Shown one piece after another: positions 1 through 64,000 of a DNA stretch of 64,000 nucleotides. This DNA is from Betaproteobacteria bacterium (GTDB lineage Bacteria; Pseudomonadota; Gammaproteobacteria; Burkholderiales; Burkholderiaceae_A): contig JAOINB010000001.1 in assembly GCA_028139135.1 (NCBI GenBank), positions 109,171 to 173,170 on the forward strand, given 5' to 3'. How positions within the stretch are numbered: position 1 is the stretch's first letter; each line of letters starts with the position of its first letter. The translations under genes were made by a program, and so were the position numbers. The notes beneath the pieces are model-generated. The model ran no database searches and was not told where the DNA came from. It worked only from the letters and a program-made list of their open reading frames with translations.

Positions 1-318
1 CGCTTCTTGAAAAAAATCAGACTTCTCCTTGAGCGAATCTACTTTTGTTTTATACATTACCAGCTCTTTTTCAAGTAACTGATTCTCCTTTTGGCTGTCT
101 CGCAAATTGCTCTCTAACAGCTCAATATTAGCCTCTAAGGCATCCATTTGTTCAATCTTTTCCTTGAATCGTTCAAGCTCAAAATTTAAATTAGTTAGCT
201 CCCGATCTTTTAACTGCAATTTACTGTACAGCTTAAAACCAACAAAAACAGACCCTATAGCAAGAATTAAAAATACTATGCCGTAAAATAAGCCAATCGA
301 GTATATGTCAGGCGTCAT
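1..318 (-). CDS. rmuC: DNA recombination protein RmuC-like, N-terminal part (cut by window edge)
   Basis: Only the first 106 codons lie in the window; the rest continues beyond base 1. The protein starts MTPDIYSIGLFYG, with one hydrophobic segment at about residues 6-28. A long heptad-like, Glu/Lys/Leu-rich stretch predicted to be coiled coil follows from about residue 32. An N-terminal anchor followed by a coiled coil is the usual start of RmuC, a nuclease-fold protein thought to limit recombination at inverted repeats. The nuclease domain is outside the window, so the name rests on architecture only; another membrane-anchored coiled-coil protein is possible. It is divergent from metZ, with 114 bp between the two starts. 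Confidence 0.5.
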   Translation of the reverse strand, partial: MTPDIYSIGLFYGIVFLILAIGSVFVGFKLYSKLQLKDRELTNLNFELERFKEKIEQMDALEANIELLESNLRDSQKENQLLEKELVMYKTKVDSLKEKSDFFQEA

Positions 319-357
319 AACTTTAAGTTAAAATATAGTGTCTTTATCATACCGTAT

Positions 358-418
358 ACTTATAAGATAATGAGAGTTATCAAAGAAACTTATAAGATGG
401 GTAACTATGAATGAGAGT
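358..418. promoter_or_regulatory. Repeated elements in the rmuC/metZ divergent promoter region
   Basis: The 11-mer ACTTATAAGAT occurs at 358-368 and again at 388-398, exactly 30 bp apart. It contains the 8-bp palindrome CTTATAAG. A second 9-mer, AATGAGAGT, occurs at 369-377 and 410-418. Two copies of a palindromic core spaced about three helical turns apart would suit a regulator binding one face of the DNA. The role is inferred; no known operator was recognised. Confidence 0.35.
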
Positions 419-432
419 AAATAACTTTTACC

Positions 433-1629
433 ATGACATCTAAAGGAACCAAGAAGAATTCGTTCGCAACCAAAGCAGTTCGTCATGGGACAACTCGATC
501 TGTTTTTGGGGAGCATTCGGAAGCAATTTTTCAAACCTCCAGCTTTGTTTTCAATACTGCTGAAGAGGCTGCTCAGAGATTCTCTGGAGATCAAGATGGG
601 CCAATCTATTCGAGATTCTCTAATCCTAACACTGAAATGTTTGAAGAAAGACTGGCCTCTCTTGAAAACGCAGAAGCCAGCTGTGCAACCTCGACTGGTA
701 TGAGCGCTATAATGCTGACGTGCCTCACTTTTTTAAAATCTGGAGATCGTATACTAGCTACACCAAGTTTATTTGGAGCAACTATCCAGGCATTTGAAAC
801 TGTGGTGAAAAAATTTAATATTGGAATAGACTACGCCCGTTTAACAGATAACACTGATTGGAAAGCTAAATTAAAATCACGTACGAGACTGATATTTCTT
901 GAATCTCCATCGAACCCTTTAAATGAGATTGCTGATTTAAAAAAAATATCGGAGCTCTCTTCTAAGGCTGGGATTATCTCAGTCGTAGACAACTGTATTT
1001 GTACCCCTTCTTTGCAAAACCCTTTAGATTTTGGCATTGATCTATCGCTACATTCTGCAACTAAATTTATTGATGGTCAGGGAAGATCGTTAGGGGGCAT
1101 TATCGCCGGGAATAAAAATTTGATTGGAGAACTGAAGAAAACCATGCGCTTTTGTGGTTTCAGCTTGAGTCCCTTTAATAGTTGGCTTTTATTTAAGTCT
1201 CTGGAAACCCTCGATGTGAGGATGAACCAACACTCAAAATCAGCAAAAAAAATCGCGGGATGGCTATCTAAGGACAAAAGAGTTAATGCAGTTTACTATC
1301 CAGGCCTTACTTCTCACCCTCAATACGAACTGGCTATGTCCCAGCAGAAATCTGGAGGAGCATTAGTCTCGTTCGAAATAAAGGACCCAACAGACGAATC
1401 AGCTCAGGCTAGGGCGTGGAAAATTATTGACAATTTGACATTATTTTCCAGGACGGGCAATTTAGGTGATACACGTTCCACCGTGACTCACCCTGCAACA
1501 ACAACCCACGCAAAAGTTGAAAGCAAAACAAAAAAGCTTGCCGGCATAACCGACGGCTTAATAAGACTATCTATTGGTTTAGAGGATTACGAGGACCTTA
1601 TCCTAGATTTAAATGAAGCGATGAGTTAG
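433..1629 (+). CDS. metZ: O-succinylhomoserine sulfhydrylase (MetZ)
   Basis: A cytosolic PLP enzyme of the Cys/Met metabolism family that makes homocysteine directly from O-succinylhomoserine and sulfide for methionine synthesis. At 398 residues it has the normal family length. The family signatures are visible: YSRFSNPNT near residue 60, the S-x-T-G-M-S-A segment at 87-92, and the PLP-binding lysine K211 in SLHSATKFIDGQGR. The C-terminal block GDTRSTVTHPATTTH is characteristic. The ATG start has no strong ribosome site. Cystathionine gamma-synthase is the main alternative, but the FIDGQGR segment after the PLP lysine is typical of MetZ. An AI-2E-type gene follows after 2 bp. Confidence 0.9.
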   Translation: MTSKGTKKNSFATKAVRHGTTRSVFGEHSEAIFQTSSFVFNTAEEAAQRFSGDQDGPIYSRFSNPNTEMFEERLASLENAEASCATSTGMSAIMLTCLTFLKSGDRILATPSLFGATIQAFETVVKKFNIGIDYARLTDNTDWKAKLKSRTRLIFLESPSNPLNEIADLKKISELSSKAGIISVVDNCICTPSLQNPLDFGIDLSLHSATKFIDGQGRSLGGIIAGNKNLIGELKKTMRFCGFSLSPFNSWLLFKSLETLDVRMNQHSKSAKKIAGWLSKDKRVNAVYYPGLTSHPQYELAMSQQKSGGALVSFEIKDPTDESAQARAWKIIDNLTLFSRTGNLGDTRSTVTHPATTTHAKVESKTKKLAGITDGLIRLSIGLEDYEDLILDLNEAMS

Positions 1630-1631
1630 GA

Positions 1632-2597
1632 ATGGATATTATTCTATTGTTTTTTTCTGCGTTTTTTTTTGCATACCTTTTGGAACCATTATGTTCTAGG
1701 ACTGAGATAGTATGCAACTCCCGTGCTATCGCAAGCCTACTAGCTATTGTTTTCGCCCTCCTTATGGTAACGATTCTTGCCCTGGTATTACTTCCGCTTA
1801 TCGAGTCTGAATTCCAAAAACTTAGGGAAAGGTTACCCTTAATGATTTCTGTCGCGCACAGTCATTTGATGCATCATTTAAATGAGCTAAATCTCATCGG
1901 CAAAGCGGATTTAATCGAGGATGTGAAAAGCAAGGTATTGGAGCTTGCAAGTAATTATAAAGAAAAAATTTCTGGATATGCTTTGAGCTTTATTTTAGGA
2001 GGAACAAATATTATCCTCGATGCCATAGGGTGGCTCGTAATAGTACCTGTTACAGTATTTTATTTATTAAAAGATTGGGGCAAAATATTTTCGAACTGCA
2101 AACAAATTCTGCCACTCAGACTAAAAAATATTGCTACTGCAGTCGCCTCAGAAACCGATAAAAAGCTAAAGCTTTATTTGAAGGGCCAATTCTATACGAT
2201 ATGTACGATGGCTATTTTTTACTCAATAGCTCTTTTTATAGCTGGTTATGAAAACTGGCTTTCAATCGGCATACTATCTGGGTTACTACTAATACTTCCT
2301 TATGTGGGCTTTGTAATTTCTATGCTTATCTCCTTGCTTGCAGGGATTTTAGACCTTGGATTTGTTCAAGGAGCAATCGCAACGATACTTGTTTTTTCTA
2401 TTGGTCAATTCATTGAGGGATTTTTATTAACACCAAAACTTGTCGGTGATACAGTTGGGCTTCACCCACTGGCAGTTATTTTCTCCCTTCTAATTTTTGG
2501 CTCAATCCTTGGGTTTACTGGCTTGTTGATTGCAATACCTATAACAGCCATTATTAGTAGTCTATCCGCTCAGGCTTTGAGGTCAGATTTTTCATAA
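1632..2597 (+). CDS. AI-2E/PerM family membrane protein, short N-terminus
   Basis: A polytopic inner-membrane protein of the AI-2E transporter (PerM/YhhT) family, with an N-terminal helix pair, a soluble insert at about residues 60-125, and then several helices. The late segment QFIEGFLLTPKLVGDTVGLHP is the family signature. At 321 residues it is shorter than the usual 340-360, and it opens inside what is normally the first hairpin (FFFAYLLEPL). The reading frame upstream closes at the TGA at 1614, so no longer start is available. Family members transport varied substrates, including Na+/H+ exchange, so the substrate is unknown. It is probably co-transcribed with metZ. Confidence 0.8.
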   Translation: MDIILLFFSAFFFAYLLEPLCSRTEIVCNSRAIASLLAIVFALLMVTILALVLLPLIESEFQKLRERLPLMISVAHSHLMHHLNELNLIGKADLIEDVKSKVLELASNYKEKISGYALSFILGGTNIILDAIGWLVIVPVTVFYLLKDWGKIFSNCKQILPLRLKNIATAVASETDKKLKLYLKGQFYTICTMAIFYSIALFIAGYENWLSIGILSGLLLILPYVGFVISMLISLLAGILDLGFVQGAIATILVFSIGQFIEGFLLTPKLVGDTVGLHPLAVIFSLLIFGSILGFTGLLIAIPITAIISSLSAQALRSDFS

Positions 2598-2599
2598 AG

Positions 2600-2989
2600 C
2601 TATTTGTTTTTACACACGAAATCGAAAACCCTACTTAGACTATCAGATGCTTTGATTTTTTTCCATTTTGAAGGCTCATCATTTAACGAAATAATTTTTC
2701 CGACGCCCATCTCTCCAGCGACCCTATCGACTGCTAAAGTGCGAAACATCCTTTTCTTACAGTCATAATCGGATCGAATTCGTAGACTCGTAGCGCCGTC
2801 ATTTCTGGCAATCTTATACTCGTGCAACTCTTTTGCCATCTTTCGATCAGTTAAATAAGGAATTATCAAATCTGTCTCTATAAAAACACTGCGTTTGTCG
2901 TCTGAAATCAGCTCAAGCCATTCAGCATTAACATGGGTAGTCGTTAAGAAAAACAAAACTATTACGAAATTCGATCGAAGATTTCTCAT
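2600..2989 (-). CDS. Adhesin_E-like exported protein 1
   Basis: A 129-residue protein with a signal peptide (about residues 1-22, cleavage likely after VNA) and a mature domain of about 105 residues starting EWLELISDDK. The layout resembles the surface-adhesin E family: an N-terminal Trp, a yI-D/E-T-D-like strand, a YDCKKRMFRTLA strand, a central MGVGKI turn and a C-terminal Cys (FDFVCKNK). Two Cys in the mature part could form a disulfide. Haemophilus protein E binds host matrix proteins, but most environmental members have no known role. It is last in a minus-strand cluster of four small genes. Confidence 0.6.
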   Translation of the reverse strand: MRNLRSNFVIVLFFLTTTHVNAEWLELISDDKRSVFIETDLIIPYLTDRKMAKELHEYKIARNDGATSLRIRSDYDCKKRMFRTLAVDRVAGEMGVGKIISLNDEPSKWKKIKASDSLSRVFDFVCKNK

Positions 2990-3013
2990 ACCTACCCCTT
3001 TTTTCCGATAATA

Positions 3014-3385
3014 CTAGTTACATACTTTAGAAATAAGTTCCGCACCAACCGATTTGGGCAACGGTTCAGTCCACGAGGACTGAGTTATTCCTCCTAATAG
3101 GACAATGCCTTCCCCCATATGTTCCGAATGGCTTGTAGAATAAATTATTCTACGCTCCCCAGTTTGACAATTAATTTTATTTAATATTCGCCGAGATTTT
3201 ACCCCTCTTTTGTCTTCAGTATTGAAATCCTGTAACTGCCAAACGAAATAATATAACTCTTTCTTTTCGTGACTTTCCGAATCTAAATAAACATTACCAA
3301 GATAACTTTCGGACAATAATTTCCATTGAGCTAGCGAAAAAACAGGCCAACAAGTAATAATTAAAAGGAGTGTTCGGACCTGCAA
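3014..3385 (-). CDS. Adhesin_E-like exported protein 2
   Basis: About 123 residues, with a signal peptide (QVRTLLLIITCWPVFSLA) and mature start QWKLLSESYLG. It has the same fold pattern as its neighbour: VWQLQDFN, SRRILNKINC, a MGEGIV turn and a terminal Cys. I chose the TTG at 3385 because GGAGG lies five bases before it. A GTG at 3397 is an alternative that adds four residues including two acidic ones, which fits a signal peptide poorly. The 5' end overlaps the end of the Cys-rich gene by 25 bp, so translation is likely coupled. Confidence 0.55.
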   Translation of the reverse strand: MQVRTLLLIITCWPVFSLAQWKLLSESYLGNVYLDSESHEKKELYYFVWQLQDFNTEDKRGVKSRRILNKINCQTGERRIIYSTSHSEHMGEGIVLLGGITQSSWTEPLPKSVGAELISKVCN

Positions 3386-3705
3386 ATTGTCCTCCACACC
3401 ATTTTATTAGTCTGTGGATTTAAAACATGTCTTTGCTGACAATCGGACATCTTCATTCTCAATGGGGGTGGGTAAGTCCGTTTACTTTTTGGAATAAAAC
3501 TTTTTTGTGTCTGTGCGCACACCCCAGGAGCGCAAAATGGGGTAAATTTGGGAGGGCTACTGCAAGCCAACCTGACGGAGCCTCCAGAGCAAACGCATCT
3601 ACACGAGGCGTGAGTAAAGTCCATGAAACCACAAAGAGCAACCATCCAAAAAATCATAATACCCTTTGGTACATATTTAAAATGACTCTTACTCACCGAT
3701 TTCAT
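3361..3705 (-). CDS. Small Cys-rich exported protein, unknown function
   Basis: 114 residues. A basic N-terminus and hydrophobic core (GIMIFWMVALCGFMDFTHA) look like a signal peptide cleaved near residue 33. The mature part begins with clustered Cys (SCRCVCSGG) and has further Cys at CSSPP, FCAPGVC, DCQQR and TICRS, nine in all, so several disulfides are likely if it is periplasmic or secreted. I do not recognise a family. Its ATG shares one base with the stop of the upstream Adhesin_E-like gene (TAATG), and its end overlaps the next one. This supports it as a real, co-expressed gene. Confidence 0.5.
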   Translation of the reverse strand: MKSVSKSHFKYVPKGIMIFWMVALCGFMDFTHASCRCVCSGGSVRLACSSPPKFTPFCAPGVCAQTQKSFIPKSKRTYPPPLRMKMSDCQQRHVLNPQTNKMVWRTICRSEHSF

Positions 3706-4229
3706 TAGGTATCTGTCTTTGGCTGCACTGAGTTATTTGAACTAGCTGACTGGTCATTTTTATTCCCCTCTAAAGGCTCAGAAGAATCGTTCAATTCTTT
3801 TCCCCCTTCCGATATCGTTGGAGTTGAGCCATCAGAGGCTTGTTCCCGTGGGGGAGAAGGAGGAGGAGGAGGAGGAGGAGGCAATGCTGATGTCTTCCCC
3901 ACTGGCCGTTTTAAAGCACTTGCGACCTGAAATACTACAGCCGCAGTCGTGTTGGGGACAACCATAGTCCATTTTCCGGGAGTCTGATCAGACTTGAGAG
4001 TCACACCTGCCCCCATAGATTCTCCATGAAAACTGAAGGATAGTACCCTCCTTCTCTCGTTTTTTGAATCGTATTCTACCAAAACTCGTCGCGACTTCTC
4101 CTCCAAAGGCCCTTTTGCCTTTAAATCCTGCAATTCCCAGACTCTAATGAGGCTACCTTCTTTCTTTATTGAGTCACGGTCTATGTAAAAAACTGTTCCA
4201 TCAGCACCCTCAGTTGCTTTCATCCACAT
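3705..4229 (-). CDS. Adhesin_E-like protein with no signal peptide and a proline-rich tail
   Basis: 174 residues. Residues 1-105 match the Adhesin_E pattern (WMKATEGADGTVFYIDRDSI, VWELQDLK, SRRVLVEYDS, ESMGAGVTL, SPGKW-like PGKWTMV). The protein begins at the point where its paralogues' mature domains begin, and no signal peptide precedes it. Upstream the frame stays open for only about 14 codons, with no start, through two A-runs. An AAGGA site eight bases before the ATG supports the start chosen. The tail (about 115-174) has eight consecutive prolines followed by a Ser/Asn/Glu-rich low-complexity region. The N-terminal truncation may be an old frameshift or a real cytoplasmic variant. Confidence 0.5.
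   Translation of the reverse strand: MWMKATEGADGTVFYIDRDSIKKEGSLIRVWELQDLKAKGPLEEKSRRVLVEYDSKNERRRVLSFSFHGESMGAGVTLKSDQTPGKWTMVVPNTTAAVVFQVASALKRPVGKTSALPPPPPPPPSPPREQASDGSTPTISEGGKELNDSSEPLEGNKNDQSASSNNSVQPKTDT
3858..3881. repeat. Trinucleotide repeat (AGG)8, coding for eight prolines
   Basis: Eight perfect AGG units on the plus strand, read as CCT (Pro) on the minus strand inside the Adhesin_E-like gene. Changes in copy number would lengthen or shorten the proline linker without shifting the frame. Confidence 0.85.
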
Positions 4230-4305
4230 TTTTTTTCCTTTTTTTTTCGTAGTTTAGCTAATATATAGGGCTAGAGCAAAAACTGTTCCTAAATTGGGGA
4301 GAATA

Positions 4306-4800
4306 ATGGTTTTAGGTTGGTTCAACGACGGGGAAAACACAAAGAAAGACGAAAGTGAAGTTGCAAAGAGTGAGTTTGAATCAGCGTGCGCGGAAACACA
4401 CGAGGACAAAAAAAGCAGAGCCAATAGAATAAAGATCGGACTTAGGTGCAGAGCGGTTATTGACACACTTTTCATAGAAGGGGCAAAAGAGTTTGAAAAG
4501 TTTCATAAAGAAAAGCTTGAAGCCTTATGGGAGGAAAAAACTCCTCCTAAAGAGCCCAAACCAAATAATTACCAAATAATTAAAAGTTCCCAGGGAGACG
4601 TTGTTGGATATATCCCAATGGAGTACGCCCAGTCGGTTTATGACATAGCTTCAGAATTTCAAAAGAAAGATATTTCCAAAGAACACGCCATTAACTTAAC
4701 ACAGATAGTCGCAGATAATATTTGTAATATGCTCAGCCTAGAAACCTCTTTTAATGTTTTAGATTTCTTAAGAGATGAACAAAAAGACAAAAAAGATTGA
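4306..4800 (+). CDS. Unknown soluble protein, highly charged
   Basis: 164 residues from the ATG at 4306, which has a GGGGAGA ribosome site just upstream; a TTG at 4294 in the same frame is less likely. There is no signal peptide or membrane segment. The N-terminal half is Lys/Glu-rich and probably helical (residues 15-95, including EFEKFHKEKLEALWEE). The C-terminal half contains SQGDVVGYIPMEYAQSVYDIASEF and a helical LTQIVADNICNMLSLE segment. No family was recognised. It stands alone on the plus strand between the Adhesin_E-like cluster and an RND pair. Confidence 0.5.
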   Translation: MVLGWFNDGENTKKDESEVAKSEFESACAETHEDKKSRANRIKIGLRCRAVIDTLFIEGAKEFEKFHKEKLEALWEEKTPPKEPKPNNYQIIKSSQGDVVGYIPMEYAQSVYDIASEFQKKDISKEHAINLTQIVADNICNMLSLETSFNVLDFLRDEQKDKKD

Positions 4801-4899
4801 TCTAAAAATAATGAATGGCTAGGCAAGAATTAACTAGGACTTACTGTAAAAATTCACCCGTTTTCGTGGAGTGATTGTTTTAACATTAAAAGCTTCCAA

Positions 4900-5928
4900 A
4901 TGATAAAACGCCTACTGATTATCCAATCTATCATTATAATATTATTGGTTTTTTTATTAACCATATACGCCAGGGACGAATTCCACGACCTAGACCTAGA
5001 CCTAGACCAACTAGAAAACGAATCTTTTGTTCTGAATGGTAACAGGCTTAGCTTGAGTGAAGCGACACAAAACCTTATAGGGTTAAAACTGCAAAAAGTT
5101 AATTCAAAAGTCTACGCGTTCAATCGTGAGTTGCCTGGAATGATTATGCCCGTCACTGAGCTAATAGAGGCTCAACGAGATACAAAAATATTAGACCTGG
5201 CAATTGCCGAGACTTCTTCCCGACTAAACCAGAGAAAACAAGACCTTGAAAGAATACTAAATCTTTTCAAAGCAGGAAAGAAAGCATCCTCCAGACAACT
5301 TGAACTAGCTGAATTAGAGGTTGTAGAAAATGAAAAAGTTTTGAAAGAACTAATCGAAAAAAAAGAATTCCTCAAACTAAAAATTATGGCTACATGGCCA
5401 AAAAACATTTCTGAGATGTTAGGCTCCAAAAATCAAAACTTAACATCAATTCTAAATAAAAAAACACAAATAGCTCGTTTTGCAATCCGAGAAAAAATAC
5501 AAATCAAGAATGTAAAATGGTGGATTAATAAAGTCGGAGAGAAATCAAAAAATCGAATAGAAGCACGATTGATGGGCAATGCCGGTTCAACAGTAATCGG
5601 TGACATTGGAGAAGCATGGTTAGTAGAATCAAAATCACTTAACTTACCATCTAACTCGCCTGTACTTGTAATTGCTGAATCATCTGAAAAATTGGACGGA
5701 GTAGAAATCCCAACCGATTCCGTTGTAAGATATGCCGGAAAATCTTGGATTTATCTGCAAACCCAAAGTAACGAATTCGAAAGGAAAAATATCTCAGAAA
5801 ATTTTCCAACCAGTGCTGGATTTTTTACCACCGAAATATCCAAAGACGAAGTCATTGTAACTGAAGGTGCTCAAACACTACTTTCAGAAGAACTCAAACA
5901 TCTTATTACCAATGAAAATGAAGACTGA
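4900..5928 (+). CDS. Divergent RND efflux periplasmic adaptor (HlyD/CusB type)
   Basis: 342 residues with an N-terminal membrane anchor (about 5-25) and then a DLDLDLDQLE acidic stretch. A long helical hairpin at about 85-160 (EAQRDTKILDLAIAETSSRLNQRK then ELAELEVVENEKVLKELIEKKEF) is typical of membrane-fusion proteins. Beta-barrel-like and membrane-proximal segments follow (LPSNSPVLVIAESSEKLDGVEIPTDSVV). It sits 3 bp upstream of an RND pump, which supports the assignment. The lipoyl half-motifs are weak, and no His/Met-rich metal-binding N-terminus is seen. No TolC-type outer-membrane factor is encoded next to it. Confidence 0.65.
   Translation: MIKRLLIIQSIIIILLVFLLTIYARDEFHDLDLDLDQLENESFVLNGNRLSLSEATQNLIGLKLQKVNSKVYAFNRELPGMIMPVTELIEAQRDTKILDLAIAETSSRLNQRKQDLERILNLFKAGKKASSRQLELAELEVVENEKVLKELIEKKEFLKLKIMATWPKNISEMLGSKNQNLTSILNKKTQIARFAIREKIQIKNVKWWINKVGEKSKNRIEARLMGNAGSTVIGDIGEAWLVESKSLNLPSNSPVLVIAESSEKLDGVEIPTDSVVRYAGKSWIYLQTQSNEFERKNISENFPTSAGFFTTEISKDEVIVTEGAQTLLSEELKHLITNENED
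4987..5008. repeat. Hexanucleotide tandem repeat (GACCTA)x3 plus GACC in the adaptor gene
   Basis: Three perfect GACCTA units and a partial fourth encode alternating Asp-Leu just after the membrane anchor. Because the unit is six bases long, slippage would add or remove Asp-Leu pairs in frame. Confidence 0.8.
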
Positions 5929-5931
5929 TTA

Positions 5932-8900
5932 ATGATAGAGAATTTGGTAAGGTTTTGCGTTAAAAGATCAGGTAGTGTCGTAATAGTTGGGTTAATTGTA
6001 TTTGGTTTAGGGATATACCTTTTAGAAACTGCCAGATTAGATGTTTTCCCAGAATTTGCACCACCTCAAGTTGTAATACAGACTGAAGCTCCTGGTTTTA
6101 GCTCGGAAAACAGCGAATTACTTGTTACCAAACCAATCGAAAAATCTTTAGCTGGTTTGCCTGGATTAGAAAAAATACGATCTCAATCATCTCCGGGCCT
6201 TTCAGTAATAACAGCGATTTTTGATGAATCACAAACTATTTTTCTCAGTAGGCAATTAGTAGCTGAGAGACTATCCCTACTGTCAGAAAGCTTACCGGCA
6301 AACGTTGCCAACCCAAAAATAACCCCTCTAACCTCTTCTGCAAGCTCTCTTTTAGGAATCGGAGTTACATCTGTAACCAAGAATCTTATGGAACAGCTGG
6401 AAATAGTCGAGCAGCAAATTGTACCTTTGCTCATGGAAACAGAGGGAGTTGCAGATGTACATGTTTTTGGAGGTCACGATAGAGAAAGACAAATAAGAAT
6501 TAGAGCAGAGGATCTTTTTAACTCTAACCTTCATCTTGAAGATCTTGAGGAGAAGCTAACAAGGGAACTTGCTCTTCGTGCTAATGGATTTTCCGAAAAC
6601 CGCAACCAAAGGAGTGAGATACTATTCAATTCTCAACCAATAACCTTAGAACAGCTAAGATCCCTTGTTTTAGACTCAATTGACCAACGTCCTATAAAAG
6701 TCTCGGATATAGCTTCTGTTGAAGATAGTCACGCTCCCCTGATAAGTACGGCTCGGATTAACCAAACACCAGGCATTTTTTTGATGATTCAAAGCCAGCC
6801 GTTTATTGATTCGCTAAATGTGACAAAAAAATTAGAACAAAAACTTGGACAAATAGAACAGAGTTTAGCTATTGCTGGAATCACTCTGCACTACGACCTT
6901 TTTAGACCCGCAAATTTTATAAACGAAGCATTATCTAATATTCAAAAGGATGTCCTTATAGGAGCCTTCCTTGTCTTAATCGTACTGTTCCTTTTCTTGT
7001 TTAATGCAAGATGCGCTCTTATCTCTGCTATTGCAATACCTCTCTCACTTTTATCCTCCATTATTATTCTGGTGAGTCAAGATCTCACATTAAATATAAT
7101 GGTTTTGGGAGGACTCGTAATTGCGCTTGGAGAGGTAGTAGATGATGCGATTATTGATACTGAGAATATTTTTAGAAGATTAAGAGAAAATAAAAAGAAG
7201 AAAAACCCTGATTCTCCTTTGAAGATTATTGTGAATGCTTCTATGGAGGTCAGACATTCTATAATCTATGCCACTTTAATTGTAATCATAGCCTTCTCAC
7301 CTCTACTTTTTCTCCCAGGTATTGCAGGAAGACTTTTCGAACCTTTGGGTCTTGCATATATTTACGCTTTAGGTGCAAGTTTGCTAGTGGCTCTTACAAT
7401 AACTCCAGCTCTTTGCGCTGTTCTTCTATCTAGAGAAAAATATCTTGATACGAAAGACTCTCCAATTGTATTAAGACTCAAGCAAAAATATTTAACGTTA
7501 ATACGTAAAATTCAAAAGTATCCCTCTGCAATTTCTTTATTCGTAATCTTTTTTGTCTCCCTGGGCTTGGCGATTATTCCCTTATTTAAGATGGAATTTA
7601 TTCCAGAATTACGCGAGGGTCATTATACAATGCACATGGCGGGGATACCTGGGACTTCTCATATAGAAATGAATAGAGTTGGAAAGCTGATTACCGAAAA
7701 AATAAATAGTATTGAAAATGTAAAATCTGTCGTTCAGTGGGTTGGTAGAGCAGAAAATGGAGCGGATACATTTGGAATGAATTACAGTGAAATCCAAATT
7801 GAAGTAGGTCCTTTATCTGGCAAGGATCAAGAGAATACACTTGAGAAGATTAAAGCGACATTGACTACCTTGCCGGGATTTGAAGGTGCGTCTGTTCCAG
7901 GTTTTACTTTTGGTATTCATACTTTTTTAGCTGAGAGAATTGAAGAAACAGCCAGTGGGTATGCCGCGGAATTTGTAATTGAAGTGACAGGGCTTGATTT
8001 AGAAAATATTAATAGCGACGCAAAAAAAATAACAGAAATTATTACCTCAATTCCAGGAGCTAAAGCCGTACAGATGGTTACGCCAACTGGAATACCTCAA
8101 ATTAAAATTGAAATCTTGTGGGATCGAATGGCTGCTTTTGGCATTACTCCAGATGAAATAAATAGAGTTATTACCGCGATTTTTCGAGGCATTCATGTTG
8201 GAGAACTTGTCATTGAAGAAAACACGATTCCTGTTGTTTTAACTTTCGCTGGAAATATGAAAAATTCTATAAATAAATTAAAACAACTTTCTTTACGTTC
8301 TAAAAATGGACAAGCTTTCAAATTAAGTGACGTTACCAATATTTATTTTGATACCGGAAAATCCAAAATTCTTCGTAGCGGTGGAAAGCGAATTCAAGCA
8401 ATCACTGCTAATATCGAAGGGCGAGATATTTTTGACTTCAAAAAAGAAGTTAATGCTCGTATTGATAAAGAGATAACTTTCTTTCCAGGAAACTACTACA
8501 CCATTTTAGGTTCCGCAACGGAGTCCAGCCAAAGCACATCTGCGCTTATTCGCAACGCCATCATCGCGCTCTTTTTTGTAACTCTTATTTTACGAGTTGC
8601 TTTAAACTCAAATATTAACTTACTAATAGTGTTAGCCAATCTTCCTTTTTGTTTGATTGGTGGCGTTATTGCAATTGTTTTTACAGGAGGATGGTTATCA
8701 ATCGGTTCCATCGTAGGATTTGTAACGTTATTTGGAATAACAATAAGAAACTCAATAATGCTTACATCGCATTATCAGCATTTGGTAAAAAATGAAAATT
8801 TACCGTGGAATTTTTCTACAGCTGCCTTAGGTGCTTCCCAACGGTTACCGTCTATCCTAATGACTGCTATAGTTACTGCACTCGGATTACTTCCACTGAT

Positions 8901-9045
8901 ATTAGGTAGCGGTGAACCTGGTCGGGAAATTGAGGGGCCAATGGCTTCGATCATCGTCGGGGGTTTATTTAGTTCTACAATTCTTAACCTGTTGATATTA
9001 CCTACCCTTTTAGCAAAATACGGCAAATTTGACCCTATCAAATGA
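5932..9045 (+). CDS. RND efflux pump of the CusA/CzcA-like branch
   Basis: 1037 residues with the full RND plan: TM1 near residues 15-32, a large periplasmic loop, a TM2-6 block beginning DVLIGAFLVLIVLFLFLF near 340, a second periplasmic loop, and a TM8-12 block near 865-1025. The proton-relay segment in TM4 is LGEVVDDAIIDTENI. The start resembles HME pumps (TARLDVFPEFAPPQVVIQTEAPG). The second periplasmic loop lacks the Met residues that gate copper in CusA at the expected place (AERIEETASGYAAEFVI), so the substrate may not be a heavy metal. It pairs with the adaptor directly upstream. No outer-membrane partner is nearby. Confidence 0.85.
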   Translation: MIENLVRFCVKRSGSVVIVGLIVFGLGIYLLETARLDVFPEFAPPQVVIQTEAPGFSSENSELLVTKPIEKSLAGLPGLEKIRSQSSPGLSVITAIFDESQTIFLSRQLVAERLSLLSESLPANVANPKITPLTSSASSLLGIGVTSVTKNLMEQLEIVEQQIVPLLMETEGVADVHVFGGHDRERQIRIRAEDLFNSNLHLEDLEEKLTRELALRANGFSENRNQRSEILFNSQPITLEQLRSLVLDSIDQRPIKVSDIASVEDSHAPLISTARINQTPGIFLMIQSQPFIDSLNVTKKLEQKLGQIEQSLAIAGITLHYDLFRPANFINEALSNIQKDVLIGAFLVLIVLFLFLFNARCALISAIAIPLSLLSSIIILVSQDLTLNIMVLGGLVIALGEVVDDAIIDTENIFRRLRENKKKKNPDSPLKIIVNASMEVRHSIIYATLIVIIAFSPLLFLPGIAGRLFEPLGLAYIYALGASLLVALTITPALCAVLLSREKYLDTKDSPIVLRLKQKYLTLIRKIQKYPSAISLFVIFFVSLGLAIIPLFKMEFIPELREGHYTMHMAGIPGTSHIEMNRVGKLITEKINSIENVKSVVQWVGRAENGADTFGMNYSEIQIEVGPLSGKDQENTLEKIKATLTTLPGFEGASVPGFTFGIHTFLAERIEETASGYAAEFVIEVTGLDLENINSDAKKITEIITSIPGAKAVQMVTPTGIPQIKIEILWDRMAAFGITPDEINRVITAIFRGIHVGELVIEENTIPVVLTFAGNMKNSINKLKQLSLRSKNGQAFKLSDVTNIYFDTGKSKILRSGGKRIQAITANIEGRDIFDFKKEVNARIDKEITFFPGNYYTILGSATESSQSTSALIRNAIIALFFVTLILRVALNSNINLLIVLANLPFCLIGGVIAIVFTGGWLSIGSIVGFVTLFGITIRNSIMLTSHYQHLVKNENLPWNFSTAALGASQRLPSILMTAIVTALGLLPLILGSGEPGREIEGPMASIIVGGLFSSTILNLLILPTLLAKYGKFDPIK

Positions 9046-9088
9046 AAAGATTTATCCGTCCAGCAATAAGAGAAAAAAAAACCTTGAT

Positions 9089-9104
9089 TCATACTTAAGT
9101 ATGA
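9089..9104. promoter_or_regulatory. 16-bp perfect palindrome upstream of the M23 peptidase gene
   Basis: TCATACTTAAGTATGA reads the same on both strands and lies between the RND pump stop and the M23 peptidase start. It has no GC-rich stem and no clear T-run, so an operator for a dimeric regulator is more likely than an intrinsic terminator. The function is inferred. Confidence 0.4.
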
Positions 9105-9170
9105 GTTATATTTTGTCTCTATGATGGTAGAATTTAACATAATTTACTCGTTGTGCAGGTTTCTAACACT

Positions 9171-10028
9171 ATGCAGTTAATCCTCATTACAAGGTCGGAT
9201 AAGCCTCATGTTTCCATCAGACTGATGGGATGGAGGTTGTGGGTAGCATTAGGGATTATTGCCGCAGTGATTCTATTGGCTATGAGAATAGGTATGGCAA
9301 TTAATACTGAGTCTGGAAGCCTCACGAAGTCGGTCATAGAGTGGTGGGAGGAGACTAGAGAGGATTCATTAGCGAAAGAGTTAGGGGGTCTCAAGGCCAA
9401 AGTTGATATGCTCGAATCAACTGTATCGGTAATTGAGGGGGAAGACACTAATCTTCCAGCGGGAGACTATCCTGAAGACAGACCACCAAGAATGGAAGAA
9501 TTGGAGGTGAGAGTAAAAAAAATCTCTTTGGCGATAGACTCAATACAGGCTAATCGACAGAGGATTTTTGAAAGAATTTCCACCGGGCCGGCGGCACACC
9601 CGATTTCCGGGTATGCAAGAATTTCTTCGGGCTTCGGCATGAGAAAGGACCCTTTTAGCAAGAGGAAAGCCTTTCACCGTGGCGTTGATTTTATAGCCAA
9701 GGCTGGAACGCCCGTGTACGCGATCGGGGACGGTGTTGTTGAAGAAATTGGTAGAATGGGAGGATATGGAAAGATCATAGAAATACGACATAGTCCTCAG
9801 CTAGTTAGTGCTTACGCGCACTTGCAAGGTATCGAAGTTGTAAAGGGAATGCCAGTTCGGGCTGGTCAACGTATTGGCAGAGTAGGATCTACGGGCCGTT
9901 CAACGGGCTCGCACCTGCATTTTGAACTTGTTCTAAACAAGCGACCAATAAACCCGAGACCGTTCCTCACCCGGGTCAGCAGATCTGAAAAACTGGCTAA
10001 TTTACGTATTGATAGGAATGGGCAGTAG
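9171..10028 (+). CDS. M23 family membrane-anchored metallopeptidase
   Basis: 285 residues from ATG 9171; a GTG at 9153 would add six residues, but MQLILITR is the usual family start. One N-terminal membrane helix (about 22-40) is followed by a coiled region (65-130) and a C-terminal LytM domain (about 148-265). The zinc and catalytic residues are present: H169 and D173 in HRGVD, H217 in AYAHL, and H248/H250 in HLH. It probably cuts peptidoglycan cross-links in the periplasm. It leads a module with a coiled-coil membrane protein and a bactofilin, an arrangement linked in other bacteria to cell shape or polar wall remodelling. Confidence 0.88.
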   Translation: MQLILITRSDKPHVSIRLMGWRLWVALGIIAAVILLAMRIGMAINTESGSLTKSVIEWWEETREDSLAKELGGLKAKVDMLESTVSVIEGEDTNLPAGDYPEDRPPRMEELEVRVKKISLAIDSIQANRQRIFERISTGPAAHPISGYARISSGFGMRKDPFSKRKAFHRGVDFIAKAGTPVYAIGDGVVEEIGRMGGYGKIIEIRHSPQLVSAYAHLQGIEVVKGMPVRAGQRIGRVGSTGRSTGSHLHFELVLNKRPINPRPFLTRVSRSEKLANLRIDRNGQ

Positions 10029-10039
10029 AGCTACTTACA

Positions 10040-10729
10040 ATGCTGCGGCCAAAGAAAAACCCTTTGATTGATGAACCTCTGATAGCAGCTTCTGCAGGGA
10101 CATTCAGACGTGTGAAGACAACCTACTGGATTTTACTAGGAATAATCAGTGTGATATTGCTAACCTGGTTGTGGCTACTAAAGTCATTTGGCGAACAAGT
10201 ATATACTGAGGCATGGTGGAGGCTTAGCATCTCTAGGTTGGCTGATTGGCAATTTCAAAAGAATGTTGGTCTAGAGCAATCAAGTCAACTCAGTGAGAAT
10301 GTGAAAAATCTTGCTACTCAAAAAGCAGAGATGCAAACCAGAATACAAACACTGGAGAAATTAGTTCAAGCGACCCAGTCGAATGGATTTTTACGACAAT
10401 TTTCGGCAGTACGTATTCGAGGGGAAAACAAAATAAGTTACGAACTGTTAATTGCAAACCCAAAACCTGGTTCCAAAAGAGGAAAAAAAAGGGTAAGGAT
10501 AGTAATTCGTGGGGTTGAAAATATTGATCCACTTCGACCAGAGCAGGCTATTTCCGAATCGATAGATAAAACACGAATGAAACAGCACAAAATTAGAGTT
10601 CCAGAGGTAGCAGAGGCGATTAAGGGAAAGTTAGAATCAATTAGTGCTAAATTTCTCATTGCCACTATTTTGCCATTTGATGACATAACAAAATCCGAAG
10701 TAATTATAATACCTATTACCAGCATATAA
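10040..10729 (+). CDS. Single-pass membrane protein with periplasmic coiled coil (DUF6776-like)
   Basis: 229 residues. A short cytoplasmic head (1-26) is followed by a transmembrane helix at about 28-48 (TTYWILLGIISVILLTWLWLL), a predicted coiled coil at about 78-112 (LSENVKNLATQKAEMQTRIQTLEKLV), and a beta-rich C-terminal domain from about 118. Position and layout match the betaproteobacterial family that sits between an M23 peptidase and a bactofilin. That family match is from memory of the gene order. A scaffold between bactofilin and the peptidase is plausible but inferred. It starts 11 bp after the M23 gene. Confidence 0.6.
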   Translation: MLRPKKNPLIDEPLIAASAGTFRRVKTTYWILLGIISVILLTWLWLLKSFGEQVYTEAWWRLSISRLADWQFQKNVGLEQSSQLSENVKNLATQKAEMQTRIQTLEKLVQATQSNGFLRQFSAVRIRGENKISYELLIANPKPGSKRGKKRVRIVIRGVENIDPLRPEQAISESIDKTRMKQHKIRVPEVAEAIKGKLESISAKFLIATILPFDDITKSEVIIIPITSI

Positions 10730-10740
10730 AAAGGAACACT

Positions 10741-11217
10741 ATGTTTTTTGGACAAAACAGACAAAAGTCTGTATCTACAGAGACACTTGCCACTCTAATG
10801 GATGCATCGGTAAAAATAAAAGGGGATTTTTATTTTGACAAAAGTGCTCGAATAGATGGAGAAATTATAGGAAATATTAAAGGTCCTAAAACCAAGTCAA
10901 GTGCATTGATAGTCGGTCCTAAAGCAAGGATAGAGGGGGATATTCTATGTCATAGTGTAGTTGTTTTAGGAACAATACTGGGAAACATTGAGTCAGATCA
11001 CCTAGAGGTTAGATCGGGGGCAACAATAAGCGGAGACGTTAAATATTCCGTTATTGAGGTTCATCAGGGTTCTAATATAAATGGCAGGATGATTATCCTA
11101 AACTCCGAACAAGCCAATGACTCAAACGCTCATAACCCTAATGCTACTCAAAGCATTGACAAAAAAGACAAACAAACAAAAACTGGAAACATTCCAAAAA
11201 TCAAAACAATTATTTAA
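10741..11217 (+). CDS. Bactofilin (polymer-forming cytoskeletal protein)
   Basis: 158 residues. The core (about 25-125) is a right-handed beta-helix built of short repeats with regular small and hydrophobic residues: VKIKGDFYFDKSARIDGEIIGNIKG, ALIVGPKARIEGDILCHSVVVLG and LEVRSGATISGDVKYSVIEV. Flanking tails are disordered and polar, which is the bactofilin plan. Bactofilins self-assemble on the inner face of the membrane and position wall enzymes, and here the M23 peptidase two genes upstream is the likely client. The last 8 bp overlap a convergent small gene. Confidence 0.88.
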   Translation: MFFGQNRQKSVSTETLATLMDASVKIKGDFYFDKSARIDGEIIGNIKGPKTKSSALIVGPKARIEGDILCHSVVVLGTILGNIESDHLEVRSGATISGDVKYSVIEVHQGSNINGRMIILNSEQANDSNAHNPNATQSIDKKDKQTKTGNIPKIKTII

Positions 11218-11374
11218 TATTTTTTTTTCTATTTTGTTTAAAGCTATCAAGAAAAGCTAAGAATGCTCCAACAAAGAGTACTAACTGCAATGGAACCTCC
11301 CAAATGGAGAAAAAGAAAACTGCCATGAAGAGACAAAAAATAAGTAAGCCTATGTACCTAATAAAAAAATTCAT
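11210..11374 (-). CDS. Small membrane protein, 54 residues
   Basis: The frame runs from ATG at 11374 to TAA at 11210. It begins MNFFIRYIGLLIFCLF and ends in a basic tail (SFKQNRKKNIK). Residues 5-24 and 28-44 are hydrophobic, suggesting two membrane helices with a short WEVPLQ turn. It starts 20 bp after the stop of the amidase-like gene and would be the last gene of the TRAP operon. Its 3' end overlaps the bactofilin stop by 8 bp. No family was recognised. Evidence is limited to an open frame, its position and sensible hydrophobicity. Confidence 0.45.
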   Translation of the reverse strand: MNFFIRYIGLLIFCLFMAVFFFSIWEVPLQLVLFVGAFLAFLDSFKQNRKKNIK

Positions 11375-11394
11375 ACCAGTAATTTAATCCTAAT

Positions 11395-12609
11395 TTAAAG
11401 TGCCTTTAAATAATAATCTACCACACTCACTAACTTATCATCTCTTTTTTTACAACCGACAAAAAAAAGCATCGGTTTTGTTTCTTTTCCGCCCGAAAAA
11501 TCAAGGGGCACTCCCACAATAGGAAAGCCAAAAAGATAAAGTAGTCTTAAAAGCTTGTACTCAAAGTTATTCTCGATTGCCTCTACAGCATCAAACTTTA
11601 GCATTATTACATCGCTTGTATCTAAAAAATCCGAGATGATTGTTTCAAAGGGAGAGTTGTCATATTTCCGTCCTAACGTATTTTCTCTTTCGGTACATCC
11701 AACTTCTAACTCGCTATTGTCAAAATTATACAAGGAAGTTAATTCATCTATATCAAAAAACTCAGAAAGTTCTACATTGTCTATATAAAAATAATCCTTC
11801 GCCATCGTATCTGCAATCCAGACAGAATCACTATTCTGATAATTATTAGCATCTAATTTTTCACTTAGAAACAAGACCCTTGGTTTAAACACTTTTAAGT
11901 AATTTTGTTCGACTAACAACCTCTTCTTTAAAGTTCTTTTAAGAATTTCATCATGTCCATCATCTCCGCTACAAACCTGACAAAAAAGACACAAGTCTTT
12001 CAAATTTCTTGCAAAAAAAACAAGCCTCTTATTTGGACTTTTTTCGATACTCAAACCAGTGTATGGAACCGTACTTCTTGACGGCACAAAAGTGAATACG
12101 CCCGAACGGAACGTTTGGTACATCCATTCAGAGTTCGAATTGCCACCTAAGCCCAAAGGGGTGAGCCCATAGCAAACTGCAAGCGATACCTTACAATGTT
12201 TTCCAATATCTTGCTCTATTTCAAAAGAATACAGTTTTGACTCATTTTCCAGACAGTCGCTACTTTTGCCCGTTGTACATAACAGCAAGGCGCCTTCAGC
12301 AAAAAGTCTCCGTAATATTGTCACATCATAGAGACTCAGATAATCCGAGTGAAAGTCAGTATTGGCGAAACTCTCACTTATTGCAAAAGGAACTCCAAAC
12401 AACTTTCCTAGTATCTCGCCATTTCTTTTCTTCGATAATAAGCTATCAACCTGAGCCATAAATTCTTGTTCAAAAAAAAATGAACAAACCTTATATTTTT
12501 CGTTTACCTCATAACCACGGGAGAATAAGGTTTTCGAAAATTTTTGCACACAAAACTGTCCTTTATTTAACCCATCCCTGATGTCATATCCACTAAACTC
12601 GGTTACCAT
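11395..12609 (-). CDS. Amidase-fold protein with a broken catalytic triad (pseudo-amidase)
   Basis: 404 residues. It follows the amidase-signature family from end to end: GVPFAISESF near 72-81 (usually GVP-AVKD-), DVTILRRLFAEGALLLCTTGKSSDC near 95-119, SGVFTFVPSRSTVPYTGL near 169-186, and the closing LLYLFGFPIVGVPLDFS. The catalytic lysine position holds Ser (about S78), the Gly-Ser-rich loop with the cis-Ser is replaced by IGKHCKVSLAV (136-145), and the DTGGS loop reads GGNSNSEW (155-162). It should not work as a normal amidase. It lies 9 bp after dctM, so a role tied to the TRAP substrate is possible; a decaying enzyme is the alternative. Confidence 0.65.
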   Translation of the reverse strand: MVTEFSGYDIRDGLNKGQFCVQKFSKTLFSRGYEVNEKYKVCSFFFEQEFMAQVDSLLSKKRNGEILGKLFGVPFAISESFANTDFHSDYLSLYDVTILRRLFAEGALLLCTTGKSSDCLENESKLYSFEIEQDIGKHCKVSLAVCYGLTPLGLGGNSNSEWMYQTFRSGVFTFVPSRSTVPYTGLSIEKSPNKRLVFFARNLKDLCLFCQVCSGDDGHDEILKRTLKKRLLVEQNYLKVFKPRVLFLSEKLDANNYQNSDSVWIADTMAKDYFYIDNVELSEFFDIDELTSLYNFDNSELEVGCTERENTLGRKYDNSPFETIISDFLDTSDVIMLKFDAVEAIENNFEYKLLRLLYLFGFPIVGVPLDFSGGKETKPMLFFVGCKKRDDKLVSVVDYYLKAL

Positions 12610-12618
12610 GTCGCCTTA

Positions 12619-14028
12619 TTACTCCGCAAAAAAACTGGGATCGATTACATTCGGATCCTCCACATCGACCGTTACCTCTTCGGTATTAACTGAGTAAAAA
12701 TAATCCGGTAATGCAGTAACGATTTTAGGTTGTACATATACCAATACCAATGACAACAAAACCATTGACAAGAAAGGTAAGCAACCTTTAAAGATAGTTA
12801 CGAGTTTAACTCCCGAAGGAGCAACACCTTTTAAGTAATAAGCAGACATTGCCATTGGCGGAGTCAGAAATGAAGTTTGTAAATTAATGGCAATCAAAAT
12901 ACCGAAGAAAAGCGGATCAACTCCGAAGTATCCGAGCAATGGTAAAAAAATTGGAACAAAAATTATAATAATTTCCGACCATTCTAAAGGCCAACCGAGA
13001 ATAAATATTATTAACTGGGTAAGGATTAGAAACTGGATTGTATTGATATTCAAATCAAGCATGAAATCTTTTATTAATGATTCCCCTCCGAGATAAGAAA
13101 ATACCGATGAAAATGTCCAAGAACCCACAAAAAGAAAACAGACCATAGCTGTTGTTCTCGCTGTTCGGTGGACGGATTCTCTAAGCTTTTCCCAAGTAAA
13201 TGCTCCATATGAAACCGCAAGTATAATGCTACCCAATGCTCCCATGGCTGCAGCCTCACTGGGAGTTGCCAAACCAAAGAGTATGGAACCCAAGACAGAA
13301 AACATAAGCAAAGCGAGAGGTAAAAACGAAGTTACTAATAAATATAGAGACTTGATAAAACTATATTTTTCCGCGTCTTGTAACTTTGGAGCAAGACTAG
13401 GGTTTATTACAACTCTGGTAAAAACATACAATAAATATAAACTTGCTAACAATATACCCGGGCCAATCGCCGCTGCATAAAGCTTCACAACAGAAATACC
13501 AGCGGTTGCGGCATAAACTATTAGCATTATAGAGGGTGGTATTAAAATGCCAAGTGTGCCACCTGCAGTTATAACGCCGGCAGACAATCTTTGATCATAA
13601 CCAGCCTTCAACATTGCAGGAAGGGCTAATAAACCCATAAGAGTAACAACAGCTCCTACAATGCCTGTAGCGGTTGCAAAAAGAGCGCATGTGATTAACG
13701 CAGCCAGAGCCATTGAACCTGGCAAACCTCTGAGTCCTACTTGTAAACTCAAAAACAGCCGGTCTAAAATGTTAGCCCGCTCTACCATATATCCCATAAA
13801 TAAAAAGAGTGGTACCGAAATCAAAACATCATTACTCATAACACTGTATGTATTTTGCACAAAGAGATAAAATATTTTGTTCTCAAAAAAACTCTGTATC
13901 GGATCAAAATAAGCATAAAACCCGAAAAATATTCCTACTGCCATCAATGTGAATGCAATTGGAAATCCGAGAAAAATAAATATCAGAAATAAACACAGCA
14001 TCGAAAGAGCTACGATCGGATCACTCAT
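12619..14028 (-). CDS. dctM: TRAP transporter large permease (DctM)
   Basis: 469 residues with about 12 membrane helices, forming the ion-coupled subunit of a tripartite ATP-independent periplasmic transporter. Signatures include an N-terminal FLIFIFLGFPIAFTLMAVG, the GALVTLMGLLALPAMLKAGYDQRLSAG-like segment (GAVVTLMGLLALPAMLKAGY), ILIPPSIMLIVYA and ATPSEAAAMGALG. At 469 it is longer than the classical 425-430, with an acidic, variable C-terminal tail (NTEEVTVDVEDPNVIDPSFFAE). This length fits the branch that works with TakP-like binding proteins. It is 27 bp after dctQ. Confidence 0.93.
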   Translation of the reverse strand: MSDPIVALSMLCLFLIFIFLGFPIAFTLMAVGIFFGFYAYFDPIQSFFENKIFYLFVQNTYSVMSNDVLISVPLFLFMGYMVERANILDRLFLSLQVGLRGLPGSMALAALITCALFATATGIVGAVVTLMGLLALPAMLKAGYDQRLSAGVITAGGTLGILIPPSIMLIVYAATAGISVVKLYAAAIGPGILLASLYLLYVFTRVVINPSLAPKLQDAEKYSFIKSLYLLVTSFLPLALLMFSVLGSILFGLATPSEAAAMGALGSIILAVSYGAFTWEKLRESVHRTARTTAMVCFLFVGSWTFSSVFSYLGGESLIKDFMLDLNINTIQFLILTQLIIFILGWPLEWSEIIIIFVPIFLPLLGYFGVDPLFFGILIAINLQTSFLTPPMAMSAYYLKGVAPSGVKLVTIFKGCLPFLSMVLLSLVLVYVQPKIVTALPDYFYSVNTEEVTVDVEDPNVIDPSFFAE

Positions 14029-14055
14029 TAGTTTCTACCTTGAATTTTATTATGC

Positions 14056-14592
14056 TTATTTGCCTATCCTATGGGGCCATTTGCCCTCTTCAAGGCAAAC
14101 GATGCACCTAAAAACCTCAGCCAACCCTTGTAAAAATAATGTAATTCCTGCGAAAAATATTATCAATTTGAGTGGCCATACGGGCACATCAGCAGGACTG
14201 TTTACTGACACTTCTGAAATCAACATTGATTGGCTCCCATACTCAAATCCGGAAACGATCATTGCTGTTATACCAGGAAAGAAAAAAATTAAATAAAGAA
14301 TTAAGTCAACCTTAGCCTGAGTTGTCGGACTCCATCTTTGATACATAAAATCACCACGAACGTGTTCTCCTTTTGACAGCGTGTATGCTCCAGCCATCAT
14401 GAATAATGCGCCATATAAAATAAAACTCATATCAAAAGCCCATGAGGTGGGGCTATTAAAAAGATAGCGCATAATTACCTCATAGGATATTCCAAAAACT
14501 AAAACGATTATTGCCCAAGAAAAAGCTTCGCCAGTAGAGTGGGAAATATTATCAAAAGCCACAATTAACCTCTTCAAGGGCACTATATTCAT
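14056..14592 (-). CDS. dctQ: TRAP transporter small permease (DctQ)
   Basis: 178 residues and four membrane helices, at about 20-40, 55-75, 98-118 and 140-160. The family motif WAFDMSFILYGALFMMAGAYTLSKGEHVRGDF (51-83) is clear. It partners the large permease and binding protein in Na+-driven uptake of an organic acid. It starts 8 bp after the dctP stop and is followed by dctM, in the usual P-Q-M order. Confidence 0.93.
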   Translation of the reverse strand: MNIVPLKRLIVAFDNISHSTGEAFSWAIIVLVFGISYEVIMRYLFNSPTSWAFDMSFILYGALFMMAGAYTLSKGEHVRGDFMYQRWSPTTQAKVDLILYLIFFFPGITAMIVSGFEYGSQSMLISEVSVNSPADVPVWPLKLIIFFAGITLFLQGLAEVFRCIVCLEEGKWPHRIGK

Positions 14593-14600
14593 GTTTCTCG

Positions 14601-15806
14601 CTAGTCTCGAGGCAACTTTACTTTGAAGGTGTGCTCATAACCCATTCTAAAGTCTGCTTCATTAAAGAAAGAATAGTATGCTACTTTTTTTGCCCAGGCC
14701 TTTGCTGATGCGTTTACTTCTTTGAAAAACGGGTCTTCACTCTCCAGCCTGGCTGTTACTTTATCCCATGCTTCAAGCTGAGCCGCAAAAACTTCTCGAG
14801 ATGTCCTACTAACTCTCACCTTATCCTTTACGATTAAAGCTTGAAGATCCTTTGAATAGTTTTTCTGTGCGGTCCATGTGTTTGAGCTTGAAGCTGCCTC
14901 CGCTGCAAATTCAAGAATTGCTTTCAAATCATCGCTCAATGCATTAAATTTAGTTCTATTAAAAAGAATTTCAAAAAATTCCATAGCCTGATGAAAAGAA
15001 CCTAAGGAATAATTTTTGCATACATCCTGAGCCCCCAGTCTTCGGTCCGACGTAGGGTTATTAAATTCAAAAGCATCCAAAACGCCTCTTTCCATAGCAG
15101 GAATTATTTCACCTCCTGGTAACTGAGTAACTTTCATTCCCAACTCTTGCATCAAATCTGCTGCTAAGCCAACCGTTCTGTATTTGAAGCCTTTAAGATC
15201 CTCCTTACCCGTAGGTGGCTTTTTCTTAAACCAACCTAAAGGCTGTGTCGGCATGGGAAACGCAAAAAAACCTTTAATGTCGAGATTTAATTTTTTAAGA
15301 AGTTTTTCATAAAGTTCATAGCCTCCACCTCTCTTTATCCAACCCATCATTTGTTCCGAATTGGCACCATTAATAGGCCCTGAGCCAAATAGCGATGCAA
15401 CTTTTGATTTTCCGTACCAGTAAACGGGTACTTGATGCCCTGCATCTAGTACCCCTTTGCTAACTGCATCTGTTATTTCAAAAGGTTTCACAACAGCTCC
15501 CGCAGTTAGATAATCAATTCGAAGTCTCCCCTCAGCCATTTTGTTAACTCTATCTACATACTCTAAGGCAAATTCATTCATAATGTCTTTTGCGCCCCAT
15601 GCGCCTTGCATCTTCAGTACAACCGGACTAGCTGCAATGGAAAACATAGGTACTCCAACAATTGGAGCAACAGACGAGGCTTTTAGAGCCTTTACAAAAA
15701 ATTGCCTACGATGGCTTTTACCAGCCCTTTCGGCTGTATCTACGCTTTTTTTTTCTGATGGGTTTTCAACTCCTACCTTGCCCATACTTTTTAGTGTTTT
15801 TGCCAT
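14601..15806 (-). CDS. dctP: TRAP transporter substrate-binding protein, TakP-like (DctP)
   Basis: About 401 residues from ATG 15806, which has GGGGAA five bases upstream; an in-frame TTG at 15818 is less likely. The N-terminus carries a twin-arginine-like export signal (SHRRQFFVKALKASS, then a hydrophobic stretch to about residue 65). The mature domain fits the branch containing the 2-oxoacid binder TakP: MQGAWGAKDIMNEFA, AVKPFEITDAVSKGVLDAGH-like text, and the substrate arginine region GFKYRTVGLAADLMQELG. The sequence PAMERGVLDAFEFNNPTSDRRLG supports it. The likely substrate class is 2-oxoacids or similar carboxylates; the exact ligand is not decided here. Confidence 0.9.
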   Translation of the reverse strand: MAKTLKSMGKVGVENPSEKKSVDTAERAGKSHRRQFFVKALKASSVAPIVGVPMFSIAASPVVLKMQGAWGAKDIMNEFALEYVDRVNKMAEGRLRIDYLTAGAVVKPFEITDAVSKGVLDAGHQVPVYWYGKSKVASLFGSGPINGANSEQMMGWIKRGGGYELYEKLLKKLNLDIKGFFAFPMPTQPLGWFKKKPPTGKEDLKGFKYRTVGLAADLMQELGMKVTQLPGGEIIPAMERGVLDAFEFNNPTSDRRLGAQDVCKNYSLGSFHQAMEFFEILFNRTKFNALSDDLKAILEFAAEAASSSNTWTAQKNYSKDLQALIVKDKVRVSRTSREVFAAQLEAWDKVTARLESEDPFFKEVNASAKAWAKKVAYYSFFNEADFRMGYEHTFKVKLPRD

Positions 15807-15943
15807 ACTTTTCCCCAATTATTCACCTGAATAAATCCATGTTCGGCTGACAAATTTCTATGAACTCGTCAATTTTGCGATAATCCTAGCAAATAACTCC
15901 CTCCACCGCCATTTTCTCGTATTGATGGGAATTTTCAAACGAA

Positions 15944-17524
15944 TCATGTTCGTTCGTGAGCAAATGCCGCATCCAACAAACTACAAGTATAATCGTGTTT
16001 CGGTTGTGACAAAACATGCGATGTGAGACCGAACTCCAATACTTTACCATAACGCATAACTAGCAGTCGATGGGCAAGGGCCCTAATAACGGCAAGATCG
16101 TGGGATATAAAAAAATATGTCAAGTTTCGCTTTCGCTGCAGGTTCAATAACAAATCAATTATCTGTTTTTGCACCGATACATCCAATGCACTCGTCGGTT
16201 CATCCAAAACTAATAGTTCGGGCTCAATTACCAATGCTCTGGCAAGAGAAATACGTTGCCTCTGGCCACCAGAAAACTGATGTGGATATCGTTCAAGATG
16301 ATCCTCGGTTAACCCGACCTCTGCAATTACATTGCTACATTTTTTTTTCTTTTCGTTATTACTCATAGAAGGAAAATGTAAGGATAATCCCTCCTCTAAA
16401 ATTTCAAAAATTGTCATGCGAGGCGACAATGAGGAGAATGGGTCCTGAAAAACCATTTGAATTTTCCTGCGCAACTTAAAGAAATCACGTTTACCCATCG
16501 TAGAATACTCCTCACTCCCATATCGTAATGTTCCATAACTGTGTCCTGGAAAAAGACGAAGTAACGCCATCCCGAGACTTGTTTTTCCAGACCCAGATTC
16601 CCCGACTACCCCGAGTGTTTCACCTTTATAAATCACAAAGCTTTCGTCTGAAACGGGATACATTCTCCTAGAAGTAAAAAAACCTTTCTTGATTTTATAA
16701 AAACATGAAATATTTCGAGCTTCCAATAACACTTCTCTTTTTTGGTACGGTGCATTTAAGGCAGTTGGTCTGCTATTTAGCAATAACCTCGTATATTCAT
16801 GTTGCGGTCGCGAAAATAAATCCTTTTTCCTCTCGCACTCTATCATTTCTCCATTTTTCATAACACCAACTCTTTCTGCAAAACTTTCAACTAGTGGAAG
16901 GTCATGCGTAATGAGAAGAATTGACATCTGTTTTATTTCTTGAATTGAGTAGAGTAACTCCATAATTTGTTGACGAATCGTTACGTCCAAAGCAGTCGTA
17001 GGTTCATCTGCAATTAAGAGGTCAGGCTCACAAGCCAGCGCCATAGAAATAAGAATACGTTGTCTCTGTCCACCAGACAGTTCGTGAGGATAACATTGAG
17101 CCCTTCTGGAAGGCTCGTCAATACCGGTCATTTCTAACAGTTCGAGAACTTTTTTATTCTTTTTCTCTACATTTAACTCAGTTAGATGATTAAGCGCTTC
17201 GGATATCTGTTCTCCAACCGTATAGACCGGATTCAAAGCACTCATTGGTTCCTGGAATATCATGGATATTTTTTTTCCGCGAACAGCTCTGATATCAGTA
17301 TCTTTTGACAATAAGTCGAGATTATTCCAGTAGATCTTTCCTTCGACGGTTGCTTCTGGTAAGAGTCTCAAAATACTCATAGCGGTAACACTTTTTCCCG
17401 AACCAGACTCACCTACTAATGCGAATCTCTCCCCCTTTTCAATCTTGAAATTTAAATTTTTAACGACAGTAACCAGGTTACCCTTATCTTTAAACTTTAG
17501 AGAAAAGTTTACAAATTCAAGCAT
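15944..17524 (-). CDS. yejF: Peptide/siderophore ABC importer, dual ATP-binding protein (YejF)
   Basis: 526 residues from ATG 17524, close to E. coli YejF (529). There are two ABC domains in one chain. The first has Walker A GESGSGKS near residue 40, signature LSGGQRQR near 155, and Walker B LLIADEP. The second has GESGSGKT near 325, FSGGQRQR near 430 and LLVLDEP. It energises import of oligopeptides or peptide-linked siderophores and antibiotics such as microcin C. The start overlaps the yejE stop by one base (TAATG). An upstream frame extension exists, but it lies inside yejE and is not needed. Confidence 0.93.
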   Translation of the reverse strand: MLEFVNFSLKFKDKGNLVTVVKNLNFKIEKGERFALVGESGSGKSVTAMSILRLLPEATVEGKIYWNNLDLLSKDTDIRAVRGKKISMIFQEPMSALNPVYTVGEQISEALNHLTELNVEKKNKKVLELLEMTGIDEPSRRAQCYPHELSGGQRQRILISMALACEPDLLIADEPTTALDVTIRQQIMELLYSIQEIKQMSILLITHDLPLVESFAERVGVMKNGEMIECERKKDLFSRPQHEYTRLLLNSRPTALNAPYQKREVLLEARNISCFYKIKKGFFTSRRMYPVSDESFVIYKGETLGVVGESGSGKTSLGMALLRLFPGHSYGTLRYGSEEYSTMGKRDFFKLRRKIQMVFQDPFSSLSPRMTIFEILEEGLSLHFPSMSNNEKKKKCSNVIAEVGLTEDHLERYPHQFSGGQRQRISLARALVIEPELLVLDEPTSALDVSVQKQIIDLLLNLQRKRNLTYFFISHDLAVIRALAHRLLVMRYGKVLEFGLTSHVLSQPKHDYTCSLLDAAFAHERT

Positions 17525-18558
17525 TAACTCGCCTTCCTTGTATCCAGAGAATCTCTGAGGCCTTCGCCGATAAACACCAGTAAAACTAAGGTCAAAACTA
17601 ATACAGCAAAAGTACTCACAGAAATCCACCAGGCATCAAGATTAGCTTTACCCTGGGCCAATAGCTCCCCAAGACTTGGGGTGCTTGAGGGAACGCCAAG
17701 CCCAAGGAAATCTAAGCTGGTCAGAGCTAAAATTGCACCACTCATCCTAAATGGCAAAAAAGCTATGACAGGAGTTAGACTATTAGGCAAAACATGTCTT
17801 GTGATAATTTTCCTACTACCTAATCCTAAAGCTTTCGCAGCAGTAACATACTCTAAATTTCTATTCCTTAAAAACTCCGCCCGAACATAATCAGACAACC
17901 CCATCCAACCAAATAAGGATAAGATAAAAAGTAGAATCAACAATCCAGGTTCAAATATAGAGGCTAAAATGATCAATAAATATAATTCTGGAATTGCGCC
18001 CCAAACCTCTATAAACCGTTGTATAAAAAGGTCTGTCTTCCCAGCAAAAAATCCCTGAATTGCTCCCATGAAGACCCCAACAACTACGCCAATAACCGTC
18101 AGACAAATTCCAAAAAGAACAGAGATGCGGAATCCATATATTAATCTAGCTAAAATATCTCTTCCTCTATCATCTGTGCCGAGAAGATTAACTGAGGAGG
18201 GTGCGGCTGGATTTGGATATGGTGAGAAATAATTGATGGTGTTAAAACTGTATCTGTTCAAGGGGAAAATAGCCCAATCACTCTTATCTTCTAATAATTC
18301 CCTAATAAAAGGATCTAAATAATCCGCCGGTGTTTGAAAATCTCCTCCAAATTCGGTCTCTGGATACTCGATTATCAACGGCAAGAAAATTTTACTGTCG
18401 TAACTAAACACTACTGGCTTGTCATTTGAAAACAGCTCAGCAAACAGACTAAAGAAAAACAAAAAGCTGAAAATTACCAAAGAAAAATAAGCGCGACGAT
18501 GACTTTTAAATCTCTTCCATATTCGTTTTGAGGGGGAGGCTATTGTTATATCTGACAT
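17524..18558 (-). CDS. yejE: Peptide/siderophore ABC importer permease (YejE)
   Basis: 344 residues. An N-terminal helix (26-43, AYFSLVIFSFLFFFSLFAEL) is followed by a periplasmic insert (about 45-120) and a BPD_transp_1 domain with five helices. The EAA-type coupling loop reads EYVTAAKALGLGSRKIITRHVLPN. The LLGTDDRGRDILARLIYG segment before the core is typical of OppC/YejE. It is 3 bp from the yejB stop and is coupled to yejF by a one-base overlap. Confidence 0.93.
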   Translation of the reverse strand: MSDITIASPSKRIWKRFKSHRRAYFSLVIFSFLFFFSLFAELFSNDKPVVFSYDSKIFLPLIIEYPETEFGGDFQTPADYLDPFIRELLEDKSDWAIFPLNRYSFNTINYFSPYPNPAAPSSVNLLGTDDRGRDILARLIYGFRISVLFGICLTVIGVVVGVFMGAIQGFFAGKTDLFIQRFIEVWGAIPELYLLIILASIFEPGLLILLFILSLFGWMGLSDYVRAEFLRNRNLEYVTAAKALGLGSRKIITRHVLPNSLTPVIAFLPFRMSGAILALTSLDFLGLGVPSSTPSLGELLAQGKANLDAWWISVSTFAVLVLTLVLLVFIGEGLRDSLDTRKAS

Positions 18559-18561
18559 GAG

Positions 18562-19671
18562 TTAGCTTCCCTCAAATTTTACTCGGGGGTCAACGAATAC
18601 ATACAAGAGATCATTGATTAGTTTGGCTATCAAAGCAATCAATGAGAAAAAAAACAAAGTCCCCATCACAACGGGATAATCACGCTTGATAACTGACTCG
18701 TAAGAAAGCAGACCTAACCCATCGAGCGAAAACAACGTTTCAACCAAAAGGGCTCCGGTAAAAAAAGCACCCACGAACGCTGCTGGAAATCCTGTGATAA
18801 TAGGAATTAATGCATTCCTCAAAACATGTTTATACAAAACAAGCTTTTCATTTAAACCTTTTGAACGAGCAGTTTTGACGTATTGCTTGTTAACTTCCTC
18901 CAATATTGTATTTTTAGTAAGCATAGTAAGCGTCGCAAAACTTCCTATAACTAAGCATGTTAAAGGTAAAACAAGGTGCCAGAAATAATCCAAAACTTTG
19001 TAAAGTAAGCTCATCTCTTCCCAACCTTCGCTAGTTAGGCCTCTCAGAGGAAAAAGTTGTAAAAAACTCCCTCCTCCAAAAAATACTAAGAGAATTACTC
19101 CTAGAACGAATCCGGGGATAGCATATCCAATAATCACGGCTAGACTTGTTAATACATCAAAAGAGCTTCCGTGGCGAACAGCCTTAGCTATTCCCAACGG
19201 CAAAGAAACTAAATATGTTATGAAAAAACTCCATAGTCCTAAACTAATAGAGACCGGTAACTTTTCTTTCATTAGCTCCCATACGTCCTTGTTGTAGAAA
19301 AAACTCTCTCCCAAGTCAAATTTTAAAAAGCCAAAAATCATTTCAATAAATCTCTCGTGTGCGGGTTTGTCAAATCCATAAAGCTTTTTAATCTCTTCCA
19401 GACGATCTTCATCGAGTCCGCTTGCTCCCCTGTAAACATTACTGCCCGAGCTCTGACCGATCTCAGTTCCCGTTGTAGAGCCTGGAGTTGCAACTCCCGT
19501 GTTAACTCCCCCAAACGAAGAGTGATCACCCTCCAGCATCCTTACCATTTGCTCGACAGGTCCACCCGGCACGAATTGGATGATGATAAATGTGATAGCC
19601 AGGATACCTAATAAAGTTGGTATCATCAGAATCAAGCGTTTGAAAATATACACGAGTAACACCAGGTTCAT
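18562..19671 (-). CDS. yejB: Peptide/siderophore ABC importer permease (YejB)
   Basis: About 369 residues from ATG 19671, whose ATGA overlaps the yejA stop. The start MNLVLLVYIFKRLILMIPTLLGILAITF is the usual OppB/YejB first helix. The insert rich in Gly, Ser and Thr at about residues 45-80 is a YejB feature. The coupling loop QYVKTARSKGLNEKLVLYKHVLRNALIP is clear. Length is close to E. coli YejB (364). It forms the channel with YejE. Confidence 0.93.
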   Translation of the reverse strand: MNLVLLVYIFKRLILMIPTLLGILAITFIIIQFVPGGPVEQMVRMLEGDHSSFGGVNTGVATPGSTTGTEIGQSSGSNVYRGASGLDEDRLEEIKKLYGFDKPAHERFIEMIFGFLKFDLGESFFYNKDVWELMKEKLPVSISLGLWSFFITYLVSLPLGIAKAVRHGSSFDVLTSLAVIIGYAIPGFVLGVILLVFFGGGSFLQLFPLRGLTSEGWEEMSLLYKVLDYFWHLVLPLTCLVIGSFATLTMLTKNTILEEVNKQYVKTARSKGLNEKLVLYKHVLRNALIPIITGFPAAFVGAFFTGALLVETLFSLDGLGLLSYESVIKRDYPVVMGTLFFFSLIALIAKLINDLLYVFVDPRVKFEGS

Positions 19672-21503
19672 TGTTGGCCCCTCCTCCACCACCATGTTGA
19701 AAACGCCCAAATCTCAGACCCGTAATAAAGAGGTAATGTTTTAGGTCTTGCAAGTCTAGAATCATAAGAGACTCTATGAACAGTATTATGCCAGTGGGGA
19801 ATAACGTAATATTCATTGAGCAATACTCGATCCAGTAATCTACTAGCCGTAACGAGTTCTTCTCTACTCTCTGCTTTGACAACTCTATCAATCAGCAAAT
19901 CAACAAGCGGGTCTTTAACACCTGCATAATTCCTCGAGGCTTTCTGACCCGCAGAAATCGACGAATAACGATTGAATAATTCATTGCCTGGATTCTGCCC
20001 CGACAGGTACCAATGAACAAGCATGTCATAATCAAAATTGTCAATTCGCTGTTTGTAAAGAGACAAATCAGTTACCCGTGTCTTTAAATTAATCCCTAAC
20101 TTTTTGAGATTTCTGGCAAAAGGAGCAACAACTCTTTCCCAACCCCTAGTATCCAACAAAATTTCAAACTCAAAGCTGTTACCTTTCTTATTCTGTAAAC
20201 GCCCATTTGTTACGAACCATCCTGCCTCCTCCAATAAACCTTTCGCTCGTTTTAAATTATTACGTAATCCGTTTTTTCCACTATTTAGTGGGGGTCTGGA
20301 AATTACGTCAAGAACATTTGGATTGAACCGTATATCGGACTCTTTAACAAGTTTTGCCAACAACTGAGTCTCAGACTCAGAGGGTAAGCCAGTAGCGGCC
20401 ATAGGAGTATTGGTAAAAAACGAGTAAGACCTTTTATACTGATCATAAAAAAGCTGTCTGTTCATCCATTCAAAATCCATAGCAAGATAAATTGCCTTTC
20501 TGACACGAAAATCTGAAAACAGACTTTTACGAGTATTGAAGACATAACCCTGCATACCCGCAGGGTTGCTGTTTTTCAGTTCCTCTTTGATCTTTGCCCC
20601 GCTAACAAAGGATTTGCCCTCATAAGACCTTGCCCAAATTTTTGAAGTATTTTCATGAATAAAATCAAATTCACCAGCTTTAAATGCTTCCAATCTCGCA
20701 AATGCGTCCTTATAATACCTAAAACTTATTTTCGAAAAATTAAATTGGTTCTTCCTAACTGGATGCTTATTTGCCCAATAATCCGTCCTTTTTTCAAACC
20801 AAATTCCTTTTCCAAGTTCTATCTTTTTTATTTTATAAGGTCCGCTAGCAATTGGACCATCCGTAACAATGTCCGAGAAGCTTTCTCTATTTTCACCCCA
20901 TTTTTCAGAAAATATTGGCATTGAAGCAATAATAAAATGTAATTCCCTGTTTTTTTTTCGGAATGTAAACTTCACCTCCCTATCGGAAACTATCGATACG
21001 CCCTTGATGTCCGCCCAATAATTTTTAAAAAAAGGATTGACCCCATCACCCGAAATTAGAGTTTCATATGAGAAAACCACATCTTTTGCCAAAACAGGAT
21101 CTCCATTTGAAAATTTAGCTTCGCGGTTAAGCCTGAATGAAATTGATAATTTGTCCCTACCTAGTTTCATCTCCTCAGCTAACAACCCGTACATTGTCAT
21201 CGGCTCGTCCAAACTAAAAATTGCCAGTGGTTCAAAAATTAGATCCGAAACTCCTGCAGCAACGATTCCTCTAAGCGAAAATGGGTTTACCTTATCAAAG
21301 GTGCCCATAGATGCCATTCTTAGTTCACCACCTACTTTCGCATTTGGATCCGTATATTCAAAATAGTCAAACTCATCTGAGTATTTAGGGTTAGAACCTA
21401 AGGCCATGGATTTCACGTAAGCACAAAACCCAGAGGACCCGGTAATCAAAATAAATACGAGAAAAACGCTAAAAAGTATCCTGATATGTCCCTTTAAAAA
21501 CAC
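19668..21503 (-). CDS. yejA: Extracellular solute-binding protein, family 5 (YejA)
   Basis: 611 residues, similar to E. coli YejA (604). The signal peptide covers about residues 1-28 (ILFSVFLVFILITGSSGFCA). The mature domain has the SBP_bac_5 pattern, including NPFSLRGIVAAGVSDLIFEPL near 75 and SISFRLNREAKFSNGDPVLAKDVVFSYETL near 120. The C-terminal YYVIPHWHN supports YejA in particular. The start codon is GTG and directly abuts the stop of the second exbD. It would capture peptides or siderophore-peptides in the periplasm for YejBEF. Confidence 0.92.
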   Translation of the reverse strand: MFLKGHIRILFSVFLVFILITGSSGFCAYVKSMALGSNPKYSDEFDYFEYTDPNAKVGGELRMASMGTFDKVNPFSLRGIVAAGVSDLIFEPLAIFSLDEPMTMYGLLAEEMKLGRDKLSISFRLNREAKFSNGDPVLAKDVVFSYETLISGDGVNPFFKNYWADIKGVSIVSDREVKFTFRKKNRELHFIIASMPIFSEKWGENRESFSDIVTDGPIASGPYKIKKIELGKGIWFEKRTDYWANKHPVRKNQFNFSKISFRYYKDAFARLEAFKAGEFDFIHENTSKIWARSYEGKSFVSGAKIKEELKNSNPAGMQGYVFNTRKSLFSDFRVRKAIYLAMDFEWMNRQLFYDQYKRSYSFFTNTPMAATGLPSESETQLLAKLVKESDIRFNPNVLDVISRPPLNSGKNGLRNNLKRAKGLLEEAGWFVTNGRLQNKKGNSFEFEILLDTRGWERVVAPFARNLKKLGINLKTRVTDLSLYKQRIDNFDYDMLVHWYLSGQNPGNELFNRYSSISAGQKASRNYAGVKDPLVDLLIDRVVKAESREELVTASRLLDRVLLNEYYVIPHWHNTVHRVSYDSRLARPKTLPLYYGSEIWAFSTWWWRRGQQ

Positions 21504-21950
21504 TTAACTACTCTCCCTGTTTGTTGAAGGAAGATCTACAGATTTAAAGCCAGCTCTAACCGCTTCGCTTAAAATCCTAACAATCGAGGAATATTTTGTG
21601 TTCGCATCCACTTTTAATCTCAAAAATGCCTCCGGGGAATCAATATACAATCTCTCTAGAGCACGCCTTATATCATCTCTGGATTTCCCAATCTCTTTAC
21701 CGTTTAAGAATACCGTGTCGTCTTTTTTTATGTTAATTGAAACTATAGTATCTCTAATTTTACTACCTTCTTGCCCCTGACTTAGATTTAGGTCCAGCGA
21801 ATTCAATTGAATTGGCATAGTAATGATAATCATTATGATAAGTACAAGCAGCACGTCTATAAGAGGCGTAGTGTTGATATTTAGATAGAGACTCTGATCG
21901 TCTCTTTTTCCATAAAGAAAAAAACTGTTCCTGTATTTTTTTTTTATCAT
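21504..21950 (-). CDS. exbD: ExbD/TolR family protein, second copy
   Basis: 148 residues. A short cytoplasmic N-terminus (basic, FLYGKRDDQSLYLNINTTPLIDVLL) leads into one membrane helix at about 28-50 that carries the essential-type Asp (LIDVLLVLIIMIII). A periplasmic domain follows (about 55-148). ExbD couples proton flow through ExbB to TonB. Its ATG overlaps the stop of the first exbD by four bases. Two ExbD paralogues after one ExbB recall the exbB-exbD1-exbD2 layout of Xanthomonas. Confidence 0.9.
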   Translation of the reverse strand: MIKKKYRNSFFLYGKRDDQSLYLNINTTPLIDVLLVLIIMIIITMPIQLNSLDLNLSQGQEGSKIRDTIVSINIKKDDTVFLNGKEIGKSRDDIRRALERLYIDSPEAFLRLKVDANTKYSSIVRILSEAVRAGFKSVDLPSTNRESS

Positions 21951-22375
21951 GGTTTAGTAACAAGAGTTATTGTTTCTACATCCAATGATCGCATTTGATT
22001 GATAATCAACTCTATTTTGTCAAATGGAATATCTGAGTCACCATGCACCTGAACAGAATTCAGGGGATTAGTTTTGAGTAGATTCGACAAAGTCTCTATG
22101 TATTGCGTGCCATCGCCAAGAAGTGCTCCGTTAAAAAAAACTTGCCCGTCCTTTGTAACGGAGAGTATCGCCACATCATCCTTCATAACTGTATCGTTAA
22201 ATCGCTCTTCCGGTAAATCGACCTTAATTGATGCGTTTATAACAGGAATAGTTATAAGAAAAATGATCAACAACACCAACATCACATCTACTAGTGGAGT
22301 AGTGTTTATCTCTCCGATCGGTTCCTCAAAATCAGAAGTGGTTTTAAAACGACGAAAAACCCTATATTCCGGCAA
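21947..22375 (-). CDS. exbD: ExbD/TolR family protein, first copy
   Basis: 142 residues with the same plan as the next gene. The N-terminal INTTPLVDVMLVLLIIFLITIPVI includes the membrane Asp of the proton path, followed by a periplasmic domain with VDLPEERFNDTVMKDDVAILSVTKDGQVFFNG. The two ExbD copies are clearly different in sequence, so they are not a recent duplication; they may form mixed dimers. It starts 17 bp after exbB. Confidence 0.92.
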   Translation of the reverse strand: MPEYRVFRRFKTTSDFEEPIGEINTTPLVDVMLVLLIIFLITIPVINASIKVDLPEERFNDTVMKDDVAILSVTKDGQVFFNGALLGDGTQYIETLSNLLKTNPLNSVQVHGDSDIPFDKIELIINQMRSLDVETITLVTKP

Positions 22376-22392
22376 ACTAAATCCTCCCCTTA

Positions 22393-23232
22393 TTAAGAAC
22401 TAGAAACACTGTAGACAATTTTATTGCTCACGTTCGTTATTATTCTAACAATTGATTTGTTCCGTCTCAAAAGCCAGTTGTATGCCAGGACTGCTGGAAC
22501 AGCAACGGCTAACCCAATGGCCGTCATGATTAGTGCCTCTCCCACGGGGCCAGCCACTTTGTCTAATGTCGCTTCTCCCGCAATTCCAATACCAATTAAA
22601 GCGTGATAAATCGCCCAAACTGTACCAAAAAGACCTACAAAGGGGGCAGTAGAGCCTACTGTTGCCAAAAAAGTGAGGCCTTTCTGAATCTCCATATCCA
22701 TCTCGGAAATCCCCTCCTGAACTCCGTTATGAATAACTTCATGGACTGTCTCAACGTCTTTTCCATTAAGCCTTTCCGCAATGCTGAAACTATCGCGTAT
22801 TGGCAAGGTAAAGACACGTAAAGATTCAAATCTATCTGAACCTATGGAATGAAAGATTTCAGAGGAATTTTTACTTAGGGTGACTACCGATTTCAATTCA
22901 TTAGCATGCGTATAGATACGCCTCTGATCGAGGAATTTAGTAAAAAAAATTGTCCAAGTTCCAATACTCATCAAAATCAAAACAATCAGGGTGAGTCGTG
23001 CCACAATATCGCCTTGACTCCATAGCTCAGAAAAACCATAGGCATTATTATTATTTTCGTTGTTTTTTTCCTCGCTGAGGATGGAGGAGCCAACGTCGAC
23101 GGCTTTTTCTGAAGTTTCTGTCTCCTGAGCTCTAACTGTACTGCAGTGAAAAAAAATAAAAAACAACGTACTAGCCATGCAAAACATAAAAAGGCTCTTT
23201 GATCTATCTACACTTCTTACAACCTCCAACAT
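22393..23232 (-). CDS. exbB: ExbB/TolQ/MotA family proton channel protein
   Basis: 279 residues. An N-terminal signal-like helix (16-35) and a polar linker rich in Glu and Asn (up to about 66) precede the three-helix ExbB core. Conserved segments include FLATVGSTAPFVGLFGTVWAIYHALIGIG near 190-218 and VAGPVGEALIMTAIGLAVAVPAVLAYN near 230-256. It forms the pentameric proton channel with ExbD and drives TonB. The extended N-terminus is like the larger ExbB proteins that carry a periplasmic leader. Confidence 0.93.
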   Translation of the reverse strand: MLEVVRSVDRSKSLFMFCMASTLFFIFFHCSTVRAQETETSEKAVDVGSSILSEEKNNENNNNAYGFSELWSQGDIVARLTLIVLILMSIGTWTIFFTKFLDQRRIYTHANELKSVVTLSKNSSEIFHSIGSDRFESLRVFTLPIRDSFSIAERLNGKDVETVHEVIHNGVQEGISEMDMEIQKGLTFLATVGSTAPFVGLFGTVWAIYHALIGIGIAGEATLDKVAGPVGEALIMTAIGLAVAVPAVLAYNWLLRRNKSIVRIITNVSNKIVYSVSSS

Positions 23233-23249
23233 TTAAAACTCCAGTTCGC

Positions 23250-23897
23250 TTAAAATGTAAAAGTATACGGTATTGTCGCGAGAGTTTTTACAGGCTTTCC
23301 ATTTCTTTTGGCCGGAATGAATCTACATTTTCTAGCTGAATCCATCGCAGCCTTATCTAACCTATTGAAACCTGAACTTTGCTCTATTTCAACCTTCTCA
23401 CTAGAGCCATCTCGATTAATGAAAACCCTTACTAAAACCTGACCCCTTTCACCTCGTTTTCTCGAAACTCTAGGATATTTGGGGGTGCAAATTTTTTTGT
23501 CAAAATATGCAACATTTTGGACAACAATTGGCACAGATAATTCAAAGTTTTCCGCAGACTCCGTGGCTTGAGGAGTAGTGGATTTTCTTACCATGCTCGG
23601 CTCCTCTACCTCCTTGCTTTCTTTCACCGCAAACTCTTTATTTGGCTCGATACGGTTTTTCGGCTTACTTACAGCTTTCTCCTTTAATTTTTTCTGATTT
23701 TTTTTATTTTTGACTTCTGAGTCAGACGCAACCTTCTTTAGGGGTGGCGCTTCTCGAAGCATAACTAAGTTTACTAAATCAGCATTAACCCGTGGATCTC
23801 GATGATTTTTTTCTGTTTTTAGAAAAAAAATTAGAGAAATATGAGCAAAAAATACAAAACTGCAAATTAAAAGTTTTTCTGAGTTAAAATATGCCAT
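23250..23897 (-). CDS. tonB: TonB family energy transducer
   Basis: About 215 residues from ATG 23897 (MAYFNSEKLLICSFVFFAHISLIFFL), with a single N-terminal membrane helix. The linker (about 45-120) is rich in Lys and Glu with few prolines. The C-terminal domain (about 135-215) has the TonB pattern: PKYPRVSRKRGERGQVLVRVFINRDGSS and a terminal RKCRFIPAKRNGKPV. A longer frame reaches 24065 but would overlap fabI. It starts a minus-strand run through exbB, two exbD and yejABEF. No TonB-dependent receptor is encoded in the window. Confidence 0.92.
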   Translation of the reverse strand: MAYFNSEKLLICSFVFFAHISLIFFLKTEKNHRDPRVNADLVNLVMLREAPPLKKVASDSEVKNKKNQKKLKEKAVSKPKNRIEPNKEFAVKESKEVEEPSMVRKSTTPQATESAENFELSVPIVVQNVAYFDKKICTPKYPRVSRKRGERGQVLVRVFINRDGSSEKVEIEQSSGFNRLDKAAMDSARKCRFIPAKRNGKPVKTLATIPYTFTF

Positions 23898-23989
23898 CTG
23901 GTTAGAATAGTTATAAAAATTGGCTTGTCCACTAAATACTATAACCAGAAGCCAATTGATGATCAATTTTGCAGTTATTTTTAAAAATA

Positions 23990-24763
23990 ATGTTATCTGG
24001 GAAAAAAATTTTAATATCGGGTCTGCTGTCGAACAGATCAATCGCTTATGGTATAGCTCAGTCATGCTCTAATCTTGGAGCTGAACTGGCTTTTACTTAT
24101 CAAGATGAAAGATTCACTGAGAGAATTAGTGATTTGTCGAAAAACCTGCAAGGAAAGTTTACAGTAAAATGTAATGTGGAATTGGAAGATGATATCACTG
24201 GATTGCCAGAAAAACTGAAAAATAATGGCTGGTCTCATGTTGATGGATATGTTCATGCAATAGCCTATGCTCCTCGTGAAGCTATTTCTGGCAACTTTAC
24301 AGATGGGTTTACAAAAGAAAACTTTACCAGTGCCCATGTTATTTCGTCGTATAGTTTTGGCGCTGTTACGAAAGCACTCGAGGACATCCTAAGCGAGAAT
24401 TCTTCGATCATAACAGTCACTTACATAGGTTCAACTAGGTTTGTACCAAACTACAATATCATGGGATTGGCGAAAGCGAGTCTAGAGGCAAGCGTCAGGT
24501 ATTTAGCCCATGATCTGGGGCCCAAAAAATTTATCCGCGTCAACGCGATCAGTGCCGGTCCAATTAAGACGCTCGCCGCGAGCGGAATAAAAGGCTTCTC
24601 GAATATTTTAAACTCGGTTGAGCAGAAAGCAGCCCTCAGAAGAAATATCAGCAAGGAAGAGATAGGAAATCTCGCAGTATTTTTACTGTCTGACATGTCA
24701 AGGAGTATTACAAGCCAGGTTATCGTTGCGGATAATGGTTACAGTAATGCGCTTCTACCTTGA
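23990..24763 (+). CDS. fabI: Enoyl-[acyl-carrier-protein] reductase (NADH), FabI
   Basis: 257 residues from ATG 23990 (MLSGKKILISGLLS). It catalyses the last reduction step of each round of fatty-acid synthesis. The active-site set is present: Y145, Y155 and K162 in TYIGSTRFVPNYNIMGLAK. The cofactor region SNRSIAYGIAQ at about 14-24 and the NAISAGPIKTLAASGI loop near 192-207 are typical FabI. A TTG at 23969 in frame would add seven residues and has no support. The stop overlaps the thyA start (TTGA). Confidence 0.93.
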   Translation: MLSGKKILISGLLSNRSIAYGIAQSCSNLGAELAFTYQDERFTERISDLSKNLQGKFTVKCNVELEDDITGLPEKLKNNGWSHVDGYVHAIAYAPREAISGNFTDGFTKENFTSAHVISSYSFGAVTKALEDILSENSSIITVTYIGSTRFVPNYNIMGLAKASLEASVRYLAHDLGPKKFIRVNAISAGPIKTLAASGIKGFSNILNSVEQKAALRRNISKEEIGNLAVFLLSDMSRSITSQVIVADNGYSNALLP

Positions 24764-25566
24764 AGGATTATCTAACACTATTAAAATTTGTGCTTGAAAA
24801 CGGAGCTGAAAGAGACGATCGAACTGGAGTAGGAACACTTTCAACATTCGGAGAAAGACTTGCATTTGACTTAAATAAAGGACTACCAGTTGTAACCACA
24901 AAAAAAATTCATTTGCACTCGGTGATAGAAGAGTTACTCTGGTTTTTAAGTGGTGACAGTAATGTAAAAGCGTTGCAAGAAAAAGGAGTAACTATTTGGG
25001 ACGAGTGGGCAGACGAAAATGGAAATTTAGGACCAATTTATGGCAAACAATGGCGTAGGTGGACATCAACAAATAATATTGGAGAAATGCAGGAAATTGA
25101 TCAAATCAAAAATGTCATAAATCAACTTAGAACCAATCCGCAGTCCCGTCGCCACATTGTTTCGGCTTGGAATGTCGGTGAGCTTAATGAGATGGCTCTC
25201 GCCCCCTGTCACATAATGTTTCAATTTTATGTCCATAACAGATGTTTATCCTGTCAGGTTTATCAAAGAAGCGCGGACATTTTTTTAGGTCTCCCTTTCA
25301 ACATTACGAGTTATGCGTTACTCACATATATGGTTGCGCATCAGATAAAAATGAAGCCTGCTAAGCTAATTTGGATAGGTGGAGATTGCCACCTTTACAA
25401 GAACCATATTCAACAGGCGAAGATTCAGCTCAATCGTAAACCATTTGAAGCACCAACCCTTTCTTTCAAACGTGATGTTGAGGACATTTTTTCTTATCAA
25501 TCCGGTGACTTCAATATACTTAATTACAGATATCACGGAACGATCAAGGCTCCAATTGCTGTCTGA
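24760..25566 (+). CDS. thyA: Thymidylate synthase (ThyA)
   Basis: 268 residues from a TTG start overlapping the fabI stop by four bases. It makes dTMP from dUMP with methylene-tetrahydrofolate. The catalytic Cys is C150 in LAPCHIMFQFYV. Other conserved blocks are DDRTGVGT (19-26), GQQ-type GPIYGKQWRRW (91-101), and RSADIFLGLPFNITSYALL (about 170-188). The length is normal (E. coli 264). It is followed after one base by folA, which regenerates the folate used by this enzyme. Confidence 0.95.
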   Translation: MKDYLTLLKFVLENGAERDDRTGVGTLSTFGERLAFDLNKGLPVVTTKKIHLHSVIEELLWFLSGDSNVKALQEKGVTIWDEWADENGNLGPIYGKQWRRWTSTNNIGEMQEIDQIKNVINQLRTNPQSRRHIVSAWNVGELNEMALAPCHIMFQFYVHNRCLSCQVYQRSADIFLGLPFNITSYALLTYMVAHQIKMKPAKLIWIGGDCHLYKNHIQQAKIQLNRKPFEAPTLSFKRDVEDIFSYQSGDFNILNYRYHGTIKAPIAV

Positions 25567-25567
25567 T

Positions 25568-26101
25568 ATGAAAAATGTGGCTTTGCATATAGTCGTTGCA
25601 ATATCTTCCAATCGTGTCATAGGTAAAGAAGGCGGGATTCCATGGCATTTGCCCGAGGACTTGAAAATGTTTAAGGCACTCACGTTGAACCATCCTGTGC
25701 TAATGGGAAGAAAAACTTTTTTTTCGATTACAAGTCAACTCGGAAAACCGCTACCACAACGATATAACCTGGTCTTAACAAAAGACAAAAACGTAAAGAA
25801 TGATATCGATAGAGACTATTCTGAAGTTGAGGTATTCAGTTGTTTTGAAAAAGCTATTGTGTGGGCAAAGCAAGGAGGCTTCGAGAAAATTTTCGTTATA
25901 GGAGGGGAAAAAATCTATCGAGAATCTTTACCTAGTTGCGAAGAAATATTTTTAACTGAGGTTGACGCTAATTTTGACGGTGATACATTCTTCCCTGAGA
26001 TTGAATGGGACAATTGGATTGCTATTGAAAAAAGGGAATGGGCGCTCGCTAAACATCATGGATTACGGTATCGTTTTTGTCACTTTAAAAGAAAAAATTA
26101 A
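25568..26101 (+). CDS. folA: Dihydrofolate reductase (FolA)
   Basis: 177 residues from ATG 25568. It begins MKNVALHIVVAISSNRVIGKEGGIPWHLPEDLKMF, which holds the folate-binding acidic residue (the D of PEDL) and the NADPH/substrate loop. Further signatures are VLMGRKTFFSI near 47 and FVIGGEKIY near 112. The upstream in-frame extension lies within thyA and is rejected. It ends 5 bp from the convergent dcd gene. Confidence 0.95.
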   Translation: MKNVALHIVVAISSNRVIGKEGGIPWHLPEDLKMFKALTLNHPVLMGRKTFFSITSQLGKPLPQRYNLVLTKDKNVKNDIDRDYSEVEVFSCFEKAIVWAKQGGFEKIFVIGGEKIYRESLPSCEEIFLTEVDANFDGDTFFPEIEWDNWIAIEKREWALAKHHGLRYRFCHFKRKN

Positions 26102-26106
26102 CGCTC

Positions 26107-26673
26107 TCACATTTTTGGCAATGTTACGCCTTTTTGGCCAATATATTTTCCATCTTTATCCTTGTATGATTCCGAACAAACCTCCAACCCCTCAAAAAAA
26201 ATCATTTGGGCACATCCTTCCCCTGCATAAATTTTTGCTGGTAACGGGGTCGTATTGGAAAATTCAAGCGTTACATGTCCCTCCCATTCAGGTTCAAGTG
26301 GGGTGACATTAACTATGATTCCACACCTGGCATAAGTACTTTTTCCTACGCAGATTATCAATATTTCTCTAGGAATTCTGAAATGCTCTACTGTCCTAGC
26401 CAAAGCAAAAGAATTAGGAGGGATAATACAAACATCTCCCTCAAAATCAACAAAGGATGCGGGATCAAAATTCTTTGGATCAACCGTACTACTGTTAATA
26501 TTTGTAAAAATCTTAAATTCACGGGCACAGCGCACGTCGTAACCATAACTGGACGTGCCATATGAGATAACCTTTTTATCGTCTAGTTTCTTAACCTGAT
26601 TAGCCTCAAAGGGCTGTATCATTTTTCGCTCTAAGGCCATTTTACGAATCCACGTATCACACTTTACACTCAT
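26107..26673 (-). CDS. dcd: dCTP deaminase (Dcd)
   Basis: 188 residues from ATG 26673, with a purine-rich AAGAGGG site upstream. It deaminates dCTP to dUTP, feeding dUMP to the neighbouring thymidylate synthase. Signature [31 protein letters not shown] is present, including the catalytic Glu in [23 protein letters not shown] near 43-57 is the N-terminal family block. A further in-frame extension reaches into metG and is rejected. It is convergent with folA and divergent from metG. Confidence 0.93.
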
Positions 26674-26697
26674 CAAACCCTCTTTTTTCCAAGATAT

Positions 26698-26706
26698 TGT
26701 TATAGT
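26698..26706 (+). promoter_or_regulatory. Candidate extended -10 promoter of metG (possible leaderless start)
   Basis: TGTTATAGT fits an extended -10 element (TGn followed by TATAGT). Transcription starting seven bases after its end would begin at the A of the metG ATG, and there is no ribosome-binding site before that ATG. No good -35 hexamer is seen. A leaderless mRNA is therefore possible but unproven. Confidence 0.35.
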
Positions 26707-26712
26707 ATCAAA

Positions 26713-28413
26713 ATGAAGAAATATTTTGTCACATCCGCTCTTCCTTATGCAAATGGAGATATTCACATTGGTCATTTGGTTGAATATATCCAAACTGACA
26801 TTTGGGTACGACATAAAAAGTTATTAGGGGATGAGGTTGTTTATATTTGTGCTGACGATGCTCATGGGACGCCAGTGATGTTAAAAGCTGAGAGTGAAAA
26901 AACAACCCCTGAAAAGCTTATTGTCAAAATGCAAAAAAGGCATAAAGAAGATTTTGATTCATTCTATATCGAGTTTGACAATTATTACACTACCCATTCA
27001 AAAGAAAATGAAGATCTATCATCTAAAATTTTTGAGAGTTTAAAAAAATCAGATCTTATTGAAAAAAAAATAATTGAGCAGTTTTTCGATGAAGAAAAAC
27101 AAATGTTTCTCCCTGACCGATACTTAGTCGGCACTTGCCCGAGATGCGGAGCACTTGACCAATATGGAGACTCATGTGAGAAGTGTGGTGCCACTTACTC
27201 GCCAACCGATCTTGTTATGCCTAGGTCAATACTCACGGGAAACACCCCTATAAGAAAAAAAACTGATCATTATTTTTTTAAACTCTCCAGCAAGAAGTGT
27301 TTTAATTTTTTAGATGAATGGACACATGGCAGAGATACTCTACAAGAAGAGGCAAGAAACAAAATAAGGGAATGGTTGAAAAAAGATGAAGAGGGCTATT
27401 CTTTACTTGCTGACTGGGATATTTCGAGGGATGCGCCCTATTTTGGATTTAAAATTCCAGGGACAAAAAATAAGTACTTTTACGTTTGGCTTGATGCGCC
27501 GATAGGATACTATGCCAGCCTTATCAATTGGTGTTCGTTACAAAAAAAAGATGCGAATGAATATATTGGGAAAGAAGCTAAAGTGGAACTTATTCACTTT
27601 ATAGGTAAAGATATCTTATATTTTCATGCCCTTTTCTGGCCAGCAATGCTTCATTTTTCAGGCTTCCGGACTCCGACTTCCCTTTATGCTCATGGATTTT
27701 TAACAATAAATGGGAAAAAAATGAGTAAATCAAGAGGTACTTTCATCACTGCAAGAGCTTACCTTAAACAAAATATAGAGGCTGAATTCTTACGATATTA
27801 TTTTGCCAGCAAATTAAATGGCTCAATGGAAGATTTAGATATGAATATGTCTGAATTCGTACAAAAAGTAAACGGAGATTTGGTTGGAAAGTTTATCAAC
27901 ATCCAAAGTCGGTGCTCTGGTTTTTTGCTTAGACACTTCGATGGCGAGATTCTGTCACAAAAAGAAATTGTAGCTGTCAATCCCATCGGGGCTAAACTAG
28001 AGGGAGAAATAGAACAAGCTTCTGAACAAATTAAGGAAGCGTATAACCTGAGAAATACAAGTAGAGCAGTTAAAGAGATTATGCGGTTGGTTGATCAAAT
28101 TAACAATTACATTCAAGAAAAAAAACCTTGGGAAACCGCAAAGAATATGGAAAATATCTCCAAAACGGAAATACTCTCGTTGCACAGTGTATTGTCTCTA
28201 GCCTTGAGGTGCTTTGGTAAGATATCAATTCTATTAAAACCCGTAATCCCAATTACGTGTAATAAAATTGAACGAGATTTTTTTTGTTGCAATACACCTT
28301 TTTTGTGGGATGATATATTCGATTTTAAAATTAAGAAAATTAGAAATATTGGTCATCTTATCAAGCGTATTAATGAAGAAGATGTTGTAAATTTAGTAAA
28401 GGTAAACGAATGA
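26713..28413 (+). CDS. metG: Methionyl-tRNA synthetase (MetG)
   Basis: 566 residues. The class I signatures are HIGH in [16 protein letters not shown] (15-30) and KMSKS at 336-340. The Zn knuckle is intact ([18 protein letters not shown], about 139-156). The chain ends soon after the anticodon-binding helical domain, so the C-terminal EMAP-like dimerisation domain found in the 677-residue E. coli enzyme is absent. Shorter, monomeric MetRS forms are known. The last four bases overlap the next gene (ATGA). Confidence 0.95.
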
Positions 28414-28628
28414 TTCTTAAAAACAACAAATATACTTCTGATATAACTGAATTCTTAGTTAATTTAAAACAAAATAACCCTGAATTGGAGTCAGATCAAC
28501 GAAAAAAGAGAGGGGAATTATGGGACAAGCCGCTACAAAACAAACCTAATGAAAACTTAATGAGATTCAAATACAAAATAAAGCCAAAAGCATATACATA
28601 TTTCGATAATCATGAAAAAAGTGAATGA
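28410..28628 (+). CDS. DUF3460 family small protein
   Basis: 72 residues, charged, soluble, with no signal peptide. The pattern Y-x-S-D-I-T-E-F-L near the start, NPELESDQRKKRGELWDKP (about 23-41) and a C-terminal KPKAYTYF closely match the small DUF3460 proteins, a family I know essentially from Betaproteobacteria. Function is unknown. Coupled to metG by ATGA and overlapping scpA by 17 bp, it is certainly read as part of this operon. It is a useful marker of lineage. Confidence 0.8.
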   Translation: MILKNNKYTSDITEFLVNLKQNNPELESDQRKKRGELWDKPLQNKPNENLMRFKYKIKPKAYTYFDNHEKSE

Positions 28629-29406
28629 AACACTCCTATATGGAGAACCTTTCGAAAAGGTGCCGGATGGCTTATTTATCCCTCCGAATGCATTACAAGT
28701 TTTCCTGGAGTCATTTCAAGGTCCATTGGATCTACTTTTGTACCTCATAAAGAAACAAAACTTTGATATTCTTGATATACCTATTTCACAAATAACTTCT
28801 CAGTATTTGCAATATATTGATCAAATAAAGTCCGAAAACCTGGAGTTAGCGGGTGAATATCTTCTCATGGCAGGTATATTAATTGATATTAAAACCAGGA
28901 TGCTTCTGCCAAAAATGACTCCATTAAATTCTGGTGATGATGAGTTGGGAGAAGACCCAAGGGCAGAATTAGCCAAACAGCTTCTCGAGTATGAAAAGTT
29001 CAAGACTGTCGCTTTAGAGTTAGATAAAATGCCAAGAATCGGTCGGGAGTGGTCATTGGTCCGAGCTCATGCAGAGGTTGGAAAAGAGAAGAAGGATATG
29101 GCAATTACTCCTGCATTGCTTTCTCTTGCCCTTCAAGAGGCTATTAAAGAAGGGGCGTTAATAGAGGCTCATACAATTTCAAAAGAACAGCTTTCAGTTC
29201 GAGAGTTTATGTCTACCCTTTTAAAGCTTGTCAAAGAAAAAGACCAAATTTCATTTTGCTATATCCCGTTAGTCAAAAATCCTAATAAAAAGTCAAAATT
29301 AATCGTTGTGTTTTTAGCTATATTAGAACTAGCAAGACAGGGTAGTATCGAAATTAGTCAAAGCTCATTTAATGGCACAATTTGGATTTTAAAAACAGGA
29401 ACGTGA
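28612..29406 (+). CDS. scpA: Segregation and condensation protein A (ScpA)
   Basis: 264 residues. It is the kleisin of the Smc-ScpA-ScpB condensin. FQGPLDLLLYLIKKQNFDILDIPISQITSQYLQYI (35-69) is the family's N-terminal Smc-binding block, followed by LAGEYLLMAGILIDIKTRMLLP. The C-terminal winged helix (about 190-262) is also present. scpB and smc are not in the window. The stop overlaps the murB GTG start (GTGA). Confidence 0.93.
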   Translation: MKKVNETLLYGEPFEKVPDGLFIPPNALQVFLESFQGPLDLLLYLIKKQNFDILDIPISQITSQYLQYIDQIKSENLELAGEYLLMAGILIDIKTRMLLPKMTPLNSGDDELGEDPRAELAKQLLEYEKFKTVALELDKMPRIGREWSLVRAHAEVGKEKKDMAITPALLSLALQEAIKEGALIEAHTISKEQLSVREFMSTLLKLVKEKDQISFCYIPLVKNPNKKSKLIVVFLAILELARQGSIEISQSSFNGTIWILKTGT

Positions 29407-30440
29407 CGCAAAATATCTTTAATCTAAAAAGGTTTAACACGCTAGGTTTGAATGCTTATTGTAGGAATCTAGAAATTATTGAAAAAGAACGAGATGTAAA
29501 AACCCTCATTAAGGATTCGAAAAATAAATTTATAATTCTAGGAGAGGGGAGTAACGTAATTTTAGACGCTCCGATTGAGTCACCTTTTAAGGTGCCTGTA
29601 TTTATAAATAAGCTAAAAGGCATTACCGTGCAAAAAAACCCTAACCAGAGGGTGATTGTGCGTTGTGGTGCTGGAGAAAATTGGAACGAATTTGTCCTTT
29701 GGACGTTAAAGAACAAGTACAGAGGGCTTGAATGCCTCGCTGGGATTCCAGGTTCAGTTGGGGCTGCTCCGATTCAAAATATTGGAGCCTATGGAAGTGA
29801 GGTATGTGATGTAATTGAAAGTGTTCATGCATATGATGTGAACCGAAATTTAGCGGTAAATATATCAAATAAAGATTGTGCCTTTGGATACCGAACGAGT
29901 GTGTTTAAAAATCAGACTTCAAGATCCTCTTTATCGAACTTTGTTATACTTTCTGTCGAATTCTCTCTTTCTGCAGATTGGAAAAACTTTAAAACGCCAG
30001 ATTACGCTTCTGTTAAGAATATACTTCCATCCAACCCTACTGGCTTTGAAATTGCGGAAGCGGTCCAAAATATCAGAAAGAAAAAATTGCCAGACCTGAC
30101 AGCTTTTCCGAATGTTGGTAGTTTTTTTATAAATCCCGTTATCGACAATGCTAGAGCTGAAAGGTTGCGAAGTAAGTTTTCAAATATTCCGATAATGACT
30201 TTTAATGGCTATTTTAAACTCTCAGCAGCCTGGTTAATCGAATCATGTGGTTTTAGGGGAGCAAAATTTAAAAATGTTGGAATGCATCTAAAACATGCAT
30301 TAGTTTTAGTAAACTATAGGGATTCGTCCTCTGAGGACATTTTGTTGTTTGCTGAAAAAGTGAAGGCTTCTGTAAAAGAAAAATTTGATGTAAATCTTAA
30401 AATAGAACCTGTAATCCTTAGTTCTTCTGAAAAATCATAG
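29403..30440 (+). CDS. murB: UDP-N-acetylenolpyruvoylglucosamine reductase (MurB)
   Basis: 345 residues from GTG 29403, which shares four bases with the scpA stop; an in-frame TTG at 29382 is less likely. This flavoenzyme makes UDP-MurNAc for peptidoglycan. Signatures are FNTLGLNAYC at the start, ILGEGSNVIL near 49, GLECLAGIPGSVGAAPIQNIGAYG near 110-133, and the PNVGSFFINPVI block with the catalytic-type Ser. The C-terminal SAAWLIESCGFRGAKFKNVGMHLKHALVLVN is typical of the E. coli-type (type I) enzyme. The 3' end overlaps convergent yaaA by 23 bp. Confidence 0.95.
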   Translation: MTQNIFNLKRFNTLGLNAYCRNLEIIEKERDVKTLIKDSKNKFIILGEGSNVILDAPIESPFKVPVFINKLKGITVQKNPNQRVIVRCGAGENWNEFVLWTLKNKYRGLECLAGIPGSVGAAPIQNIGAYGSEVCDVIESVHAYDVNRNLAVNISNKDCAFGYRTSVFKNQTSRSSLSNFVILSVEFSLSADWKNFKTPDYASVKNILPSNPTGFEIAEAVQNIRKKKLPDLTAFPNVGSFFINPVIDNARAERLRSKFSNIPIMTFNGYFKLSAAWLIESCGFRGAKFKNVGMHLKHALVLVNYRDSSSEDILLFAEKVKASVKEKFDVNLKIEPVILSSSEKS

Positions 30441-31179
30441 TATTTTGACTAGAAAGTTTCTCATTAAATTTGTAGCCTGCAGAGGAAAAAAGTTTTAACT
30501 TATCAACTTTAAAGATTTTATTTTTGATAATAAATCTAGCCATCAATCCTCTGGCACGCTTCGCACTAATACCAATAACCTTGAATTCATTTCCTTTTCT
30601 TTCCTGAAAAATTGGTGTTATAACCGTTTTTGAAAGCTGCCCTTTTATCGACTTATAATATTCTTCCGAAGCTAGGTTAATGAAGATTTTTGATCTATGA
30701 GACTCAATTTCTTCATTCAATGAATCCGCAATTTTTGGACCCCACCAATGATAAAGATTATCTCCTCTAGTATTTTTTAGCGCGGTTCCCATTTCAAGCC
30801 TGTGCGGTTTAATTAAATCGAAAGGGCGTAAAATACCATATAACCCGGAAAGGATACGCAAATTATCCTGCGCAAAATCTAACTCCTTCTCTGTCAGATC
30901 CTCCACTTTTAATGATGTATAAACATCACCGTAGAAAGCAAAAATGGCCTGCATTGAGCCTTTCTTACTAATGTTAGGGAAACTAAGATGTCTATCCCTA
31001 TTCAGGGCAGCTAATTTCGGAGAAATTTTCATTAATTTCTGGTAGTCTTTTTCTGACAATGTTTGAAGAATATTAATGAGAGCTTTTGTATCATATTGAA
31101 AAATGGATGTTGTTCCAGTGCTGCGATTGGGAATCGACTCGAAGTTAAATGTTTTAGCAGGGGATAATAAAATTAGCAT
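30418..31179 (-). CDS. yaaA: Peroxide stress response protein YaaA
   Basis: 253 residues beginning MLILLSPAKTFNFES, the standard start of the YaaA/DUF328 family. Also clear are LSGLYGILRPFDLIKPHRLEMGT (about 111-133) and the late SAKRARGLMARFIIKN. In E. coli YaaA lowers free iron and limits DNA damage during peroxide stress. Its start codon touches that of the divergent DNA glycosylase (CATATG), so the two repair-related genes share a junction with no spacer. Confidence 0.93.
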   Translation of the reverse strand: MLILLSPAKTFNFESIPNRSTGTTSIFQYDTKALINILQTLSEKDYQKLMKISPKLAALNRDRHLSFPNISKKGSMQAIFAFYGDVYTSLKVEDLTEKELDFAQDNLRILSGLYGILRPFDLIKPHRLEMGTALKNTRGDNLYHWWGPKIADSLNEEIESHRSKIFINLASEEYYKSIKGQLSKTVITPIFQERKGNEFKVIGISAKRARGLMARFIIKNKIFKVDKLKLFSSAGYKFNEKLSSQNTMIFQKN

Positions 31180-31851
31180 ATGAATCCTAAAAATTTTGCA
31201 CGTCCCAAGTATTGGAACAAAGGTGTTCGCGAGCTATCGGCATCAGATCCTATTTTAGCTAAAATCATCCAAAAAAATAAAGAAATTAAATTATATAGTC
31301 ACCAGAACCCATTTTTAACACTACTAAGAGCAATTGTTAGTCAACAAATTTCCAGCCTCGCAGCAAAAAAATTATCTGCAAAAATTTTGTTTCTCATTTC
31401 TTTAGAGAATAGTGCTTCAACAGGAAACTTACAAGATAATAGCTATGAAACAGTCTTCCTAGCATCTAAATCTTCTTTTAAAAGGCTAGGTTTGTCACAA
31501 GCTAAATACTCATGTATCACTGAAGTAGCTACTAGTTTGAAAAACAATAAACAATACTGGCAAAAAATAAATAGCTTCTCGGACGATGAAATCTTATCAG
31601 AACTGATGCTTATAAAAGGAATTGGAAAATGGACAGGCCAAATGTTCCTGATCTTTAATTTACTGCGACCAAATGTACTTCCTGAAACAGATTTGGGTCT
31701 ACTGAAATCTATAATAAAAAATTATTCATTAAACGACTACGTCTCCGTTAAGGAACAACTCCCTATTTTAAAAAAAAAATGGGACCCATGGAATTCAATA
31801 GCAGCATGGTATCTTTGGTGTGATATTGATCCCGTTCCATTTGTTTATTGA
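31180..31851 (+). CDS. AlkA-like DNA-3-methyladenine glycosylase (HhH-GPD)
   Basis: 223 residues. The helix-hairpin-helix and GPD loop are visible as LMLIKGIGKWTGQMFLIFNL followed by LPETDLGLLKSI, with the catalytic Asp in ETDLG. The N-terminal FLTLLRAIVSQQISSLAAKKLSAKI is a standard HhH-GPD block. It lacks the N-terminal AlkA_N domain of E. coli AlkA and resembles the shorter single-domain enzymes that remove alkylated purines. No Cys cluster for an iron-sulfur centre is seen. Confidence 0.88.
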   Translation: MNPKNFARPKYWNKGVRELSASDPILAKIIQKNKEIKLYSHQNPFLTLLRAIVSQQISSLAAKKLSAKILFLISLENSASTGNLQDNSYETVFLASKSSFKRLGLSQAKYSCITEVATSLKNNKQYWQKINSFSDDEILSELMLIKGIGKWTGQMFLIFNLLRPNVLPETDLGLLKSIIKNYSLNDYVSVKEQLPILKKKWDPWNSIAAWYLWCDIDPVPFVY

Positions 31852-31854
31852 GCA

Positions 31855-32646
31855 TCAATGCGCAAGAAAAGAACTAAAACCTACAAGCCCTACCCCAACG
31901 AAAAGCCAAAAAAATTGCTTTACAGTTTTTGCAAGGGGCGTATTCTTTTTTAACTGAGGAATTAAATCTGCTAACGCTACGTATATAAAACTACTTGAAG
32001 CCAAAACGAGCAAATAAGGTAAAAAACTATAAAAACTATCTAGTAAATAGAAACTAGAAACCCCACCGATAACAGAGAATAATCCCGCACATGAAACACT
32101 TTTTATTGCTTTGCTAAAGGATGACGTCTCTTCCTTTATCAGAGAAATGTCTGCAATATGATGAGGGATCTCATGTGATAGCACAGCTAATGTTGCAAGT
32201 AACCCCACTCTAGTATCCGCTATAAAAGCTGCTGCGATCAAAACGCCATCGCCGAATTTGTGAATAGAATCTCCTAAAATTAAAATCACCAGTCTCCCAC
32301 CAACTAACTGTCCATTCATCTTAGTTCCTGTTTGCGTAAGATCCGGCTCAGACATACCCTCCAGTCGCCTTTCGTCGTGGCTATGATGATACAAGTGCAG
32401 TTTATTCAGCAAAAAGAAGAAAATAATACCAAGTAACAGGGTAAACATTAATGCTGAATGGTGATTCAATAGATGAAAAGACTCTGGCAAAAGATTCAAA
32501 AAAGCTGTTGATAACAATGCCCCCGCAGCAAAACTTAAAAAATAATCTCCGAATCTAGAGAGAAAATTAACGCTTAATAATCCCGCTATTAAAACGCTAC
32601 CTACTCCCGCAACGAGTGTAGCCACAATTATTAAAAATACTTCCAT
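31855..32646 (-). CDS. ZIP family metal transporter
   Basis: 263 residues and about eight membrane helices. The metal-site helices carry HKFGDGVLIAAAF (near 128) and HEIPHHIADISLI (near 158), the hallmarks of ZIP importers for Zn or other divalent metals. A His-rich loop (LHLYHHSHDERR) after helix 3 is the usual variable cytoplasmic region. The gene ends 3 bp from the convergent glycosylase gene. Metal preference cannot be told from sequence alone. Confidence 0.9.
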   Translation of the reverse strand: MEVFLIIVATLVAGVGSVLIAGLLSVNFLSRFGDYFLSFAAGALLSTAFLNLLPESFHLLNHHSALMFTLLLGIIFFFLLNKLHLYHHSHDERRLEGMSEPDLTQTGTKMNGQLVGGRLVILILGDSIHKFGDGVLIAAAFIADTRVGLLATLAVLSHEIPHHIADISLIKEETSSFSKAIKSVSCAGLFSVIGGVSSFYLLDSFYSFLPYLLVLASSSFIYVALADLIPQLKKNTPLAKTVKQFFWLFVGVGLVGFSSFLAH

Positions 32647-32658
32647 ACTTTTGCCAAT

Positions 32659-32680
32659 TAATTTTTTCGTTAAAAAATTA
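32659..32680. promoter_or_regulatory. A/T-only inverted repeat before the ZIP gene
   Basis: TAATTTTTT and AAAAAATTA form a 9-bp perfect stem around a four-base loop, 13 bp upstream of the ZIP start codon. It could be a weak terminator for aceA read-through or an operator for a metal regulator. There are no G-C pairs in the stem, so confidence is low. Confidence 0.3.
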
Positions 32681-32822
32681 GGTTAAAGAAAGGTAATGAA
32701 TATCATGCAGGACTACAGATCATTCGCTCATAGTTGGTGTTGATGAACCATATTCTTTTTCTTAATTCCTAGTACCACAAAGAAATGAAATCGACGCAGC
32801 AGCACCAGAAAGACAACACCGT

Positions 32823-34115
32823 TTAAAACTGTTCATCCTCTGTTGAACCTTTGAACGCACCAGTGGAGGCTTCTTTTTCAATAGTTGTAGTAACTGCGTC
32901 AAAGTAACTTACTCCAACCTCTCTCTGGTGTTTCACAGCAGTAAACCCCTTTTCTGCAGCTGCAAACTCCGCCTCCTGCAACTCAACATACGCGCTCATT
33001 TGATTTCTTGCATATCCATGGGCTAAGTTAAACATACTGTAATTTAGCGAGTGAAACCCGGCTAGAGTAATAAATTGAAATTTGTAACCCATTGCCCCTA
33101 GTTCCCTTTGGAACTTTGCGATAGTTGAGTCATCGAGATGCTTCTTCCAATTAAACGATGGAGAACAATTATATGAAAGTAACTTTTCAGGAAATTCCTT
33201 GTGTATAGCCTCGGCAAAGTTCTTGGCAAACTCAAGATCGGGCTTGCCTGTTTCACACCAAATTAAATCGGCGTAAGGAGCATAAGCTAACCCCCTCGAA
33301 ACCGCCTGTTCGAATCCTGACTTAGTTCTATAAAAGCCTTCAACTGTTCTTTCTCCAGTACAAAAAGGTTTATCGTTATCATCAACATCCGAAGTTAGTA
33401 AGTCCGCGGCTTCAGCATCAGTCCTAGCAAAAATCAAAGTCGGGACCCCCAATACATCCGCTGACAATCGAGCAGCTATCAACTTTGCCACAGCTTCCCT
33501 TGTTGGAACTAAAACCTTACCTCCCATGTGACCACATTTCTTCACGGAAGCTAATTGGTCCTCAAAATGAACACCAGCCGCTCCTGCAGTAATCATCGCT
33601 TTCATTAGTTCAAATGCATTCAAAACACCTCCAAACCCCGCTTCCGCATCAGCGACAATTGGTAGAAAATAATCTATAAAACCTGAGTCAGAAGGGTTGT
33701 GGCCTTCCATCCATTGGATTTGATCGCACCTTATTAGCGCATTATTGATTCTTCTTACAACATCAGGAACTGAACTAACAGGATATAGTGACTGATCAGG
33801 GTACATTTCTCCTGCATTGTTTGCGTCACCGGCAACCTGCCAACCGGATAGATATACTGCCTTTAGACCTGCCTTTGCTTGCTGCATAGCCTGATTACCG
33901 CTTAATGCGCCCAGAGCATTTATAAAAGGCTCTTCATTAACAAGTCTCCACAATTTTTTCGCACCGTTTTCCGCTAACGAATGTTTGTGCACAACTGATC
34001 CCTGTAATTTGACCACATCCTCTGCGCTGTAACCTCGTTTTATCCCACTCCATCTGGAATCATTACTCCAAGACTCACTCAGCATTTTTACGTATTCACT
34101 TCTTGACTGCATCAA
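32823..34115 (-). CDS. aceA: Isocitrate lyase (AceA)
   Basis: 430 residues. It splits isocitrate to succinate and glyoxylate, the entry to the glyoxylate bypass. The active-site loop KKCGHMGGK is at 192-200 with C194, as in the E. coli enzyme. Other signatures are [23 protein letters not shown] (90-112), [12 protein letters not shown] and [11 protein letters not shown]. Length matches E. coli (434). Malate synthase is not in this window. The 176-bp stretch after the stop holds the A/T inverted repeat described separately and no gene. Confidence 0.96.
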
Positions 34116-34202
34116 TCTCTCCTATCCGTAGTGACCTTTTTGTCTATTTCATCTAAGGGGTAACCCTCACTAGAAAAATATAGTATTATGCCACTAAACT
34201 TC

Positions 34203-36767
34203 CTACTGTGGTAGCATTCTTAAATTACTTATGCCTGATTCTCGTGAAATACGAAGCAACCCATAGAAACCAGCTAATACACTAACGGTTATAGCAACAG
34301 CAACCCCAACAATTACGTATATCCATGAAAAGTCGAAACCAATTTCAGCAAAAATTACATAAAAAATTATGTTGCCTAAAAGTTGTGCAAATACTGAACC
34401 TACGCTACCGGCAAGCGCCCCAATGAACACGAGTTCGATAAATTGAGCCGAAATCAATAGGTGTTTAGAACACCCTAAAATTCGCAACAATGTCATTTCT
34501 TTTTCCCTTTCCTCTTTTAGAGCTAACAACGAAGACCACAGAACTAAGAAAGCTGCAAACACTGAAAAGGAAAAAAACAATTTTATGATATTAACCGCAT
34601 CTTTCAATACTTTTTGAACCTGACCAACAATAATTGACGTATCCACAACTGTAACATTGGGAAACTTTTCAAGTATTAGTTGTTGTATGTTAGCAAAGCC
34701 AGAGCCGTTTTGCTTCAAGCTGTAGTGAAAAGCGGTTATAAATGTTTGGGGTTTATTTTGTAACTTATCAGGTGAAGCAAACATAAAAAAATTCACTTCC
34801 ATTGATTCCCATTTTACTTTTCTAAGACTCGTAACTTGTAAGGTGACTAATTCACCACCTATATCAAAGGTAATCGAATCTGAAAGTTTTATTCCAAGAG
34901 TTTTTGCTATGTCCTGCTCCACAGACAACTCTGTTTTACTACCAGAGAAATTTTTTCCAGATGTTATTTGGTTATACTCCGGAACCATGTTGCCATAAGA
35001 AATATTCATTTCTCGCGATATCAAACGCTTAGCTCTTGTCGATTGATATTTGCTTTTATCAACAGTTGAACCATTAATAGCAATTAACCTTCCCCTCACC
35101 ATAGGGTATAAAGAATGACTTCCAACCAATCCTTCGAGAAACTTTCTAATTTCTATCTTTTGGTCAGGTTGTATATTTAAAAGAAAGAAATTAGGCGCAT
35201 TTTCAGTGGTAATACCGTCCCAAATTTTCAATAACCGTTGTTCAACAAAAGTAGAGCTCACTAAAGAGGATATCGCAAGCCCAAGCACTAATACCTGTAA
35301 AGAAATAGATGTACGTCTACGATTTATACTCCGGAAAAAGTTTTGAAAAACCCACCCTAACTCAAAATTGAAAAAATTATCTTTCCCCTTTTTTATTATA
35401 TTAATAAGCAAAACCGACAGAAAGAAAAAACAAACACCAATTATAATAAAAAATAAAAAAACAACTACTGATAAAAGCAAATCGCCCACACAAAGATACA
35501 ATAAAATAATGAACATAAAAAAAGATAAAAAGAACCTCCCAGTAAATAAAAAAGATCTCACATTTTGTTCCTGAAGAAATTTTTTCCTATATATATCAAT
35601 TACAGGTTGTTTTATGACGCTAGAGAAAAAAGGGTACGAGAACAGAAAAACAAGAATTAAAGTCACAAAGAATATTTGGCAAATATAAAAAGGGTCGACA
35701 ACACTTACATCTGGCAAATTGATATCGGAGTACTTGTTTACATACCAAAAAATCAATTTTTGCAAAACAAACCCGGAGAGCACACTAATCGAAAAGGAAA
35801 TCACAGTCAGTGAACTCAAGATGAGAAGCCACATATTTTTCAAATACTTTTCTGAAGCTCCAAAAACCTTAAGCGTAACTAATGCTTTAGCATGACTCTT
35901 CATAATGTAGCTTGCCGCCATTGAGATGGCAATAGCTCCCAGGACAATCGTAAGCAACGAAATTAATGATAAAAATGACCGAACGCGCTTCAGTGCATCA
36001 CGTAATTCTGGTCGAGCCAACTCAAAAGTTTCAAGGCTTTGCCCTTTTTGAAGATTCTCTCGAGCAAATTTTGTAAATGCCTCTACTTTATTAATTTCAT
36101 CTGAAGCAACCCACAATCTATAGCTAGCTCTGCTACCCGGTTTTAGCAATCCAAGATTGGATAAATCCTCATTTTTTATTAATACTCTAGGAGCGAAATT
36201 TACAAAGGAAAGGCCTCTATCTGGCTCCACTTCAATATACGCTTTTGCGACGAAATCTCTACCGCTCAATTTAAATGTGTCACCCTGACTTATATTTAAC
36301 CTTGAAAGCATCGAAGAGTCTACATAAGCTTCTCCAGGTCTTAACATCGAGGAAGATGATTTTTGTTTTTCGTTGCCTGCGGAAACAATTAAATCTCCTC
36401 TCAGAGGGTATGAATCGGAAACCGCTTTTAACGAGACTAGTACACTCTTTTCTCCGGATGAGGCCATGGTGGGGAATTGAACCCCAACCACAGTGAATAA
36501 GTTCAGTTCTTTAGCTCGTTCCAAAATTGATTCATCGATACGTCGATCAGATAGTATTCTTATATCAGAGGCTAAACTTGCTTTCATATCTTTAGAAATA
36601 GAAAATTCAACTCGGTTTGCTAGAAATTGAATAGAAGTTACACAAGTGATTGAAACAAAAATAGCCAATAAGAAAATTGTATAATTCCCAGCTCGCAAAT
36701 CACGCCAAAAAAATCGGTTAGCAAAAAGCATACCATCCATTAACGTACCAGTTTTTTGAAAAGTCAT
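34203..36767 (-). CDS. Large FtsX-like ABC permease (YbbP type)
   Basis: 854 residues with two FtsX-type permease halves. The first membrane helix is at about 30-50, the first FtsX helix block around 262-380, a hydrophobic middle block around 400-470, and the second FtsX block at about 730-845. Soluble periplasmic domains lie between them, including a MacB-PCD-like region (50-250). This is the plan of YbbP-like proteins. It overlaps the upstream permease stop by four bases (ATGA) and is the last gene of a five-gene export-type operon. Confidence 0.85.
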   Translation of the reverse strand: MTFQKTGTLMDGMLFANRFFWRDLRAGNYTIFLLAIFVSITCVTSIQFLANRVEFSISKDMKASLASDIRILSDRRIDESILERAKELNLFTVVGVQFPTMASSGEKSVLVSLKAVSDSYPLRGDLIVSAGNEKQKSSSSMLRPGEAYVDSSMLSRLNISQGDTFKLSGRDFVAKAYIEVEPDRGLSFVNFAPRVLIKNEDLSNLGLLKPGSRASYRLWVASDEINKVEAFTKFARENLQKGQSLETFELARPELRDALKRVRSFLSLISLLTIVLGAIAISMAASYIMKSHAKALVTLKVFGASEKYLKNMWLLILSSLTVISFSISVLSGFVLQKLIFWYVNKYSDINLPDVSVVDPFYICQIFFVTLILVFLFSYPFFSSVIKQPVIDIYRKKFLQEQNVRSFLFTGRFFLSFFMFIILLYLCVGDLLLSVVVFLFFIIIGVCFFFLSVLLINIIKKGKDNFFNFELGWVFQNFFRSINRRRTSISLQVLVLGLAISSLVSSTFVEQRLLKIWDGITTENAPNFFLLNIQPDQKIEIRKFLEGLVGSHSLYPMVRGRLIAINGSTVDKSKYQSTRAKRLISREMNISYGNMVPEYNQITSGKNFSGSKTELSVEQDIAKTLGIKLSDSITFDIGGELVTLQVTSLRKVKWESMEVNFFMFASPDKLQNKPQTFITAFHYSLKQNGSGFANIQQLILEKFPNVTVVDTSIIVGQVQKVLKDAVNIIKLFFSFSVFAAFLVLWSSLLALKEEREKEMTLLRILGCSKHLLISAQFIELVFIGALAGSVGSVFAQLLGNIIFYVIFAEIGFDFSWIYVIVGVAVAITVSVLAGFYGLLRISRESGISNLRMLPQ

Positions 36768-37927
36768 AATGGCCTTAAAGCATCAGTAATTTTTATCTTC
36801 GTTGCATAAACGGATGGGATTAAGCCGCCTACAATTCCCATAAAAACGGATAACGCCATACCTATTAGCAAAACATATACATCAAAGGAGAAACGAAAAG
36901 CCAATTCCGAAAAGCTTTGAAAATTACTTGTTGAAAACTCGACACCAGAAAAGAGACTTGCCATAAACAACCCTAAAACTCCGGCAAACAACGACAGTAC
37001 AAATGCTTCAAATAAAAATGCCAATAAGATTTGGTATTTAAAAAAACCTAATGCCCTCAATGTTGCTATTTCACTTTTGCGATTCATCACAGCTGCTTGC
37101 ATTGTTATCATTGCACCAATGATTGCTCCAATAGAAAAAATTATAGTCAAAGTAGTTCCCAAAATAGAAATGAAGTTAGAAAGCGCTCTACTAGATTCCT
37201 CATAAAACTGTCTTTCAAATTTCCCATTTAACGGCAAACGTATGTCCTCATCGAGCTGGTTTGCGATTTTTTCTGCATATGATAAATCTTGTAACTGAAA
37301 AAGCACCGTCGAATACGTTTGCCTCTGAAATGCCTGCATTAAAACATCGTTTGATACCCACATCTCTGATTCAAATCCATTATTGTCGGTTTTAAAAAAA
37401 CCGACTATTCTCCATGCCTCTCCGCCGAAGTTAATGCTTTGTCCGATTTCAAGTCCAGCGAATCTTTTGGCGATAGCTCTGCCGACTATGATCTCGTTCG
37501 ACCCCTCTTTGAAAAACCTCCCTCTCGTAATTTCTATATTTTTTCTCAATTTTATTCCAGCTCGCTGTAACCCTCGAATCACGACATTTGACGTTGAGCC
37601 CTGTTTCTTTTCCAAATTAATTAATATTACAGTTTCGAAAGAAACCATCGGATCAGGAGAACTCAAAATTCCCGTAAATTGTGACACTATTGCGGCTTGA
37701 GATTTGGTAATTGAACTTTGCACCTCAGTTCCAGCGCCTCGTCTGGTTACAATCAAATTATCACTTTCACCAGTAGCAACAACGGTCTCCTCAAGCCCTC
37801 TGTTTAACATCACAACCGTACAAAAAACAAATACGACAAGAGCCAACCCCATAATAGTAAAAAAGGTTGTCATTTTACGAACAAACAAGTTTCTAAAGCT
37901 GTAAGTTATTGGAATATTTTTTATCAT
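36764..37927 (-). CDS. ABC transporter permease, FtsX/MacB type (second permease)
   Basis: About 387 residues from ATG 37927 (MIKNIPITYSFRNLFVRKMTTFFTIMGLALVVFVF). One N-terminal helix is followed by a MacB periplasmic core (about 50-235) and three C-terminal helices with the FtsX motif (NRKSEIATLRALGFFKYQILLAFLFEAFVLSLF). A longer frame runs into the previous gene and is rejected. The gap to the upstream permease is 4 bp. Confidence 0.88.
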   Translation of the reverse strand: MIKNIPITYSFRNLFVRKMTTFFTIMGLALVVFVFCTVVMLNRGLEETVVATGESDNLIVTRRGAGTEVQSSITKSQAAIVSQFTGILSSPDPMVSFETVILINLEKKQGSTSNVVIRGLQRAGIKLRKNIEITRGRFFKEGSNEIIVGRAIAKRFAGLEIGQSINFGGEAWRIVGFFKTDNNGFESEMWVSNDVLMQAFQRQTYSTVLFQLQDLSYAEKIANQLDEDIRLPLNGKFERQFYEESSRALSNFISILGTTLTIIFSIGAIIGAMITMQAAVMNRKSEIATLRALGFFKYQILLAFLFEAFVLSLFAGVLGLFMASLFSGVEFSTSNFQSFSELAFRFSFDVYVLLIGMALSVFMGIVGGLIPSVYATKIKITDALRPL

Positions 37928-37931
37928 TTCT

Positions 37932-39086
37932 TTAAGATGCCCGAAGCGCCCGAACAATGTTGACGGTGTTTGCCTTCCATGCCGGAAAGATAGCCGCAAA
38001 GGCGCCGGTTAAAAGTGATAGCAGAACTTGCAACAAGATGGTGGTCTTCGAAATTTCAAATACTGGGAATAACGTTCCTGTAACCGTTCGAAACATTTCC
38101 GCTGCGGGAAATGTCAATGCGATTCCAGTTGTCCCTCCAAACAATGCTAATAAACAAGACTCAAGGGTAATTAACCCACTTAAGAATAATTTGCCGAACC
38201 CAATAGATCTTAGAGTAGCATACTCCCATACTCGTTCTCGCGCAGTCATAATCATCGTATTTGCCATTACAAGCATAATAATGATAATCACAACATATGA
38301 AACAAGTCTAATAGCGACTACAATTGCCTCAGTCATTGCTACAAATCCAAGTTGGAAAGCCTTTTCGGTCTCTGAACGAGTCTCTTTTGGAGAATTAGCA
38401 AAGATATCGTCAATAGACTTAGCAATATTTCCCACTCTATCAATATCATCAACTTCAACGATAAAAACACCTACAGCTTCCTTATCACGAGAAATTCCTC
38501 TTTTTCTTATTTCTTCATTAAGGTAATCCCAATGAAAAAATAGTTGTGCAGTATCCGTACCTTTTGTCTTACCTTCATAGATACCCGCAATAACAAAATC
38601 CCAAACTCCAGGAAATATTTGTCCTTTTAACGTCATAGAATCCCCTGGTTTGAGTTTGTGCTCATCAGCAATTTTTCGCCCAATTAAAACACTTCTCTTG
38701 TCTTTTATGAAAAGTTGTTTCTCTTCATTCGAAACAACATATTCAGGATACATATCCAAATAGCTGCCCGGATCAATAGCAAATTGTGGAAAAAAGTTTT
38801 TAGGCTCTTTATAAATACCACCAAACCATCTTGCCCAGCTTATATTTTGAACGCCTTCAACTTGCTTTATTCTATCTCTGTAAGGTAACGGTAAAGGAAA
38901 CATCAAAGACACTGAACTACGAACAATAAGCCTTGCTGAACTGGCTCCTTCTGCGCCCGCATACCATGAATCCACTACCGTAGATAAAATACCAAATGAC
39001 AGTATTGCAACTGCTACACCCAAAATTGTTAACAGAGATCTGACTGGATATCGAAATAAGTTTTTAAAGGCTAATTTAAATAACAC
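37932..39086 (-). CDS. ABC transporter permease, FtsX/MacB type (first permease)
   Basis: About 384 residues if started at GTG 39086, giving MLFKLAFKNLFRYPVRSLLTILGVAVAI, a typical first helix; GGTGGG lies just upstream. Longer starts (to 39119) would overlap the ATPase gene further. The family signature at the end is ARERVWEYATLRSIGFGKLFLSGLITLESCLLALFGG. It has the same four-helix plan as the next gene, so the pair may act as a heterodimer with the ATPase. Confidence 0.87.
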   Translation of the reverse strand: MLFKLAFKNLFRYPVRSLLTILGVAVAILSFGILSTVVDSWYAGAEGASSARLIVRSSVSLMFPLPLPYRDRIKQVEGVQNISWARWFGGIYKEPKNFFPQFAIDPGSYLDMYPEYVVSNEEKQLFIKDKRSVLIGRKIADEHKLKPGDSMTLKGQIFPGVWDFVIAGIYEGKTKGTDTAQLFFHWDYLNEEIRKRGISRDKEAVGVFIVEVDDIDRVGNIAKSIDDIFANSPKETRSETEKAFQLGFVAMTEAIVVAIRLVSYVVIIIIMLVMANTMIMTARERVWEYATLRSIGFGKLFLSGLITLESCLLALFGGTTGIALTFPAAEMFRTVTGTLFPVFEISKTTILLQVLLSLLTGAFAAIFPAWKANTVNIVRALRAS

Positions 39087-39759
39087 TATTCCCACCAACT
39101 TCCAGCCTTCCCTTTTCAAAATGAACGACTGTTTTAGCCCTAGCAGCAGCTTTTGGATCGTGAGTAACCATTACTACAGTGCGTCCAAATTCTCTGTTAG
39201 TTTCAGCCAGTAACTCCAGTATTTCAGACCCAGCATCTCGATCTAAATCACCAGTCGGTTCATCTGCGACAATAATAGGAGCCTTCGTTACTAATGCTCT
39301 AGCAATTGCGACTCGTTGTTGTTGTCCTCCCGAAAGTTCACCAGGTCTGTGAGTTGATCTGTCATTAAGCCCGACCTGTGAAATGGCATCTAGCGCTTGT
39401 TTCCTCCTTTCTTTCCCATTTACATTTTTTAATTGTAAGGGAAGCTCCACATTTTCTAGCGCAGTTAAAACGGGTATGAGATTGTAAAACTGAAAAATAA
39501 ATCCTATGTTGTCCGCTCTCCATTTTGATAGTTCAGATTCAGAAAGCTTTGTAATATCAATTGAATTCACTGAAATTGACCCCTCATCGGGCCGATCGAT
39601 GCCACCGATTAAATTTAAAAGCGTACTTTTGCCTGACCCGGAAGGTCCCATTAGCGCCAAAAAGTCTCCTCTCTGAATTTGGAATGATATTTTCTCCAAA
39701 ACAGAAACTCTACTCCCTCCTCTTACGTAGCCTTTTGAAATATCCTTTAAATCAATCAT
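39076..39759 (-). CDS. ABC transporter ATP-binding protein, LolD/MacB type
   Basis: 227 residues. Walker A GPSGSGKSTLLN is near 38-49, the Q-loop FQFYNLIPVLTALENVELPL near 88-107, signature LSGGQQQRVAIARAL near 142-156, and Walker B IIVADEPTGDLD near 161-172. These are the hallmarks of the MacB/LolD/FtsE branch, whose members work with FtsX-type permeases in mechanotransmission rather than classic import. It overlaps the adaptor gene by eight bases. Confidence 0.93.
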   Translation of the reverse strand: MIDLKDISKGYVRGGSRVSVLEKISFQIQRGDFLALMGPSGSGKSTLLNLIGGIDRPDEGSISVNSIDITKLSESELSKWRADNIGFIFQFYNLIPVLTALENVELPLQLKNVNGKERRKQALDAISQVGLNDRSTHRPGELSGGQQQRVAIARALVTKAPIIVADEPTGDLDRDAGSEILELLAETNREFGRTVVMVTHDPKAAARAKTVVHFEKGRLEVGGNSVI

Positions 39760-40858
39760 TTATAATCTTTACCGACATTCCATCACGAAGTTTGGTGGTG
39801 GGGTTAATAACAATTAGATCATTAACCCGGACATTTTCAACAATAATGAGATCCGACCCAATGAAACGAGGATTTGCTATTTCCCGACGACTTAAAATAC
39901 CCTCGTCATGTGTAAAGAAATAAAACTTATCATTTACTCGTAACAGGGCTTCCTTCGAAATTGCTAACTTAGGGCTGGTTGAGGAGCGATTTAACCTCCC
40001 TTCTAAAAATGCGACTTTGGCTGACATGTCGGGTAAAATCCGGTCATCCATTTTGAGAAATCCTACTTTAATCATCCGAGTAGCTTTCGACCTGTCTATT
40101 GTTGGAACCATTCTCACGACTCTTCCGAAAAATATCTCATTATCAAAAGCGTCTAAACGGACTACTACGTCTTGTCCCACATAAATTTTAGAAACGTTAG
40201 ATTCAGATACGTCAACTTCTACCTCGAGGGTCCGCATGTCTGCTATGGTTACGACGGCTCCCTTTGTATCCGCAGCTGCGGAAAAGGGAGTAATGTTATC
40301 TCCAACATCTGCATTTTTGGTCAAAACAACGGCGTCAAACGGCGCCCGAATCTCAGATTGCGCCAAATCTGCTTTACTTATCTCCAATGCCGCCTCTGAA
40401 GCTCTCAATGAAGCCATGGCTTTAGCCATTCTTGCAAAACTCTGGTCATAAGACGCTTCCGAGACATAGTCTTTTGCTAGCAGTTTCTTTGCTCTTTCAA
40501 AAAATCGTTTAGCCTCATCAACCTCCGCCTGCGCAAGTACTACTTTGCTCTTGTCAAATAATAATTTAGCTTTTAAATCATCACTTTCAATCAAAGCGAC
40601 AAGGTCACCTTTGTTGACGCGCGATCCTTCAACAACCCCTAACCACTCGAGTCTTCCGGTTGCTTTTGAAGAAAGCGATGCTTTCCGCTGCGCCACAACA
40701 TAACCACTAGAATTTAGCAGGGTTTGCCCCTGATATGGATAAATACTGATAACAGGCGCAGTGATTACAGATGGAGTTACAATAATGTAACTAACTAAGA
40801 GCACTATAAAAACAATGCCTGTGATAACAACGGATAACAATTTTTTGCTCATTAACAT
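39752..40858 (-). CDS. Periplasmic adaptor subunit (MacA/HlyD type)
   Basis: 368 residues from ATG 40858; a second ATG at 40852 is equally possible. It has an N-terminal membrane helix (about 8-30) and a lipoyl half-motif SSKATGRLEWLGVVEGSRVNKGDLVALIESDD (62-93). A coiled-coil hairpin spans about 95-160, and the second lipoyl half is SEIRAPFDAVVLTKNADVGD (near 170-189). Beta-barrel and membrane-proximal regions follow. It links the ABC permeases to an outer-membrane channel. The operon encodes no TolC. Confidence 0.9.
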   Translation of the reverse strand: MLMSKKLLSVVITGIVFIVLLVSYIIVTPSVITAPVISIYPYQGQTLLNSSGYVVAQRKASLSSKATGRLEWLGVVEGSRVNKGDLVALIESDDLKAKLLFDKSKVVLAQAEVDEAKRFFERAKKLLAKDYVSEASYDQSFARMAKAMASLRASEAALEISKADLAQSEIRAPFDAVVLTKNADVGDNITPFSAAADTKGAVVTIADMRTLEVEVDVSESNVSKIYVGQDVVVRLDAFDNEIFFGRVVRMVPTIDRSKATRMIKVGFLKMDDRILPDMSAKVAFLEGRLNRSSTSPKLAISKEALLRVNDKFYFFTHDEGILSRREIANPRFIGSDLIIVENVRVNDLIVINPTTKLRDGMSVKIIND

Positions 40859-40989
40859 ACCAAAATGTTAAAGTATGACGTATTGTATTTGTCAGAAAAT
40901 TACCTGTTTTGTTCAATTAATCTTTCTTAATAGTATTATTTTGCGGTAGTTTTAGGATTTTAATTCTTGTTCCCGTAAACTGTTTATTT

Positions 40990-41700
40990 ATGAGTAATTA
41001 TATTGAAAATTCATGGATAGATATCAAGAGTGCATGCGGCGGCTCCTTCGGTGCCTACGTTAGTTTGCCTCCTGCAGGTTTTGGACCAGGACTTCTAGTA
41101 ATTCAAGAAATATTTGGTGTTAACGACCACATTAAAAATGTCTGCGATCAATATGCCCTTGACGGTTTTGTGGCTGTCGCGCCAGATGTATTCTGGAGGC
41201 AGGAGCCTCAGATTGAGCTATCTTATGACTCTGCGGCAATTGCAAAAGGCGTTCGATTGTTTGACGGGCTCAATATAGATATTGCTGCTGCTGATCTCCA
41301 ACGAGCCGTTGAAGCAATCAGACACATACCCTCTTGTACTGGGAAAGTCGGCGCTATCGGGTTTTGCATGGGTGGGTTGCTAGCTTTTGTTAGCGCCGCG
41401 CGAGCCGGCGTTGAATCGTCTGTAATTTATTACGGAACAAGGTTAGATCATTATCTTGACCTTGTACACGATATTACTTGCCCTCTCCTATTTCACTTTG
41501 CAAGCGATGATAAACACATTTCAACCCAGGCGGTAAAAAAAGTAAAAATGTCACTTACCGGAAAAGATAATTGTAGAGTAATCGTACACAAAAATAGTGG
41601 TCACGGATTTAATTGTTGGCATAGGGATAGTTGGAACCAAAGCGCCGCAGCCACTGCAAGAGGGCAATCGCTTGTGCATTTGATGGAAACCCTGAGCTAA
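40990..41700 (+). CDS. Dienelactone hydrolase family protein
   Basis: 236 residues, alpha/beta hydrolase fold. The triad is visible: C126 in IGFCMGG, D173 in FASDDKH and H205 in SGHGFNCW. E40 in IQEIFGVN is the residue that tunes the Cys in the well-known enzyme. No signal peptide is seen. Family members open lactone rings in aromatic breakdown, but many act on other esters, and no aromatic-pathway genes are near. It is divergent from the MacA-like gene with 131 bp between them. Confidence 0.88.
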   Translation: MSNYIENSWIDIKSACGGSFGAYVSLPPAGFGPGLLVIQEIFGVNDHIKNVCDQYALDGFVAVAPDVFWRQEPQIELSYDSAAIAKGVRLFDGLNIDIAAADLQRAVEAIRHIPSCTGKVGAIGFCMGGLLAFVSAARAGVESSVIYYGTRLDHYLDLVHDITCPLLFHFASDDKHISTQAVKKVKMSLTGKDNCRVIVHKNSGHGFNCWHRDSWNQSAAATARGQSLVHLMETLS

Positions 41701-41894
41701 AACTTAAACGCAGACCTACTCAAGGATAAAATAATTATAAAATTGTCGGACTCTAATTTTAAAAACAATTAAAAAAAGATAAGGTAAACATCAATTACTA
41801 TTAAAATCACCAGAACAAACACGGACAACTTGTATAGTTTTCTGAGACTCTGTTGATTCATCGAATTGAAAAGTGCTCTGCGATCGGCATTAGA

Positions 41895-41971
41895 TGGTAG
41901 CGGGGGAAGGATTCGAACCTCCGACCTTCGGGTTATGAGCCCGACGAGCTGCCAGACTGCTCCACCCCGCG
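41895..41971 (-). tRNA. Initiator tRNA-fMet (CAT anticodon)
   Basis: 77 nt including an encoded 3' CCA. The anticodon CAT is at 41935-41937. Three G-C pairs (GGG/CCC) stack under the anticodon loop, and position 1 (C) faces T72, so the top of the acceptor stem is unpaired; both are marks of an initiator tRNA. The D-arm (GAGCAGTCTGGCAGCTC) and the T-arm with GGTTCGAATCC are normal. No other tRNA was found in the window. Confidence 0.95.
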
Positions 41972-42015
41972 TCGTAGTTTCATTGTATGTATAGTATAAA
42001 GTATAATTTAAGGGG

Positions 42016-42603
42016 ATGGCGCAACATGTTGCTAATTGTATGATTAAAGATGAGGAAAGAGTTGTGTTTTGTTCTAAATGCGGCGCCAAACTTAAAATGA
42101 AAATTCCAGAAGAAGATAATCGCGTCAGGGGTGTCTGCGGGTCGTGCAATACTATTCATTATGAAAATCCAAAAATAATCGTTGGTTCTGTCACCACATA
42201 CAAAAATCAGGTCTTACTATGCCGACGAGCGATAGAACCAAAGTTTGGATTTTGGACTCTACCTGCGGGTTACATGGAGCTTAATGAGTCAACCAGTGAA
42301 GGAGCTATGCGAGAGACAGTTGAGGAATCGGGTGCGAATATCACATTAAAAAGGCTTTTTGCTATTTATGATTTGCCATTTTTAAATCAGGTCCACATAT
42401 TTTTTCTCGCGGAAATGAATAGTCCCAAACTTGACCCAGGTTCCGAAACTCTGGAAGCGCGTTTGTTTAGAGTGAATGAAATTCCATGGTCTGAGTTAGC
42501 ATTCAAAACTGTTGGAAGAACTCTAGAATTTTTCATAAAAAAAGACAAATACAACCAAAACCATGTTCATACCAGCCTCTTCTCACTAGGGGAAAAATCA
42601 TGA
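42016..42603 (+). CDS. Nudix hydrolase with N-terminal zinc ribbon
   Basis: 195 residues. The zinc ribbon has two Cys pairs (FCSKCGAKL and VCGSCNTIHY). The Nudix box is GYMELNESTSEGAMRETVEESGA, with all its Glu and Arg residues. This combination resembles small NudC-like or ADP-ribose/FAD-type pyrophosphatases; the substrate is not clear. The ATG at 42016 follows AAGGGG with no gap; a second ATG at 42040 has no ribosome site. It is followed by aat with a four-base overlap. Confidence 0.87.
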   Translation: MAQHVANCMIKDEERVVFCSKCGAKLKMKIPEEDNRVRGVCGSCNTIHYENPKIIVGSVTTYKNQVLLCRRAIEPKFGFWTLPAGYMELNESTSEGAMRETVEESGANITLKRLFAIYDLPFLNQVHIFFLAEMNSPKLDPGSETLEARLFRVNEIPWSELAFKTVGRTLEFFIKKDKYNQNHVHTSLFSLGEKS

Positions 42604-43331
42604 AACCATCTTCAATACCCTGGATAGATCAGGAATTTGAAAATAGTGTTTTTGACTTTGAACTAATTACAAGTGTTAGCTCGGAAATCCCTATAGCAGC
42701 TAGTTGTTATTTGAATTCAAAAATTTTACTTAACGCGTACCGTAACGGAGTTTTCCCATGGTCAGGACCCTACCAACCAATTCTTTGGTGGAGACCAGAT
42801 CCTCGTATGATTCTTCAAACTAATAAAATCAAAGTTTCAAATTCGTTGCGTAAAAATATTAAGCAATACCTAAGGAATGACCTAAAAATAAGTACAAACA
42901 AATGCTTTCGAGCGGTCATGCAGGCTTGCGCGGAACCAAGAGATACAAGACAAGGTACCTGGATTACTAAAGATATCGTATCTGCCTATGAGGAGTTAAA
43001 TCGAATAGGCTATGCTCACAGTATTGAGGTTTGGACGGAAAATAAACTCGTTGGAGGTTTATACTTAGTTTCCATCGGTAAAATGGTTTTCGGAGAGAGT
43101 ATGTTTTTTCGGAAGGCAAATGTTTCCAAAATTGCTCTGGTAGCTCTCGCAAAATGGTTACAAAAGCACGGCGGGAAAATTATTGACTGTCAGCAGGAAA
43201 CTAATCATCTAGCATCCATGGGTGCCTCCCCTGTTAGCAATATAGAATTCATGGAAGAGATGAGGTCGATGGTTGAAAACCCGGCATTACCATGGACATT
43301 TGATCCTGTTTCTGAAGAATTATTAAAATGA
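42600..43331 (+). CDS. aat: Leucyl/phenylalanyl-tRNA-protein transferase (Aat)
   Basis: 243 residues. It attaches Leu or Phe to proteins with N-terminal Arg or Lys, marking them for ClpS/ClpAP. Signatures are AYRNGVFPWSGPYQPILWWRPDPRMIL (near 46-72), AEPRDTRQGTWITKDIVSAYEELNRIGYAHSIE (near 110-142) and GGLYLVSIGKMVFGESMF. Length is normal for the family. It overlaps the Nudix gene and bpt by four bases on each side. Confidence 0.95.
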   Translation: MKPSSIPWIDQEFENSVFDFELITSVSSEIPIAASCYLNSKILLNAYRNGVFPWSGPYQPILWWRPDPRMILQTNKIKVSNSLRKNIKQYLRNDLKISTNKCFRAVMQACAEPRDTRQGTWITKDIVSAYEELNRIGYAHSIEVWTENKLVGGLYLVSIGKMVFGESMFFRKANVSKIALVALAKWLQKHGGKIIDCQQETNHLASMGASPVSNIEFMEEMRSMVENPALPWTFDPVSEELLK

Positions 43332-44029
43332 AAATAACGAAAACGAAACCGTACCAATGTAGCTACTTAAAAAATGAAATAGCAAAAGTAGAGATTGCAC
43401 AACTACCTAAGGTTTTATCACAAAAAAAGTTTTCTCACCTTATCGCTTCCGGTTATCGAAGAAGTGGTAATTACACATACAGGCCAATTTGTGAAAACTG
43501 CTCCAAATGTCTACCAATTCGGATTCCTGCACAAAGATTTTTACCCAACAAAACTCAAAAGAAGACATATAGAAGATTGAAATCTGCTCTTACTGCTGAG
43601 ATTTCTCCGTTAAACTACTCGGAGGCAGCTTTTCTACTTTTTGAAAATTACCAACGGATCAGACATCCAGAAACATTTGAAACTTTAAATACCCGAGACA
43701 TATTCGAAAATTTGTTACTTAGATCCTGCACGGATAGCAAACTGATTTATTATTATGATACTGCGGATAGACTGAGATTAGTATCCGTAATAGACCTTCT
43801 CACCGATGGAATTTCTTCGGTTTATACTTTTTATGACACTAAGGATTTAAACCATTCATTCGGAACATATGCCATTCTTTGGCAAATAGAAGAGTGTAAA
43901 CGACAACGTAAAAACTATCTTTACCTAGGATATTTTATAGAAGAATGTAACCGAATGAAGTATAAAACAAAGTTTAAACCATATGAAATATGTATTGGTG
44001 ATAATTGGAAAAAGATTGATGAGTATTGA
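43328..44029 (+). CDS. bpt: Aspartate/glutamate leucyltransferase (Bpt)
   Basis: 233 residues. It adds Leu to proteins with N-terminal Asp or Glu, the partner N-degron branch to aat. Family blocks are SGYRRSGNYTYRPICENCSKCLPIRIP (near 37-63), with the N-terminal Cys cluster used by arginyl/leucyl transferases, and GTYAILWQIEECKRQRKNYLYLGYFIEECNRMKYKTKFKP (near 178-217). The end overlaps pyrD by 11 bp. Confidence 0.94.
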   Translation: MKITKTKPYQCSYLKNEIAKVEIAQLPKVLSQKKFSHLIASGYRRSGNYTYRPICENCSKCLPIRIPAQRFLPNKTQKKTYRRLKSALTAEISPLNYSEAAFLLFENYQRIRHPETFETLNTRDIFENLLLRSCTDSKLIYYYDTADRLRLVSVIDLLTDGISSVYTFYDTKDLNHSFGTYAILWQIEECKRQRKNYLYLGYFIEECNRMKYKTKFKPYEICIGDNWKKIDEY

Positions 44030-45050
44030 TTTCTTTTACCGAATTATCAAGCCAATATTGTTCAAACTCGATCCCGAAAAATCACATGACTGGGTTTTTT
44101 ATTTTTTAAGTCGATTAGAGTTAATTGGTGGTAAGTTTTTTTCCGTAACCTCTCCACCATTGGTCAAACCTACTTATGTGAGAAAACTTTTTTTTAATAA
44201 TCGGATTGGCTTAGCTGCCGGACTAGATAAAAATGGAGAATATATAGATGCTCTATCCAGATTTGGATTTGGTTCAATAGAAGTGGGTACAGTCACGCCC
44301 ATGGCTCAAACCGGTAATGAGAAACCACGCTTATTTAGAATTAAAAATGAACGAGCACTCATTAATCGGCTCGGATTCAATAATGTAGGAATGCACCAGG
44401 TTTTCAAAAATATAAAAAAATCCAGGTGGGTTAGAGAAAAAAAAGGAGTTTTAGGAATTAATTTAGGTATTAATAAAACTACCTCACTGCATAATGCTTA
44501 CATGGATTATCAAAAAGGATTGCTATTCTTTTGGGGTGTTGCCAACTATTTTGTGATTAATATTTCATCCCCAAACACCAAACAGGTTCGGGAGCTTCAA
44601 ACTGATAAATATTTAGAAGATTTAGTCAAAAAAATAAGTAGGTTCCAGAAACAGCAAAATGAAAAAATGGGTACCCAAAAACCCGTTCTCTATAAAATAT
44701 CTCCAGATAATAATGAAAAGGAACTAGAGAAAATATCCCATGTGTTTAATAAATTCAGTGTTGATGGTGTAATAGTTACGAACACAACAAATAATCATGA
44801 CGAATTAAATAGTGATTTAGAGGTGCTCGGCGGTTTATCAGGGGCTCCGCTAGAGCAGAGAGCTTTGTTATGTTTAAAGAAAATAAAGCCCCTTCTCAAC
44901 AGGGATATCGTAATCATTGCATCGGGTGGAATTATGAGTAAAGAAGCAGTTGAGGAGAGAATTAAAGAAGGCGCGTCACTAGTTCAAATTTACACTGGTT
45001 TAATTTATGAGGGACCAAAAATCGTCTCTGACTCACTTGAAAACCTATAA
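44019..45050 (+). CDS. pyrD: Dihydroorotate dehydrogenase, quinone type (PyrD)
   Basis: About 343 residues from ATG 44019 (MSIDFFYRIIKPILFKLDPEKSHD). This membrane-associated class 2 enzyme passes electrons to quinone during UMP synthesis. The N-terminal helix pair is present. FMN-site blocks are GLAAGLDKNGEYID and EVGTVTPMAQTGNEKPRLFR; the catalytic Ser lies in VINISSPNTKQVR. A longer frame to 43983 lies within bpt and is unlikely. The 3' end overlaps the convergent PBP gene by 46 bp. Confidence 0.95.
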   Translation: MSIDFFYRIIKPILFKLDPEKSHDWVFYFLSRLELIGGKFFSVTSPPLVKPTYVRKLFFNNRIGLAAGLDKNGEYIDALSRFGFGSIEVGTVTPMAQTGNEKPRLFRIKNERALINRLGFNNVGMHQVFKNIKKSRWVREKKGVLGINLGINKTTSLHNAYMDYQKGLLFFWGVANYFVINISSPNTKQVRELQTDKYLEDLVKKISRFQKQQNEKMGTQKPVLYKISPDNNEKELEKISHVFNKFSVDGVIVTNTTNNHDELNSDLEVLGGLSGAPLEQRALLCLKKIKPLLNRDIVIIASGGIMSKEAVEERIKEGASLVQIYTGLIYEGPKIVSDSLENL

Positions 45051-46294
45051 TTTAAAATATTTTCTCGATAAAAAATACGTTCGAATGGTCGCATGGATAT
45101 CGTTTTTTCTGAAGCAAGCCATGAAAAGATGCGCTTTGCGTCTTTAGCCCTGTCTAAAGACTTTGTTGCGTCTAAGGTGATTATGATAAACGGTTTTCCT
45201 TTGACCCTGGTAATCATAGCTAAACACTTCCCAGATGGCCTGATAAAGCCCGTCTTTGACACTGAGATATCCCAATTCTCATTCCTAACCAAAAGATTAG
45301 AATTCCTAAATCGATGAGTTTTATTTAAAACTTTCACTTTAGACATCTTTGACGTGGAAAACTTCACTATAAGCGGCAGCCTCGATGCTGCATCAACTAA
45401 TTTAGCTAGATCTCGTGCACTAGAAATATTTCCACTATTTAAACCAGTAGGCTCTGTAAACTTTGTACTCCACATACTCAGAATCTTGCTTTTGACGTTC
45501 ATAGCACCTACGAAGGCATCTAACCCACCCGGAAAAGTCCTTCCCAAAGCAAAGGCCGCCCTATTTTCAGACGACATGAGAGCTAAATGAAGTAATTGCG
45601 CCCTTGTAAACCGACTACCAACCTTTAAGCGAGAATAATTATATCTTTCTAAATTTGCATCACGTTTGGTGATTTTTATAATTTTACTTAGATTTAATTG
45701 ATTCTCAAGGATTAAAAGAGCCGTCATTAGTTTGGTCAATGATGCTATTGGGAGAGCTACATCTGCATTTTTTTCAAATAAAACCTTGCCCGTAGTTTGG
45801 TCAATTACAATTGCAGCGCTTGAATTCAATTTCAGGAAATCTACGGACTTCTTCAGTCCCAGCTTAGTCGCGACTGATTTTTCTAAGTTTCTGCGTGGCG
45901 TGTAAATCAAGATTTTCTGCCCAATGAAAATTCTATTTGATCGTAAATTATTCCATCTCCGTAAGTCTTTTAAACGAACTTTATACCTTTGAGAAATTTC
46001 AGATAACGTATCTCCTATCACTACGCGATGAAATCTTTTCGAAAGACTTTTGTTCTTTTTTCTTGAAACTCTTAGTTTCTGCCCAATGAAAATTCTATTT
46101 GATCGTAAATTATTCCATCTCCGTAAGTCTTTTAAACGAACTTTATACCTTTGAGAAATTTCAGATAACGTATCTCCCGAAGAGACAGTATGATATTTAA
46201 ACTGCCCAGCACTAACAGGCTTACAGAACCAGAGAAAAATCAGTAATAGAAAGAAAAAGTTGTTCCGCAAAAATATTTTTAATCTCTCGTTCAT
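45005..46294 (-). CDS. D-alanyl-D-alanine endopeptidase/carboxypeptidase with twin LysM domains (PBP7-like)
   Basis: 429 residues. The signal peptide covers about 1-29 (FFFLLLIFLWFCKPVSAG). Two LysM domains at about 34-77 and 88-131 are nearly identical. The S11 peptidase domain (about 145-400) carries SxxK as SLTK in PIASLTKLMTALLIL, SxN as SEN in MSSENRAA, and KTG in VSKTGFI. It acts on peptidoglycan cross-links or side chains. LysM domains are not usual on E. coli PBP7, so the protein can probably hold its wall substrate by itself. It is convergent with pyrD. Confidence 0.9.
   Translation of the reverse strand: MNERLKIFLRNNFFFLLLIFLWFCKPVSAGQFKYHTVSSGDTLSEISQRYKVRLKDLRRWNNLRSNRIFIGQKLRVSRKKNKSLSKRFHRVVIGDTLSEISQRYKVRLKDLRRWNNLRSNRIFIGQKILIYTPRRNLEKSVATKLGLKKSVDFLKLNSSAAIVIDQTTGKVLFEKNADVALPIASLTKLMTALLILENQLNLSKIIKITKRDANLERYNYSRLKVGSRFTRAQLLHLALMSSENRAAFALGRTFPGGLDAFVGAMNVKSKILSMWSTKFTEPTGLNSGNISSARDLAKLVDAASRLPLIVKFSTSKMSKVKVLNKTHRFRNSNLLVRNENWDISVSKTGFIRPSGKCLAMITRVKGKPFIIITLDATKSLDRAKDAKRIFSWLASEKTISMRPFERIFYRENILNYRFSSESETIFGPS
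45914..46015. repeat. Direct repeat, copy A (102 bp, LysM 2)
   Basis: A 102-bp stretch that recurs without mismatch at 46076-46177, offset by 162 bp (54 codons, in frame). It encodes most of the second LysM domain of the PBP7-like protein. Identity at silent sites indicates recent duplication or gene conversion. Confidence 0.95.
46076..46177. repeat. Direct repeat, copy B (102 bp, LysM 1)
   Basis: The partner of the copy at 45914-46015; it encodes the matching part of the first LysM domain. The 60 bp between the copies differ, marking the linker. Confidence 0.95.
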
Positions 46295-46353
46295 TACAAA
46301 AATAACAAAAATTACTCTAATACCTAAGCAAAAGGTAGGCCAATCTCATAGAT

Positions 46354-47172
46354 TTATCTTTTCTGCATTAACTCTTCAACAACCTTACCACCTAATCGCT
46401 CAATTTCTTCTTTTAATTCATTCTTTGCGGCATTAATAATATCATCTGTATCTAAGCCATTATAAGTTTCCCAACCTACTTTAAACCCTAACTCCAAAGT
46501 TACTTTGGACTTATCTATCTTTCCAGTTGGAAGACTAGGAAGACTGTATATAGAAAAATCTGGGTATTCATTTTTTATTGATTCTAGAAACCTACTTATC
46601 GATGATTCATAAATACCAGAAACCTTAAAAGAAAAATCGTACTCATAAAAGGTTTGGAAGTACTCAGAGTAATTGTTATCTAACACCCACTCCATCATTG
46701 AGTAAGCCATTTCTGGGAATCCAGGGAGAAAGTGGTAGTGGTTTATGGAAAACCCAGGGAACCCACTTATTGGATTGGGAATTAAACTTGCATGTTGCGG
46801 TAAATTCGCCATCTCAAGACGGCTTTGTGTTAATTCAATCTCCATTTCTAAACATCTCTTCGTGATCAATTTAATTGCACCTTGGTGAGGTTCTAATTCA
46901 CCTCCTAAGGCTTTTGCACAAGCTAAACGGGTTAAGTCGTCTGGGGTTGAACCGATACCCCCAAAACTAAAAATGATATGGTCTTCTAAAAAACAGAACC
47001 TAAGTGTTTTCTCAATAGACTCAAGTTCATCCCCAATGTAGAGCACAGCATGGGTTGATAGCCCCCTTTTCGCCAGAAGGTCTCTACAATTAGAAAAGTG
47101 CTTGTCTGCTCTCTTTCCCGATAAAATTTCATCACCGATAATTACCAAACAAACCTTTAACCTTTTACACAT
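46354..47172 (-). CDS. Molybdopterin-binding/CinA N-terminal domain protein
   Basis: 272 residues. The MoCF-like fold begins VCLVIIGDEILSGKRADKH (7-25), and the GGIGSTPDDLTRLACAKALG block (near 71-90) is the CinA/MoaB signature. PHQGAIKLI and a late LPGFPEMAYSM match CinA-type N-terminal domains. The C-terminal nicotinamide-nucleotide amidase domain of full CinA is absent. This stand-alone form is common and its role is unclear, perhaps nucleotide pyrophosphatase activity. It is divergent from argA with 120 bp between starts. Confidence 0.85.
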   Translation of the reverse strand: MCKRLKVCLVIIGDEILSGKRADKHFSNCRDLLAKRGLSTHAVLYIGDELESIEKTLRFCFLEDHIIFSFGGIGSTPDDLTRLACAKALGGELEPHQGAIKLITKRCLEMEIELTQSRLEMANLPQHASLIPNPISGFPGFSINHYHFLPGFPEMAYSMMEWVLDNNYSEYFQTFYEYDFSFKVSGIYESSISRFLESIKNEYPDFSIYSLPSLPTGKIDKSKVTLELGFKVGWETYNGLDTDDIINAAKNELKEEIERLGGKVVEELMQKR

Positions 47173-47292
47173 TTATTTTAATTTCGATTACTATAAAGGT
47201 GGTTATATTACTATTAAGTTACTTTAAAAACCAACGCTGTGCTAATTTTTTATCTTTCCCTTAGTATAAAACGGTTTTAACCCCAGAAAGTC

Positions 47293-48642
47293 ATGACTGA
47301 GTCCAACGGAGAATATTGCGCAGACCTTCCGGAATCTACCCGTCTAGTGGGATGGTTCCGTTCAGCAGCTCCTTATATTAACCTATTTAAAAACAAAATT
47401 TTTGTCACCTCTGTGTCAAAAAAAAATTTTTCATCGGGAAATCTCGCAAGATTAATTCAAGATTTGTCTTTCTTGCGTGCAATAGGAGCCCAAATCATCC
47501 TAGTTTTTGACCCAAAAGATTTGTTGAATGAAGAACTGAAGAGACGAAAGCATTCACTTGTTTTTGAAGATGGAATCCCAATAATTGATGATATAGCTGC
47601 TGAATGTTTTCAGGCTGCTATTGGAATGATGCGTATCGAATTAGAATCACTCTTTTCCACGAAACTACCAAATACCTCAATGAATTTTTCTAATATAAAG
47701 ATTATTAGTGGTAATTTCGTTGATGCAAAGCCAATAGGAGTCCATAAAGGTATTAATTTTTGTAAGACAGGTGAACTGCGAAAAATCGACATATCCTCCA
47801 TTAAGCGAACTCTAGATCTAGATGCAATTGTACTGATTTCTCCAATAGGGTTTTCAGCTACTGGAGAAATGTTTTTCTTAAACAGTGAAAAACTTGCTAG
47901 GGATATCGCTTGTATTATGAAAGCGGACAAACTTATTTTTATTACAGATTCCCTATGTAACCCTAGAAAATCCTTCAGTGATATACGGGAACTCCTTACT
48001 AGAACCTATGAAGAAAATAAGGCGTCTATTATAGAAAAGTTTCCGCAATTAAATTACTTATTTGAACTAGCGAACTCAGCTTGTAACAATAATGTAGATA
48101 GAACTCATATATTACCCTACGAACAAGACGGAGAAATTCTTTTGGAATTATTTACGCGTGAAGGAGTAGGGATTATGGTGTCAAAGAACCAGATAAAAAA
48201 TATTAGGCCTGCAGTTACTGCAGATATCAATTCGATATTATCGCTGATTGATCCGTTTCAAAAAGATGGTACTTTAGCAAAAAGAGACAAAGTTGATATC
48301 GAAACAAATCTTTCTAGCTATATTGTTTTGGATCATGATGGGCAAATCTACGGCTGTGCGTGCCTTAACCATTATTTAGCGGAGAATGTTGCTGAGATCT
48401 CATGCCTTATAGTTCGACCAGATTATCAACAAAAAGGAGAGGGATCCAGGCTCTTGAAGCATGTGGTAGAAAAAGCAAAAAGAGATAACATTAAACAAAT
48501 TTTTGCGCTAACTACAAAAGCAGAACATTGGTTTCTTGAGAAGGGGTTTATCAGAGGGGAAAAACAATTACTTCCAAAGGAAAAAATTCAAACTTATGAG
48601 CCTGCTAGAAACTCGCTTATACTAATAAAATTTATTGACTAA
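47293..48642 (+). CDS. argA: Amino-acid N-acetyltransferase, N-acetylglutamate synthase (ArgA)
   Basis: 449 residues, the normal length for ArgA. The amino-acid kinase-like domain (about 10-290) starts WFRSAAPYINLFKNKIFVTSVSKK and provides arginine feedback control. The GNAT acetyltransferase domain (about 302-449) has CLIVRPDYQQKGEGSRLLKHV, the acetyl-CoA loop. It performs the first step of arginine synthesis. The ATG has no strong ribosome site. It ends 5 bp from a convergent unknown gene. Confidence 0.95.
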   Translation: MTESNGEYCADLPESTRLVGWFRSAAPYINLFKNKIFVTSVSKKNFSSGNLARLIQDLSFLRAIGAQIILVFDPKDLLNEELKRRKHSLVFEDGIPIIDDIAAECFQAAIGMMRIELESLFSTKLPNTSMNFSNIKIISGNFVDAKPIGVHKGINFCKTGELRKIDISSIKRTLDLDAIVLISPIGFSATGEMFFLNSEKLARDIACIMKADKLIFITDSLCNPRKSFSDIRELLTRTYEENKASIIEKFPQLNYLFELANSACNNNVDRTHILPYEQDGEILLELFTREGVGIMVSKNQIKNIRPAVTADINSILSLIDPFQKDGTLAKRDKVDIETNLSSYIVLDHDGQIYGCACLNHYLAENVAEISCLIVRPDYQQKGEGSRLLKHVVEKAKRDNIKQIFALTTKAEHWFLEKGFIRGEKQLLPKEKIQTYEPARNSLILIKFID

Positions 48643-48647
48643 CAAAC

Positions 48648-49373
48648 CTAATCTGCGAAAATTGGATATACCCCACTTTCTGTCCATGCAAGTCCACAAA
48701 CTAGCGTATCTAACTGTATTCCTGCATCCATCCAAAATATAAAAACAAGCTTACCATCGTCTGAAATTTTGGCTATTTTACCATACGAAGAGCTTTCCAC
48801 AATTTTGACAGCCATTCTTTCTGGAAATCTAGGGACTATCACGATATTTTCAGAATTTCTTTCAACGACTGATATAGCTGGTTGCAAACAGTTAGCGAAA
48901 GAATATATTCGTTCTTGCTCGAGGTTAGTTGCTAATTTAATCCAGACTCCAAAAACCTCGTCTACCCTTGCCCCTTGCTCACAAAGACTAACTATGAGAT
49001 TTTTAACTCTTGGCGAAATAGAAACATTCTTGAGTTTCTCATAGTGCATAGCAAATGGACGAGCTCTTCGTCGTGCTAAATGTCCCCCTAGTAAGTTTGC
49101 AAGTGTTCTAATTTTTTTATCCTGAACAGTAGAGTTCGAAATATGTGACGCCAAGGAGAGCCACACCGCTGCCTCCGGACGATAGTTTTGTTGGTTTACT
49201 TCCCTGAGTTTATCCTGCCCCTTATAATCATCTGGAATCGTCTTGTTATCAGAATCTATATTTCCTTTGTTGAAAAGCTTACTAGTATTTTTAATTTTTG
49301 AGATGCCAGCAATAAGCTCATCCAATTCACTCTCAAACTCTTCTTCATGTTTCCCCACCTTACTTTTTTCCAT
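48648..49373 (-). CDS. Unknown soluble protein, third gene behind dnaQ
   Basis: 241 residues. The N-terminal 70 residues are acidic and low in hydrophobics, probably flexible (HEEEFESELDELIAGISKIK). From about 75 the protein looks folded: AVWLSLASHISNSTVQDKKIRTLANLLGGHLARRRARPFAMHYEKL is likely helical, followed by a beta-rich end with IVIVPRFPERMAVKIVES and GKLVFIFWMDAGIQLDTLVCGLAW. No signal peptide or membrane segment is seen. I do not recognise the family. It overlaps the upstream membrane gene by 14 bp. Confidence 0.6.
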   Translation of the reverse strand: MEKSKVGKHEEEFESELDELIAGISKIKNTSKLFNKGNIDSDNKTIPDDYKGQDKLREVNQQNYRPEAAVWLSLASHISNSTVQDKKIRTLANLLGGHLARRRARPFAMHYEKLKNVSISPRVKNLIVSLCEQGARVDEVFGVWIKLATNLEQERIYSFANCLQPAISVVERNSENIVIVPRFPERMAVKIVESSSYGKIAKISDDGKLVFIFWMDAGIQLDTLVCGLAWTESGVYPIFAD

Positions 49374-49911
49374 TAAATTTAAGTTTCTTTAGATCCTTAA
49401 CTATTGAGATCGACTTTTCTAACGAATCTAACGATTTCTGAGCATCATCTGCCGAATAAATCCCATTCATATCCAACATTAAGTTAAAAAGATCATGTCG
49501 AGCTGATTCAATCTCTATTAATAAACCGTCGATCTTTTCATTAACTAATCCAGAAAACTTTTGATCATTTTTTTTAAAATTTTTCTCTGTGTTCTTTTCT
49601 TCTGACTCCCTACTTATTTTTTTTATCATCAAGTCTCCACTAATATCATCCGAGCCATCCGAAAAAAATTTATATAAAAGACATGAACTTAAATACGCTA
49701 TAGAAAAGAAAGCAACAGAAAAAATCAAGCCCTTTTCATGCAAAAGTACAGATAGATCTACTGAGCCCCACCGAGGAAAATGCTGGAGATAATTTGCCAT
49801 CAATGAATTACTCATCACAGAAATATATGTTAAAACTATACCCGTTAAAAAAGATAGCAAGCCTAAATATTTCAAAAATAAAACTGTTGAGCTCTTTTTT
49901 TTTCTAATCAT
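49360..49911 (-). CDS. Unknown membrane protein with cytoplasmic helical tail
   Basis: 183 residues. Two membrane helices, at about 10-31 (STVLFLKYLGLLSFLTGIVL) and 60-82 (LIFSVAFFSIAYLSSCLLYKF), flank a short loop with HFPRWGSVDLSV. The remaining 100 residues are Lys/Glu/Asp-rich with heptad-like spacing (VNEKIDGLLIEIESARHDLFNLM, then SLDSLEKSISIVKDLKKL) and may form a coiled coil. No family was recognised. It overlaps both flanking unknown genes (8 bp and 14 bp), so the three are translated together. Confidence 0.6.
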   Translation of the reverse strand: MIRKKKSSTVLFLKYLGLLSFLTGIVLTYISVMSNSLMANYLQHFPRWGSVDLSVLLHEKGLIFSVAFFSIAYLSSCLLYKFFSDGSDDISGDLMIKKISRESEEKNTEKNFKKNDQKFSGLVNEKIDGLLIEIESARHDLFNLMLDMNGIYSADDAQKSLDSLEKSISIVKDLKKLKFNGKK

Positions 49912-50197
49912 AAACTAATCTCCGGTCAAAGGAGTCAACGAAAATAGCTCTTCCCGCATCTCCATCTCGTTGCAAAATAAAAATATAGTTTGGTTTTGTC
50001 CATGGTGACAATCCAGCATAGTTAACTTTTTGAAACAAATTACTGGGTTCTAGCAATAATGTTGGATGGCCTCCCAAAATCCGTACCATAAATACTGCTT
50101 CAAAAATACTATCCAATTCCTCCCCGCGCATAACTCTCGTAACTTCAATTTTTTTAATTGAGTATGATATCGATCGTCTCTGAAAAAGTATCTTCAT
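49904..50197 (-). CDS. Unknown small protein, first gene behind dnaQ
   Basis: 97 residues, mixed alpha/beta and basic at the start (MKILFQRRSISYSIKKIEVTR). It contains LGGHPTLLLEPSNLFQKVNYAGLSPWTKPNYIFIL and ends VDSFDRRLVYD. No signal peptide, membrane helix or known motif is seen. It begins 18 bp after dnaQ and overlaps the next gene by 8 bp. Position argues for a real gene in the dnaQ operon; the function is unknown. Confidence 0.55.
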   Translation of the reverse strand: MKILFQRRSISYSIKKIEVTRVMRGEELDSIFEAVFMVRILGGHPTLLLEPSNLFQKVNYAGLSPWTKPNYIFILQRDGDAGRAIFVDSFDRRLVYD

Positions 50198-50215
50198 TTT
50201 TTTGATTTTACGTTA

Positions 50216-50893
50216 CTAAGCTTTTCCCTGATTTTTTATTTTTTCCATATATTTTCCGTGAGCTCTTTCCTCGTCCGAGGATGCTCTCCGAACATAGATT
50301 TGTTTGGTAATGATATCGCTATTTTGGAATAATTTCGTATTTTTCCCTAAAACACCTTCCTCAATTATTAAGGATTCTTGTCCACGCGTCATAGCCAGGT
50401 AAACATCTGCTAATAAGCGAGCGTCTAGAATAGCGCCGTGCATATTTCTCATGCTTCTATCAACGCCGTACCTAATACACAAGGCATCAAGCGAGGCCCT
50501 TTTCATCGGGTGTAACTCTCGGGCTAATTTAAGCGAATCAATTATTTTGTTACATATCTCGCTTAACTTACACTTACCTGCTCTCGCTAACTCCGCGTCA
50601 AGGAATCCTTTGTCAAATTCTGCATTATGTATGATTAAGGTAGTACCTTTTATAAATTCTATAAACTCTTCAGCAATGCCCTCAAACTTTGGGTAAATCT
50701 TAAGTTGCGCTGAGTTCATTCCGTGAATCTCTTCAGCTCCCTTGTCAACCTCACGAACAGGATTAATTTTTTGATGGTATTCCCGACCGGTTAGACTTCG
50801 ATTTTGTATTTCGACACAACCAATTTCAATGACTCGATGACCATCTTCGACATTTAATCCAGTTGTTTCCGTATCGAGAACCACATAACGCAT
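50216..50893 (-). CDS. dnaQ: DNA polymerase III epsilon subunit, proofreading exonuclease (DnaQ)
   Basis: 225 residues. Exo motifs are DTETTGL (7-13), HNAEFDKGFLDAELAR (near 93-108) and HGAILDARLLADVYL (near 157-171), so the DEDDh set is complete. It removes misincorporated bases for the replicative polymerase. The C-terminal polymerase-binding tail is short. The start lies inside the end of the RND pump gene (40-bp overlap), so dnaQ expression here probably depends on read-through from that gene. Confidence 0.94.
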   Translation of the reverse strand: MRYVVLDTETTGLNVEDGHRVIEIGCVEIQNRSLTGREYHQKINPVREVDKGAEEIHGMNSAQLKIYPKFEGIAEEFIEFIKGTTLIIHNAEFDKGFLDAELARAGKCKLSEICNKIIDSLKLARELHPMKRASLDALCIRYGVDRSMRNMHGAILDARLLADVYLAMTRGQESLIIEEGVLGKNTKLFQNSDIITKQIYVRRASSDEERAHGKYMEKIKNQGKA

Positions 50894-53800
50894 TTATTTA
50901 CCCAGATAAAAATTGAAGGTAACACAAAAAGGGTCAATAGTGTACCCAATCCCATACCTCCTACGATAACCCATCCTATCTGCTCCCTTGCCTCTGCTCC
51001 GGGACCACTCGCAAGCGCAAGTGGCATTGCGCCGAAAATTGTCGAGGCAGTAGTCATTATAATTGGACGAAATCGTAATTTAGCCGCTTCAATCGTGGCA
51101 CTTTCGATAGTCATTCCTTTGGCTAAGCATTTATTTGCGAATTCAACAATTAAAATCCCGTGTTTCGTTATTAATCCTATTAATGCAATTAGTCCTATCT
51201 GCGAATAAACATTTATAGATCCACCAACAACCCAAATCACACAAGTAGCTCCAGTTAAAGCAAGTGGTACCGTCATCAGAATAGATACGGGCTGGAAAAA
51301 GCTTTCGAATTGAGCGGCTAAAACCAAAAATATAAAAATAACTGCTAAAACAAAAACAAAAGTAAGAGTGTCTTTAGCTTCAAAATACTCCCTAGACTGT
51401 CCATCAAAATCTAGCTGAGCATTTTCTGGAAGAGTATCCTCAGCTATTCTGATTATCTTGGAAAGTCCCTCCTCTATTGATACATCCTCCGCTAAACCAG
51501 CACTTATTTTTACCGCCCGCCGCTGAGAAAAATGGTTTAACTCCCTTGGACCAACTGTCTCTTCGAGTTTTACAAGACTCGCGAGCGGAACCAATTCTCC
51601 CTTCCCAGTTTTTATATTAATTGAATTGATATCATTGGGGTTAGATCTGCTGTCTGAGATAAGTTGAACTATTACTTCATATTGGTAATTTTCCTTTCTA
51701 AATCGGGAAACTAATCGTCCTCCCAACATACTCTCTAGCGTTCTACCTAAATCCTCAATTGTCACTCCGAGATCAGCCGCGAGATCTCGATTAATTGAGA
51801 GCCTTACTTCTGGTTTATTAAGCATTAAATCGGAATCGATACCGGTAAATAATCCTGATTCAGTCAACTCATTTACGAACTTGTTTCCCAATAGTTCCAT
51901 TTCTCCGACAGAGCCTGACGAGAGCAGCACGACTTGAATAGGCCTTGAACGAGCTCGTTGACCAAATGCAGGTGGAAGAATAGCGAAGGCGCGAATCCCA
52001 GTTAAACCTGCCAACTTTCTATTCAACTCAGAAGTTATTTCTTGAACAGATCGTTCACGATCTTCCCATGGTAACGGGCGAAAAAATGCCGCTCCTTTAT
52101 TAACAGTTGGGCTTCCGGCTATCACAAAATACTTATCTGATTCATCAACCCCAGCTAATAAGTCTTCCAATACAAAAGAATTGTCATTTGTATACTCAAT
52201 CGAACTTCCCTCTGGTGTATTAAATACTAGGACAATTAAACCTCTATCTTCGACTGGCGATAATTCCTTCTTTGTATCCACGTATGCTAAAGCCCCTAAA
52301 CAAAGAATTAATATCGTTGATAAGTATACGGTTGCGGGCCTCCTGAACAACCATCGAAGTACAGCGCTGTAACTGATCTGAGCCCGAAGAAAATAATTTT
52401 TTTTAATATATTGTTTCCCAGACCTGAACAACTTTTCCTTCGACTCCCCATTAATTTTATCAACCCTAGAACGTAACAAATAAGAACACATAACAGGCGT
52501 TAATATAATAGCCACAAATCCTGAAATCAAGACCGCCCCAGCTAGTGCCAATGCAAATTCCTCAAATAGCCTCCCCATTCTTCCGGGAGAAAATATAACA
52601 GGTATGAACACTGCAACTAATGTTAAAGTCATTGCAATGACAGCGAACCCTACTTCTGAGATCGCCTTTTTAGCTGCTCCGATTGGAGATAATCCCCTAT
52701 CGAGGTATCTCACGGTATTTTCCAATACGACAATAGCATCATCAACTACCAAACCAACTGCCACAACCATAGCCAACAAAGTAAGAGTGTTTATAGAAAA
52801 ACCAAAAAAAAGAAGTAAGCTAAAGGTGCCTATAAGAGATATCGGTATTGTAATTATTGGAATAAATGCCGCCCTAAAACTTTTCAGCGAAACAACTATT
52901 ACAATAGAAACTAAAATCATCGCTTCCAAAATAGTTTTAAAAACAGCTTCTATCGAACGTTCTATAAAAATCGAGTAATCAGCTGCAACTTCTAACTTTA
53001 TATCTGAAGGCAAATCACTAAGTATTTTCGGTATATTCTCATTTACTGCTTTTGATAGTTCGAGAGGATTTGCGGTTGCTTGCCTTATAACTCCCAATGC
53101 TATTGACGGTCTGCCCTTATACCGTGCTACTCTTCTCTCATCCTCAGGACCAATTTCAACCGTCGCGAGATCTCCCAGCCTAGTAAAGTTACCATCGTTA
53201 TCTAAAGGAACGATGATGTTCCTAAACTCCTCGGGATTTGAAAGATCTGTACTTGCTATGACGGATAGTTCTCTACCACGCGTTTCAATTCTACCTGCCG
53301 GAATCTCTAGATTCTGTTCTCGAATCGCTCCTTCTATGTCCTGAACTGTAAGGTCGTGAGCTGCGACCTTGTTGGCATCAACCCAAATACGCATCGCATA
53401 TTTTCGATCCCCATATATTCTTACATCAGCAGCGCCAGGCAACGATTGAATTCGCGGCTTAATCACGTTTTGAGCAATAAAACTAAGATCCATCAATGGA
53501 ACTTCATCACTTGTTAAAGTCATCCACATGATAGGAGAGGCATCCGATTCAACCTTAGATATCCGAGGTGGTTTCGCTTCGAAAGGCAAACGGTTCAGAA
53601 CTCTTGAAACTCGACCTCTTACGTCTGACGCTGCATCATCCGGATCTCTGTATGTTTTAAACCTAACAGTAATATTTGATCTACCTTGCCTCGAAACAGA
53701 TGATAAAGTTTTTATACCCTCAATTCCTGCAATAGAATCTTCCAAAGGTTTTGTAATTTGAGATTCAATTATTTCCGGCGCGGCTCCTTTGTAGTCAGTC

Positions 53801-53943
53801 CTCACACTCACAACAGGCTCGTCAATTTTTGGATATTCTCTGATTGAAAGATCTAGTAATGACACAAGACCAATAAAAATAATCATAAGAGAAATCACAG
53901 AAGCGAATACAGGCCTCTCGATGAAAAAGTACGAAATTTTCAT
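50854..53943 (-). CDS. RND multidrug efflux permease, HAE-1 type
   Basis: 1029 residues with 12 membrane helices in the RND order. The start MKISYFFIERPVFASVISLMIIFIGLVSL and the TM4 proton-relay segment VGLVVDDAIVVLENTVRYLDRG (with the Asp pair) are typical of the hydrophobe/amphiphile branch, as are GRMGRLFEEFALALAGAVLISGFVAIILTPVMCSYLL and the TM10-12 block ending WVIVGGMGLGTLLTLFVLPSIF. It exports drugs, detergents or similar molecules by proton exchange. It pairs with the adaptor 13 bp upstream; no outer-membrane factor gene adjoins. Confidence 0.93.
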   Translation of the reverse strand: MKISYFFIERPVFASVISLMIIFIGLVSLLDLSIREYPKIDEPVVSVRTDYKGAAPEIIESQITKPLEDSIAGIEGIKTLSSVSRQGRSNITVRFKTYRDPDDAASDVRGRVSRVLNRLPFEAKPPRISKVESDASPIMWMTLTSDEVPLMDLSFIAQNVIKPRIQSLPGAADVRIYGDRKYAMRIWVDANKVAAHDLTVQDIEGAIREQNLEIPAGRIETRGRELSVIASTDLSNPEEFRNIIVPLDNDGNFTRLGDLATVEIGPEDERRVARYKGRPSIALGVIRQATANPLELSKAVNENIPKILSDLPSDIKLEVAADYSIFIERSIEAVFKTILEAMILVSIVIVVSLKSFRAAFIPIITIPISLIGTFSLLLFFGFSINTLTLLAMVVAVGLVVDDAIVVLENTVRYLDRGLSPIGAAKKAISEVGFAVIAMTLTLVAVFIPVIFSPGRMGRLFEEFALALAGAVLISGFVAIILTPVMCSYLLRSRVDKINGESKEKLFRSGKQYIKKNYFLRAQISYSAVLRWLFRRPATVYLSTILILCLGALAYVDTKKELSPVEDRGLIVLVFNTPEGSSIEYTNDNSFVLEDLLAGVDESDKYFVIAGSPTVNKGAAFFRPLPWEDRERSVQEITSELNRKLAGLTGIRAFAILPPAFGQRARSRPIQVVLLSSGSVGEMELLGNKFVNELTESGLFTGIDSDLMLNKPEVRLSINRDLAADLGVTIEDLGRTLESMLGGRLVSRFRKENYQYEVIVQLISDSRSNPNDINSINIKTGKGELVPLASLVKLEETVGPRELNHFSQRRAVKISAGLAEDVSIEEGLSKIIRIAEDTLPENAQLDFDGQSREYFEAKDTLTFVFVLAVIFIFLVLAAQFESFFQPVSILMTVPLALTGATCVIWVVGGSINVYSQIGLIALIGLITKHGILIVEFANKCLAKGMTIESATIEAAKLRFRPIIMTTASTIFGAMPLALASGPGAEAREQIGWVIVGGMGLGTLLTLFVLPSIFIWVNKCVMWFSIRKQLD

Positions 53944-53956
53944 TTAAGCAACTTGA

Positions 53957-55054
53957 TCAATTTTCACTCAAAACTTTATTTTGGACAGTCACCTGCTGAC
54001 CTGTTTTTCGTAACTTCAGCTTCCCCTTAGTCACTACAGAATCTTGAACATTAAGGCCATTTAAAATTTCAACGGTCTCTCCGACTCTAATCCCAGTATC
54101 AATTTTTACTTTTTCTGCCTTACCGTCTTGAATTCTCCAGACAAATTTTCTTGATTGTTCTGAAAAAATGGCCACTTCTGGCACGGTGAGACCCTTATTT
54201 TTTTTTCTGAATTCGACTGAAACCTTACCAAACATACCTGACCTTAGAGTAAGGTCTGAGTTATCTATAAAACTCCTCACTAGCAAAAATCTACCATTTT
54301 TTTCTACGTTCACATTCAATACATCCACCTTAGCCGTGATTGCCCGATCTTTGGTTTCAGTAAAAATTTTTATCTCATTTCCTTCTTTAATATCGTTGAT
54401 ATATTTTTCCGGTACCTTAAAATCAAATTTCAGACGTTTCAAATCCTCTAGTAAAAGTATCTTCTGTCCTACTTGAACGAAATCTCCTACACTAACGTTT
54501 CTAAAACCAACGACACCATCGAACGGAGATCGAATAATATATTGCTTCAGCCTCGCTTCGGTTAGCAATTTTTTTGCATAAGCAACACCCAATTTTGCGT
54601 TTGCATCTTCTAGGGCACCCGTGCTGACAAAATCTCTCTTACTTAGTTTTTCCGCCCTCATATAATTTTTTTCTGCAAGTTCATATTCTGCCGAAGCCTG
54701 CAAGAACTCCGCTAAAGGAATTGCATCATCCAACTTAATCAAGCTTTCCCCTTGCTTTACAAGCTTTCCGTCGTAAAAATTTATACTGGTTATCTTTCCG
54801 GGAACTTCTGCTCTTAAAAATACTGAATCATTTGCCTTAAACTCACCTGTAAGATTTATTTTTTCCCTTATTTCTGCGAGCTCTACTCTTATGGTCTCGA
54901 CTAACACCCCTGGACTTTGTAAACCCAACTTTTTGGATTTTGCGGTAGGCGAAGTGCCAAAGATCAACAAAAGCAAAATAATAATCACGACAACAGCAGA
55001 AAATAAAACAACGGCTGTGCTAATTTTATTTACGTTTTTGACATTCTCTAACAA
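53957..55054 (-). CDS. RND efflux periplasmic adaptor (MexH/AcrA type)
   Basis: 365 residues. It has an N-terminal membrane anchor (about 13-33) and a lipoyl half NDSVFLRAEVPGKITSINFYDGKLVKQGESLIKLDD (about 74-109). A short alpha-hairpin (110-155) is followed by the second lipoyl half YIIRSPFDGVVGFRNVSVGDFVQVGQKILLLED and a beta-barrel. The short hairpin places it in the MexH/CusB-like adaptors rather than long AcrA types. The start overlaps the rnhA stop by seven bases. Confidence 0.9.
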   Translation of the reverse strand: MLENVKNVNKISTAVVLFSAVVVIIILLLLIFGTSPTAKSKKLGLQSPGVLVETIRVELAEIREKINLTGEFKANDSVFLRAEVPGKITSINFYDGKLVKQGESLIKLDDAIPLAEFLQASAEYELAEKNYMRAEKLSKRDFVSTGALEDANAKLGVAYAKKLLTEARLKQYIIRSPFDGVVGFRNVSVGDFVQVGQKILLLEDLKRLKFDFKVPEKYINDIKEGNEIKIFTETKDRAITAKVDVLNVNVEKNGRFLLVRSFIDNSDLTLRSGMFGKVSVEFRKKNKGLTVPEVAIFSEQSRKFVWRIQDGKAEKVKIDTGIRVGETVEILNGLNVQDSVVTKGKLKLRKTGQQVTVQNKVLSEN

Positions 55055-55482
55055 TAATCTGAAACTCCTTTATTCGCTAAAAAATCCGCTCTTTCGTTTC
55101 CAGCATCTCCAGAATGCCCACGAACCCAGTTCCACGTTACTTCCCTTGCCTCGACTATGCTTTGAAGCTTCACCCATAGATCCTTGTTTGCGACATCTTT
55201 TTTTGCCGCCGTTTTCCAGCCATTCTCAACCCATTTTTTTATCCATGACGTTATGCCGTTTTTCACATACATAGAGTCTGTGTTGACTCTCACTGTATCC
55301 GTACTCTCTATCTTATTTAACCCATGGATTACTGCGAGTAACTCCATTCGATTGTTTGTTGTGTTTAACTCTCCACCATAAATTTCATCCACTGGCTTGC
55401 CATTTTTGATGATTACAACACCCCAACCACCTGGGCCCGGATTACCTTTACAAGCACCATCGGTATACAAATTTACAGTCAT
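55048..55482 (-). CDS. rnhA: Ribonuclease HI (RnhA)
   Basis: 144 residues. The four acidic catalytic residues are visible: D8 in YTDGACKGNPGPGGWG, the Glu of NNRMELLAVI, the Asp of NTDSMYVKNGI, and the C-terminal Asp of RGHSGDAGNERAD. It degrades RNA in RNA-DNA hybrids such as R-loops and primers. It is 6 bp after the yafS-like gene. In many proteobacteria dnaQ is the next gene, but here an RND pair lies between. Confidence 0.95.
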   Translation of the reverse strand: MTVNLYTDGACKGNPGPGGWGVVIIKNGKPVDEIYGGELNTTNNRMELLAVIHGLNKIESTDTVRVNTDSMYVKNGITSWIKKWVENGWKTAAKKDVANKDLWVKLQSIVEAREVTWNWVRGHSGDAGNERADFLANKGVSDYC

Positions 55483-55488
55483 ACTCGT

Positions 55489-56235
55489 TTATTCCTTTTC
55501 GGTAAATATAGAAACTGATGGGACAGTTTTTTTTCCAAATTTTGCTTTACTGGACCATATGTCCGACTTTAAAAGTTTCATTCCCTCTCTTTTTTTTATA
55601 ATTGACAAACAATAGACAGCTCCGGTCGTGGGCAGCCACCGGCGGACACCATCTTGCAACCATGCTAGCCTTCTTTGCCATTTTGGTGAGTTTATTGCAG
55701 GATAGAAGGCTAGGAACTCTCCTCCGACGATTTCGAGATCTAGAAGCTTGCACCAGTCCTTAAATCGAGCTAAAGACACCCAGTTTGCACCAATTACAGG
55801 TAAATTAACATCATTAAAGTGCCTGTTAATTGCCCACAAACTGTAGGGATTAAAACTAGAAATAATTAATTTGCCTTCTGGCCTTAAAACTCTTACTACT
55901 TCCCGCAACAGCGAGTGTGGCTCATGCAATGTCTCAAAAATGTGCACCAAAACAAAAAGGTCTACGCTATCTGAGGGTAAAGGTAGGGATTCTGGAGCAA
56001 CGATAAAAAGATTTTCGTGTTCCCCATTTAGGTCTTCACACAAATCAAAACTGAATCTATACTTATAAACAATTCGATTGTTATTTAAGGAATCAAAACT
56101 GTAAGGACATATTTGTACAGCGTGGTAACCGAATATATCTTCTAAATTTTTATCAAACCAATTTTTCTCTTCTGCCAAAAGTTTTTGGCCGAGGGGTGAA
56201 ATAAGCCATTTTTTCCATATATTTTCGGTACCCAT
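55489..56235 (-). CDS. yafS: YafS-like class I methyltransferase-fold protein
   Basis: 248 residues from ATG 56235 (MGTENIWKKWLISPLGQKLLAEE), close to E. coli YafS in length and neighbours (gloB, rnhA). Late methyltransferase blocks are clear: PLPSDSVDLFVLVHIFETLHEPHSLLREVVRVLRPEGKLIISSFNP. The usual Gly-rich SAM motif is not obvious (FGYHAVQICPYSFDSL is at that place), which is also how I remember this family. Its substrate is unknown. A longer frame to 56400 would run through the gloB start and is rejected. Confidence 0.82.
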   Translation of the reverse strand: MGTENIWKKWLISPLGQKLLAEEKNWFDKNLEDIFGYHAVQICPYSFDSLNNNRIVYKYRFSFDLCEDLNGEHENLFIVAPESLPLPSDSVDLFVLVHIFETLHEPHSLLREVVRVLRPEGKLIISSFNPYSLWAINRHFNDVNLPVIGANWVSLARFKDWCKLLDLEIVGGEFLAFYPAINSPKWQRRLAWLQDGVRRWLPTTGAVYCLSIIKKREGMKLLKSDIWSSKAKFGKKTVPSVSIFTEKE

Positions 56236-56274
56236 ACCTGGACAATATGTTAGTCGACAAGCAAAGAGGATATC

Positions 56275-57054
56275 ATGATTCGCCGGTTTAATGCTTTTTC
56301 TGATAATTACATTTGGGGAATCGAGATTCATAAAACTATTTGTATAGTTGATCCCGGCCAGTCTTACGAAGTTCTTAAACACCTTGAGAATTTTGAACAT
56401 TTTTTTTCGATCGGAGCAATTTTAGTTACCCATAGACATCATGACCATATTGGTGGCATAAAAGAGTTAGCCAAGAGTAGATTTGCCGGTTCGGAAATAA
56501 AGATCTCATTAAATGAGTCGCCTATATTCAATCAAATGCCTATTTTTGGTCCTACCGATTGCCAAAGGTACGGTGTTAAGCATATTGTTTCTGATGGAGA
56601 TATTATAAATATCGGTGATAATACAATTGAGGTTCTTGATATTCCAGGCCACACAGAACAACATGTCGGTTACCTTTTCAGATCTGCCCACGATCAACCA
56701 CCAGCTTTTTTCTGTGGGGATACATTATTTGGTGGTGGCTGTGGAAGAGTGCTAGGTGGAAGTTTTATTGATTTGTATGCATCATTAAAGAAAATTTCAA
56801 AATTACCTAAAGAAACACTCATATACTGCGCACACGAATATACAGAAGCGAACTTAAAGTTTGCAAGAGAGTTTTTCCCAGACAACTCCGGGATAAAAAA
56901 AAGGTATGCGGAGGTTAAAAAGGACAGAGAAAAATTGTTACCAACTATTCCAACAGAATTGTCATATGAATTAGAAACAAATCCATATCTGACATGCAAA
57001 AACTTTAACGAATTCAAGGCAATCAGAATGTCAAAAGATAATTGGAAAGGCTAG
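56275..57054 (+). CDS. gloB: Hydroxyacylglutathione hydrolase, glyoxalase II (GloB)
   Basis: 259 residues. The metallo-beta-lactamase metal set is present: THRHHDH at 52-58 (H53, H55, D57, H58), H in IPGHTEQH, D in FCGDTLFGGGCGR, and H in YCAHEYT. It hydrolyses S-lactoylglutathione, ending methylglyoxal detoxification. It is divergent from the yafS-like gene (39 bp between starts) and directly abuts mltD. Confidence 0.94.
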   Translation: MIRRFNAFSDNYIWGIEIHKTICIVDPGQSYEVLKHLENFEHFFSIGAILVTHRHHDHIGGIKELAKSRFAGSEIKISLNESPIFNQMPIFGPTDCQRYGVKHIVSDGDIINIGDNTIEVLDIPGHTEQHVGYLFRSAHDQPPAFFCGDTLFGGGCGRVLGGSFIDLYASLKKISKLPKETLIYCAHEYTEANLKFAREFFPDNSGIKKRYAEVKKDREKLLPTIPTELSYELETNPYLTCKNFNEFKAIRMSKDNWKG

Positions 57055-58635
57055 ATGTTGTTGATAAAAAAGACATTCGTTATATTGTACGCATTGTTTG
57101 TAAGTATTTTACTCTCGGGGTGTACCTCGAGTAGTATTTTTTTGATAAAGGATCATCCTGGCAAAAATCCTAATAGGAAATCTGGCGAATTAATCAGCGC
57201 TAATGATGAAGATACAAATAAAATGAGGACTGAAAAGTCTGCTGATATAAAGCAGGGGATCGAATCAAAAAATATTTACACAGCTGCCAATCGAAATGTC
57301 TTTGATGAAATAAAAGGAAATTTTAAACTGCCCACCCTGCCACCAAAGCGAGTAAATCGACAAGTAAAAGTATTTACCAGGAATCCAGAATATTTAAACA
57401 GAATGTTTGATCGGAGTAAAAGGTACCTTCATTTCGTTTATGCCGAAGTTCAAGCTAGAAACCTACCATCGGAATTAGCGTTGCTTCCATTTGTGGAAAG
57501 CGCCTATAATCCTCACGCTACATCGCGGGCTAAGGCGGCTGGTCTTTGGCAGTTTATTCCTGCAACCGGCCGTCGATATGACCTTGAGCAGACATGGTGG
57601 AGTGATGAAAGACGAGCTGTAATTGATTCCACTCGAGCAGCGTTAGATTATCTCGAATATTTACATAAATTAAAAAATGGGGATTGGTTTCATGCCCTTG
57701 CTTCTTACAATTGGGGAGAACGTTCAGTAAGAAGAGCTATCGAGAGAAACAGAAAGGCTAGAAAAAAAACAAACTATGCAAGTTTAAGAATGCCGCGAGA
57801 GACCCGTAATTACGTGCCAAAATTGTTAGCCATGAGAGAAATTATTAATAATCCGTCTAAATACGGAATTCAACTTCCGATAATTCCAAGCATTCCTTAT
57901 TTTAAGTCTTTTCTTATAAATAATTCCCTAGATGTGAAGTTAATCAGCAAACTCGCCGAAATAGAGACCGCTGAATTTTTGGCTCTTAATGCAAATGTCC
58001 TTCGCCCAGTAGTTAACAAAAAATATACAAAAGATATCTTAATTCCATATCAAAAATATGAGATTTTTAAATCAAATCTTAGGCAATATCAAAAAACTCA
58101 AAAAAATCTTGTAGGGTGGGCTCCACTAAAATTGAAAAGATCTATTACTTTAAGAGATATTGCAGAAAAGTATGATAACGACGCTGTTACTTTGGCAAAA
58201 GCAAATGGAATTCGATCTGTAAAAGCAAAGCTTCTAAAGGGTTCCTCAATAATTGTTGCTATGGATGACACAAATGCTTCGTTCAAAATAGAAAAATTTG
58301 AAAAAGCCAGGTTAAAATTTTTATACCCAGACCATATGTTTTATAAAGTAAAGAAAGGGGACACTTTATCTCACATAGCCAATAAGTATCGAGTTTCTGT
58401 GAGAAAACTAAAAAATTTAAATAATCTTAGAGGAAGTCTGATAAGAGTGGGACAAAGGTTGAGGATTCGTAATTCAGACTATGGCGATACTAAAAATACT
58501 CATAGGGTTCGTAAAGGAGAATCTTTGTATCAAATTGCAAAACGGTATCGGACTACTGTGGGTGAGCTAAAAAGGCTGAATAAGCTCGCCTCCGATATGA
58601 TTGTCTCTGGTTCAAAACTTATCATTAAAAATTAA
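57055..58635 (+). CDS. mltD: Membrane-bound lytic murein transglycosylase D with LysM domains (MltD)
   Basis: 526 residues. A lipoprotein signal ends at C23 (LLSGC). The SLT domain spans about 115-290, with catalytic Glu E148 in LPFVESAYNPHATSRAKAAGLWQFIPATGRRY. Three LysM modules follow: a degenerate one at about 355-402, then good ones at about 427-472 (YKVKKGDTLSHIANKYRVSV) and 481-526 (HRVRKGESLYQIAKRYRTTV). It cleaves glycan strands, forming 1,6-anhydro ends, probably at the outer membrane. The ATG follows the gloB stop directly. Confidence 0.93.
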   Translation: MLLIKKTFVILYALFVSILLSGCTSSSIFLIKDHPGKNPNRKSGELISANDEDTNKMRTEKSADIKQGIESKNIYTAANRNVFDEIKGNFKLPTLPPKRVNRQVKVFTRNPEYLNRMFDRSKRYLHFVYAEVQARNLPSELALLPFVESAYNPHATSRAKAAGLWQFIPATGRRYDLEQTWWSDERRAVIDSTRAALDYLEYLHKLKNGDWFHALASYNWGERSVRRAIERNRKARKKTNYASLRMPRETRNYVPKLLAMREIINNPSKYGIQLPIIPSIPYFKSFLINNSLDVKLISKLAEIETAEFLALNANVLRPVVNKKYTKDILIPYQKYEIFKSNLRQYQKTQKNLVGWAPLKLKRSITLRDIAEKYDNDAVTLAKANGIRSVKAKLLKGSSIIVAMDDTNASFKIEKFEKARLKFLYPDHMFYKVKKGDTLSHIANKYRVSVRKLKNLNNLRGSLIRVGQRLRIRNSDYGDTKNTHRVRKGESLYQIAKRYRTTVGELKRLNKLASDMIVSGSKLIIKN

Positions 58636-58644
58636 CTTTGATTA

Positions 58645-59343
58645 CTACCCTTCATTTTGTACCGTCAGCATGCGTAGACTTCTTGAGTATTCTTGTAGGA
58701 CTTTAACGCCACTCATCTCAGCTTTTTTACACCAATTTTGAAGTGCTACCACAATTTGTTCGACCGAGGACGTTCGTTGGTTATGCCATATTTTTTCGAA
58801 ATCATCCCTCAGGGAGATAATCAAGCGTAACTGAGAAGATAAAACATCTCTCTTTGCAGTTTCAGAGGATAGTGAAAGCAAATTTTTCTCCTTGTTATAC
58901 CTCCGAGACAATTTGCGCACTAGTTTGTGTAGCTTTTGAAATAATTCGTATTTCGCGGCTAGTATTGCCTCAACCGTGTCCTCATCTATTATATTTTTCG
59001 ACGGATCATATGTAAGGTTTTTGGGTACACTTCTTATCTCTGCAAGACCGAAAAATTCAAAGAGTTTAATGTACAACCAACCTATATCAAATTCGTACCA
59101 TTTACTAGATAATTTGGGACTTGTGGCGTGAGAGTGATGATTATTATGTAACTCCTCTCCCCCGATTAAAATCCCTAATGGAAAGATATTGCGACTAGCG
59201 TCCGGAGTCTTAAAATTTCTGTATCCCACAAAATGCCCGATTCCGTTAATAACACCAGCAGCAAAGAAAGGAATCCACATCATTTGTATTGCCCAAATCG
59301 CAACTCCGATTATGCCGAAAAGACAAAAATTGATGACTAACAT
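58645..59343 (-). pseudogene. Fatty-acid desaturase, C-terminal part (separated by a frameshift)
   Basis: 232 codons. It carries the last membrane pair (FGIIGVAIWAIQMMWIPFFAAGVINGIGHFVGY), the third histidine box GGEELHNNHHSH, and a helical tail of about 110 residues seen in bacterial delta-9 type desaturases. The frame continues the upstream part if one G is removed from the G7 run, giving a joined VWGVGSMLVINF. Taken alone it lacks the first two His boxes and cannot bind the di-iron centre. Status could be a disrupted gene, a phase-variable gene or an assembly error. Confidence 0.75.
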
Positions 59344-59344
59344 A

Positions 59345-59779
59345 CTACCTACCCCCCCAAACAGAATGTTTGCTGTATATGTGCCTCTCTAACCAGTCAT
59401 CGGGTGTGCCATGGCCGTACTTTTCTATGCATTCTTTATCCTTGGCAGTTTCTCTGTATAGCTCGGTACCACTCCATAAAACTGTTGAAATTCCTTTAAC
59501 CTGGGGGCTGTGAGGGTCTCCCTTACTCTCACATTTAGCATGGTGTTTCCTATGTATTGCTGCCCATTCTTTTGTAACCATACCCGTGGTAAGCCATAAC
59601 CAGAATCTAAAAAAATGAGAAATAGCTGGACTAAGTTTGAGCGATCGATGGGCTTGACATCGATGCAAGAATACTGTCACCGCCACAATCGTAATGTGAG
59701 TCACACAAAATGTATAAATGATTATGCTACTCAATTCCGCCTTACTAATCCCGTAGCTTATAAAGTCCACCAAACTCAT
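59345..59779 (-). pseudogene. Fatty-acid desaturase, N-terminal part (separated by a frameshift)
   Basis: 144 codons ending in a premature TAG just after the G7 run. It contains the first membrane region (IIIYTFCVTHITIVAVTVFLHR), the first His box HRCQAH, and the second HRKHH in WAAIHRKHHAKCESKGDPHSPQ. These place it with acyl-lipid or acyl-CoA desaturases that introduce a double bond using a di-iron site. Together with the downstream part it would give about 377 residues, a normal length. Confidence 0.8.
59352..59358. repeat. Homopolymer C7 (G7 on the coding strand) at the desaturase frameshift
   Basis: Seven C on the plus strand, G7 in the minus-strand gene. Six G would restore one open frame across the whole desaturase. 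The run is notable in AT-rich sequence and is the likely site of the indel. Confidence 0.85.
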
Positions 59780-59841
59780 AATTTCCCTAACTTATATATT
59801 ATTTTTCTAATTATACCGCCAATCCTGCTATCGCACGACAT

Positions 59842-61188
59842 TTAAGAAGACTTCCCTTGCCGAACAAATTTGTGGAAATAAAAGCTATATTTCGAAACAG
59901 GAGAACTATAAAGCAACGCGCCTTTACTACCACCCTCTTCAATCCAAGGAGCTAACTCTTTTCTTACTTTCGCTGAAAAACAACGATCTAACCCAACGGA
60001 GTCAAAATCCTCATTTTTTTTCAAAAACTCCTCCGTTACGATGTCGTTTTCTTCCTCAAAAATGCTGCACGTCGCATAGACTAAGAAACCTCCCTTTGCA
60101 ACGCAAGAAGCAGCTTTATTTAATATCGTACTCTGATTTCCCTTATACTCTGCCAATTTTTTCCTTGTTAACTGCCATTTAAGGTGTGGAAACTGTCCAA
60201 AAGTTCCCGAACCTGAGCACGGGACATCTACTAATACAGATGAGGCTCGCTGAGAAAGATTTTCTATTTTTGAATCCTGTAAAGAGGATATAACCAACGG
60301 ACAAAGATTTGTCACACCAGCACGTTTTGCCCTCTTATTCAACTCATCGATCCGTTTTGACGATACATCTACAGCATAGATAAGCCCGGTATTTTTCATC
60401 ATTACACTCGACGCAAGGGCCTTGCCACCAGTACCACAACAAAAATCTACAACCAGTGAGTATGGCTTAGGATTTAACAGCTTTACAATGAGTTGACTTC
60501 CAAAATCTTGAATTTCGATAAGACCTTCTCTGTAAGCATCGAAATTCGATATCTTAATTTTATTACTTATGTACAAACAATTAGAGATAATTGGTGAAAC
60601 CTCATTTTCCACGCCCCATAGACTAAGTCTCTTCGATATTTCTCCGACCTTGGACTTGCCAGTATTAACTCTCAAACAGACGAAATCGCGCTTTTTGCTA
60701 CTACACAATGCTCGAAGGGCGTTATCATTCCCCTTTTTTTCAGCGAGATTTTTTACAATCCAAACAGGGTAGCTAAAACGAATTGAAACCTTTGAGTAAT
60801 CAGGAAAAAAACCATTTTCAAAAAGCTCAAACCTTTTAAAGGCATCTAAAGTGCCTCGGCTTCTCATATCCAAAGTAAGATTACCAGATGGATTCCATAT
60901 AACCGTAGCCAACCTTAATACGCGAGAAATTGCCGAGGAAAATTTTTTTTGGTTATTCCTTCCTAGCACAGAAAAAAAAAGCCTTTTTTTATGATGCAAA
61001 ACAAAAAAAACTATATCAACTATCGCTTCCCTCTGAACCTTACCCGGCCTTCTTACCTCAAAGAATTCTTTTATTTCAACATTTGGAGATCTTTTGGATA
61101 TCAGAACTTTAGTTAAAAGTTTTAATAGCATATGTTCGTCAATATCCAGTAACTCATTTTTTGTCATTTTTAATGTCGACGGCTTCAA
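59842..61188 (-). CDS. rsmB: RsmB/NOP family rRNA cytosine-C5 methyltransferase
   Basis: 448 residues. An N-terminal helical region (about 1-160) is divergent from E. coli RsmB's NusB-like domain. The SAM domain has VVDFCCGTGGKALASSVMM (motif I), the catalytic-type Cys in DVPCSGSGTFGQFPHLKWQLT (motif IV), and the second Cys in YATCSIFEEEN (motif VI). It likely methylates C967 or another cytosine of rRNA. Which RNA base is used cannot be told from the sequence. It is 12 bp after purN, the usual betaproteobacterial neighbour. Confidence 0.85.
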   Translation of the reverse strand: MKPSTLKMTKNELLDIDEHMLLKLLTKVLISKRSPNVEIKEFFEVRRPGKVQREAIVDIVFFVLHHKKRLFFSVLGRNNQKKFSSAISRVLRLATVIWNPSGNLTLDMRSRGTLDAFKRFELFENGFFPDYSKVSIRFSYPVWIVKNLAEKKGNDNALRALCSSKKRDFVCLRVNTGKSKVGEISKRLSLWGVENEVSPIISNCLYISNKIKISNFDAYREGLIEIQDFGSQLIVKLLNPKPYSLVVDFCCGTGGKALASSVMMKNTGLIYAVDVSSKRIDELNKRAKRAGVTNLCPLVISSLQDSKIENLSQRASSVLVDVPCSGSGTFGQFPHLKWQLTRKKLAEYKGNQSTILNKAASCVAKGGFLVYATCSIFEEENDIVTEEFLKKNEDFDSVGLDRCFSAKVRKELAPWIEEGGSKGALLYSSPVSKYSFYFHKFVRQGKSS

Positions 61189-61200
61189 TTTGTTGCTTCC

Positions 61201-61872
61201 CTAGAAATCGTAAAATAATTTAAATTCTTCTAGAAACCAGTGCTCGCAACTTTCAACATGATGCCATTTGTCTCCCTCTCGAATAACTTTGCCACTCAAA
61301 ACGGCTCCAATAGAAAGTGGGAAAATAAAGTGCTCCAAAGCTAGCACTTTTTTTTCTAAAGTTTCTTTGGTATCAAAATTGGCTACACTAATCGCAGCCT
61401 GACAAATTATCGGTCCCTCATCAACGCCAGAAGAGAGTGAATGCACAGTTGCCCCATGCTTTCTGACATTCTCATCCAAAACTCTCTGGTGGGTATTTAA
61501 ACCCTTAAATTGGGGCAACAAAGAAGGATGTACGTTTATCATTAAATGGAATAATCCGGAAAATAATTTGGCGTCTAGAATTACCATAAACCCAGCTAAA
61601 ACAACAATGTCAGGATTGTAGGTTAAGATTTTACTAAGCAATTCAGCTTGGAAAACCTCATTCCCCAACTGGTCCCTATCCACTAATTCACCCTTAATGC
61701 CAAGATCTCTGGCTTTTACTATAGCCTCGCAGGGCCTATCGGAAATTACACTCAGAAAGTCAACAGGCCACTCAAAGCGTCGACATGTCTTTATAATAGA
61801 GACCATGTTTGATCCTCTTCCGGAGACCAGGATTAAAACCTTGTGTTTTTTACTAAATTGCACCATCACCAT
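61201..61872 (-). CDS. purN: Phosphoribosylglycinamide formyltransferase 1 (PurN)
   Basis: 223 residues (M1 at 61872; a second ATG at 61866 is as likely). The formyl-transfer residues are present: N and H in MINVHPSLLPQFKG and D in GVDEGPIICQA. GRGSNM near 18-23 is the phosphoribosyl-binding loop. It adds the first formyl group in purine synthesis, using formyl-tetrahydrofolate. It is divergent from ribF with 5 bp between start codons. Confidence 0.94.
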   Translation of the reverse strand: MVMVQFSKKHKVLILVSGRGSNMVSIIKTCRRFEWPVDFLSVISDRPCEAIVKARDLGIKGELVDRDQLGNEVFQAELLSKILTYNPDIVVLAGFMVILDAKLFSGLFHLMINVHPSLLPQFKGLNTHQRVLDENVRKHGATVHSLSSGVDEGPIICQAAISVANFDTKETLEKKVLALEHFIFPLSIGAVLSGKVIREGDKWHHVESCEHWFLEEFKLFYDF

Positions 61873-61877
61873 ATTGT

Positions 61878-62846
61878 ATGACCATGAAGCAGATAAGATA
61901 CGGAAAAATTAAAAAATTTGATTATAAGAAAAGAATATTGACTATCGGAAATTTTGACGGAGTCCATCTAGGACACCAAACTATACTAAGACATTGTGTT
62001 CAAAATGCTCGAAAACTCTCACTAAAGAGCAGTGTGCTTACTTTCTATCCGCATCCGAAAGAGTTTTTCAATGTAAAGCCAAATCAAGAGTGTGTGCAGA
62101 CGATGAGAGATAAATCGAGAGAAATTTTATCTAAAGGAATTGATGAAATAATTTTTGCTCGTTTCGACAAAAGGCTTGCATGTACAACTTCGCATGACTT
62201 CATTGTGAATGTTCTTGCTACCAATCTTGGAGTAAAAGAACTAGTAGTTGGTTCCGATTTTCGATTTGGAAGAAATCGTACTGGGGATGTATCAATGTTG
62301 ATAGATCAGGGCGCCAAATCAGGATTCTCCACCACTATTATTCCAGAAGTGTCTTTTAAAAATATTAAAATGTCGAGTAGTTCATTACGAAATATGGCAA
62401 AAAATGGAGAGTTTAGCTCAGTAGAAAATATGCGACGAGCAACACTAAAAATGACAGGGCACGTTTGTCACGGAAATAAGCTGGGAAGAACACTTAACTT
62501 CCCTACTGCTAATATCAAAGTTCCGAAAAATTTGTGCTTTAGCGGTATCTTCATCGTTAGGGTAATTGATAATTCCTCAGATAGGGCATTTGATCAGAAA
62601 TGGGGTATCGCAAATATTGGAACTCGGCCTGTCCTAGAGACTAATAATGAAAAGTTACTTGAGGTATATGTGTTAGACTGGTCGGGCGATATTTACGGCC
62701 ATTTGCTATCCGTGGAAATGATTAAGAAGATTAGGGAAGAAAAATATTTCAAGAACCTCGAAGAACTAAAATTAAAAATGGTGGAAGATGAAAAAATAGC
62801 GCGAGAATATATAAGTGAGTATGATGAGCAAAAACAAAAAAGTTAA
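61878..62846 (+). CDS. ribF: Bifunctional riboflavin kinase/FAD synthetase (RibF)
   Basis: 322 residues (ATG 61878 or 61884). The N-terminal FAD synthetase domain has [13 protein letters not shown] with the HxGH nucleotidyltransferase motif (about 22-34) and [13 protein letters not shown]. The C-terminal kinase domain has [18 protein letters not shown] with the PTAN motif (near 197-214) and [13 protein letters not shown]. It makes FMN and FAD. The end overlaps ileS by 26 bp. ribF-ileS is a very common proteobacterial pair. Confidence 0.95.
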
Positions 62847-64000
62847 CGATTATAGTCATACGCTAAACCTACCGTCGTCGAAATTTCCTATGAGAGGTAA
62901 TCTCGCAAAACGGGAACCAGTCTGGTTAAAAGAATGGTTAAAAAATGATTTTTATGGTTTAACACGTAAGGAATTTTCAGGAAGGCCCAAATTTATCTTG
63001 CATGATGGACCTCCTTATGCGAACGGTGAAATTCATATCGGTCATGCAGTTAATAAAATCCTTAAAGATATAATAATAAAAACCAAGACCCTAGCTGGTT
63101 TCGATGCTCCTTACGTGCCTGGTTGGGATTGTCACGGCATGCCGATTGAAATCCAAATTGAAAAAACATACGGTAAAAATCTGAGTCCAGTTGAGGTGAT
63201 GCAACTATCTAGGGATTATGCAAAACAGCAGATTACTAAACAGAAAACTGACTTTGTTCGATTGGGAGTTCTAGGTGACTGGGAAAACGCCTACTTAACT
63301 ATGGATTCTAAAATTGAATCCTCTGAAACTAAGGCTCTAGCAGAGATATACAAAAAAGGTTTTATGTACAGAGGCATAAAACCTGTAAATTGGTGTTTTG
63401 ATTGCAAATCAGCTTTAGCAGAAGCAGAAATAGAATATGGGGATAAGGATACATTTGCAATTTTAGTTCTTTTTCCCATCCCAGAAAAAGCACTCGGTAA
63501 CCTTAAAAAAGTTTTCGGAATCTCTGATCTATCTATTAATGGTGGCGCAGTAGCATGGACTACAACTCCATGGACAATTCCTGCTAATCAGGCTTTGAAT
63601 GTAAATCCCAACGCGGAATATGCAATTTTTAAAACTCAAGCAAACCCTCATAATATTGATTGGTTAATCTTAGCTACCAATTTGAGGGATAAATTGAGAG
63701 AAAAAATTCCATACATAGGAGAGCCTATCGGAAAGATTCCTGGAAAAAAACTTAAAAACTTAAGATTCTCACATCCTCTGAGCAAGTTAGGTGGAGCATA
63801 TGATAGAGAGGCAGTATGCATAGACGCGGAGTACGTAGACCTAGAATCGGGGACTGGTGTTGTTCATTGCGCACCCGCACATGGCCTAGATGATTTCATA
63901 TCGTACAAGAATGGAGGTTTGTCCAATTTCCCTATACTTAACCTGGTGAGCGAAACTGGTTTTTTCCATGAACATGTAGAAAAATTCTCAGGACATAAAA
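62821..64000 (+). CDS. ileS: Isoleucyl-tRNA synthetase (IleS), N-terminal part (cut by window edge)
   Basis: The first 393 codons are present; the rest lies past the window. The start is ATG 62821 or the next codon, ATG 62824. The class I HIGH motif is at about 72-75 in [19 protein letters not shown], and [17 protein letters not shown] follows. The CP1 editing domain shows [14 protein letters not shown] and [16 protein letters not shown], so proofreading of valine is expected. The KMSKS loop and Zn domain are beyond the edge. It is coupled to ribF by overlap. Confidence 0.96.

Follow-up and report, generated by a model that had tools for sequence, protein, structure and literature searches.

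Plant Toc64/OM64 carries an amidase-family domain inside an organelle protein-import receptor (PMC3877065, PMC9643744). As an amidase-family domain in a transport system it is the nearest functional parallel to the 404-residue protein described here, but it is eukaryotic, combines the domain with TPR repeats and a membrane anchor in one chain, and is unrelated to TRAP transport. The amidase domain of Toc64/OM64 is catalytically dead. The combination of this domain with TPR repeats in one chain does not extend to the 404-residue protein, in which no Pfam domain besides Amidase is found. GatA, subunit A of the Glu-tRNA amidotransferase, has the same fold and is the best sequence match in the PDB (E 2e-4), but its triad is intact. 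Among TRAP transporters, those of the TakP/SmoM type have a solute-binding protein similar to the DctP of this operon (2HZK, E 2e-35); to our knowledge, none has an amidase or pseudo-amidase subunit. The closest relatives are the TRAP-linked amidases of sister genera (g2 and g3), Limnohabitans, Bradyrhizobium, Rokubacteria and others. These have in common with the protein the slot after dctM, the fold, their ancestry and a small two-TM gene that comes next, but they keep the Lys, the Ser-rich loop and the Ser nucleophile, and the sister pair tested is about tenfold more constrained. In the openly licensed literature, searched for TRAP together with amidase, for pseudoamidase and for amidase-signature pseudoenzymes, neither a TRAP-linked pseudo-amidase nor the small protein was found described.

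The operon is located in a stretch of 64,000 nucleotides, the window. Genomes of the genus carry G numbers, the window species being G000. The five genes, in the direction of reading, are:

14601..15818, (-): dctP, TRAP solute-binding protein (Pfam), with a Tat-like signal; nearest solved relative 2HZK (TakP/SmoM type)
14056..14592, (-): dctQ, TRAP small permease (PF04290)
12619..14028, (-): dctM, TRAP large permease (PF06808, 256.7 bits); dN/dS about 0.02 against G001
11395..12609, (-): pseudo-amidase, fourth operon gene; amidase-signature fold, with Lys replaced by Ser77, the cis-Ser loop lost and the nucleophile Ser replaced by Glu160
11210..11374, (-): small protein of 54 residues, fifth operon gene; two hydrophobic (putative membrane) segments; companion of TRAP-linked amidases

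The pseudo-amidase gene is an intact frame of 404 codons that starts 9 bp past the dctM stop; its coordinates, strand, length, open frame and distance from dctM had all been given correctly in an earlier, sequence-only reading of this DNA. That reading had also made it the fourth gene of a TRAP operon. The three transporter genes are indeed present upstream by Pfam and are conserved, with omega values of 0.02–0.13, but the operon does not end there, as the 54-residue fifth gene begins 20 bp past the pseudo-amidase stop. A DctP match is found in 25 of 26 genomes of the family. A terminator scan gave nothing convincing in the gaps between the five genes, its counts being close to the shuffled expectation, and no promoter stood out clearly. 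An oligopeptide-type ABC transporter set (15944–21503 (-); fused ATPases, two permeases and a binding protein) immediately precedes dctP on the same strand. Since about 125 bp separate this set from dctP, joint transcription is possible.

Homology of the protein to amidases is marginal by sequence (27.7 bits, the Pfam cut-off being 27), but it is clear from structure and from synteny with intact amidases. The AlphaFold2 model, based on a 22-sequence alignment, has a pTM of 0.84 and a mean pLDDT of 78. Its top Foldseek matches are amidase-signature proteins throughout (best E 6e-19, to GatA), and VIA-align gives a Z of 31.6 over 354 residues against the amidase 9je9 and of 30.7 against the GatA structure 2df4. 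The G006 protein, the most divergent of its subclade (27% identical), is modelled with a pTM of 0.79 and a similar order of elements. The amidase-signature fold, for which structure prediction had been proposed as the check, is thus confirmed, and together with the tree described below the models place the protein in the amidase-signature superfamily by descent and fold. A chance open frame is ruled out by the homology, the fold and the codon-position pattern.

The active enzymes of PF01425 have a Lys in the GxPxxxKD motif, a cis-Ser loop with the sequence GGSSSG and a Ser nucleophile in the D/QTxGS motif, and all three are missing from the window protein. The position of the catalytic Lys is occupied by Ser77 (GVPFAISES against GVPIALKDI), the GGSSSGSA loop is replaced by IGKHCKV, and the nucleophile Ser of QTNGS is Glu160. 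The first two changes are as the sequence-only reading had described them. Its third, an altered DTGGS loop, holds for the loss of the nucleophile, but the ancestral loop of this subfamily is QTNGS rather than DTGGS. Judged from these residues, the window protein has presumably lost catalysis.

Within the genus, the loss of catalytic residues is graded when compared with the ancestral reference motifs GVPIALKD, GGSSSGSA and QTNGS. In G005 and G007 (VSD, GGSASG and GS) the Lys alone is lost, and these two are the only genus members that retain the GGSASG loop. G002 (VSG, GGVSSY and GC) has further losses, with Cys as the nucleophile. In G006, G004, G001 and the window species, Ser replaces Lys, the cis-Ser loop is unrecognisable, and Glu-Trp is found at the nucleophile. 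Every one of the seven members has Ser at the Lys position, encoded by AGT, AGC or TCT. Homologues next to dctPQM had been expected to lack every one of these residues if the protein was a conserved pseudoenzyme; for the Lys this is so in seven of seven, while all three features are gone only in four of the seven, the window species included. Contamination was considered as the origin of the intermediate forms in G005 and G007 (6–7% contaminated) and rejected, since their loci carry the genus-typical bactofilin neighbour.

At the 123 positions that are at least 90% conserved in active relatives, the four-species subclade (27–77% identity) keeps 22, mostly Gly, Pro and Asp, while 14 are newly fixed and 87 are variable. 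The newly fixed positions include Ser77 and Glu160, with Trp161 fixed alongside, and the residues fixed in or near the old active site are Ser77, Cys110, Glu160, Trp161 and Tyr182. Three of these, Ser77, Glu160 and Cys110, could in principle support a new catalytic activity through other residues. This seems very improbable, as the four species differ from one another at most positions where the cis-Ser loop used to be, the loss seen in the intermediate species is simply stepwise, and we know of no amidase-fold enzyme with such a set. The pseudo-amidase is also rich in Cys (11 of 404 residues), with 8–14 Cys in the subclade against 5–7 in intact relatives; Cys110 and Cys209 are fixed across the four species.

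All genus genomes that have dctM (seven of the eight examined) carry an amidase homologue right after it; the eighth genome, which is 70% complete, has neither dctP nor dctM nor the amidase. The same slot is occupied by a full amidase of about 445–465 residues in sister genera as well as in other families of the order. A search with the intact alignment gave 80 GTDB loci. In 73 of these a dctM relative is just upstream on the same strand, and all 80 keep the Lys, the Gly/Ser-loop Ser and the nucleophile Ser; the search pattern (QTNGS) conditioned partly on the nucleophile Ser and not on the Lys. The seven genus sequences form one group in the maximum-likelihood tree (99/95), with G006 and G002 on long branches. 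Since intact-triad homologues are found in the same operon slot of sister genera, the loss is lineage-specific and started from an active-looking TRAP-linked amidase. A genome contig scan with the window protein as sole query gave no matches. The genus genomes are small (1.1–1.9 Mb), and no amidase besides the pseudo-amidase was found in them except GatA, which in the window genome is a separate intact gene (G000:C21). With GatA as the only other amidase found, replacement by another genomic amidase is rejected. Two loci have unusual arrangements. G005 has two dctPQM copies (L156, on G005:C22, and L155, on G005:C19), one of which is cut by a contig end, and the duplication probably reflects a further strain or species in this bin, which is 6% contaminated. 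A Pelagibacteraceae single-cell genome (L109) has two consecutive amidase-like frames after dctM.

Between G000 and G001, the pseudo-amidase has a dN/dS of 0.308 (dN 0.124, dS 0.404), and the LRT against neutrality is 44.3. The values for dctM and bactofilin in the same comparison are 0.018 and 0.098, while an intact amidase pair from a sister genus (dS 0.64) has a dN/dS of 0.034, a constraint about ten times stronger. In pairs deeper than G000–G001 dS is saturated, and there the LRTs (144 for G000–G004 and 163 for G001–G004) and dN alone were used. The acceleration relative to dctM is already seen between G005 and G007, where the Lys alone is lost (dN ratio about 9, against about 1–3.5 in sister-genus pairs). 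When 57 window frames are compared with the G001 contig, the median omega is 0.126 and the pseudo-amidase is fourth highest, below a spurious antisense frame, a low-dS frame and one fast gene; by this rank, it behaves as a functional gene that evolves fast. The highest credible dN/dS of the window against G001 (0.43, with 70% protein identity) is that of the frame at 49363–49914 (-), above the pseudo-amidase.

The 404-codon frames of G000 and G001 differ by no indels or gaps at 23% protein divergence, while in a neutral simulation at 0.2 substitutions per site about 10 stops arise on average and none of 1000 runs stays open. Simple recent decay, against which the sequence-only reading had argued, is ruled out by omega, the absent indels and the conservation across seven species, and dN/dS is well below 1, the value it had suggested checking. 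Intact-triad homologues in close relatives combined with relaxed selection had been named as the signs of decay. Such homologues do exist in the same slot of sister genera and the constraint is relaxed about tenfold, yet a dN/dS of 0.31 is still below 1.

The main rival explanation is a slower functional fading, in which the amide substrate is unused and the gene is on its way out, held by folding, toxicity or operon polarity constraints only. The stepwise loss of the triad would be expected in such a case, as would the rise in omega from 0.034 in the intact sister to 0.31, the small genomes with no amidase but GatA, the drift of the small partner protein and the weak constraint on residues 251–350. 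Even so, the frame is open in seven of seven species at a dctM divergence of up to about 20%, G000 and G001 are free of indels relative to each other with omega significantly below 1, new residues are fixed at former catalytic positions, and the gene is retained despite the small genomes. Fading is considered somewhat unlikely.

The constraint is unevenly distributed along the chain. Residues 1–100 and 151–250 are strongly constrained (omega 0.14–0.18), while residues 251–350 are weakly constrained (about 0.5–0.6). This pattern is more in keeping with retention of a core or interface than of a pocket. The sequence-only reading had put forward substrate binding, sensing or scaffolding as possible roles; the distribution of constraint speaks more for a part in structure or interaction than for binding of a substrate. 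The distribution also bears on whether the protein has become a binder or sensor, whose old active site would bind the imported solute or a related ligand uncleaved and signal to the transporter. The five residues fixed in or near the old site in all four species agree with such a role, but the segment 251–350, which in amidases would be expected to help form the pocket wall, is the least constrained. A sensor is less favoured because of this expected position, and since the operon is also without a regulator, this role is judged quite unlikely.

The product of the fifth gene has two hydrophobic segments, as judged by eye, and no model in Pfam or NCBIfam matches it. All seven genus genomes have a homologue at this position, as do sister genera, where the gene often has a 4-base overlap with the amidase stop, and other families of the order. 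A profile of 18 small proteins has a match following the amidase at many of the 80 GTDB loci, 43 of them within strict distance limits, a count that is exceeded once long upstream-extended frames are included. These GTDB matches range over Beta- and Alphaproteobacteria, Rokubacteria, Desulfobacterota and others. Within the order, 300 genomes contain 16 strong matches; the 15 that are evaluable all adjoin a TRAP-type amidase, and one is at a contig end. A Lys that is conserved in the Burkholderiales small proteins (FxxPYxxKL) has given way to Ser, Thr, Leu or Glu in the genus, and thus the same genus has lost a key Lys in both partners. Since the small protein evolves fast here (NG86 dN 0.13, dS 0.50), the pair could be fading together.

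The best explanation of the gene is a conserved pseudoenzyme that is most plausibly kept as a non-catalytic subunit of a TRAP-amidase-small-protein assembly, and its chances appear about even. It draws on descent, synteny, the graded loss of the triad, the retained predicted fold, purifying selection and the kept small-protein gene. The conserved pseudoenzyme proposed from the sequence is supported by the Lys loss in all seven species, the dN/dS of 0.31 and the fold: homologues with an intact triad exist, its own catalytic residues are lost, and selection maintains the gene across species. Its ancestor was an intact-looking amidase, fourth in a widespread five-gene operon of dctP, dctQ, dctM, the amidase and the small two-TM protein. 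The change of Lys to Ser occurred in the genus ancestor, and the replacement of the cis-Ser loop and the nucleophile, where Glu-Trp is now fixed, in the window subclade.

The operon-wide tie of transporter, amidase and small membrane protein suggests that the small protein may hold the amidase at the inner membrane face beside DctQM. In the active version, the amidase at the membrane near DctQM would hydrolyse imported amide compounds on entry. The dead version would serve as a structural or regulatory subunit that stabilises, docks or gates the transporter, and it may have been retained because complex formation still matters once hydrolysis is no longer needed. Hydrolysis is apparently gone, but selection still acts on the fold, the operon place and the small partner. 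Most simply read, the assembly continues to need the protein in a structural or regulatory capacity.

The comparison exposes an unannotated family of small membrane proteins tied to TRAP-linked amidases in proteobacteria and beyond, and with this tie it can be tested directly whether transporter and enzyme form a physical complex. Within one uncultured Burkholderiales genus, a graded series from the loss of Lys alone to the loss of the whole triad follows the path from enzyme to pseudoenzyme while the operon partners are strongly constrained. A more tentative proposal is that TRAP transporters of this type in several phyla may be five-part systems, in which the two-TM small protein holds the amidase at the transporter, and that in one Burkholderiales genus the amidase may have become a purely non-catalytic subunit. 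If true, this would show a protein of the amidase fold being recruited in bacteria to serve as a subunit of a transporter.

Follow-up and report, generated by a model that had tools for sequence, protein, structure and literature searches.

Three adjacent orphan genes, ORF97, ORF183 and ORF241, in the window (the whole stretch of 64,000 nucleotides that was analysed) may well encode a pared-down core complex of the chemosensory type, kinase-dead and situated at the inner membrane. The genes form an overlapping block that is conserved in the bacterial family to which the window belongs and is under purifying selection, and the product of the first has a predicted CheW fold. The genes and their immediate neighbours are as follows.

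49904-50197, minus strand: ORF97, predicted CheW-fold adaptor of 97 residues, shorter than CheW
49360-49911, minus strand: ORF183, inner-membrane protein with two spans and a cytoplasmic helical tail, candidate mini-receptor
48648-49373, minus strand: ORF241, soluble protein, candidate miniature kinase-dead CheA
50216-50893, minus strand: dnaQ, preceding ORF97 in the same run (context)
47293-48642, plus strand: argA, convergent with ORF241 across a 5-bp gap

The coordinates agreed with the earlier note, which had described products of 97, 183 and 241 residues starting 18 bp behind dnaQ, with overlaps of 8 and 14 bp. The spacer between dnaQ and ORF97 spans 50198-50215, and the overlaps lie at 49904-49911 (ORF97 and ORF183) and 49360-49373 (ORF183 and ORF241). 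The first bases of dnaQ overlap the last ones of an RND pump gene, ahead of which lie an MFP gene and rnhA; these three names are presumed from the sequences, without a family search. As all of them are on the same strand, the trio is the end of a longer gene run. Elsewhere in the window, at 45005-46294, a D,D-carboxypeptidase-like protein is encoded that by eye contains two near-identical LysM-like repeats at its N-terminus.

The window's own genome (G000) was compared with its nearest relative (G001), giving dN/dS values of 0.22 for ORF97, 0.38 for ORF183 and 0.31 for ORF241. The values for the neighbouring genes ranged from 0.04 to 0.12 (dnaQ 0.07, rnhA 0.04, argA 0.12, RND 0.06). The three ORFs are under purifying selection, yet they evolve faster than these four neighbours. 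Since their frames are intact and follow the same order across the family, and given dN/dS values of 0.22-0.38, the three ORFs are real genes. The suggestion that the trio is a functionless, decaying remnant of a lost chemotaxis operon would fit the fast evolution and the absence of canonical chemotaxis genes from most of the family, but the intact frames in 22 of 26 genomes at low sequence identity, the dN/dS values and the second trio copies in some species make this already disfavoured explanation highly improbable.

The complete trio was found in 22 of the 26 family genomes through loci read and profile hits, distributed over three genera as 6/8 (own genus), 9/11 (g2) and 7/7 (g3). This count includes G015, where the trio is split over two contigs, and G014, where the ORF241 relative comes from profile hits alone. 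Identity across the sister genera is approximately 14-25%; a single-sequence query with ORF241 matched 10 of 61 relatives, and profiles of ORF241 (A1) and ORF97 (A3) each gave matches in 22 of the 26 family genomes. In G003 and G007 both the trio and a dnaQ match were absent, so the region is probably missing from these two assemblies. The expectation that the trio travels as a block was borne out in the 22 genomes and failed, wholly or in part, in two others: in G020 (L119, 8256-9793) an ORF183 relative stands alone between dnaQ and argA with no space for the other two genes, and in G010 ORF97 and ORF183 are located at dnaQ, with the ORF241 relative in the type VI secretion locus L079. Of the 18 longer dnaQ-side loci, 16 had dnaQ labelled close to the trio and 17 had argA; dnaQ was not listed by the ORF picking in L018 and L074, and argA was absent from L078. 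Three g3 genomes (L018, 10940-13754; L016; L019) have HTH_25/Cds6_C, TPR/Cds6_C and YkuD L,D-transpeptidase genes between dnaQ and the trio, named by Pfam in the L018 set only; these genes are not found at this position in G009.

The dnaQ neighbourhood was inspected in ten genomes from other families of the order, and in none of the ten did the trio follow dnaQ. Among 300 order genomes outside the family, profile A1 (ORF241) gave three weak matches (E 4.6e-5 to 0.007) and profile A5 (ORF97) gave six (E 0.015-0.041). None was retained as a true relative; two of the ORF241 matches lie inside frames of approximately 850 residues and the third in a frame with a stop. Among the genomes sampled the trio is essentially restricted to the family of the window. 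A phage origin was also considered and dropped, as no ORF241 relatives were found in viral contigs.

ORF97 matched no Pfam or NCBIfam family, and PF01584 was detected in 0/25 of its relatives at E<=1. A CheW-like domain was suspected from the alignment prior to modelling. The AlphaFold2 model of ORF97, obtained with 25 sequences, had a pLDDT of 88.2 and a pTM of 0.81. When this model was searched with Foldseek, ranks 1-15 of 163 were all CheW or CheA chains with probabilities of 0.99-1.00, followed by a probability of 0.07 at rank 16; the best match was 6s1k_C (E 6e-4, probability 1.00). With VIA the top 11 chains were likewise all CheW or CheA, with Z scores of 5.4-7.3 compared to 3.2 for the next chain, and the best match, 6s1k_A, gave a Z of 7.3 over 90 residues at 2.9 Å.

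Alignment of the ORF97 family with CheW using hhalign gave 90 collinear columns at an E of 0.028, which falls short of significance for a database hit; 0 of 149 usable column shuffles equalled it in score, length or summed probability. The CheW profile consisted of 17 CheW-type proteins taken from loci in other genomes of the order; the family itself contributed two of these loci, in G014 and G020, and one more in G020. The signal was gone when the own-genus rows of ORF97 were used alone (E 0.25), and against CheA P5 20/150 shuffles were equally good. In the hhalign register the invariant Gly43 of ORF97 aligns with the turn glycine Gly63 of CheW, one of two glycines described in the accessible part of PMC3828127 as absolutely conserved in two classes. 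The same part of that source gives a Glu38-Arg62 salt bridge as a feature of CheW of the F7 class; at the position equivalent to Arg62 an arginine is present in one of the 25 ORF97 relatives and missing in 24. Judged by the model, ORF97 very probably has a CheW fold, a domain that occurs in chemosensory systems only, as stated in the available portion of PMC10782961.

The similarity could instead have arisen by convergence on a small β barrel, in which case the trio would be a structural or envelope complex without a link to signalling. This is consistent with the sizes of the matched chains, which are CheW chains of 131-156 residues or parts of CheA against the 97 residues of ORF97, as well as with the weak sequence alignment (E 0.028) and the missing CheW arginine. 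However, the wide gap between CheW-type and other matches (probability 0.99-1.00 against 0.07; Z 5.4 against 3.2) and the position of a paralogous trio next to genes for a multi-span membrane protein, a response regulator and a histidine kinase render convergence improbable.

The model of ORF241 (AlphaFold2, 26 sequences) had a pLDDT of 79.0 and a pTM of 0.68. The N-terminus contains one predicted helix followed by low-confidence sequence, and residues 30-60 are mostly unreliable. The remainder of the model is arranged in three segments.

49068-49211, minus strand: ORF241 residues 55-102, helical, corresponding in position to CheA P3 (from DSSP of the model and the CheA alignment range)
48825-49067, minus strand: ORF241 residues 103-183, corresponding in position to CheA P4, with the succession helix-strand-strand-helix-strand-strand and without N, D and G boxes
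48651-48824, minus strand: ORF241 residues 184-241, corresponding in position to CheA P5 but approximately half its size, with five strands

Comparison of this model with 998 chains using VIA placed CheA at ranks 1, 2, 3 and 5, over 174-179 residues. The first rank was 3ja6_C, with a Z of 7.8 over 179 residues at 4.6 Å and residues 55-241 of the model superposed on CheA 295-667; the other CheA chains were 8c5v_A (Z 6.4), 1b3q_A (Z 6.4) and 6s1k_A (Z 5.9). All of these scores are below 8, a range in which a match possibly reflects a common arrangement. Foldseek returned no matches to ORF241 at E<=0.001, its best CheA chain being 1b3q_A in third place (E 0.06, probability 0.33). At the level of sequence, 41/150 shuffles were as good as the hhalign alignment of ORF241 with CheA, and for its pieces against the separate CheA domains the corresponding counts were 71/100 (P3), 40/100 (P4) and 50/100 (P5). 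The P5 piece compared with ORF97 gave 35/98 equally good shuffles; compared with CheW it gave 1/98, but over 15 columns and as one of five tests, and this result was not counted. CheA was not detected in ORF241 by HMMER or Pfam. A match of ORF241 to Tox-REase-7 (E 0.12; 13.1 bits, the cut-off being 25; in one of 26 relatives) was taken as chance.

Motifs of the ATP-binding N, D and G boxes were searched for. DxGxG was present in 0/26 ORF241 relatives compared to 30/30 CheA proteins, the N-box pattern in 3/26 compared to 30/30, and GxG[LVM] in 6/26 compared to 30/30. A phosphotransfer domain P1 with its histidine was not detected in ORF241, nor was there any convincing Pfam match among 26 members. 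The assignment of ORF241 to CheA is purely structural, and with the ATP motifs lacking it implies a dead kinase. The model lends moderate support to a CheA-like shape, and ORF241 is probably CheA-like.

A different interpretation would keep ORF97 as an adaptor of CheW fold and regard ORF241 as an unrelated mixed α/β protein, similar to CheA through a common arrangement, and ORF183 as an unrelated membrane anchor, so that the three would form a lineage-specific membrane complex with one recruited CheW-like domain. The lack of Foldseek matches to ORF241 at E<=0.001 and of a sequence signal agrees with this, as does rank 4 of the VIA comparison, a de novo designed protein that reaches a Z of 6.1 over 63 residues of the middle part of ORF241. 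The CheA match, however, covers 179 residues and takes in all three CheA segments in their proper order, and a CheA is just what would be expected as the partner next to a CheW-like protein; an unrelated ORF241 is accordingly considered rather unlikely.

The two membrane helices that had been described in ORF183 were confirmed as hydropathy segments at residues 9-27 and 61-79, separated by a short loop.

49831-49887, minus strand: ORF183 residues 9-27, membrane span 1 (hydropathy)
49675-49731, minus strand: ORF183 residues 61-79, membrane span 2 (hydropathy)
49378-49557, minus strand: ORF183 residues about 119-178, tail, the most conserved part of the protein (alignment A2)

Conservation of the tail centres on ARHDLFNLMLDxNG, and the only residues invariant in nine relatives are N143 and L146. 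The arrangement of two spans and a cytoplasmic tail is shared with MCP receptors, as judged by hydropathy and with the orientation assumed. The MCP signalling tip PF00015 was found in 0/9 members of the ORF183 family, and in the hhalign comparison with three MCPs 21/150 shuffles were equally good. To our knowledge the tail is far shorter than that of any known receptor. By its position and topology ORF183 would be a receptor, whose tail may fold as a hairpin.

Column shuffles and 11 decoy families from the same gene neighbourhoods served as controls for the profile-profile comparisons, and the positive control, CheA P5 against CheW, gave an E of 3.3e-6. Such comparisons had been proposed for each protein; ORF97 with CheW was the only pair better than its shuffles, and ORF241 with CheA and ORF183 with MCP did not exceed theirs. 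HMMER searches of the PDB sequences with the three proteins, ORF183 included, detected no CheW, CheA or MCP, and the top matches, to cadherin and peptidyl-tRNA hydrolase (E 0.0055 and up), were taken as chance. The earlier note had found no nameable motif in any of the products, which holds in that none has a Pfam or NCBIfam family and needs amending in that ORF97, at least, has a known fold by prediction. Structure prediction gave a clear CheW-like result for ORF97 and a moderate CheA-like match for ORF241. The proposal of a small complex in the earlier note is partly supported and a good guess, since the trio travels together and CheW and CheA bind each other in known complexes; the block in 22/26 family genomes and the CheW- and CheA-like predicted folds favour it, and G020 and G010 are exceptions. 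A trio of this kind was not found described in the open-licence PMC literature at the level of titles and abstract openings, which is no proof that it is unpublished.

CheA is a binding partner of CheW, and here the CheW-like and CheA-like folds emerged independently of each other, for genes on either side of that of a two-span membrane protein. In the proposed chemosensory-type core complex ORF97 would be a small CheW-like adaptor and ORF241 a miniature CheA-like scaffold, comprising dimerisation helices, a shrunken ATPase-derived domain that would be unable to bind ATP in the known way, and a half-size CheW-like end. ORF183 would be a minimal two-span receptor, with ORF97 and ORF241 assembling on its helical tail near the membrane. 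Because there is no phosphorylatable domain and there are no ATP motifs, the trio itself would not act as a kinase. A signal picked up by the membrane or the periplasmic loop may alter how the complex is assembled, or its conformation, and the complex in turn may recruit or control another protein; candidates are a two-component pair and, in relatives, a BLUF photosensor.

A second trio is present in G023, G024 and G025, with the gene of a multi-span membrane protein directly after it; G016 has this arrangement too, with no fewer than the ORF183- and ORF241-like members of a second trio. In G023 and G025 the multi-span protein gene is followed by a NarL-type response regulator, a histidine kinase and TssB. 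The paralogous trio overlaps the multi-span membrane protein gene by 4 bp in L076 (10677-16460, G023), L075, L077 and L184, with a NarL-type regulator, a histidine kinase and type VI secretion genes adjoining. PAS-like domains were seen by eye in the multi-span protein, where Pfam found none. The protein is present in 13 of 26 family genomes, including contig C12 of G000, where a ParA-like gene and a gene of 296 residues occupy the place of the second trio upstream of it. This type VI secretion island (L177, 5898-12816) reads ParA-like gene, 296-residue orphan, multi-span membrane protein, HTH, response regulator and histidine kinase, and its order is kept in the own-genus loci read (L178-L182).

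TssB was found in 12/26 family genomes but in 0/7 of the g3 genomes, all of which contain the trio, so the main trio is independent of type VI secretion, and a strict tie between the two was dropped. A scan of 24 loci with a short pattern placed a BLUF-like gene next to the trio in 11 of them (0/5 in own-genus loci); in the one locus tested it was confirmed by Pfam. In L083 (11051-11509) and ten other loci this short photosensor gene follows ORF241, or ORF183 in the case of G010. A fuller interpretation, put forward tentatively, is that a kinase-free chemosensory machine, made up of a receptor, a CheW-like adaptor and a CheA-like pseudokinase with approximately 520 residues in total, has been re-used as a membrane-bound signalling scaffold in a family mostly without canonical chemotaxis, serving a two-component switch of type VI secretion in some species and lying beside a BLUF blue-light sensor in others.

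Canonical CheW exceeded the cut-off in two of the 26 family genomes (G014 and G020), with no PF01584 match genome-wide in G000, and MCPsignal was found in three of the 26, G000 not among them. CheA P3 matched 56 of 80 order genomes but 0/3 of the family genomes among the 80. By eye, the genes listed on either side of the trio included no recognisable CheY, CheR or CheB. G020 has lost the CheW-like and CheA-like trio genes and kept the membrane gene, as if in this one case canonical proteins had taken over from them. Simple replacement is disfavoured because G014 contains canonical CheW and MCP together with the whole trio, albeit divergent. Involvement in type IV pili was considered and dropped, pilT being over the cut-off in 2/26 family genomes and not in G000.

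CheA, CheW and receptors are usually viewed as one kinase machine. If the proposed reading is true, a conserved kinase-disabled version would show the scaffold itself to be capable of being the useful part, and would account for three families of orphan genes in a group of bacteria whose genomes are small. The trio, at approximately 520 residues, would then be a minimal system for studying receptor-adaptor-scaffold assembly alone.

When the trio was compared with known systems, ORF97 resembled CheW (PF01584) and CheA P5 in its predicted fold, its weak collinear profile alignment and its turn glycine. It differs from CheW in having 97 residues, in escaping Pfam recognition in 25 members and in the loss of arginine 62 in 24 of 25. 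The accessible part of PMC5706961 describes Vibrio ParP as binding MCP and CheA and tying arrays to the ParC anchor. The likeness to ParP/ParC is the ParA-like gene upstream of the multi-span protein in the type VI island of G000; Vibrio has full chemotaxis arrays, whereas here the ParA link is one of position alone, in a different locus. ORF241 is like CheA in the order of helices, ATPase-like part and β barrel in its model, and differs in its 241 residues, the lack of N, D and G boxes and of a detected phosphotransfer domain, and a P5 of approximately half size; P1, P3, P4 and P5 are the core domains of all CheA proteins in the available text of PMC10782961. The same text describes the kinase domain of CheA3 from Cereibacter (Rhodobacter) sphaeroides as being without helices and ATP-binding residues and judges it non-functional. 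CheA3, as far as that text extends, keeps an intact first phosphotransfer domain and a kinase partner, CheA4, neither of which was found for ORF241, but its kinase domain is disabled, likewise as proposed for ORF241.
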